A stretch of 34,055 nucleotides of DNA from Candidatus Yanofskybacteria bacterium RIFCSPHIGHO2_01_FULL_44_17. Lineage in GTDB: Bacteria > Patescibacteriota > Minisyncoccia > 2-02-FULL-40-12 > IGHO2-01-FULL-4-A. Below are positions 1 to 34,055 of this stretch, one piece after another. The notes under the pieces were generated by a model. That model did no database searches. It was given only the letters and a program-made list of their open reading frames with translations, and had not been told where the DNA came from. How positions within the stretch are numbered: the stretch's first letter is position 1; the number at the start of each line of letters is the position of its first letter. The stretch lies in contig MGJI01000013.1 of NCBI GenBank assembly GCA_001794195.1, positions 1-34,055 of the forward strand. Reading direction: 5' to 3'. Position numbers and translations under genes: made by a program.

Positions 1-1
1 C

Positions 2-1546
2 CTCAATGTTGCTTGCGGCAGTCATTGCGAATCGTAGAAGAGTGACATCTGTGGAGTTGGTAGCAATGTTGGTAGCGTTAGGACCATTATAGGCAATAGT
101 CAAGACACCACCCTGTAGGGTAAGGTCCGTGACATCACTAGCTTGGTCAATATCTGTATCAGTTACCGCCATACCTTGGCCGTACTGATCGCCAACTGCA
201 TAGGTGTCTGCATCATTTTCAAAGTAGAAGTCTAGAGTCTCGGACTTCTTACCAGCCAAGTCAGCCCATATCTTGAATATGGCATTGCCTCCCTTGGCAA
301 TGGTGTAACCAGAACCAAGATCGAACACGGCATAACCGTCAGAGGTCATACTGCCGGCCCAACTCATGGTGCCAGCCGTCAACTTAAGATTTGTTATGTC
401 AGTCGGTTTAACTGTTCCGCCATTTATCAAAGTCAGTCTCCTCACGCTGGCGGCTTCGGTGTTGGCAGTTATCTTGAATTCAGATACCTGCGCAGCCTTT
501 TGACCGACAGTCGGGTTGGATAATGAACCGGATCGTACAAGCGTAACTCCACCGGATGAGGCACCTGAACTGGAAACATTGTTTCCATTCAAAGGAGTTC
601 CCGATACAGTACCTGAAGCGGATACGCTCGTTAGCTGCATATAGTTGACATTGCCGGCAGTGTTAGCAGAGGCCATATCAGCAACTACGGAAAGATCCTT
701 CCATCCGCTCACGGCCACATTCAGCAAGAATGTAACTTCACCGCTTGCAGATGAAAATGTTTTGCCTGAAACTAATCTCTTTGCACCATCATATATGTAG
801 ACATTGGCAAAATCATCCGTTTCACCAGCGCCCAGTCTCTTAATGATCATACCGGTGATAGTTCCAGAACCAGAGAACCTGACTTTCAAAAACTCAACCC
901 CTGTTGCATTCTTGGTGATCGTCTTAGCTGATGGGCTATCCGGAGCTAAGCTGACTGACAACGGGCCTGTTGGGGCCGGGGTCGCGCCAGGAACCCTAAC
1001 ATAGTTAGGAACCTGGTTCACAGAAGTGTAATCCGTACCCTTGGCATACCAGTTGAATTCGCTGTTGTTGATACAAAAAACCTTCTTGAAGAAATTAGCA
1101 TCATCAGCAACGGCTTGTGCACCACTAGTATTAACCCAATGGAGCATACCGACATCTTCGCCGGTAGTCTGAACACCGTAAACCTTCTCATCGTTGGTTT
1201 CACAATTTCGGAACAAACCGGAGGTACCAAAGGCATCTCTGGTTGCCGGTGAAACATTCTTAACGGCCGCGAAGCCACCGAGGTGACCATAGAAGCCGAA
1301 TATCACAGGATTCAAGAATAATCTCTTGTAACCCCAATCATTAACAATATATACATCCGGATCATCGGAACCGGCGGCGCTTACAACGTCACCTTCCTTC
1401 AATCCATAGTCGGAGGGGGCTACTGCAAAGGTGTTTTGAACACCCAAGAAGTAAACCATACCTGCGACAAGCAACATCGCTGTTGCTATAGCGACAGCCA
1501 CCTTCATACTTCCGGTGGTAGCACTATAAGTCATAGCTTTAATCAT
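2..1546 (-). CDS. S-layer-like / surface protein, N-terminal part (runs off left edge)
   Basis: Read from the reverse complement: MIKAMTYSATTGSMKVAVAIATAMLLVAGMVYFLGVQNTFAVAPSDYGLKEGDVVSAAGSDDPDVYIVNDWGYKRLFLNPVIFGFYGHLGG..., then a Thr/Ser/Gly-rich beta-type sequence, open for 515 codons to the window edge. Absent from the ORF track because it has no stop in the window. Confidence 0.8.
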   Translation of the reverse strand, partial: MIKAMTYSATTGSMKVAVAIATAMLLVAGMVYFLGVQNTFAVAPSDYGLKEGDVVSAAGSDDPDVYIVNDWGYKRLFLNPVIFGFYGHLGGFAAVKNVSPATRDAFGTSGLFRNCETNDEKVYGVQTTGEDVGMLHWVNTSGAQAVADDANFFKKVFCINNSEFNWYAKGTDYTSVNQVPNYVRVPGATPAPTGPLSVSLAPDSPSAKTITKNATGVEFLKVRFSGSGTITGMIIKRLGAGETDDFANVYIYDGAKRLVSGKTFSSASGEVTFLLNVAVSGWKDLSVVADMASANTAGNVNYMQLTSVSASGTVSGTPLNGNNVSSSGASSGGVTLVRSGSLSNPTVGQKAAQVSEFKITANTEAASVRRLTLINGGTVKPTDITNLKLTAGTMSWAGSMTSDGYAVFDLGSGYTIAKGGNAIFKIWADLAGKKSETLDFYFENDADTYAVGDQYGQGMAVTDTDIDQASDVTDLTLQGGVLTIAYNGPNATNIATNSTDVTLLRFAMTAASNIE

Positions 1547-2420
1547 ATAGTTTTTTATTTTGGTCTCTATCGCTTCCTGTCTAAAGACCGGAAAACGACA
1601 AAGAAATTATTAGTACTCTTGATGTGAGCCACGTTTGTTCTAAGTTGCAGCTTCAATTCATGTCTTAAAAGTTTGGATTCGTTTTCGACCACAAAGACCA
1701 AACTCTACTGCAAACAACAGAACATTTGAGACTCCCTAAATTACAACTTTAAAAACTTACATTTCTCAAACTTTCTTTAGCAACCTGGTTATTCAATTTT
1801 CAATGTCCGTTCATTATGAACCGATGGCGATACTCAACTACTTGATTAGCGCCATCGACCCACAGATAATTTACAAACACTATTTTATAAACAACAAAGC
1901 AACCAAAATGGCTACTCCAAAACGGTTGCATTATTATTCAAAAATATCATATTTTTACCCTTATTTCTGAGCTATTTGGGCTTATGTGCACCTTTATACA
2001 GGGTTGCACTAATTGTAGCAAAACCCACCTCTTTGGTCAACCATCAGCCGCACCCACAACTGGATTGTAAATATTATTATATTACAGAGGCTAATAGTCG
2101 CACAACCAAGTAGTGTGGATAATCTAATAACTCACTACTAATTATAAATCCTTTGAAAAAGGCCACAAGGGCTATCTGTGGATAATGCCCGCAAAGCACA
2201 GCCTCACTTATTTTAGTAGGGCTCTAAATTAAGAGCATTTTGACTCTGCCGTCTTAAACAGCAACCATTAAAAAATATATCGATACTTCTTACTTGGCCT
2301 TAATCCTTACCTGCGCAGGTAGTTCTAAATATGAGGAAACTATACGCCACGTTACCCCTGAAGGTGCGGCCTATGCCTAACTTATCAAATCAATATCAGC
2401 CAAGATGTCACTTGAGTCGA

Positions 2421-2489
2421 ATGGTGTCGCCAATGATGACAATGGTGTTAGTTTAATCCTGTCATCATTGTCATCATTGGCGACACCAT
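2421..2489. repeat. Perfect 24-bp inverted repeat (arms 2421-2444 and 2466-2489, 21-nt loop)
   Basis: atggtgtcgccaatgatgacaatg ... cattgtcatcattggcgacaccat; right arm touches the stop codon of the 2489-2926 ORF. Confidence 0.9.
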
Positions 2490-2926
2490 CATAGAATATT
2501 TATTTTCCAAACTAAGCTTGGATAAAACTCAAACATATTCTCATTAATCTGGCTGGACCTTAGTTCTCTAATGAATTCATCTAGAAGGGCCTGGTTTTTA
2601 TAAGTTGCTAGCGTCTTTGCCCATAGTTCCTGTTTTTCTATTACAAAATACTTACTCGCCACTTCAATATTACCGTCCTCAAGAGCACCAATAAAAAGAT
2701 CGAGTGTTTTTTGTGGCGTACTGCCACCATATTTGTCATGTCGGGACAATTTATCAAGTTGTTCCTGGTCAGACTTAGCAGCGCGCCATTCTTGTTGGTT
2801 TTTAAACCACCCCCCAAGATTTAGCATTACCCACACAACGAATCCAGCTACGATAGCTAAAATTAAAACGACACCCCAGTGCCGCCACCAAATTTTTGTT
2901 GCTACCGACTTGCTACTTTCGTTCAT
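2489..2926 (-). CDS. Hypothetical single-TM protein with DUF4878/NTF2-like-looking C-terminal region
   Basis: One N-terminal TM (WGVVLILAIVAGFVVWVML); STPQKTLDLFIGALEDGNIEVASKYFV resembles lumazine-binding-like/DUF4878 starts. Confidence 0.6.
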   Translation of the reverse strand: MNESSKSVATKIWWRHWGVVLILAIVAGFVVWVMLNLGGWFKNQQEWRAAKSDQEQLDKLSRHDKYGGSTPQKTLDLFIGALEDGNIEVASKYFVIEKQELWAKTLATYKNQALLDEFIRELRSSQINENMFEFYPSLVWKINIL

Positions 2927-2957
2927 AACTTAATTTTAATCGGCATCGGCATTCTGG

Positions 2958-3566
2958 TCAATTTACTCCATAAAAAACTTTCTTGCCTTGGGCAAGGCGT
3001 TTTATCACTCCTGCCCTTATCAGCTCGCTAAGCTTGCGCTTTAGTGTGCGCTTTGTAATCCCGGAAAATTCAGCAAAAACATCCGTATTTCTGACCTGCC
3101 CGCGGCTGACTACGAATTCTTTAATTTCTTTATGCGTTTCACTAACATTACTTACGGGCATAACAGTGCTTTCAATTCGCACTTTTTTTAAAGCTACGCC
3201 TTCCGGTTTTTTGTATATCTTAAACATCTCAACCCTATCTAAAATTATTGATTCGGCCAGCAATAAATCTCGTTCAAGTAAAAGGGGGGTCACCGAATCG
3301 GCCAAACCGAAATGTTTTAAAATCAAAATTAAATTAAGCAGGTTTTTAATCTCGAAAGTTAGGTTTTTGCTAGCTATACATTGTGCGACATAATTATTTT
3401 TTCTGGACGCTCCCCCATACTTTAAAAACTCGACGTATCTTAGCAGCAACCTTTCTGATGCTTGGTCTAGCAGTCCGACAAAAAAACCGTCGTTAACAAC
3501 GGCGTCCATTTTGGCAATACCTCTAAAACAGCGTGCAAAAATTTTAATAAGGCTCTCCTTTTCCAC
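2958..3566 (-). CDS. Hypothetical protein with C-terminal winged-helix/HTH
   Basis: C-terminus VSRGQVRNTDVFAEFSGITKRTLKRKLSELIRAGVIKRLAQGKKVFYGVN is a winged-helix pattern. Confidence 0.65.
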   Translation of the reverse strand: MEKESLIKIFARCFRGIAKMDAVVNDGFFVGLLDQASERLLLRYVEFLKYGGASRKNNYVAQCIASKNLTFEIKNLLNLILILKHFGLADSVTPLLLERDLLLAESIILDRVEMFKIYKKPEGVALKKVRIESTVMPVSNVSETHKEIKEFVVSRGQVRNTDVFAEFSGITKRTLKRKLSELIRAGVIKRLAQGKKVFYGVN

Positions 3567-3689
3567 ATTTGGGGCTTTTTAATGCCCTCTTATGGCTTAC
3601 TCAATTATTTGCCCCTAGTCAATGCTGGGGAGAGAGTTTCTTCAATGAAAAGTGCTATCGCTATGCTGCATAAGGCCACATACATATGC

Positions 3690-3718
3690 TTGACACCTTT
3701 GATGCTTTTTGCTAGAAT
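3690..3718 (+). promoter_or_regulatory. Sigma70-type promoter upstream of lipoprotein gene
   Basis: TTGACA (3690-3695), 17-nt spacer, extended -10 TGCTAGAAT (TAGAAT 3713-3718). Confidence 0.65.
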
Positions 3719-3754
3719 GTGCATGAGTATTAGAACTTTACCAAGGAGCTGTGT

Positions 3755-4135
3755 ATGCAGAGACATTTGCGCTTAGTCATTGTCATTCTAGCAAGCTTAA
3801 TTACATTACTTTCTGGCTGTGGAAAAGTCTTACCTGAAAATGGTTTTAAACTAGCTGCAGAATATCCTGTGAAAATAAACGTTTCTGTTGATGTTGATTT
3901 CAACCAAAACCCGCAAATTTTTATAAAAGCAAGGGATCTGGAAATAAATAGAGAAGATATGGTTTTAATTCTTAAAGACGCTCTTTTGTCTAACAAGGAT
4001 GGCACTTATGTGATTAAGCTGGATGGCAAAGTATCATTTCCTCTTGGCGGATACATAATAGAGATTTGGAAGGATGGTAAATACGAAAAAATAGTGGATG
4101 AAGCGAGCTTTCGCTCGGCAGAAAATCATAAATAA
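3755..4135 (+). CDS. Putative lipoprotein
   Basis: Signal peptide with lipobox LITLLSGCGK; preceded by a good promoter and followed by a terminator. Confidence 0.7.
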   Translation: MQRHLRLVIVILASLITLLSGCGKVLPENGFKLAAEYPVKINVSVDVDFNQNPQIFIKARDLEINREDMVLILKDALLSNKDGTYVIKLDGKVSFPLGGYIIEIWKDGKYEKIVDEASFRSAENHK

Positions 4136-4142
4136 CTCCCAT

Positions 4143-4164
4143 ATCGGCATTAGCCGATTTTTAT
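4143..4164 (+). terminator. Rho-independent terminator
   Basis: atcggc-atta-gccgat followed by a T-rich tract. Confidence 0.6.
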
Positions 4165-5162
4165 TTTGAAAATAGCTCTCGAGCGCGCTCCCAAAATTCA
4201 GTGTGGCCTTGTTTAGTTTTCATATAATACCACCACTCTACACCCCACAGATATTGAGCATCGAATCCGGTCTTGCTCGCAAAACTTATCATCTCACTAA
4301 ACTTGTCTATGCCCATGCGGTCAAGCAATATTTCTACTGGCGTGCCAACTATCGGTTGTCTCAACCAGGGCTCAGTTGATAGTTCTATCAATACTTTGGG
4401 CTTCTTGCCATAAACAAGGTCTACGAGGTTTTGTTTAATTCTGAAGAATCCTGGGGTGATAGGGTAGCGAAACGGACCTGTTTTCCACCAAACATATAAA
4501 TATGCACTCGAACCAAAAACATCTGTGCGCTTATACGTCTGAAACCACGGATCAAACTCACCGCTTGAAGTAAGTAAAACTTGCCTGGCCTGATCCAACC
4601 CATGAACAAGGTCAATTTCTTTTTGTAAAAATTCTTCATCCAACTCTCCACAAAGCGACCTGCTGAAAAACGCCAGATAAGGCTCATTCTCAACCTGCCA
4701 GTACTTTATATTTTCATAATCCTTATATCTATTAACAACCGTCTCGATATATTTTAGAATCCTTTCTTGTTTTAAGCTGACGGTTGGGCTGGATCGGCTA
4801 ACCCAATCCGGCTCATGGCACTCCGGCCAGCCGGGCAATCGCCGGCCAACAGCTAATATCACTAATGCGCCGCGCCTGCGCGCTTCGTTCATCTGATAAT
4901 CAAGCTCATTGAAATTAAATTTACCCTCTTCGGGCTCAACCATGGGCCAATGCGCCGATAATCTTAAATTTTTTACCTTAAGGTCGTCCAGTATGGCCAG
5001 ATATGTTTTTTTCCAGTCCAATTGCAACTCGTCAGAGTGAAACTTACTGAACGACGCTCCATAAGCAATCTCCTCTGGCAGCGTCCTTAAGGACAAAACG
5101 TAAAAAACGGCCACAATTATAAACACTACCAATAAAAAGTTTTTTAATCCTCGTCTAATCAT
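4161..5162 (-). CDS. Membrane-anchored glycoside hydrolase-like TIM-barrel protein (GH5/GH42-like)
   Basis: N-terminal signal anchor; LRLSAHWPMVEPEEGKFNFNELDYQMNEARRRGALVILAVGRRLPGWP and YWQVENEP (acid/base motif NEP) typical of clan GH-A. Confidence 0.75.
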   Translation of the reverse strand: MIRRGLKNFLLVVFIIVAVFYVLSLRTLPEEIAYGASFSKFHSDELQLDWKKTYLAILDDLKVKNLRLSAHWPMVEPEEGKFNFNELDYQMNEARRRGALVILAVGRRLPGWPECHEPDWVSRSSPTVSLKQERILKYIETVVNRYKDYENIKYWQVENEPYLAFFSRSLCGELDEEFLQKEIDLVHGLDQARQVLLTSSGEFDPWFQTYKRTDVFGSSAYLYVWWKTGPFRYPITPGFFRIKQNLVDLVYGKKPKVLIELSTEPWLRQPIVGTPVEILLDRMGIDKFSEMISFASKTGFDAQYLWGVEWWYYMKTKQGHTEFWERARELFSK

Positions 5163-6040
5163 ATAAAAAGCATGAAAAAACCGACGACAATAAGCATCGT
5201 CGAAACAAACTTATGCAAAAACACGTTGCCTTCATGAACGTTTTCTGAAAAATGTCCTGGTATTTTTTTAGTCAGTATGAAAGCAAAAAGCAAAACAAAG
5301 ACGAACTGCATGCCGCCTATGGCGTTTACTAGCGAAACATCACCCATTCTGATGGCAAGAAGTACGAAAAGAAACGCGAGTCCGGCCAATGCCTTGTTGG
5401 CCACCACCAAAAGCTTAGTTTTCGCCCTTGATTCTTTGAAATTTTTAATTACGGCTGTGAAATTTCCGGGCCACAAAAGAAGCATGAAAGCTCCGGCTAC
5501 ATTAGCCATGCGAGACCAGAAGAATCCGTCCCAAAAAGTTGTCTCACGAAAAATTATTTTCACAAAGACAGAAGATATGCCGAATAGAATTCCGGCCAAA
5601 ATCACATAGCTAGTTGATGACTTGCTGAACCTAAGCCGGGACATGAGAAACATGCCGGCAACTAAAAATACAAAACCGATTAAGAAGTTGCCAGGAAGGG
5701 CGTCTTTTAATAGCCACAGGCTAAAAAGAAAGGTGGACAGGGCAGAAACCGCACCCATCACCGGGGCGACATCGGAAGCATCAGAAATTTTTAAAGATTT
5801 GTACAAAAATAAAATAGAGAAAATGTAGGTCAGCGCGATCACAAATGATAGCTCAATCACCCTAAAAGTAGGCCAGGAAACTAATGGAAAATAGACTACA
5901 ACCGCGCCAGACATTATGCCAACATAAAAAGCATAAACAACCGGACGAGAAACGGCCTTTGAAGAAACCAAAAACTTGTCCAGCAAAATAACCAGACCGC
6001 TTAAAACCTGTGCGAATAGGGCTAAATATATCCAGCTCAT
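5159..6040 (-). CDS. EamA/DMT-superfamily transporter
   Basis: About 10 TM segments, SDASDVAPVMGAVSALSTFLFSLWLLKDALPGNFLIGFVFLVAGMFLM; 4-bp overlaps with both neighbours. Confidence 0.75.
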   Translation of the reverse strand: MSWIYLALFAQVLSGLVILLDKFLVSSKAVSRPVVYAFYVGIMSGAVVVYFPLVSWPTFRVIELSFVIALTYIFSILFLYKSLKISDASDVAPVMGAVSALSTFLFSLWLLKDALPGNFLIGFVFLVAGMFLMSRLRFSKSSTSYVILAGILFGISSVFVKIIFRETTFWDGFFWSRMANVAGAFMLLLWPGNFTAVIKNFKESRAKTKLLVVANKALAGLAFLFVLLAIRMGDVSLVNAIGGMQFVFVLLFAFILTKKIPGHFSENVHEGNVFLHKFVSTMLIVVGFFMLFI

Positions 6041-7299
6041 ATGGAATTACTTTCGCATATCTTTTTATACTCGTAGGCGGATGGACGTATCTTACGCTCG
6101 AGCGTGTCGTAATTCATTTCCACAAGACCGAATCGCGGATCAAAACCGTGCGCCCATTCAAAGTTGTCTAAAAGCGACCAATAAAAGTATCCACGAACAT
6201 CAACGCCGTCATTTACCCCGTTAGAAGTAGCCTCGCCGAGGTCCTTTGGACTCACGCCAGAGGCGTGAGCGAGACTTCTAACGGGGTGAATGGCCCGCAG
6301 AACCCATTGCAAATGCTCTTTTATGAACTTGGCCCTTTTCGTATCCACGGCATCAGCTAGACCATTTTCGGTGATATAGATCGGCTTTGAGTATTTTTTG
6401 AGCTCAATCAGCACATTATAAATACCTTTCGGGTAAATATCCCAGCCCATGTCGTTTTTTTCGTATTTCTCTTTATCGCCGAATTTGCGATGAAAATAAT
6501 AATTCAAACCGATAAAGTCTTGCTTTATGCTTTTTAAAAAATGGTGATTCCAAAACCAAATCATAAATCTTGACAGAAGCCAATTAAGTGGGTTCTTATT
6601 AGATTCAAAGTTGATATTGTGCTTGGCTACTCCAATATTTAAATTTGGATTGACGGCTTTGATTTTTTTATATGCTACATTGTGCGACATGATTAATTTG
6701 CTTACGACTCGCAGCCACGAAATAAGATTCTTTTTAAATGGGGGCCAATTACCCTTCAAGTAGCCGTGGCTTGAAAAAACCAGCGGTTCATTTATCGTTA
6801 TCCAAAATTTAGCACTATCCCCTAGCCCTTCAACCACATGGCCACAATAGCGGCCAAATATTTCATGACTATCTCTAGCCAACCAACTCCCCTTTTTTAC
6901 AAACCACAAGGGCAACGTCCAATGATACAGCGTTACGAAGGGCTCCAGCCCCCTGTCTCGCAATGCCTGTAGCACTTTTCGATAATGCTCGATTGCCACT
7001 TCATCGAACTTCCCCTCCTCCGGCTCCACGCGCGCCCATTCAATTGAAAAACGATGTGCATTCTGGCTCAGTGATTTCGCAATATCAAAATCCTCCTCGT
7101 ACCGAATGTAGTGATCGCAAGCCCTGCCAGCTGCTGGCACACGTCCATCGCGTGCGGCTTGAGCCCAGTCATTGTTTTCTATACCTCCCTCTACCTGGTA
7201 GCTTGCGGTTGCGCTGCCCCACACAAAACCATTAGGAAAATATTTTTTATTTTCTAAATCTTCCACATTAAAATTATAACACACCTGACGAGCCACCAC
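6037..7299 (-). CDS. Family 1 glycosyl hydrolase (beta-glucosidase-like) with a palindrome-encoded in-frame insertion; start codon uncertain
   Basis: KKYFPNGFVWGSATASYQVEGG, TINEP, YITENGLAD, GYFYWSLLDNFEWAHGFDPRFGLV are GH1 signatures. Upstream in-frame sequence contains TATAAT, so translation could begin at an internal GTG (GTGGAAGAT). Confidence 0.92.
   Translation of the reverse strand: MVARQVCYNFNVEDLENKKYFPNGFVWGSATASYQVEGGIENNDWAQAARDGRVPAAGRACDHYIRYEEDFDIAKSLSQNAHRFSIEWARVEPEEGKFDEVAIEHYRKVLQALRDRGLEPFVTLYHWTLPLWFVKKGSWLARDSHEIFGRYCGHVVEGLGDSAKFWITINEPLVFSSHGYLKGNWPPFKKNLISWLRVVSKLIMSHNVAYKKIKAVNPNLNIGVAKHNINFESNKNPLNWLLSRFMIWFWNHHFLKSIKQDFIGLNYYFHRKFGDKEKYEKNDMGWDIYPKGIYNVLIELKKYSKPIYITENGLADAVDTKRAKFIKEHLQWVLRAIHPVRSLAHASGVSPKDLGEATSNGVNDGVDVRGYFYWSLLDNFEWAHGFDPRFGLVEMNYDTLERKIRPSAYEYKKICESNSI
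6211..6291. repeat. Compound palindromic element inside GH1 coding sequence (RPE-like)
   Basis: Arms 6211-6228 atttaccccgttagaagt and 6274-6291 acttctaacggggtgaat (17/18 complementary); inner hairpin 6251-6269 ctcacgcc-aga-ggcgtgag and smaller stems cctcg-c-cgagg, gtcc-ttt-ggac. Encodes HPVRSLAHASGVSPKDLGEATSNGVN. Confidence 0.85.
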
Positions 7300-7372
7300 C
7301 TTTCATTATAAACAAGCCCGTGCTACCTTTAAACACAATTGAATTAGTTCATTAAAATCAGGAGCCACCCAA

Positions 7373-8248
7373 ATGAGAAGCTTAGGCCGCTTACTAGGAC
7401 TTTCTTTGTTTTCTGCAGTAATCTTAGCCGCACAGAATCAATCAACGCCGCAAGCATTCACGTCTGATCCGTGGCGACTTGGCGGTGATCTTTATCTTAA
7501 TTATCAGCCGATAAGCAAGCAACCTTCATTTATCAGGGGTCAGCTGCCCTATCAGCGCTGGAACGCCGGTTGGCAGCTTCAGATGAGGCGCCGCGAAAGA
7601 ATTACCTTTAATTTTGGGTTTTCAGTAGCTGGCGGAACACCTTTTGATAATCCGGAAAGGCTGAACTATTCTATCTCAACATTGGTAGGGATTGCCCGTG
7701 GCCTCAGTTTTCTTGGAGGAGTAAACGTCGGACTCAACATAAATCAGCATCCAATTGTCGATCCATCTGGAAGAATAGAAAACACCGGAATAAACGAATT
7801 ATTTACCGGCCTCAGTTTCGCTAAAATAAAAAGTTTTCAAGTCTGGAATATAAATAACCAGGCCTATATTACTAAAAACATTCGCAGCAACATTCCTGTA
7901 TTCAACAATGACAGAACCTCGCCATATATAGGCTGGCGAGCCGGAAATAACTTAACTCTTGGCTTAAATTTTAAAGACTACGAGCGTTGGAAACTACGGC
8001 TGGAAAGTTATGTCGAAGGGAATGACACAAGCTTCCTGGGCGATCCGGGAGCGGTTGGGGCAAATCTGACCCTAAATACCGCGATCCACAGGCATCTCGT
8101 GTGGCAAACCGGCGCTATGATACGACACAGTATCGGACCCTATCCCAATAGACTTATTCCAACCATAGGCTGGAACATACCGGCCTCTTCCGCACCAATT
8201 GGAAGTGAAGTTTTTTCCGTTTGGTTTGGGCCCCGATTTACCTTTTAG
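7373..8248 (+). CDS. Exported beta-barrel-like protein, C-terminal Phe
   Basis: RBS aggag upstream; signal-peptide-like N-terminus; alternating beta-strand pattern; C-terminus EVFSVWFGPRFTF. Confidence 0.65.
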   Translation: MRSLGRLLGLSLFSAVILAAQNQSTPQAFTSDPWRLGGDLYLNYQPISKQPSFIRGQLPYQRWNAGWQLQMRRRERITFNFGFSVAGGTPFDNPERLNYSISTLVGIARGLSFLGGVNVGLNINQHPIVDPSGRIENTGINELFTGLSFAKIKSFQVWNINNQAYITKNIRSNIPVFNNDRTSPYIGWRAGNNLTLGLNFKDYERWKLRLESYVEGNDTSFLGDPGAVGANLTLNTAIHRHLVWQTGAMIRHSIGPYPNRLIPTIGWNIPASSAPIGSEVFSVWFGPRFTF

Positions 8249-8266
8249 AAAAGTTGTAACAAATAA

Positions 8267-8290
8267 AAAGCCTCGCTATCGCGAGGTTTT
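8267..8290. terminator. Bidirectional terminator between convergent genes
   Basis: aaaagcctcgc-tatc-gcgaggtttt. Confidence 0.7.
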
Positions 8291-8368
8291 AATTTTCAAA
8301 ATATTTTGGCCCGATGGCAAGGCCTCGCCCGATTGAGTCGGGTAAAAAGGCTAACAACAAAAAGCCGA

Positions 8369-8956
8369 TTATCCCATGAGCCAGGCCCAAAAAATATAGA
8401 TTCTTACCGCCTCTATCGACCTTAAGAATATGGCGCTGCAAGCCCAACCAGCAAAGAAGGTTACAATCATCAGAAACCAGTTTGGAAAATGGGCTAAGGC
8501 AAAAAAACTACCGGCAATCAATGGAATATGAGGATTTTTGTCGTCTTCCAAAAAACCAACCAATCTGTTAACGAAGAAGCCGTTTAGCAGATACTGCTGG
8601 AATAGTCCGCCAGCGCAATATCTTAAAAAATATTCTAACCACTGGCCTGGTCCACTAAAACGAGCCTGACCGAATAAAATGCCCAAACAAGAAACTATCG
8701 CAGCAATGGTAAGTAAAAGCCAACCAAATTCGTAAAATGCAACCCTAAAATTTTTAGGCCAAAGGCCTATCTCTTTTAGCCCTTCACCATAAAAACCATT
8801 GATGCCAGCCATTCCACCCACTATTAACAGATAGTAAGGGCCGTAATTTTCCAAGTCCATGCCAAATTTCCAGTAGGCTCCTACAAAAAGAATATAAAAC
8901 AATACGGCCCAGAAAAGCTGGGCCCACTTAGATCTCTTTCTTGGTTTTGAGACCAC
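8369..8956 (-). pseudogene. CPBP-family (Abi/CAAX-protease-like) membrane protein, frameshifted near 3' end
   Basis: GGLFQQYLLNGFFVNRL and GSFFALAHFPNWFLMIVTFFAGWACSAIFLRS resemble CPBP motifs. The conserved continuation NLYFLGLAHGIIGFLLLAFLPDSIGRGLAIGPKYFEN lies in the adjacent frame to a stop at 8289-8291. Confidence 0.65.
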
Positions 8957-9053
8957 ATGAACCTCCTCTTTTGTGGATTATTTATCAATGAACGATACCT
9001 GCAACTATCGTAAAAATAGCACATACTCTATATATAGCAAAGGAAGTCCATGC

Positions 9054-9059
9054 TATAAT
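9054..9059 (+). promoter_or_regulatory. Extended -10 (TGCTATAAT) 8 nt before the ATG
   Basis: tgctataatgcaagcacATG; TSS expected at or next to the start codon. Confidence 0.5.
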
Positions 9060-9067
9060 GCAAGCAC

Positions 9068-9907
9068 ATGATTGGCATTACTAAAAAACAGGCTGATGTG
9101 GCGCCCGCTAAAACCAACTACGGCGTTGAGGTTGTTTATGTCGGCGAATCAATTGACCTGAAGAGGGTTCAGGAAACCATGAAACAGTACTCGTTTATGA
9201 ATCGCGACCACCCACTGGTTCTGCGCCTGCTCGATGATCAGTTCGCGGTATTAACCAAGTTTGGTACGGTAGCCTTTTGGAATGTTGACGAAAAATTAAG
9301 AAAGCAATTCGTTCGGGAACTAGCTTCTTCGACCAAGAGCAAAAAAGTATTCTACCCGCACACAGAGACTACCAAGGTCATAATCGGCGAAGAGGTCGAA
9401 AGAGTAACCTTTACCGAAGTTTACCTGACCAATTTTAGTTTGGAAAAAATCAGAATAATTTCCTATGTCCTGTCTCAGTCAGTGGCACTGGAACGCTACG
9501 AAAATGAGATAGAGGAAAATCTTCAAGAGCTCGGGGTGGTTATTGAAAACCTTAAATCTAAGGGTCGCGCCATGCTGCGCGAACGTGAATTGCTTAAGCG
9601 CATCGGCAAGGTTCTGTCGGTTAAACAAATTGCCGTAGCCCATCTGTCGTTATTTGATAAGCCGGATGAGGCCTGGGAATCTCCTGAATTAGAAACCCTC
9701 TATAACCAACTGCATCGCGAGTACGACATGGGCGACCGTTTTGATATATTAGATGAAAAGGTTAATTTCCTATCTGATAATGCCAAACTGCTCCTAAATT
9801 TCATAGCCGAAAAACGCAACGCCTTCCTCGAAATGGTCATTATCGCTCTTTTTGTGATTGACCTAATCCCACTCTTCATAGACCTCGTTAAATATTTAGC
9901 CAAATGA
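9068..9907 (+). CDS. RMD1/DUF155 (YagE-like) family protein
   Basis: FAVLTKFGTVAFWNV, LSQSVALERYE, ILDEKVNFLSDNAKLLLNFIAEKRNAFLEMVIIALFVIDL are typical of DUF155 proteins. Confidence 0.75.
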   Translation: MIGITKKQADVAPAKTNYGVEVVYVGESIDLKRVQETMKQYSFMNRDHPLVLRLLDDQFAVLTKFGTVAFWNVDEKLRKQFVRELASSTKSKKVFYPHTETTKVIIGEEVERVTFTEVYLTNFSLEKIRIISYVLSQSVALERYENEIEENLQELGVVIENLKSKGRAMLRERELLKRIGKVLSVKQIAVAHLSLFDKPDEAWESPELETLYNQLHREYDMGDRFDILDEKVNFLSDNAKLLLNFIAEKRNAFLEMVIIALFVIDLIPLFIDLVKYLAK

Positions 9908-9909
9908 AA

Positions 9910-9929
9910 AATCCGCACGCTTGCGGATT
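9910..9929 (-). terminator. Terminator at the 3' end of the solA-like gene
   Basis: aatccgca-cgct-tgcggatt; on the minus strand it is followed by a T run (GCGGATTTTTCATTT). Confidence 0.5.
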
Positions 9930-11106
9930 AGGTAAGAAATCTTTTTATACTGAACGGGCCAATGTCTATCTTGCTTCTGCCGTCCAGAGCTAGTTGGGCC
10001 AGTGATTCGCCGATTGCGGCAGAATGTTTAAATCCATGGCCGGAACACGGTGATGCCATAATTATATTGGGGTTTTCCGGATCAAAATCAATCACAAAGC
10101 CTGAATCCGGCGTAACAGTGTACATACAGACTTTTGAGCGGATACATCGCGGACTTAAGCCCGGCAAACGGTTAACAATGTGCTCAGCATACACAGACTC
10201 TACTTCGGCATCAGTTACGTCTCTATTAACGTTGTCGGGATCAATAATATTGGTTTCTTCGGAAGCCACCTTAATTCCACCGTTCAGACCGTCAATAGCC
10301 GGAAATCCATAAATAAAATTATTGCTATTCACCCAGATGAAAATCGGAAATCTGCCGATAAGATACGGCTTGATAGAGCCGTTAATATCAAACCAGAAAA
10401 GACACTGCCTCAAAATTTTAAAAACGCCCGGGAACCTCGATCTTAAAAAATCATTAACCCAGGCACCGGCCGAGATTATGACCTTATCGGAGTAGATGTA
10501 GGAACGGGCGCCGGCGTATTCAGCAATAACGAGCATGCCGCTGCCTTCTTTTTTTATGGCGATAACCTTATGGTTAATCCTCGTATCGGTACCCATCCTT
10601 CTGGCCAATCCGATTTGAGCTCTAATACAATTTTCCGGCCTTAGAAAACCGGCCATAGGTTCATAATAGCCGCGCTCATCGCCGAAAAGATTAAACTGCG
10701 GGAATTTTTGGCGAATCTGAGCAGTACCGAGAATTTCATGACCTACTGAGTATTTTCTTGCGGCACGGATTGTTTCTCCAAGAAAATCAGCCTTGCCATG
10801 CATTGCCGAGCCCGTGCTGTAACTTGTCATCATAAGTCCGCCGGTAACCGTAAGCAGATCCTGCCCGGTCAGAGCTTCCATCTCGCGCCATAACTCATAT
10901 GACCGCAGAGCAAGCGGTGTATATGTCTCACCCTCGCCTATCGCCTGCCTGGTTATTCGCGTATCGCCACCGCTTGAGCCCAGCTGATGAGGCGGGTCAA
11001 ACCGGTCTATAGCAATTACTCTCGCCCCTCTTTTTGCCAACTGATATGCCGCCGCGGAGCCCATTGCGCCCAAACCGACAACTGCTACATCACAGACATT
11101 CTTCAC
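9928..11106 (-). CDS. solA: N-methyl-L-tryptophan oxidase / monomeric sarcosine oxidase-like FAD oxidoreductase
   Basis: DVAVVGLGAMGSAAAYQLAKRGARVIAIDRFDPPHQLGSSGGDTRITRQ; C-terminal SPCSGHGFKHSAAIGE. Confidence 0.85.
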   Translation of the reverse strand: MKNVCDVAVVGLGAMGSAAAYQLAKRGARVIAIDRFDPPHQLGSSGGDTRITRQAIGEGETYTPLALRSYELWREMEALTGQDLLTVTGGLMMTSYSTGSAMHGKADFLGETIRAARKYSVGHEILGTAQIRQKFPQFNLFGDERGYYEPMAGFLRPENCIRAQIGLARRMGTDTRINHKVIAIKKEGSGMLVIAEYAGARSYIYSDKVIISAGAWVNDFLRSRFPGVFKILRQCLFWFDINGSIKPYLIGRFPIFIWVNSNNFIYGFPAIDGLNGGIKVASEETNIIDPDNVNRDVTDAEVESVYAEHIVNRLPGLSPRCIRSKVCMYTVTPDSGFVIDFDPENPNIIMASPCSGHGFKHSAAIGESLAQLALDGRSKIDIGPFSIKRFLT

Positions 11107-11143
11107 GTATCGCCTCTTTTGTAAAAGTTCTCAAAACTAAAAA

Positions 11144-11171
11144 GACGTTATCACGCATATGCGATAACGTC
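11144..11171 (-). terminator. Terminator downstream of dut
   Basis: gacgttat...ataacgtc stem with inner cgcatatgcg palindrome; minus strand continues CTTTTTAG. Confidence 0.6.
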
Positions 11172-11182
11172 AAACAGCCTCT

Positions 11183-11608
11183 TCATTTTCTGCCGGAGGA
11201 GCCGAAACCTTTGTCGCCACGGTTTGAAGAAGTTAATTCACTTACCACTTGCGGCGAAACATTTTCAACTTTTTGGATTAGCATTTGGGCGATTCTGTCC
11301 CCGGCCTCTATCCGATAGGTTTTTTTAGAAAGGTTGATTAAGCCGACTATTATTTCCCCACGATAATTTGAATCAATGACTCCGCCCAAGACTTTCAGTC
11401 CGTTTTTAATGGCCAGGCCGCTCCTGTCCCAAATCAAACCCACGCAATCTCTTGGTGTGGCCATGGCAATCCCAGTAGCAACGGTAGCAATTTCCCCAGG
11501 CCTCAAAACGTGGCTTGCAATAGAGCACAAATCCAATCCGGCGTCACCGCTGTGCATCTTGACCGGAATTTTAGCATCTGGGTGAAGTTTTTTAATTTTG
11601 ATTCTCAT
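11183..11608 (-). CDS. dut: dUTP diphosphatase
   Basis: HSGDAGLDLCS, DRSGLAIKNGLKVLGGVIDSNYRGEI, GDRIAQMLI, RGDKGFGSSGRK cover the dUTPase motifs. Confidence 0.95.
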   Translation of the reverse strand: MRIKIKKLHPDAKIPVKMHSGDAGLDLCSIASHVLRPGEIATVATGIAMATPRDCVGLIWDRSGLAIKNGLKVLGGVIDSNYRGEIIVGLINLSKKTYRIEAGDRIAQMLIQKVENVSPQVVSELTSSNRGDKGFGSSGRK

Positions 11609-11997
11609 TTCTCTTCCTTCTCCTTTTTAAGTTCTAAACAAACTGAATTAATGCAATATCGCTTGCCACCCTTGTCAGCCGGGCCATCATCAAAAACATG
11701 GCCAAGATGCGAGCCGCATTTTTTGCAACGAACTTCGGTACGATGCATACCGAGGCTATTGTCAGGCACAAGTTCAACATTTTCAAGATTGACGGGATCA
11801 GAAAAACTCGGCCAGCCGGTGCCAGAATCAAACTTAGTATTGGAAGAAAAAAGTTCCTGTCCGCAATTAGCACATTTGTACATTCCTTTAGCATGCTCAT
11901 CCCAATACCTACCGCTAAACGGCGCTTCGGTCCCACTATCGCGCATGACATGATACTGCTCGGAGGTTAATTTTTGTTTAATTTCTTCATCGGTCAT
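11605..11997 (-). CDS. msrB: Peptide-methionine (R)-S-oxide reductase
   Basis: GTEAPFSGRYWDEHAKGMYKCANCGQELFSSNTKFDSGTGWPSF...RCKKCGSHLGHVFDDGP...RYCINSVCL. Confidence 0.95.
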   Translation of the reverse strand: MTDEEIKQKLTSEQYHVMRDSGTEAPFSGRYWDEHAKGMYKCANCGQELFSSNTKFDSGTGWPSFSDPVNLENVELVPDNSLGMHRTEVRCKKCGSHLGHVFDDGPADKGGKRYCINSVCLELKKEKEEK

Positions 11998-12014
11998 GTT
12001 TTTATTTTATTTTC

Positions 12015-12060
12015 TCCAATAACATTCTCACATTCTTGAGAATGTGAGAATGTTATTGGA
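12015..12060. repeat. Perfect 22-bp hairpin between msrA and msrB
   Basis: tccaataacattctcacattct-tg-agaatgtgagaatgttattgga. Confidence 0.9.
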
Positions 12061-12063
12061 TTA

Positions 12064-12606
12064 TTAGTTTACAGCTTTTAAAAGTTTATTGAATTTTTCT
12101 CTTAATTTTTCCAATTTGGGGCTGATAACTAGCTGGCAGTATGCCTTATCCGGATTTTTTTTGAAATATTCGCGGTGATATTCTTCGGCCGGATAAAACT
12201 TCTCCAGCGGCTTTAGTTCGGTTACAACCTTTTGGCCTTCTTTATTGAGCTCAGAAATGAATGCCTCGGCCTGAGATTTTTGTTCTGAACTCGTATATAA
12301 AATAATCGAGCGGTATTGAGTGCCTACATCATTCCCTTGCCGGTTCAAAGTCGTCGGATCGTGCGTCGCAAAAAATACAGTCAAAAGATCATCATAACTT
12401 ATTTGAGAGGGCTCAAATTCTATTTTAGAAACTTCGGCATGGCCCGTATTACCCCCACAAACCTGCTCATAGATTGGTCCCGGCATTGTCCCACCGGCAT
12501 AACCAGGCATAACTGAAATTACCCCTCTTAATTCGACGAATACTGCCTCAGTGCACCAGAAACATCCTCCACCAAATATCGCAGTCTCATTTTTTTGTAA
12601 CACCAT
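12064..12606 (-). CDS. msrA: Peptide-methionine (S)-S-oxide reductase
   Basis: AIFGGGCFWCTEAVF, GYAGG, HDPTTLNRQGNDVGTQYRSIIL. Confidence 0.95.
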   Translation of the reverse strand: MVLQKNETAIFGGGCFWCTEAVFVELRGVISVMPGYAGGTMPGPIYEQVCGGNTGHAEVSKIEFEPSQISYDDLLTVFFATHDPTTLNRQGNDVGTQYRSIILYTSSEQKSQAEAFISELNKEGQKVVTELKPLEKFYPAEEYHREYFKKNPDKAYCQLVISPKLEKLREKFNKLLKAVN

Positions 12607-12631
12607 AAAATAAATTTAGCATATTGGTCTC

Positions 12632-12678
12632 AAAACAAAAACCGCCCTGAGCAAAGTCGAATAGGCGGTTTTTGTTTT
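12632..12678 (-). terminator. Terminator downstream of the PT-tail protein gene
   Basis: aaaacaaaaaccgcc (12632-12646) / ggcggtttttgtttt (12664-12678), 15-bp perfect stem. Confidence 0.7.
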
Positions 12679-12684
12679 TAACGA

Positions 12685-13419
12685 CTACGTGGTCGGGGTA
12701 GCTGTCGGAGTAGGAGTTTCTGTCGGAGTAGCGGTAGGTGTCGGCGTTGTGCTTGGAGTTGCTGTCGGAGTTGCTGTCGGAGTTGCTGTCGGAGTTGGTG
12801 GCATGCTTGGACTCACAGATGGTGATACTGATGGCGTTGGAGTTCTTAAACATTTTGGGTGAATGACAAGCATGTTCGGTTTGCCCAGTTGTTTAAGAGC
12901 ATTGAATATACCCTTTTCTGCGGCAGCCTTTGCTGTCGGACTCATACCGTCGTAGGCTTTTTGGATTGCCTCCCTTGCTTCGGTGGCGCCAACCGTTGCT
13001 TTGCAAGCTTCTTGATCCGGCAAGGTTGATACCCAAGCCAATAAGTTAGCTAGAGCTGAATCTATAAGATTCAGGTAGCTCTGTTTTTCTGCATCTGTTA
13101 AGATACCGGGAGCTCTCTGGGCTTCTTCATATGATTTAACAGCCTTAAATAATGCACCGTAATATCTCATTTCCTGTGAATTCCTGAAATCTCTTAAAAC
13201 ATCTTTCAAATCACGACCGAGATGAAAGCCTCTGCCGCCAGCATCAGCCGGACGATGGAAAACAGCTTGATACAATTCATCCAGCGTCTCGCCATCAACT
13301 GCCGTATTGCTTTCGGCAAAAACATTGGTGCTGTCTTTGCCTACCCAAAAACCAAACGCCACACCGACCGTAAGAACGGCTATCGCCATCCCAACAGCCA
13401 ACTTCTTAGATATGCTCAT
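12685..13419 (-). CDS. Secreted protein with DUF4214-like segment and Pro/Thr repeat C-terminal tail
   Basis: Signal anchor; LDELYQAVFHRPADAGGRGFHLGRDLKDVLRDFRNSQEM; tail SVSPSVSPSMPPTPTATPTATPTATPSTTPTPTATPTETPTPTATPTT. Confidence 0.7.
   Translation of the reverse strand: MSISKKLAVGMAIAVLTVGVAFGFWVGKDSTNVFAESNTAVDGETLDELYQAVFHRPADAGGRGFHLGRDLKDVLRDFRNSQEMRYYGALFKAVKSYEEAQRAPGILTDAEKQSYLNLIDSALANLLAWVSTLPDQEACKATVGATEAREAIQKAYDGMSPTAKAAAEKGIFNALKQLGKPNMLVIHPKCLRTPTPSVSPSVSPSMPPTPTATPTATPTATPSTTPTPTATPTETPTPTATPTT
12690..12845. repeat. Low-complexity 6/12-bp tandem repeats encoding the PT-rich tail
   Basis: Repeated gctgtcggagtt/gtcggagta units. Confidence 0.8.
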
Positions 13420-13551
13420 ATGCTAAAAATTGCAGGCGTTGCCCGACATTCCACCAGCAACAATACTAGCGAAATGCAGAGAAATACATGCATTAACCGA
13501 CAAAAGCCACAACAAATGGCTGTTTAAAATAATATAGTAAACCTAGGAATC

Positions 13552-14049
13552 TTAAAAGGGGCGCTGTCCACTCTTAAAACTTTTTAAATCATCGAGCACT
13601 TCTTGAGCATGCTCAAGCGGATCCACATTATCGTATACCCTTACAACCCTTCCCTTGGGATCTACCAGAAACGACCTGCGCAAAGTTCCCATATGCTCAC
13701 GCCCCATGAATTTCTTTTTGGCCCATGCTCCATACTTTTTGACAATCTTCTTTTGGGTATCTGCCAAAAGAGTGAATGTAAGATTATATTTCTCAGCAAA
13801 TTTTTTATGGCTTGCCACAGAATCCACGCTTACGCCCAAAACTTCTGCCTTTAGCTTACTGAGGTCAGGCAAGGCATCTCTTATTGAACAGGCCTCCTTG
13901 GTACATCCCGGTGTATCATCCTTTGGATAAAAATATAAAAGCACCCACTTACCTCTGAGGTCAGCGAGTGAATGCTCTTTGCCATTTTGGTCCGGCAAAA
14001 CAAAACCCGGCGCCATTATTCCAACTTTGATTTTATGATTTGCGACCAT
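13552..14049 (-). CDS. bcp: Peroxiredoxin, thioredoxin-dependent (Bcp/PrxQ type)
   Basis: WVLLYFYPKDDTPGCTKEACSIRD with CX4C; TLRRSFLVDPKGRV. Confidence 0.93.
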   Translation of the reverse strand: MVANHKIKVGIMAPGFVLPDQNGKEHSLADLRGKWVLLYFYPKDDTPGCTKEACSIRDALPDLSKLKAEVLGVSVDSVASHKKFAEKYNLTFTLLADTQKKIVKKYGAWAKKKFMGREHMGTLRRSFLVDPKGRVVRVYDNVDPLEHAQEVLDDLKSFKSGQRPF

Positions 14050-14061
14050 TGTTTACTGAGA

Positions 14062-14538
14062 CTATCCAAGCCAGGCCCGCAAACGCGGAAATTTTACACA
14101 GATTGGAAGTTTTGAACACCAAACTTCCAGACCGAAAAAACGACCCGGCCTTGCTGCTATAAAAAACAGCAAGACTAGGGCGTACACTATATGCTCGTCC
14201 ACGACATATGAATGCGGGGGTATACGTGGAAATTGCAAAACCGGAAAATAATAAAGCATCATCAGTCCGGCACCATAAATTGAAGTTAACCTGACAAAAA
14301 TACCAAGTATCAAAGATCCCCCCAAGATAGTCAGGCCCCACCCATTAAGCCAGTTCGTAACCGGCAAAACATCCGGCTGTAAAAACCAACTATAAAATCC
14401 GCCGAAGGTACTGGCGTTTGCCAGGTAACCAGTGGCTGACCAGCTTGGATCCAAAATCTTGCTGATACCAGCATAAAACATCAGCCAACCGACAGAAATC
14501 CTTAACAAGAAAAGTGACGCTCTTTCAAATTTGTTCAT
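14062..14538 (-). CDS. DoxX-family membrane protein
   Basis: LLRISVGWLMFYAGISKILDPSWSATGYL; four TM segments. Confidence 0.8.
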   Translation of the reverse strand: MNKFERASLFLLRISVGWLMFYAGISKILDPSWSATGYLANASTFGGFYSWFLQPDVLPVTNWLNGWGLTILGGSLILGIFVRLTSIYGAGLMMLYYFPVLQFPRIPPHSYVVDEHIVYALVLLFFIAARPGRFFGLEVWCSKLPICVKFPRLRAWLG

Positions 14539-15005
14539 ATAATTTTGTGGTATCCATTGTGGTAAGTATCCGGATGTCCTTTTTGGTCAAGATTCAGGAG
14601 TACAAGCCACGATAAATTAATTTTAAAAATTGCGAATTCAGAATGAGGCAACTCCAAAATCGGCCAATAGTGGGAGCCCTTGAGGTCAGCATTTACAGAC
14701 AGGAATTTGATTATTTCTAGCTGCTCTTCTTTCCCCTCTACTAGCTGGGCGGCACCGCCACCTTGTATCGTGATGGCGGCTGGGCCGAGGCCAACCACGA
14801 TACCGACATAAGAATTCTGCATCAGGTTAGAAAACTTGCGAGTATCTCTGGAGGTTAGAAAATAGAAATTAAAATCTTCGTCAGTAACATAATATACGGC
14901 CGAAGCCTGGGGCTTATCATCGGCTGAAACCGTAGCTAAAACAGCTACGTTATTTTCCCGCAAAAACTTAAGCGCCTCTTGTTTTATTTGTTCTGTTGTT
15001 TCCAT
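14535..15005 (-). CDS. Pyridoxamine 5'-phosphate oxidase-family protein
   Basis: FLRENNVAVLATVSADDKPQASAVYYVTDEDFNFYFLTSRDTRKFSNLMQNSYVGIVVG. Confidence 0.85.
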   Translation of the reverse strand: METTEQIKQEALKFLRENNVAVLATVSADDKPQASAVYYVTDEDFNFYFLTSRDTRKFSNLMQNSYVGIVVGLGPAAITIQGGGAAQLVEGKEEQLEIIKFLSVNADLKGSHYWPILELPHSEFAIFKINLSWLVLLNLDQKGHPDTYHNGYHKII

Positions 15006-15022
15006 CTATGTTTTGTGATATT

Positions 15023-15442
15023 TTATTCTAAAACTTTTTGCTTAACCTTACCGACTATGGCCTCGAGTGTCCAATCATTTTTGACCAAAAAGTCGCTGAC
15101 TCCCAATCCAGCCGCTTCACTTATTATAGCTGGGTCGCTTAGCCCTGTAACTATTATTACCGGGACATTCTTGCCCCAATCGTCAGCGCGTAATGTCTTC
15201 AGCAACTCCATGCCGCCTATTTTAGGCAAGACCAGATCGAGTAAAATCAGATCCGGGCGCCTGCCCATAGCCAGCGCCAGGCCGGCCTCGCCGTCTTTTG
15301 CCTCAAGCACGTCAAAGTTTTCTTTTCGCAGATTCTCTGCCAGCGCCCACCTTGAAGAGCCCTCGTCCTCAATAATTAAAATGGTTCTTTGCGCCGGCCT
15401 TCTTACCTGGCCCTCGCCCATATTTATATTAAAATTTATCAT
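15023..15442 (-). CDS. Receiver-only response regulator
   Basis: TILIIEDEGSSRW...PDLILLDLVLPKIGGMELLKTLR...VPVIIVTGLSD...DFLVKNDW. Confidence 0.9.
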   Translation of the reverse strand: MINFNINMGEGQVRRPAQRTILIIEDEGSSRWALAENLRKENFDVLEAKDGEAGLALAMGRRPDLILLDLVLPKIGGMELLKTLRADDWGKNVPVIIVTGLSDPAIISEAAGLGVSDFLVKNDWTLEAIVGKVKQKVLE

Positions 15443-17039
15443 TGATCATCTGGCTAGATACTGGCATCTTAACATAAAAAGTCGTCCCATGCCCGGCACT
15501 GCTTTCAAACCAGATCTGCCAGCCGAAATTATCACAAATGCTTTTTATTATAAAAAGTCCGAGGCCGGTGCCGCCTTTTTTCATTTCTTTGGCAACGTCT
15601 GATCTAAAAAACTTGGAAAATATTTTTGGCCTGTCTTCTTCTGCTATGTCGGGTCCGTTATTATGCGATGAAAAAATATATTCGCCGTTTTTGAGTTGAA
15701 GAGATATCTCTACCTTACCGGCACCCTTGTCAGAATATTCCGCGGCATTATAGATAAGGTTTACAAAAATCTGCATGGCCATCGGCTTATTGGTGGTCAA
15801 GCTAAAATCTGCACCCTCAGCCTCAAAGACGAATTCGACTCTTGGGTTTGCCTGCTTAACCTCCCCAACAATAGCTTCGATTTCAACCTTTAAATCAAAT
15901 TTTTCTTTGCTCAGCGTGTTTTTGCCGACTCTTGATAGTACCAACAAGTCCTCAACAAAACTAGCAAGACTTTTGTTCTCCTTGTATATTTCCTCAATCT
16001 TCCTGCGATCCTCATCGGATATAGCAGAACTTTTGCCCAGCCACTCAACCATCCAGCTTATACTTTTAAGAGGGTTACGAAGTTGGTGGCCTATTATTGA
16101 AATGAATTCTTCGCGGAATTGATCTTTTTGTTTCTTGTCGGTAATGTCCGGCTCAATCGACATAAAAAACCTGATGTCGCCTTTTTCGTCGAGTATGGGT
16201 GTAATATAGTCATCCTGCCAGTATTCGGTTCCATCCTTTTTTACGTTCTTAACCTGGCTTACAAATGGCTTTTTTTCTGTTTTTATTGTCTGCCACAATT
16301 TATCATAAAATTCCTTGGGCATGTGGCCACCCCACAGATCGTTAGGATGTTTGCCTAAAATTTCATCCATTGAATATCCGCTCAGACGTTCCCAGGCCTT
16401 ATTGGCATAAATTATTTTCGCGTCAATGTCGGTTATTAAAATTGCCTGATCAGCCGTCGAAATAGTCGATTGGAAAAGTAATATCTTGTCTTCCAGCAGG
16501 CTTACCGATTTTTCTACCATTGCGCCCACAGCCGCTTCTGACAATCGCGGACCAGGGGGAGTGATTCTTGGCTTTTTGGCCGGAAAATCTATGAAAAACT
16601 TGACGAGATCCGACCTGCTTACTATGCCGACAAGCCTCTTCTGAGCATCGACCACAGGAATCGGATTGACGCGATGATGTTGAGTGAAAGCGGTGACAGC
16701 CTCTTCCAAAGTGGCGGTCTCTTTAAGGGTCAGCGGGTCGTCGTTCATTACGCCGGCAACTTTAAGCGCGGCGATAGTTTCAAATTCCTTTTCAATGCCG
16801 TCTTTTTCAAGTGCAAGTCGCCGCAAAATTCTTTGAAGCGTAGGTATGTGTATTGCAGAGTCAATATTAACAAGATCGTATTCGGTAAGAATTCCAACCA
16901 ACGCTCCAATGCCATCAACAACTGGCAGGCCGTTAAATCTGTTTTTATACAGAAGTTTAGCCGCATCAAAAAGTGAAGTCTCCGGAGAAACCGAAACCAC
17001 CTCCTTGGTCATTATATCTTTTAGTGTTTTTGGATCCAT
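15429..17039 (-). CDS. Soluble hybrid sensor: 2xCBS-PAS-HisKA-HATPase histidine kinase
   Basis: CBS: DIMTKEVVSVSPETSLFDAAKLL...GILTEYDLV; PAS: QAILITDIDAKIIYANKAWERLSGYS; H-box FISIIGHQLRNPLKSISW; GTGLGLFIIKSI. No TM segments. Confidence 0.92.
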   Translation of the reverse strand: MDPKTLKDIMTKEVVSVSPETSLFDAAKLLYKNRFNGLPVVDGIGALVGILTEYDLVNIDSAIHIPTLQRILRRLALEKDGIEKEFETIAALKVAGVMNDDPLTLKETATLEEAVTAFTQHHRVNPIPVVDAQKRLVGIVSRSDLVKFFIDFPAKKPRITPPGPRLSEAAVGAMVEKSVSLLEDKILLFQSTISTADQAILITDIDAKIIYANKAWERLSGYSMDEILGKHPNDLWGGHMPKEFYDKLWQTIKTEKKPFVSQVKNVKKDGTEYWQDDYITPILDEKGDIRFFMSIEPDITDKKQKDQFREEFISIIGHQLRNPLKSISWMVEWLGKSSAISDEDRRKIEEIYKENKSLASFVEDLLVLSRVGKNTLSKEKFDLKVEIEAIVGEVKQANPRVEFVFEAEGADFSLTTNKPMAMQIFVNLIYNAAEYSDKGAGKVEISLQLKNGEYIFSSHNNGPDIAEEDRPKIFSKFFRSDVAKEMKKGGTGLGLFIIKSICDNFGWQIWFESSAGHGTTFYVKMPVSSQMINDKF

Positions 17040-17048
17040 CCCGTTAAT

Positions 17049-17816
17049 TTATGCGGCCAGCCAGCCGCCATCTACATAAAGCGTGGCACCGGTAACATAG
17101 CTCGCCTCTTCAGAAGCCAAAAATACAACGGCCGCGGAAATTTCTTCTGGCCGGCCGATTCTTTTAAGCGGCACCCTTTGGAGTATTTCTTTCATTACAT
17201 CTTCGCTTAATTCTTTGTCTTGTTCATGAACCATTGGCGTGTCTATGACACCCGGGGCAATCACGTTAACGGTAATCCCGAGAGGCGCGAGTTCCACGGC
17301 TAGACTTTCGGACATACCTATAATTCCTGCCTTGGAAGCGGCATAGTGGGTCGAACCCTCAAAACCTATTCCTACTCCGCCGGATGCGATTGAAGCAATA
17401 TTGATGATACGCCCCCAATTATTTTTGGCCATTTCTTTAGCGGCTCGCTGAGCACAGAGAAATTGCCCCTTCAGATTAATGTTAATCGTCTTATCCCAAT
17501 CTTCTTCGGTTAATTCCAGCGCCTGCTTGGGAGCGTAGATACCTGCATTATTTACCAGAATATCCAATCTGCCAAATTGTTTAATTACTTCATCGAAAAC
17601 CCGATTTACTTCTTCAGCATTTGAAACATCCATTTTAAAACATGCCGCCTCTCCACCGCCGGACCTGACCTCAGCTTCTACTAATTGGCATTCGTTCAAA
17701 TCAACATCAGTAATCACTACCTTGGCGCCCTGTTTCGCCAACATTAAAGCATGGGTCCTGCCCATTCCTCTGCGTCCACCGGTCACCAAGGCTATTTTTC
17801 CTGCGATATCAAACAT
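17049..17816 (-). CDS. SDR-family oxidoreductase (FabG-like)
   Basis: GKIALVTGGRRGMGRTHALML; NNAG; YAASKAG; ASYVTGATLYVDGGW. Confidence 0.92.
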   Translation of the reverse strand: MFDIAGKIALVTGGRRGMGRTHALMLAKQGAKVVITDVDLNECQLVEAEVRSGGGEAACFKMDVSNAEEVNRVFDEVIKQFGRLDILVNNAGIYAPKQALELTEEDWDKTININLKGQFLCAQRAAKEMAKNNWGRIINIASIASGGVGIGFEGSTHYAASKAGIIGMSESLAVELAPLGITVNVIAPGVIDTPMVHEQDKELSEDVMKEILQRVPLKRIGRPEEISAAVVFLASEEASYVTGATLYVDGGWLAA

Positions 17817-17840
17817 TGCTTTTACTTTAACGCTCGCTCC

Positions 17841-18308
17841 TTAACTCCTGTTAATCCCCGATTTAATTATAAACAAACCGGACACAAAAAGCACGCTGGA
17901 AGAGACGGCGGAAATAACACAATAAAAACATAAGGAATGCAGAATAAAAATCTGCGCAAAGAGAAGCCAGATAGAGGCCAAAAGACCCAGAACGGTAAAC
18001 CTAGCTATGAATCTGACAAGCCGATAATTCCGTAAGTCAAGATAAGCAAGAGATAGCACCAACACGATTAGATAATAGGCCGTTCCCAATAAAGAAACCG
18101 GAACCCCAAATATAGCCGAGTACTTGCTCGTAACAACTTCTTCGCAGCCATTTAAAATCGCGCACGGAATCGGACCGCCAAAATAATATTTAGCCGTCAA
18201 ATAGGTAGCGTCCAAAAAACCAATAAAGCTGGCCGCGACCAATACAAAAATAAGCTTCTTACTAATTGACGCCGACCTCCTGTTCAATTCTACTTCTGAG
18301 TTCTTCAT
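17841..18308 (-). CDS. Vitamin K epoxide reductase (VKOR) family protein
   Basis: FLDATYLTAKYYFGGPIPCAILNGCEEVVTSKYSAIFGVPVSLLGTAYY and FILHSLCFYCVISA (CxxC). Confidence 0.9.
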   Translation of the reverse strand: MKNSEVELNRRSASISKKLIFVLVAASFIGFLDATYLTAKYYFGGPIPCAILNGCEEVVTSKYSAIFGVPVSLLGTAYYLIVLVLSLAYLDLRNYRLVRFIARFTVLGLLASIWLLFAQIFILHSLCFYCVISAVSSSVLFVSGLFIIKSGINRS

Positions 18309-19011
18309 AGCTTCTGGGATTCTCGAACTTAGCTCCGTTTAAAAAGAATGTCGGAGTAGCATTAACTTGCGAACGTACTCCGCTCTGATAGTCATTTTCG
18401 ACTTTTTCTTTAATATCTTTCAAATCTAAATCTTTATTGAAACGCTCGACATCAAGATTAAGAGATCGGGCATAGGATGCGAATGTATCTTCTGCATCGC
18501 TTCCGCTTTTGCCGGACCAGTTATTCTGATTTTCAAAAAGCATGTCATGCATTTGCCAGAATTTACCCTGTCTGCCGGCGGCCTCGGCAGCGTGAGCGGC
18601 AAGCTCTGCATTCTTATGTATCTGCCTCAACGGAAAATGACGATAAATAAATTTTATTTTGCCGCCAAAATCCTCGTTTAGTTTCTTAAGCAAGGGATAA
18701 TAAGCCGAGCAGGCCGGACACTGGAAATCGCTATATTCAACAAATATCACCTTCGCTTCTTGATTGCCCCTACTCCAATCGGAAGACGAAACTGCGTCCG
18801 TTAGTAAGGCTGTCTGGTTAGACGGCGGAGTACCGCTTAGCTTAACCATGCCTAAAACAGCGCCAACTATTATAAGGAGGGCAAACGTCCAGAAAAGGAC
18901 GCGCCTGGTCAAACGCCTGCGGTGCTGCTTGCTCACCAACTCCGTCTCCGCCTTCTTCAGATCATAACGCTCCTTGCTGGTTAAGTTTTGCAAATTATTT
19001 TCTTCACTCAT
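18262..19011 (-). CDS. DsbA-like thiol-disulfide oxidoreductase, membrane-anchored
   Basis: IFVEYSDFQCPACSAYYPLLKKL, HAAEAAGRQGKFWQMHDMLF, VNATPTFFLNGAKF. Confidence 0.92.
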   Translation of the reverse strand: MSEENNLQNLTSKERYDLKKAETELVSKQHRRRLTRRVLFWTFALLIIVGAVLGMVKLSGTPPSNQTALLTDAVSSSDWSRGNQEAKVIFVEYSDFQCPACSAYYPLLKKLNEDFGGKIKFIYRHFPLRQIHKNAELAAHAAEAAGRQGKFWQMHDMLFENQNNWSGKSGSDAEDTFASYARSLNLDVERFNKDLDLKDIKEKVENDYQSGVRSQVNATPTFFLNGAKFENPRSYEELRSRIEQEVGVN

Positions 19012-19017
19012 GTGTCA

Positions 19018-19413
19018 TTATTCACTCGTTTTGCCGTCAAAATACTCTTCGTCAGCCATCGCCTGCTCTTTGTCGCGGTGCATCACGCCATCACGATGGT
19101 TTGGCGGAGAATACAGCGTGTAGAGTTTCATAGCCTTATCTGGAGATGCGTTAATTATATTGTGCCTGGTACCAGCCGGAACTATAACCACAAAACCGTC
19201 TTTTATCTCATGCTCAATACCGCCTAAAAAGGCCTTGCCGTTTCCAGATTCACAGCGTATAAACTGATCCAGTTGATGAACTTCCTCGCCGATGTCTTCG
19301 CCCGGCTTAAGACTCATAACCACAAGCTGACTGTTTTTAGCCGTATACAAAACCTGACGAAAATACTCGTTTTCAAGCGAGAGTTTTTCTATATTCGTTA
19401 CGTAGCCTTTCAT
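19018..19413 (-). CDS. Cupin-domain protein (start likely MKGYVTNIEK)
   Basis: LKPGEDIGEEVHQLDQFIRCESGNGKAFLGGIEHEIKDGFVVIVPAGTRHNIINAS; the longer ORF to 19473 overlaps the adjacent small ORF. Confidence 0.85.
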   Translation of the reverse strand: MKGYVTNIEKLSLENEYFRQVLYTAKNSQLVVMSLKPGEDIGEEVHQLDQFIRCESGNGKAFLGGIEHEIKDGFVVIVPAGTRHNIINASPDKAMKLYTLYSPPNHRDGVMHRDKEQAMADEEYFDGKTSE

Positions 19414-19415
19414 TT

Positions 19416-19574
19416 TTATTTTTTTAATTGCTTCCAGAGCCAGGCTATTATTAAAATGCCAACCACGGTCCAAACAAGCCAGGTTATACTAACAGCTAAG
19501 GCTCCAACGCCCCAACCATAACCGCCGCCGTACATCATATCGCTGCCACCTCCCCACATCATATTACCAAACAT
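19416..19574 (-). CDS. 52-aa Gly/Met/Trp-rich single-TM protein (not in ORF track)
   Basis: Hand translation: MFGNMMWGGGSDMMYGGGYGWGVGALAVSITWLVWTVVGILIIAWLWKQLKK, stop adjoining the cupin ATG. Confidence 0.7.
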   Translation of the reverse strand: MFGNMMWGGGSDMMYGGGYGWGVGALAVSITWLVWTVVGILIIAWLWKQLKK

Positions 19575-19661
19575 GGTGTATACCTCTTATACTTTCCGGC
19601 CGCCTGGTTATCGCCCCGGCAACCAAAACAATAATAAGAGTGCAACCTACTGTTCATTCTA

Positions 19662-21806
19662 TCATTTTTTCAAATAAGGCTCTATACGTTTTAATAACAC
19701 TGCATTTATCGCAACTATTATTGAAGACGCCGACATCAGAAGCGCCGATATCTCAGGACGAAGCGACCAGCCAAGAGAGTTATAAAATACTCCGGCCGCA
19801 ACGGGGATAGCGAGTATATTATAGATAGCCGCCCAAAAAAGATTTTGTTTCATTTTTATTACGGTAGCTTTGGATAAGCGAATAGCGGCAACAATATCGT
19901 ACGGGTCTGATTTCATGAGAACGATATTGCCAGTCTCTATGGCCACATCGGTACCGGCTCCAATAGCAATGCCTATGTCGGCCTGGGCCAGGGCCGGAGC
20001 ATCATTAATGCCGTCACCGACCATAGCAACAAACTTGCCCTCATCTTGTAGTTTTTTAACATACTTTGCCTTATCTCCTGGCAATACCTCGGCAAATATC
20101 CTATCCATGCCAAGTTCTTTTCCAACCGCTTCGGCAACACCTTTGTGGTCGCCTGTAATCATAGCGACTTCAATGCCAAGCTGTTTTAAGGCGGCTATCG
20201 CCTTCTTTGCTGTCGGCTTTACGCTGTCAGCCGCCGCAATAATACCGGCAAACCTGCCCTCCACAGCCGTTAAACTTAAAGTCTTACCTTCAGCCGCCAA
20301 ACGATCCAGAATTTCTCTGGCGTTTTCTAATCCTACATTATTATCAGCCAGAAGCTTTTCTTTTCCGGCAAGAACTATTTTCCCATTAATCACCGCTTTA
20401 AGACCGTGCCCGGCGATTGATTCAAATTTACTGATTGATTCGAGAGGTATTGCGCCTTGCCGCTTCGCTTCCTCCATAATCGCCTTGGCTAGAGGATGAT
20501 TGGAACCAGCCTCAACGCTTGCTTCGTAATTCAATATTTCTTGTTTCGTAAATCCATTGAAAGCGATTACGTCAGTTACTTTTGGTTTGCCCTCGGTGAG
20601 TGTGCCGGTTTTGTCCAACACAATTGCATTAAGCTTGGAGGTGTTTTCAAGCGTAGCTGCGTCTTTTATGAGAATATTGTGCTTTACACCAAGGCCCGTT
20701 CCGACAGCAACGGCCGTAGGCGTGGCAAGTCCTAGGGCATCAGGGCAAGCGATCACTACGGTAGAAACGGCGAATGTTAACGCAGTAAGAAGTCCCGTGC
20801 CAGCTCCAAAATACCATCCAAAAAATGCAGCGAGACCGGAACCAATGGCAAGCACCACCAACCAGGCCGCTGCCTTATCGGCAATACGTTGGCCTGGGGC
20901 CTTGGAATTCTGAGCCGTCTCCACCATTTTAATTATTTGAGCAAGAACAGTTTCTGAACCGACTTGTGTTGCTTTGAATTTAAACACGCCGGTCAGATTG
21001 ATCGAGCCGCCAACCACTTTAGCGCCCACTGTTTTGGCAACGGGGATAGATTCCCCCGTCACAAGCGATTCATCAACAGAGCTTTCTCCCTCAATAATTT
21101 CGCCATCTACCGGCACTTTATCGCCAGGACGCAAAACGACAATGTCATCGTGACCGATTTCTGAACTCGGAATACTCACCTCTTTTCCGTTACGGATAAC
21201 ATTGGCTTTTGGCGGAACAAGATCAAAGAGCGCCCGCAACGCATCCGACGTGCCTCGGCGTGACTTCATCTCCATCCAATGGCCGAAAAGCACAAACGTG
21301 ACCAGTAGAGCTGCGGCCTCATAGAACGTCTCGCTTTCCGGCCGAATAAATGTAAGTAATACACTGAAAAGATAGGCCGCTAAAACGCCGGTGGCAATAA
21401 GCACGGCCATATTTAATTTTTTTGCTTTTAACGAATAGAATGCGCCTGTGATAAAAATTGAGCCGGTCCAGAAAACTATCGGCGTCGTTAAAATTAACAA
21501 AAGCCAGTTAACCGGTATGGGCATCGGCAGGTTCAAACCAAAAAAATTAATACCGACAGGAGAGTATAAGAAAATCGGAATAGATAATAAGAATGACACC
21601 CAAAACCGGCGGCGCATATCCGCTTCCATCTGTTTGGCCATGGCAGGATTTGTCATTTCTGCCTGATGATCGTGTTTGGTGTGTTCGTTCCCTCGCTCTT
21701 CGGGAATAAGATCCATGCCACATCCAGGACACTTGCCAGGCATGCTTTTCCGCACCTCTGGATGCATCGGACAAACATAGATTTTATTGTTGTGAACCAT
21801 TTGCAT
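19662..21806 (-). CDS. Heavy-metal (probably copper) translocating P1B-type ATPase with N-terminal heavy-metal-binding domain
   Basis: YVCPMHPEVRKSMPGKCPGCGMDLIP; TGESIPV; ACPDALGLATP; DKTGTLTEG; MVGDGINDAPALAQADIGIAIGAGTDVA. Confidence 0.95.
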   Translation of the reverse strand: MQMVHNNKIYVCPMHPEVRKSMPGKCPGCGMDLIPEERGNEHTKHDHQAEMTNPAMAKQMEADMRRRFWVSFLLSIPIFLYSPVGINFFGLNLPMPIPVNWLLLILTTPIVFWTGSIFITGAFYSLKAKKLNMAVLIATGVLAAYLFSVLLTFIRPESETFYEAAALLVTFVLFGHWMEMKSRRGTSDALRALFDLVPPKANVIRNGKEVSIPSSEIGHDDIVVLRPGDKVPVDGEIIEGESSVDESLVTGESIPVAKTVGAKVVGGSINLTGVFKFKATQVGSETVLAQIIKMVETAQNSKAPGQRIADKAAAWLVVLAIGSGLAAFFGWYFGAGTGLLTALTFAVSTVVIACPDALGLATPTAVAVGTGLGVKHNILIKDAATLENTSKLNAIVLDKTGTLTEGKPKVTDVIAFNGFTKQEILNYEASVEAGSNHPLAKAIMEEAKRQGAIPLESISKFESIAGHGLKAVINGKIVLAGKEKLLADNNVGLENAREILDRLAAEGKTLSLTAVEGRFAGIIAAADSVKPTAKKAIAALKQLGIEVAMITGDHKGVAEAVGKELGMDRIFAEVLPGDKAKYVKKLQDEGKFVAMVGDGINDAPALAQADIGIAIGAGTDVAIETGNIVLMKSDPYDIVAAIRLSKATVIKMKQNLFWAAIYNILAIPVAAGVFYNSLGWSLRPEISALLMSASSIIVAINAVLLKRIEPYLKK

Positions 21807-21825
21807 CTAAGTTTTACGGCCTGGC

Positions 21826-23634
21826 CTAATTTGAGTTCCTTTTTGATCTGACGCGATCAACCTCGGTTAAGTACTGTTTCCGTAATCGTACGCTCTGAGG
21901 AGTAATTTCCAGGTATTCATCCTCTGCCATTATTTCAAGCCCACGCTCAATCGTCAACGGAATCGGTGGCGTCAGGTCAATTGCTTCATCTGAGCCGGAG
22001 GCGCGTACGTTGGTAAGCTGCTTACCCTTGGTTGGGTTAACATACATCTCTTCGCCCTTAGAAGTATTACCGATAACCATGCCCTCGTAGACTTCGGTTG
22101 CCGGACCTATATAAAGGGCTCCCCTTTCCTGCAATCCCCACAGAGAAAATCCTAATGCCTTGCCATTTGCCATTGAAATCATCGAACCGGTGGCTCGCTT
22201 GCGTATCTCACCAGCATACGGCTTAAAACCGATAAAGCGCGAGGACATAATACCTTCGCCCTTCGTGTCTATAACAAACTGATTGCGGTAACCCAAAAGT
22301 CCGCGAGTCGGCCCCTCAAACGAAAGCCTAAGTAAGTCGTGCTTATTAAATAAATTAGTCATGATAAACGCACGCGTTCCCAGACGCTCTATAATCGTGC
22401 CCTGATATTCCGCCGGAGTATCTATAATTACTTCTTCAAACGGCTCTAGTTTTACACCATTTTCTTCGTGAATAATAACTTGCGGCTGTGATACCTGGAC
22501 TTCGTAGCCGGCTCGACGCATATTTTCTAGCAATATGGCGATGTGTAATTCGCCACGGCCTCGTACGGCAAAGCTCTCAGTCGAATTAAAATCAATCTGC
22601 AGTCCAACGTTTACTTCAAGCTCGCGCTCTAGATATTCGCGCAGTTGGCGAGAAGTAACAAACTTGCCTTCGCGCCCGCCGAACGGAGAATTATTAATCA
22701 AAAAAGACAGCGCAATGGTCGGTTCATCAATCTCAATCGCGGGTAACGGAACGGCGTCGGCATTATCGGTAATAGTTTCCCCGATGTAAATATCAGGCAA
22801 ACCGGCAACCAGAACAATGTCTCCAGCTCCAGCCTCACTCACGTCAACCTTCTCAAGACCCTTAAATGTAGATACCTTATTTATTTTACCGGAACGTATC
22901 TCAACCTGACCGGTTTTGTTATTTATTTTTTTTATGAATACGCTTTGATTTGTCTTCACCTTGCCTTCATAAATTCGTCCAACAGCAAGACGGCCTAGAA
23001 AATTATCATAACCGAGATTGAACGGCTGAAGCATGAGCGGCTTAGACTCAAGCTCCGCGGAAGAAGTATGCGGCACCCTTGAGAGAATCGTATCCAAAAG
23101 CGGAGTGAGGTCCGCGGATTCATCTTCTAGTTTAAGCTTGGCTACCCCAACACGACCGACAGCAAAAACCACTGGAAAATCTGCCTGCTCATCGCTCGCG
23201 CCCAATTCTAAAAAAAGCTCGAGTACCTGCTCTTCACAACGGATAGGGTCTGCCGCTGGCTTATCTATTTTATTTATGACAACAATCGGCTTGAGCCCGA
23301 GCTCAAGAGATTTCTTGAGAACAAATCTGGTTTGCGGCATCGGCCCCTCCTGGGCATCTACTACCAGCAAAACGGAATCAATAGAGCGCAAAACGCGCTC
23401 AACTTCAGACCCAAAATCTGCATGGCCGGGAGTATCAACAATGTTTATCTTTGTTCCTCTGTACGAGATAGATGCGTTTTTAGCGTATATCGTAATACCA
23501 CGCTCTTGCTCAAGCGCATTGGAATCCATTGATGTACCCTCAGTAAATGCACCGGTCTGGCGCATAAGCGCATCAGTTAAAGTTGTTTTACCATGATCAA
23601 CATGAGCGATAATGGCGATATTTCGTATCTCCAT
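21826..23634 (-). CDS. typA: GTP-binding protein TypA/BipA (start likely MEIRNIAIIAHVDHGK)
   Basis: RNIAIIAHVDHGKTTLTDALMRQTG; LEQERGITIYAKNASI; DTPGHADFGSEVERVL; RGLLGYRNQFVIDTKGEGIM. Confidence 0.96.
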   Translation of the reverse strand: MEIRNIAIIAHVDHGKTTLTDALMRQTGAFTEGTSMDSNALEQERGITIYAKNASISYRGTKINIVDTPGHADFGSEVERVLRSIDSVLLVVDAQEGPMPQTRFVLKKSLELGLKPIVVINKIDKPAADPIRCEEQVLELFLELGASDEQADFPVVFAVGRVGVAKLKLEDESADLTPLLDTILSRVPHTSSAELESKPLMLQPFNLGYDNFLGRLAVGRIYEGKVKTNQSVFIKKINNKTGQVEIRSGKINKVSTFKGLEKVDVSEAGAGDIVLVAGLPDIYIGETITDNADAVPLPAIEIDEPTIALSFLINNSPFGGREGKFVTSRQLREYLERELEVNVGLQIDFNSTESFAVRGRGELHIAILLENMRRAGYEVQVSQPQVIIHEENGVKLEPFEEVIIDTPAEYQGTIIERLGTRAFIMTNLFNKHDLLRLSFEGPTRGLLGYRNQFVIDTKGEGIMSSRFIGFKPYAGEIRKRATGSMISMANGKALGFSLWGLQERGALYIGPATEVYEGMVIGNTSKGEEMYVNPTKGKQLTNVRASGSDEAIDLTPPIPLTIERGLEIMAEDEYLEITPQSVRLRKQYLTEVDRVRSKRNSN

Positions 23635-23813
23635 AGATATAGATAAAAAATAGCCCCCAGGGGCACCTTCTTTACTTAATATTACTCTAAAAAACCACAA
23701 CGGTCAAATGCACAGTCTCTAAAACATAACCTTACTAAGCATTGATAATGATTATAAGAAATTTATTAAAGTTTTTAATATTTTATACCTGATGAGCTAT
23801 AGTATGCATACTT

Positions 23814-24527
23814 CTAATTTTTTACAACAATGTCCTGTATCCTCTTAGCCCAGCCGGCTATTTGTCTAGCCAACATCGAGCTTGCCCTCACCCTTATCCT
23901 AAGCTGTCCGAAGCTGCTCTTCTTTGAGGCTCTTCTTTTAACCCCGCGTCTTTTTGTATAGATCTTCTGGAAATACAACCGAGAGAAATTCTCCTTAGAA
24001 AAGCCTGTTATTTCAGACCAGTGGTTAACAATACTTTTAGTTTTTGCGTTCTTATCCTTACTCACAAAAATATCAAACCCAATTTCATCATTTTTTATTT
24101 TCCCAATATCTTTAAGCCATTTTAAAAATAGCTTTATAAGATACGGGTTTGAGTTAGTAAAACGCACTCCTTTTCTTAAGTTGTTTTTATTATCATATAC
24201 TAGTCTCTCTTTCCAATATAACATAATGCCGAGAAGCCAAAGTTCTCGATTAGAAATTTTAACAATGTCCTCGGCAGAAGATTTTTTTATTTCCTCTATC
24301 GCTTGCTCAGTTTTTAGATTTTTTTTAATTGCGCCGGCCATGGCTGCATCCAACCGCTTCTTTTTCAATCTCTCTTTTTGCTCATCCGTTAATTTTATTT
24401 TTTTTAGCCATGAAGAAAGAGTCGACTTGGGTACAAAAATAGTCTTTTTTATCTCCGAATATGAAAGCCCCTTCCTGCGAAGATCAATTACAATCTGTTT
24501 TGCGTATTTTTCTACTTTCTGCACCAT
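23814..24527 (-). CDS. HTH protein with LAGLIDADG-like fold (degenerate homing-endonuclease-like)
   Basis: N-terminal LSYSEIKKTIFVPKSTLSSWLKKI; WLLGIMLYWKERL...VRFTNSNPYLIKLFLKWL...SSMLARQIAGWAKRI pattern. Confidence 0.55.
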   Translation of the reverse strand: MVQKVEKYAKQIVIDLRRKGLSYSEIKKTIFVPKSTLSSWLKKIKLTDEQKERLKKKRLDAAMAGAIKKNLKTEQAIEEIKKSSAEDIVKISNRELWLLGIMLYWKERLVYDNKNNLRKGVRFTNSNPYLIKLFLKWLKDIGKIKNDEIGFDIFVSKDKNAKTKSIVNHWSEITGFSKENFSRLYFQKIYTKRRGVKRRASKKSSFGQLRIRVRASSMLARQIAGWAKRIQDIVVKN

Positions 24528-24713
24528 GCTACTTATTTATTACTAATATAGTAGCACAGTACAATATATGCCCGCAATAGCCTTTACGCACAAGAGGTTT
24601 AAAGCCTTACTACTTGTTACCTCTAAAATTACCAGATAAACAAGCCTTGATATATTTATTTACTTGCGTTAAGGTTTAGGAAGTTCACTCATAATTTAAA
24701 GACTAGGCGCTCA

Positions 24714-25337
24714 ATGACAGAAGAGAGGGTTCGTCAAATATTTTTAGGTTGCTGGGGGAAAATACCTGATGGTGATGTGCTGCCTGTCGCCCAGCAAGCG
24801 ATTTGCATAGAAGTTTTACTTGAAATTAGCGGGGCCGTACCAATTAAACTTACTACAGCCGATGCAGAACTATTTTTAAAAATGACCGCTGCGATTACTA
24901 AACTATCTTATTTTCATACATTATCGGAGGGCGCGCTTAATTCTGTGCCACCTACACACTGGCACCATCTAGGATATATACTAGAGGCGTATAAAGATGC
25001 GACGAACTATTGCTACACCAACTACTCTCGTATATCACATCTTAAAGTTATGCGCGGTAAAACAAGGGCCGACATTAGGATGCTGGCTCAAATGGCGAAA
25101 CAAAGAGATGCACTTATAAAAGAAGAGCTGCGGGGCGCGAAACAGGTTTCGTTTGCACCGGGTGAGTTCATGGCCCTTCACGAACTTTTTTGCTTTATTA
25201 TCCTTACTATTTTAGGCGAGCAAACCTTTTCTAAATACAGCAATGAAATGGCTCAGGCATTAACTTATTTGAGGGGTCACCAACTGCATTTTATTACTAG
25301 CAAAGCGCCCGGAAACAAGACTTCAAAACCATCATAA
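24714..25337 (+). CDS. Hypothetical protein
   Basis: 207-aa ORF in an otherwise gene-free gap, followed by a terminator hairpin at 25334-25360. Confidence 0.55.
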   Translation: MTEERVRQIFLGCWGKIPDGDVLPVAQQAICIEVLLEISGAVPIKLTTADAELFLKMTAAITKLSYFHTLSEGALNSVPPTHWHHLGYILEAYKDATNYCYTNYSRISHLKVMRGKTRADIRMLAQMAKQRDALIKEELRGAKQVSFAPGEFMALHELFCFIILTILGEQTFSKYSNEMAQALTYLRGHQLHFITSKAPGNKTSKPS

Positions 25338-25360
25338 AACGGCTTTTTACGCCGTTTTAT
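25334..25360 (+). terminator. Rho-independent-like terminator
   Basis: ataaaacggc-tttttac-gccgttttat, then cattttttg. Confidence 0.65.
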
Positions 25361-25551
25361 CATTTTTTGAGATATTTTTTGCCATAGTAACCGAGTTCTT
25401 TACTGGCTTGGATTGGGTAAGCTGCGCTAGACATTGTTCTTACATTCGCTCGCCGACTGCGAGCCGTGATAGACGTTACTTGTGGTGAGTTTATCGAACC
25501 AGAACTTGGATTATTAAGAAAAAGCAAACATTTTATCTTCCCAACTTGAGT

Positions 25552-26265
25552 TCAGTCATCTAATCTTGCTCGCTCTTCGGACAAGACTGTATATTTATTG
25601 TCTTTAAAAAAATGCCTTGCTTCTTCAGAATCAAAACCTAAATAGAAGGGCAGGGCTACGCCATGTTCAATTGGAACCTCGCTGAATTGAGTTCTAAAAT
25701 CTTCATCATCTTTGAATCTTATTACTAATACAGACGGACGACCTTGCCTTTGTTCCACTGAAAGCCATTGCATATAAGTCGGATCAACTAGGGTGCGGTC
25801 TGCTGGTCTATCGATAAGAAGATAGACGTGTCCAAAATTATCGTTATATTCACCACTCGGGTCTTTAATTTCATAAGTTCTACTTACTCTCCTGCTATCA
25901 ATACCCCTTGATTTGAGATAAGCAATAAATTTATTTGTAATTTCACCGCATAACATATGCCCCTTTTGTGGGTCATATCCGCCCTCTCGGTCATAAGCAC
26001 TTATATTGCCATAAATATATTCTGCTAATTTATTAAGTTTTTGTTTCAAATCTTCAACATCATCAAGATTAAACTCCAAATCAGGTTCTTGCTCTTTTAT
26101 CCTTTGCTCTCTCTTAGCGTCTCTCTTATCCCACTTGGGTTTGTTGTGTTCGTAAAATGCCTCAATATATTCTGCTGACTGTTTTGCTTCTTCTAAAACC
26201 GCCCTCCTCATATCCTTTGGGGTATCTTTAAGTTCTGCGGCTAATTTGTCTCTGTAGTTTTCCAT
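25552..26265 (-). CDS. Hypothetical protein with possible transglutaminase/papain-like Cys-His-Asp core
   Basis: HMLCGEITNKFIAYLKSRGI ... NFGHVYLLID ... TLVDPTYMQW in correct order. Confidence 0.55.
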   Translation of the reverse strand: MENYRDKLAAELKDTPKDMRRAVLEEAKQSAEYIEAFYEHNKPKWDKRDAKREQRIKEQEPDLEFNLDDVEDLKQKLNKLAEYIYGNISAYDREGGYDPQKGHMLCGEITNKFIAYLKSRGIDSRRVSRTYEIKDPSGEYNDNFGHVYLLIDRPADRTLVDPTYMQWLSVEQRQGRPSVLVIRFKDDEDFRTQFSEVPIEHGVALPFYLGFDSEEARHFFKDNKYTVLSEERARLDD

Positions 26266-26285
26266 ATCAATTAGGTTCTAACTTA

Positions 26286-26534
26286 CTAACCCACTACGTT
26301 TTTAGTTAAATTTAACTTTTTCTCTCTACGCCAACTTTTTATTTCGACTTCCCTCTTTTGGGCTTGGCTTCTTGTGTCAAATTGTTCGGTATATAAAACT
26401 CTTTCTACTTTCTTTGATCTGGTATAGGCACCTCCCTTACCAGAACTATGCTCCCTAAATCTGCGTTCGATATCAGTCGTTATGCCTGTATAAAGAGTTT
26501 TGTCCCTACACTCTATTAAATAAACGTAATACAT
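26286..26534 (-). CDS. GIY-YIG nuclease-domain protein
   Basis: MYYVYLIECRDKTLYTGITTDIERRFREHSSGKGGAYTR. Confidence 0.93.
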   Translation of the reverse strand: MYYVYLIECRDKTLYTGITTDIERRFREHSSGKGGAYTRSKKVERVLYTEQFDTRSQAQKREVEIKSWRREKKLNLTKNVVG

Positions 26535-26594
26535 AAAGACTCTAGGAGCACTTCAGGCTGCTGCCTTCAGTACTTCCTCACCTTAGTTCGTCAG

Positions 26595-26665
26595 CTGCGG
26601 GACTTGGACTTGAACCAAGATACCGTGCTTCAGAGGCACGTGTCCTACCATTAGACGATCCCGCA
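26595..26665 (-). tRNA. tRNA-Gln (CUG)
   Basis: TGCGGGATCGTCTAATGGTAGGACACGTGCCTCTGAAGCACGGTATCTTGGTTCAAGTCCAAGTCCCGCAG; U1-A72 and G73 as in tRNA-Gln; anticodon loop CTCTGAA. CCA not encoded. Confidence 0.9.
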
Positions 26666-26840
26666 AAATAAATAAAATTATTTGTTTATTTTACAATAAA
26701 AAAGCCTGCTTTACAATACGAGCTAGGCCAAATTTAATGGCTACCGAACCGATAATCCAGAAGGATTACTCATCCTACCCGTTCCCATGAAAGGTGAAAA
26801 ATAACTAATAAAATTAAGAATAATCTAGCGTTTTTGTTTC

Positions 26841-26868
26841 AAAAAAAACCGGCAATGAATAGGGCCGG
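26841..26868 (-). terminator. Terminator downstream of HU-like gene
   Basis: Minus strand CCGGC-cctattcatt-GCCGG followed by TTTTTTTT. Confidence 0.6.
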
Positions 26869-26896
26869 CAGTAGCGAGGAGATGAAAACATTTTAA

Positions 26897-27379
26897 TTAT
26901 TCGGGATCAGTCAGTCTTGAGTCCGGGTCTCGAAAGTTTAGTTCATAACGTGATCCTTCAATTCTTCGGAAGCTACCAAAAAACCCTAACTGAAACTGGC
27001 GGCCGACATATTTTTCCGCATATCTGTCCAGGGTGGATTCCAGAGCCATCAACAGCGGTTTGCTCCGCTTGCGACTTACACCGGCGCAGTCGTGAATCAC
27101 TTGAAGAATGTGCTCCCGAGGCACCAAGTCTGACGCAAAGCCTCCTAGCGTTTGCACTTCAAGATGGTCTGTTCCCTGTTTCGCTGCTTGGAGCAGGTAT
27201 AGGCTGGAAATGCCTCCCAACGCAAAGACGAATTGATCCACTTCGAATTCGCAACACGGAAGCTGGGGCAACGTTGCCGCAACTTTGGCAAAGTCTTCTA
27301 GCCCAATTATGGATGCTCCAGCCTTAGCCCCCCTTGGTACCATGGTTTTACTTTTAATCATACCGCCTCCGCGAAACAT
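26897..27379 (-). CDS. Hypothetical protein with divergent HU/IHF-like C-terminal domain
   Basis: EHILQVIHDCAGVSRKRSKPLLMALESTLDRYAEKYVGRQFQLGFFGSFRRIEGSRYELNFRDPDS follows HU layout (helices then GFGSF-like turn). Confidence 0.5.
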   Translation of the reverse strand: MFRGGGMIKSKTMVPRGAKAGASIIGLEDFAKVAATLPQLPCCEFEVDQFVFALGGISSLYLLQAAKQGTDHLEVQTLGGFASDLVPREHILQVIHDCAGVSRKRSKPLLMALESTLDRYAEKYVGRQFQLGFFGSFRRIEGSRYELNFRDPDSRLTDPE

Positions 27380-27728
27380 GAGTAAACAGTAGCATTGTAA
27401 CTAGCTAGTCGTCAAACATAGCCTGAGCTAGCCCATGACAGAATAAAAAATATCGTTGCAATTCTGCCCGCCGGGTAAAAAGTCTCATAGTAAGCGATGG
27501 TCCGCAAAATATTGTTACGTTTGCTTCGTTTTTTTTCTAAGCTTCAGATCAATAATCACATCAATCTTAACTGGAGAATCTAAGATCATTGAATCTATAG
27601 ATTTTTTTATGCGCACATCAATGTTGGTAAAGAACTTCCGTCGCCAATCCCTCATCAAAAGGGCTACTATGCAAAGCTGCTGCCATCCAACAAGATTTAT
27701 CTTTTAACAAGAGGGGCCGCCCCGCCTG

Positions 27729-28193
27729 TCATAGTACGCCGTCCCAGCCGGCGGCTCGGCGCAAGAGTCTCTCCCTGATGCGCCCTCTGTATTTTTCGTC
27801 TTGCTGCCGCTTAATGCACTGCTCGCCGGCTTTTTCTGCAAGCTTGCTCAACAGAATCCTTGCTTCCGGCGGATCTTTCCAGATGGGCCCTCCCGGTTCT
27901 TCAATCTCATGGCGATCAAATCCTTCGGTTAGAACCAAACAACCGCGACTAGTTTGTGTTCCACCGCTTAAATAAAGAAACACGCCGTTACTCTTGGCGA
28001 CAAAACCGCCATTAGCGTGCGGATGCCATTCGATCAATGAATCTTCGATAAGCTTCTTGAGAAAAAGTTCGTTGGTAATAGACATCAACACCACCATTTT
28101 TCCATAAATTTGAACTGAAAAAAGCATACACCCGCGCTCTAACAATTTCAAGATTTCGCTCTTGCAATCCATCGATTTTCCGTTATAATTCAA
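27729..28193 (-). CDS. Hypothetical protein (start uncertain, perhaps MSITNELF at 28085)
   Basis: 154-aa ORF with no recognised domain. Confidence 0.45.
   Translation of the reverse strand: MNYNGKSMDCKSEILKLLERGCMLFSVQIYGKMVVLMSITNELFLKKLIEDSLIEWHPHANGGFVAKSNGVFLYLSGGTQTSRGCLVLTEGFDRHEIEEPGGPIWKDPPEARILLSKLAEKAGEQCIKRQQDEKYRGRIRERLLRRAAGWDGVL
28162..28189 (+). promoter_or_regulatory. Sigma70-type promoter for aaRS-like gene
   Basis: TTGCAA (28162-28167), 16-nt spacer, TATAAT (28184-28189); RBS ggagg before the ATG at 28220. Confidence 0.6.
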
Positions 28194-28219
28194 TATGTAC
28201 TTTCACAACTGGAGGCACA

Positions 28220-29074
28220 ATGCAGCATCCGAATATTGACCTCATTGATCCGAGAGAATATGACTTTACTATTAATCTCTTAAGGGAATTCTTCAGGGAA
28301 AAACATGGATTTATTGAGGTACCAGTGCAGCACCGCCTAAGCATACTAGCCGCGTGTGAAGATCCGCGAACCATTGGCACCTTTAACTATACTGGTGAAT
28401 TGTGGCCGCTACCTCAGACTGGCCAGATGTGGCTGGAATACGAGTTGCTGACCAAGCCTGACTCGCCAGGCTATTATTGCATCAGTACCAGCTATCGCAA
28501 CGAACCCAATCCAGTAGCGGGCCGACACAATCTGATTTTCCCAATGTTTGAGTTTGAAACTAAAGGAGGCCTTGCGAATCTTTTGGAGCTTGAGCGCAGC
28601 TTACTTAAATTTATTGGTTTTGATCCTGAAAACTTAGGATTCGCAACTGTAAGATACGAGCTTATCGCACGGATGTACAATGTAAAGGAGCTAACTGCCG
28701 AACATGAAAATAGACTTTATAAAGAAGATTACACAGGACCGGCATTTTTTCTGACCCACTTCCCAGTTCACACCTCGCCGTTTTGGAACATGAAAAAAGT
28801 CGGTAACATTGCAAACAAAGTTGATGTGATTCTACACGGCATCGAAACAATCGGTTCGGCAGAGAGAAGCACTGACCTGCAAGAAATGCGCGAATCATTT
28901 CATACTATAAGTGACGGGATGTACGCCGATATTTTGTACGCCCAGTTCGGGAAAGAAAGAGTTGAGCAAGAACTTGAAAGCTTCTTGGCTCACGAGTTCT
29001 TCCCACGATGTGGCGGTGGTATCGGAATAACCAGAATGATCCGGGCGCTCAAGTTATCCGGTATTCTTAAATAG
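28220..29074 (+). CDS. Stand-alone class-II aminoacyl-tRNA synthetase-like catalytic domain (Asp/Asn/Lys subclass)
   Basis: Motif 2-like TSYRNEPNPVAGRHNLIFPMFEFETKGG, motif 3-like PRCGGGIGITRMIRALKLSGIL; no anticodon-binding domain. Confidence 0.8.
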   Translation: MQHPNIDLIDPREYDFTINLLREFFREKHGFIEVPVQHRLSILAACEDPRTIGTFNYTGELWPLPQTGQMWLEYELLTKPDSPGYYCISTSYRNEPNPVAGRHNLIFPMFEFETKGGLANLLELERSLLKFIGFDPENLGFATVRYELIARMYNVKELTAEHENRLYKEDYTGPAFFLTHFPVHTSPFWNMKKVGNIANKVDVILHGIETIGSAERSTDLQEMRESFHTISDGMYADILYAQFGKERVEQELESFLAHEFFPRCGGGIGITRMIRALKLSGILK

Positions 29075-29075
29075 C

Positions 29076-29097
29076 AAAACGGCCCAGCGGCCGTTTT
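29076..29097 (+). terminator. Rho-independent terminator
   Basis: aaaacggcc-cagc-ggccgttttta. Confidence 0.75.
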
Positions 29098-29125
29098 TAT
29101 TTTTTCTAATTCTGTTTTCTATTTT

Positions 29126-30034
29126 CTATACTCTTAGGTGTTTCCTTATCGCAATCGCGCTTGAAACCGCACCAAGGGCAATTCCCAACCCGATAACCAT
29201 CAAGACAATCTGTGACATGCTAGTCAGGAAGTAGCCAAATAAATTAACGGACGGAATAAAGGAATAGACCTTGTCAGAAACAAGATAAACGGCCGGATAG
29301 AATACCGCCAGCGCTATTATAGAAGCAAATAGTCCGTATAATCCCCCCTCTGTCAGGTACGGCCCGCGAATGTGCCAATTAGAGGCACCAACTAATCGCA
29401 TTATCTCAATCTCCTGCTTTTGATTATAAATCGTCAGCCTAACCGTATTGAAGGTAACCAGCATCGCAATCAATGCAAGCAATAGCACCGCCCCAAACCC
29501 CCAGCTCTTAACTCCGTTAGCAATGCTCTCAACTCTTTCTATCACGCCCCTATTCTCGTAAAAGCTAATCTTGTCTATTACAGAGCTCAGCGGGCTCTCT
29601 TCAAGAAACTTGGCGATTGAGGCATACTGAGAGGTGTCCCTCGTCTTAATATTTAGTGATGCCGCCAGGGGATTATCTTCAAGCTGATCCAATGATTCCT
29701 GGATTAATTCATCTTGCGCATGGCGCGCCCGGAAGTCACTCAACGCCTGGTCGCGCGAAACATACACCACACTCTCAATCTCTGGCAAAACTGAAACATC
29801 AGACTTAATCTTAAGAACCTGGTCTTCTGTAGCGTCGGTCTTAAAATAGGCGCTGATATCAATCTTGTCTTGCAGCGTCGCCACAACTTGCGAGGTCAAA
29901 AACTGGATGGTTAGCAAACCTAAAAACAAAATCAAAGCCAATGCCATTATTCCAGTCGCACCAAAACTTAAGTAGCTATTCCTGCGAAAGTTAGTCCATC
30001 CTGAATCCAGTATTTTTTTGAGGTTAATAATCAT
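29126..30034 (-). CDS. ftsX: Cell division protein FtsX
   Basis: NFRRNSYLSFGATGIMALALILFLG; IDISAYFKTDATEDQVLKIKSDVSVLPEIESVVYVSRDQAL; FNTVRLTIYNQKQEIEIMRLVGASNWHIRGPYLTEGGLYGL. Confidence 0.93.
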   Translation of the reverse strand: MIINLKKILDSGWTNFRRNSYLSFGATGIMALALILFLGLLTIQFLTSQVVATLQDKIDISAYFKTDATEDQVLKIKSDVSVLPEIESVVYVSRDQALSDFRARHAQDELIQESLDQLEDNPLAASLNIKTRDTSQYASIAKFLEESPLSSVIDKISFYENRGVIERVESIANGVKSWGFGAVLLLALIAMLVTFNTVRLTIYNQKQEIEIMRLVGASNWHIRGPYLTEGGLYGLFASIIALAVFYPAVYLVSDKVYSFIPSVNLFGYFLTSMSQIVLMVIGLGIALGAVSSAIAIRKHLRV

Positions 30035-30044
30035 ATGCGAGACA

Positions 30045-31214
30045 CTATAATCTTGACGTTCTTTCTGTAAATTTTAATTGATATTTTTTCTTAGTATAAA
30101 TTTGCGTAACTGTTCTATTTATAAACCAGGTAACGGCAATAATCAATACAAAATAAACTGCACCGATGGCCGTGAACTTGGGCAACTCGTTTCTGCTAAA
30201 GTACCCCAGAATGCCAGAAACGACTCCTATGCTCGTAATTAATTGCAGTGACTGTATGCCTCTGGTAGTTCCTTGATTTTTGACTTCGACTACCACCTGG
30301 ATCGCCTGCATTAAATAATCGCTGGTCATCTTCCAAAGTTCTTTTATGTAATCTAGGGTGTCGGTCAAAATTTCAAATTTAAATTGAAAAAGAGAAGTAA
30401 GCCGTTGTTCAAGCTCCAAACTCTTGGAAATCGAAGCTCTTGTACGCACATACGTACCCATCTGGTTAATGCGGTTGCCGATCAGACTTACTGTTTTTTG
30501 ATAACTGTCGAGTTTAGCTCTAAGAGCTTCGATTTCATTTCCCTTAACCATGCGTCTCTCTTTAATATCAGCTATCTCCTCCCAGACTGATCGGTGAATA
30601 TTAAGATACTTCTCAAGTTGATCCTTGAACTCTCTAAAGAAAATCTGCATCTCAACTAAACTTACAACCGAATGCGCAGAGGCCTGATTACTGATCACAA
30701 AGATAGATTCGGGAGTTTTATAAACAGCAATGCCCTCTGAAGATATGCGGCTATACACGTCACCATATTCTATGGGTACTTTGAAATTTTGATGATTATC
30801 GCTTACTAAACTTATAACAGTCGGGTGAGACGTTTTGATGTTTGCTAAAACCTTGGGCGTTGGTGCGCCTAACGAAAAAATGAAATTCACCGCCGGCGAT
30901 AAAAAATTTTCAAAATAATCCTCGAGTCGCTTCTTAGTTTCAGCAATATTTTCAGACTCGGACTCTAACACATAAAGACCGTCCTCATAATATCTTATGC
31001 TTATTCCGTCCTTTGTTCTGGCCTTAACGAATTCCAGATAACCAGCTTCGCGCGACACTTCTTCCAACCTTAAACCATCGACTAATTCCTTAAGTTTCTT
31101 TTTAGACAAATCTAGGCGAGACGCTCCTTTGGCGAAAAGGTCGTATATCTCGCTTAAATGTAGGGTCGTTCTCTGATACCACCCGCCATAAGTTATTTTG
31201 TAGGAATTCGTCAT
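30045..31214 (-). CDS. Hypothetical membrane protein: soluble N-terminus, coiled coil, two C-terminal TMs (CorA/RMD1-like topology, no GMN)
   Basis: Coiled-coil centre, then LQLITSIGVVSGILGYFSRNELPKFTAIGAVYFVLIIAVTWFINRTV; lies between ftsE and ftsX. Confidence 0.7.
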   Translation of the reverse strand: MTNSYKITYGGWYQRTTLHLSEIYDLFAKGASRLDLSKKKLKELVDGLRLEEVSREAGYLEFVKARTKDGISIRYYEDGLYVLESESENIAETKKRLEDYFENFLSPAVNFIFSLGAPTPKVLANIKTSHPTVISLVSDNHQNFKVPIEYGDVYSRISSEGIAVYKTPESIFVISNQASAHSVVSLVEMQIFFREFKDQLEKYLNIHRSVWEEIADIKERRMVKGNEIEALRAKLDSYQKTVSLIGNRINQMGTYVRTRASISKSLELEQRLTSLFQFKFEILTDTLDYIKELWKMTSDYLMQAIQVVVEVKNQGTTRGIQSLQLITSIGVVSGILGYFSRNELPKFTAIGAVYFVLIIAVTWFINRTVTQIYTKKKYQLKFTERTSRL

Positions 31215-31233
31215 GATTATATTTCCTATTTAT

Positions 31234-31353
31234 TGTGATCTAAATTTGGCGAAGTTCGAGGCGGGCATGAGGAGCAAATTGAGACGTAGTTAAAACCTAC
31301 GTCGAGGGAGCACCGGAGTGCCCAACGAAGAAATTCGGCAAATTTAGATCACA
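31234..31353. repeat. ~120-bp palindromic element overlapping the ftsE stop codon
   Basis: tgtgatctaaatttggcgaa (31234-31253) / ttcggcaaatttagatcaca (31334-31353), 19/20 complementary; inner gacgtag...ctacgtc, gggca/tgccc and gcac-cgga-gtgc stems. Confidence 0.85.
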
Positions 31354-32027
31354 TATCTTCCGTTGTGAGATTGATCTCGGACAATTCTTCCCTTATCCAT
31401 ACTCACGACCCTGCGTCCAATCCTATTAACTATATTGGTATCGTGAGTAGCCAATACCACGGTCGTGCCTAATTCATTAATTTTCAATAGTAATTCTACC
31501 ACGTCATAGCTATTTACCAAATCCAAATTGCCCGTCGGTTCATCGGCCAGCAATATCTTGGGCCTATGTATCATCGCTCGAGCAATAGCTAATCTCTGTT
31601 TCTCGCCGCCGGACATCTGGTCTGGAAAACTATCCAGCTTATTCTTGAGGCCGACAATGCCTAATATTTGAGGCGCATCTTTTTCTATTTCTTCCTGGCC
31701 AGCACCCGATACTTCCATCGCAAAAGCCACATTCTCATATGCGGTTTTTTTGGACAACAGCTTAAAATCCTGGTAAACGGTTCCTATTTTCCGACGCAGA
31801 TATGGAATGTCATTATCTTTGATCTCTGATAGATCAATTCCTTCAACCGATATGCTACCGGACGTCGGCCTCTCTTCCTTGGTCAGCATCTTGAGCAGAG
31901 TTGACTTGCCTGCGCCTGAGACTCCCACTAGACACACAAACTCGCCCGGCTTAATCTCCAGGTCTATATTATCCAATACAATATCATGCGGCTCGTAGAT
32001 TTTTTTAACTTTGTGTAATTTAATCAC
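31344..32027 (-). CDS. ftsE: Cell division ATP-binding protein FtsE
   Basis: MIKLHKVKKIYEPHDIVLDNIDLEIKPGEFVCLVGVSGAGKSTLLKML; MSGGEKQRLAIARAMIHRPKILLADEPTGNLD. Confidence 0.95.
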   Translation of the reverse strand: MIKLHKVKKIYEPHDIVLDNIDLEIKPGEFVCLVGVSGAGKSTLLKMLTKEERPTSGSISVEGIDLSEIKDNDIPYLRRKIGTVYQDFKLLSKKTAYENVAFAMEVSGAGQEEIEKDAPQILGIVGLKNKLDSFPDQMSGGEKQRLAIARAMIHRPKILLADEPTGNLDLVNSYDVVELLLKINELGTTVVLATHDTNIVNRIGRRVVSMDKGRIVRDQSHNGRYVI

Positions 32028-33092
32028 TATTTTGTAATTTCCGCTTCAATAAATTCATCCAGTTCTCCGCCAAGCACCTTCTCCGGTTGGCTGGACTCAA
32101 CTCCGGTACGATGATCTTTAACTTGTTTGTAGGGGTTAAGAACGTAAGAACGGATCTGGCTGCCCCACTCTATTTCTTTACCTTGGGTTTCAGCACGTAA
32201 TTCTGTCAATTCTTTGACTTGTGTTTCTTCCATCAATTGGGCCAAGCGCGATTTTAGTAATTGCATAGCCTTCTCCTTGTTTTGGGCCTGCGATCGCTCC
32301 GACTGAACGGCAACTGCAATATTTGTAGGGATGTGTGTAACGCGCACGGCAGTTTCCAGCTTATTAACGTTTTGACCGCCTGGACCCGATGAACGAAATG
32401 TATCTATTCTTAAATCCTTGGCGTCAATCTCTATTTTAACATCTTCTATTTCCGGCAATATATCGACAAGAGCAAAAGAAGTATGCCTCATTCCTTTGGC
32501 AGAAAAGGGAGAAATGCGGACAAGGCGGTGAACTCCGGCTTCTCCCTTTAAGTACCCGTAAGCATAGCGTCCGGCTATTTCTATCACTGCGCTCTTGGTG
32601 CCGTCCTGTTCACCGAATGTCTGATGTAAAATAACAAAACCGAGGCCGTTCTGCTCACAATACTTTTGATACATTCTCAAAAGCGTTGAGGCCCAATCTT
32701 GTGCATCAACCCCGCCGGCGCCTGAATAAACATGCAATAAGGCGTTGCCGCGATCATATCTACCCGACAGGAACACGCCGACGTATTGTTTGCCGAATTC
32801 CTTTTTTAACTTTTTAATTTCTGCTTCTTTGCTTGCAATCTTTTCGTCGTCTATTTTTATGTAGTCGCCGAGCCTTTCATCAAAATTATCCCAAAAAGAC
32901 ACTTCTTCTTTAAGTCCGTTAAGTTCTTTGGACAACATCCCGGCCCGCTCGTGGTCTTTCCAAAAATCGGGGGATTGCATCTGAAACTCTAGGTCGCTAA
33001 TTTTTAAGCGTGCGCCGCCTAAGTCAAAGCCTCTCCCGGATTGCCGGGAGTTTCGCCTGCATGTCTTCGAGTATTCGCCGCAGATCCTGCAT
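32027..33092 (-). CDS. prfB: Peptide chain release factor 2, joined by +1 programmed frameshift
   Basis: Short ORF0 ATG(33092) MQDLRRILEDMQAKLPAIRERL then CTT TGA C (33023-33029); +1 frame continues DLGGARLKISDLEFQMQSPDFWKDHERAG...RSSGPGGQNVNKLETAVRVTH. Confidence 0.93.
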
Positions 33093-33117
33093 GATTTAAT
33101 TATAACAAAATTTCCTC

Positions 33118-33159
33118 AAATCAAAAAGCGTCCGCCGCCTGGCGGACGCTTTTTGATTT
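33118..33159. terminator. Bidirectional 19-bp terminator hairpin
   Basis: aaatcaaaaagcgtccgcc-gcct-ggcggacgctttttgattt. Confidence 0.85.
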
Positions 33160-33161
33160 TG

Positions 33162-33268
33162 GAGCCGGAGGTGAGAGTCGGCTTCGGCTCTCGTAGGCTT
33201 CCGCCAACTCGGCCTAGCCACCGCCTCGCGGCGCTCCTCGCCAAATACTCGTCGCGCATCGCTCCGGC
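33162..33268 (-). other. GC-rich structured segment bounded by duplicated tRNA-Thr acceptor-stem sequence
   Basis: gagccggaggtgagagtcg at 33162-33180 duplicates tRNA 3' end at 33303-33321; GCCGGAG (33262-33268) and CTCCGGC (33164-33170) on the minus strand are complementary; several internal hairpins. Confidence 0.6.
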
Positions 33269-33303
33269 GTTCGACTCTCAACTCAAAATAAGCAGTTATT
33301 TTG

Positions 33304-33376
33304 AGCCGGAGGTGAGAGTCGAACTCACGACCTCTACTTTACGAAAGTATTGCTCTGCCAACTGAGCTACTCCGGC
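33304..33376 (-). tRNA. tRNA-Thr (CGU)
   Basis: GCCGGAGTAGCTCAGTTGGCAGAGCAATACTTTCGTAAAGTAGAGGTCGTGAGTTCGACTCTCACCTCCGGCT; anticodon loop TTCGTAA; CCA not encoded. Confidence 0.93.
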
Positions 33377-33434
33377 ACTAGACATATCCTAATACCGAAT
33401 ACGAAAATTTAAAAGCCGGGGGTCCCGGCTAATT

Positions 33435-33923
33435 CTAAAAGTGATCGTATCGCCTACTCGCCCTGCGAGTCTCGCTAAAAAAACACAGGCCAATAAGTAT
33501 GAAGCAGATGCCCGCAAAAAACACGTTTTGATTATTAAACCCTATCACTCGGCCGACTGCCTCTCTTGCGGGATGTATGACTCCAACATCAAAGGGCAGA
33601 AAAAAGCTATTCCAAAAAATAAATGGCAAAATAATGGCTCCGAGCGCCCAATTTGCGACCCAGACTTCCCTTCGCCATCTGCGCGATCTTGGCATATCAA
33701 ATGACATGCCGGAAGGCGACAACAACGTCGCAATAATCGGTGCCCAAAACCAACTGGCTACTTCTGGTTCCAAATAATCCGGCCCGGTTGCAGCCATCGC
33801 CCAAACAATAAACCACTGGATTAAAAAAAATAGCGGAACATGGTTGCCGACAAACTTATTGGCTGAATCAAATATACTATGAAATCTGTGAAATCTATCC
33901 ATGAGACCTCTCTTTTCAAACAA
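33435..33923 (-). CDS. Hypothetical membrane protein
   Basis: Several TM segments (VPLFFLIQWFIVWAMAA, WALGAIILPFIFWNSFFL, NVFFAGICFILIGLCFF). Confidence 0.6.
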   Translation of the reverse strand: MFEKRGLMDRFHRFHSIFDSANKFVGNHVPLFFLIQWFIVWAMAATGPDYLEPEVASWFWAPIIATLLSPSGMSFDMPRSRRWRREVWVANWALGAIILPFIFWNSFFLPFDVGVIHPAREAVGRVIGFNNQNVFFAGICFILIGLCFFSETRRASRRYDHF

Positions 33924-34024
33924 CTTATTATGAGTATAACACTTATTATAAAACTAGTCAAATATTACGTAATGGCTCAATACCTTGGCAACACCCCCGG
34001 TTTAAAATGTATAAACTGGGAGTT

Positions 34025-34055
34025 ATGCCATATACAACAAATCCCCACCTGCCCA
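34025..34055 (+). CDS. Possible start of a CDS running off the right edge (MPYTTNPHLP...)
   Basis: gggag-tt-ATG with an open frame for the remaining 10 codons; only 31 nt visible. Confidence 0.35.
   Translation, partial: MPYTTNPHLP

Follow-up and report, generated by a model that had tools for sequence, protein, structure and literature searches.

Among the known systems that resemble the element analyzed here are the Rickettsia palindromic elements (RPEs), which are described as about 150 bp long and forming ten families (PMC10969869), and the GIY-YIG insertions in rRNA genes of CPR bacteria, which match no intron and seemingly do not spread by homing (PMC11270868). A search of the open literature, with preprints and most subscription journals outside its scope, found no description of GIY-YIG transposons or of CPR palindromic elements. 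To our knowledge, the prokaryotic transposons described so far are run by enzymes of the DDE, HUH, tyrosine, serine or Cas1 type. Here we describe a palindrome in a 34,055-nt stretch of Candidatus Yanofskybacteria bacterium RIFCSPHIGHO2_01_FULL_44_17 (contig MGJI01000013.1; "the window") that is probably a MITE of a family whose autonomous members of about 275 bp encode a single-domain GIY-YIG nuclease that would mobilize it.

The palindrome in the GH1 gene

The host gene of the palindrome encodes a GH1 beta-glycosidase of 420 aa (window 6037-7299, minus strand), in which the insert comprises residues 338-362. The core element, supported by folding and by a family alignment with covariation, is 71 nt long (6216-6286, minus strand) and has the form CCCCGTTAGAAGT ... 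ACTTCTAACGGGG, with the 13-bp terminal arm CCCCGTTAGAAGT at 6216-6228 (plus strand), its inverted copy at 6274-6286 (minus strand), and an interior made up of an inner stem (CTCGC/GCGAG) and two hairpins. Together with its flanking 4 nt it encodes HPVRSLAHASGVSPKDLGEATSNGV. A sequence-only reading of the window had described a compound palindrome lying in frame between intact GH1 motifs, and both parts of that description were confirmed: the 19-nt arms including flanks (6210-6228 and 6274-6292) are 95% complementary, the region 6190-6310 folds at -57 kcal/mol (z = -6.2 versus shuffles, with none of 200 shuffles as good), and the ORF runs across the palindrome without a stop codon while the GH1 motifs (PF00232) resume on either side of it.

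Comparison of the GH1 protein with 31 genomes (its own and 30 relatives) revealed orthologs without the insert in 14 relatives, the matches breaking at residues 337/338 and restarting at 361/363, and the solved Pyrococcus GH1 structure 1vff, which also lacks the insert, breaks in the alignment at the same place. Both congeners that possess the gene have the empty site GC. ATT CAT GA. GG. (Ala-Ile-His-Asp-Gly). This empty site and the ortholog breaks together define a net insertion of 75 nt (71 + 4), or 25 residues, into the target TTCA, so that the proposed in-frame insertion stands while its earlier estimate of ~26 residues is corrected. From general knowledge of the GH1 fold, the insert is expected in the alpha7-beta8 loop, remote from the active site. 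The target 4-mer is found at 6287-6290 (TTCA on the minus strand, TGAA on the plus strand) and matches the empty site ATT CAT of the congeners. The opposite flanking 4-mer at 6212-6215 reads TAAA on the minus strand (TTTA on the plus strand) and thus differs from it; there is no second TTCA.

Other strong inverted repeats occur in the window at 2421-2489 and 33118-33159, as well as at 12015-12060, where the perfect 22-bp arms of an inverted repeat enclose a 2-nt loop between msrB-like and msrA-like genes.

Dispersal, target duplications and structure of the family

The host genome, 674 kb in 31 contigs, contains the 9-bp arm core CCCGTTAGA at 42 sites, compared with 4 sites of a reversed control; almost all of the 42 are arranged as inverted pairs. 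The elements bounded by these arms range from 47 to 275 nt and differ in their interiors. The exact 13-mer arm was present in 78 of the 286 genomes of the class, representing 70 genera. The short non-autonomous elements have 13-bp arms and measure 38-140 nt; only three phage or viral contigs were found to carry them. Perfect 4-bp target duplications flank 84 of 162 distinct elements, where about 0.6 would be expected by chance, and their consensus is YNNR, the first base being a pyrimidine in 167 of 168 strand-counts. One nested pair consists of an inner element with a CTAG duplication inside an outer element with a TGCG duplication. The structure of the 71-nt form is supported by covariation at 8 pairs, with 27 cells changed on both sides and none of 500 shuffles scoring as high.

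About one third of the elements, the GH1 copy among them, are flanked by unlike 4-mers, often TTYA..TRAA or CTTG..TGAA, a pattern that simple staggered cutting fails to explain. Outer duplications around such copies were looked for and none were seen. For the GH1 copy the TTCA side is the target, and the other side may stem from carry-over of a donor flank or from templated repair of the near-palindrome.

The GH1 palindrome shares the features of a MITE, being a short element with terminal inverted repeats (TIRs), belonging to a family with 4-bp duplications (TTCA/TAAA at the GH1 copy itself) and having its ends in common with a longer element. Judged by its sequence, it is one copy of a widespread family of mobile palindromes. 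Among the other models considered, IS200/RAYT was ruled out by target duplications that vary in sequence, and integron attC sites were ruled out by reasoning, since the arms follow each other the opposite way round from those of attC and target duplications exist. A tRNA-like gene was observed between the palindromic arms CCCCGTTACAAA...TTTGTAACGGGG (L025 1501-1611, corresponding to 12904-13014 of host contig C20).

In-frame residence in protein genes

When the GH1 protein was compared with relatives, the insert peptide alone was matched in many non-GH1 frames. The 71-nt element resides within genes for SecA, GyrA, an RluD-like pseudouridine synthase, an NDH-2-like oxidoreductase, a glycosyltransferase and others, and the target duplications of these coding copies are mostly perfect. 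In the RluD-like gene, one genome (G003) carries tandem and nested elements where another (G002) has a single element at the same site. Depending on frame, the element reads PVRS...TSNG in either orientation, or TPLE...LLTG. PVRS...TSNGV insertions, of a kind that the sequence-only reading had suggested for other CPR proteins, are indeed present in further Patescibacteria proteins, and its proposal of a mobile palindromic element is borne out by copies in unrelated genes and spacers of both the host genome and its relatives. Of the two outcomes it had named in advance as speaking against the proposal, neither was observed: close GH1 homologs from distant phyla with the insert residues but without the palindrome were not encountered, and other copies of the arms are plentiful.

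An ordinary GH1 indel, or a structural RNA or terminator that is palindromic by accident, is an exceedingly improbable explanation in view of this dispersal, the duplications, the empty sites and the copies in essential coding genes, even though intergenic copies could conceivably serve as terminators or processing sites; Rfam returned no family match at the palindrome copies.

In the host genome, length plus 4 was divisible by three for all ten clear coding insertions, three of which are pilin insertions, and for none of the eight intergenic ones (Fisher p = 2e-5). Such a bias is expected from the survival of harmless insertions, and the suggestion that the element was selected to be translatable is only partly upheld. 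Two of the three frames of the arms are free of stop codons. What renders the element unusually tolerable is its length of 71 nt, which a 4-bp duplication brings to 25 codons, together with frames that stay open in either orientation.

The identification of the palindrome as an RPE, a self-spreading coding palindrome of the Rickettsia type, held for its behavior and is unsupported as to membership. Like RPEs, it is palindromic and found in frame in unrelated genes (PMC10969869), but its own 13-bp arms, the fixed 4-bp YNNR duplication and a candidate autonomous GIY-YIG partner set it apart from RPEs as these are described, and we regard an RPE origin as very improbable. The insert peptide matched no Pfam or NCBIfam model, libraries in which the presence of RPE models is uncertain.

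Two of the coding regions displayed additional features. The NDH-2-like oxidoreductase region was struck by two different family elements (L148 in G034 and L032 on host contig C7), which suggests a tolerant loop, and the GyrA that bears the palindrome in its C-terminal domain (L153, G003 contig C6, ORF 3406-7095) also contains an intein (PF14890).

Longer elements encoding a GIY-YIG nuclease

Elements of about 275 bp with the same arms and 4-bp duplications each encode one GIY-YIG nuclease of about 86 aa (PF01541, E = 8e-16) and were found at 67 distinct loci. In every longer element found, this nuclease was the only gene enclosed by the arms. Three 275-bp copies with the same arms are located in a prepilin cluster on host contig C27 (7679-7953, 9532-9806 and 10290-10564; L034), where the GIY-YIG ORF forms an in-frame fusion with pilin genes at their prepilin site (GFTPLE...LPLTGFTLIE) and the element flanks are TTTA/TTCA, with one mismatch. 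These copies sit exactly at the prepilin cleavage site, and cleavage at G|F would free the nuclease from the pilin. A gapped pattern modeled on the exact 275-bp element matched only its own genome within the order searched, and relatives were located by protein similarity instead of the DNA pattern. Close relatives of the 86-aa protein across the phylum are mostly bordered by the same arms; a genome-wide scan detected perfect 12-bp arms in Patescibacteria, Omnitrophota, Planctomycetota, Syntrophaceae and Thermodesulfovibrionia, and other lineages have variant arms.

Invariant residues of the aligned nucleases include Y5, Y16, G18, R26 and E62 among others, and thereby the active-site Tyr, Arg and Glu. 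The AlphaFold model of the protein (pLDDT 90.5) had UPF0213 BH0048 as its best Foldseek match among solved structures, followed by Slx1-Slx4 and I-TevI. By its motifs, the conserved Arg and Glu and the predicted fold, the protein is a member of the GIY-YIG superfamily, and it presumably is catalytically active.

Nuclease and arm types are paired. In a nuclease tree built without the TIR-encoded C-terminus, the CCCGTTAGA arm type requires 17 changes versus 55 when shuffled (0 of 500 shuffles), a contrast inflated by near-copies. Two genomes (G450 and G361), in which no CCCGTTAGA pairs were detected, harbor GIY-YIG elements with the variant arms CCCTGTTAAATA together with short palindromes that have the same variant arms and 4-bp flanks, TGAA/TGAA and TCAA/TCAA among them. 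In G361, two of the short elements also have subterminal sequence in common with the nuclease-encoding element, and they look as expected for deletion derivatives of it. Closer GIY-YIG relatives are found in MITE-rich than in MITE-free genomes (p = 9e-6, by a statistic that ignores phylogeny), and some MITE-rich genomes have only distant GIY-YIG relatives.

The ends of the nuclease elements are fitted to their surroundings. Among the 67 distinct A-type elements there are 50 whose nuclease ORF reaches the last element base (...SLTG) and has a stop codon that starts in the target flank. The last element base and a flanking TG form ATG or GTG in 46 of 77 elements, and in 37 of these 46 the junction start codon is followed by an open frame of 80 aa or more, or by one that extends to the end of the examined DNA, compared with none in the other two frames. 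The junction ORFs that were checked encode Fmt, TsaD, an ExoIII-type nuclease, a nucleotidyltransferase, a YchF-like GTPase and a histidine phosphatase, and in most of these proteins a Pfam domain begins at or near residue 1. The junction ORFs indicate that the nuclease elements sit on host start codons, restore them and overlap stop with start (NTGA), an overlap that may couple translation.

DDE transposases typically act on terminal inverted repeats and leave a duplication of fixed length, as the 4-bp one is here. The MITEs could accordingly be moved by a DDE or other transposase encoded elsewhere, with the GIY-YIG gene as a passenger or a second parasite, and the many GIY-YIG relatives without such arms, which are common in the same genomes and often lie beside tRNAs, also speak for this reading. 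It nevertheless appears unlikely, given that every longer element found with these arms encodes a GIY-YIG protein only, that variant arms accompany variant nucleases and matching MITEs, and that the nuclease ORF so often ends exactly at the element boundary. A DDE insertion sequence was rejected on account of the GIY-YIG protein (PF01541) being the only one encoded between the arms, and REP/RAYT or IS200/IS605 elements (HUH Y1, no target duplication) because duplications are present and the protein is GIY-YIG. The many unrelated target sites with a degenerate YNNR, instead of one allelic site, excluded a GIY-YIG homing endonuclease.

A stand-alone GIY-YIG gene of a second kind, without CCCGTTAGA arms, lies in the window (26310-26534, minus strand) and adjoins tRNA-Gln (26594-26665); contig C21 (L063) and several relatives likewise have GIY-YIG genes amid tRNAs and tRNA fragments. 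Lacking such arms, the genes at 26310-26534 and on C21 were not counted as family members; the tRNA-adjacent genes may constitute another mobile GIY-YIG lineage that uses tRNA genes. More distant GIY-YIG genes (L269, L272, L276, L277, L301, L303 and L308) are bordered by perfect 12-bp arms of a quite different sequence, such as CCCCCACACTTA and CCTCACCCAGAA, and hint at a wider superfamily.

Proposed mechanism and comparison with known systems

The arms, duplications, empty sites, nesting, dispersal, in-frame residence, GIY-YIG-only longer form, matching of arms and nucleases and placement on start codons are read directly from the DNA. We propose that the nuclease, whose fold resembles that of UPF0213 and Slx1, enzymes of branched DNA, would recognize the folded arms, cut the element as well as a YNNR target with a 4-nt stagger, and move its own element while mobilizing the short palindromes in trans. 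Short copies would persist in genes because 71 + 4 nt amount to 25 codons and two of the three arm frames are stop-free, and autonomous copies because their ORF ends on the last base, borrows a stop codon from the target and restores an ATG or GTG, or is fused to a host protein as in the prepilins. It is also likely that these elements represent a new class of DNA transposon with the 86-residue stand-alone GIY-YIG nuclease as the sole transposition protein.

If this is correct, an element of about 275 bp would rank among the smallest autonomous transposons, GIY-YIG would be added to the enzyme classes of transposons, and the element would be a host-sparing one that keeps frames, borrows stops and restores starts while seeding translatable palindromes into proteins of Patescibacteria, Omnitrophota and other phyla. 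It would also offer a testable mechanism for RPE-like coding palindromes, whose mobilizer is a long-standing gap. The family illustrates how compact genomes take up mobile DNA at start codons and within essential genes (SecA, GyrA) with function kept. It also accounts for the odd peptides PVRS...TSNGV, TPLE...LTG and GFTPLE...LTGFTLIE, which occur in many predicted proteins of uncultivated bacteria and have consequences for their annotation, for alignments and for structure prediction.

With RPEs, the family shares a palindromic, mobile-looking nature and in-frame residence in unrelated and core genes, where it is tolerated as an extra peptide. It differs from RPEs, known to us by description, in its arms (CCCCGTTAGARRT), YNNR duplication, length of 38-140 nt, occurrence in several phyla and GIY-YIG partner. 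IS-derived MITEs (Correia/NEMIS, ERIC, RUP) are likewise short and non-coding, with TIRs, a target duplication and ends in common with an autonomous element, whereas the partner here is a GIY-YIG nuclease and not a DDE enzyme, has no stop codon of its own and is placed on host start codons. The REP/RAYT system similarly combines palindromic repeats with related elements that encode a small nuclease of one domain, but RAYT is a HUH tyrosine transposase acting with GTAG-tagged hairpins, in contrast to the GIY-YIG protein and variable 4-bp duplications seen here. I-TevI, phage Seg, UPF0213/YhbQ and Slx1 have the GIY-YIG fold in common with the nuclease; unlike GIY-YIG homing endonucleases, it is linked neither to an intron or intein nor to a fixed homing site, but to a transposon-like element with TIRs and a degenerate YNNR target. 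The GIY-YIG insertions in CPR rRNA genes, described without terminal repeats or mobility (PMC11270868), may be the same elements as those reported here.
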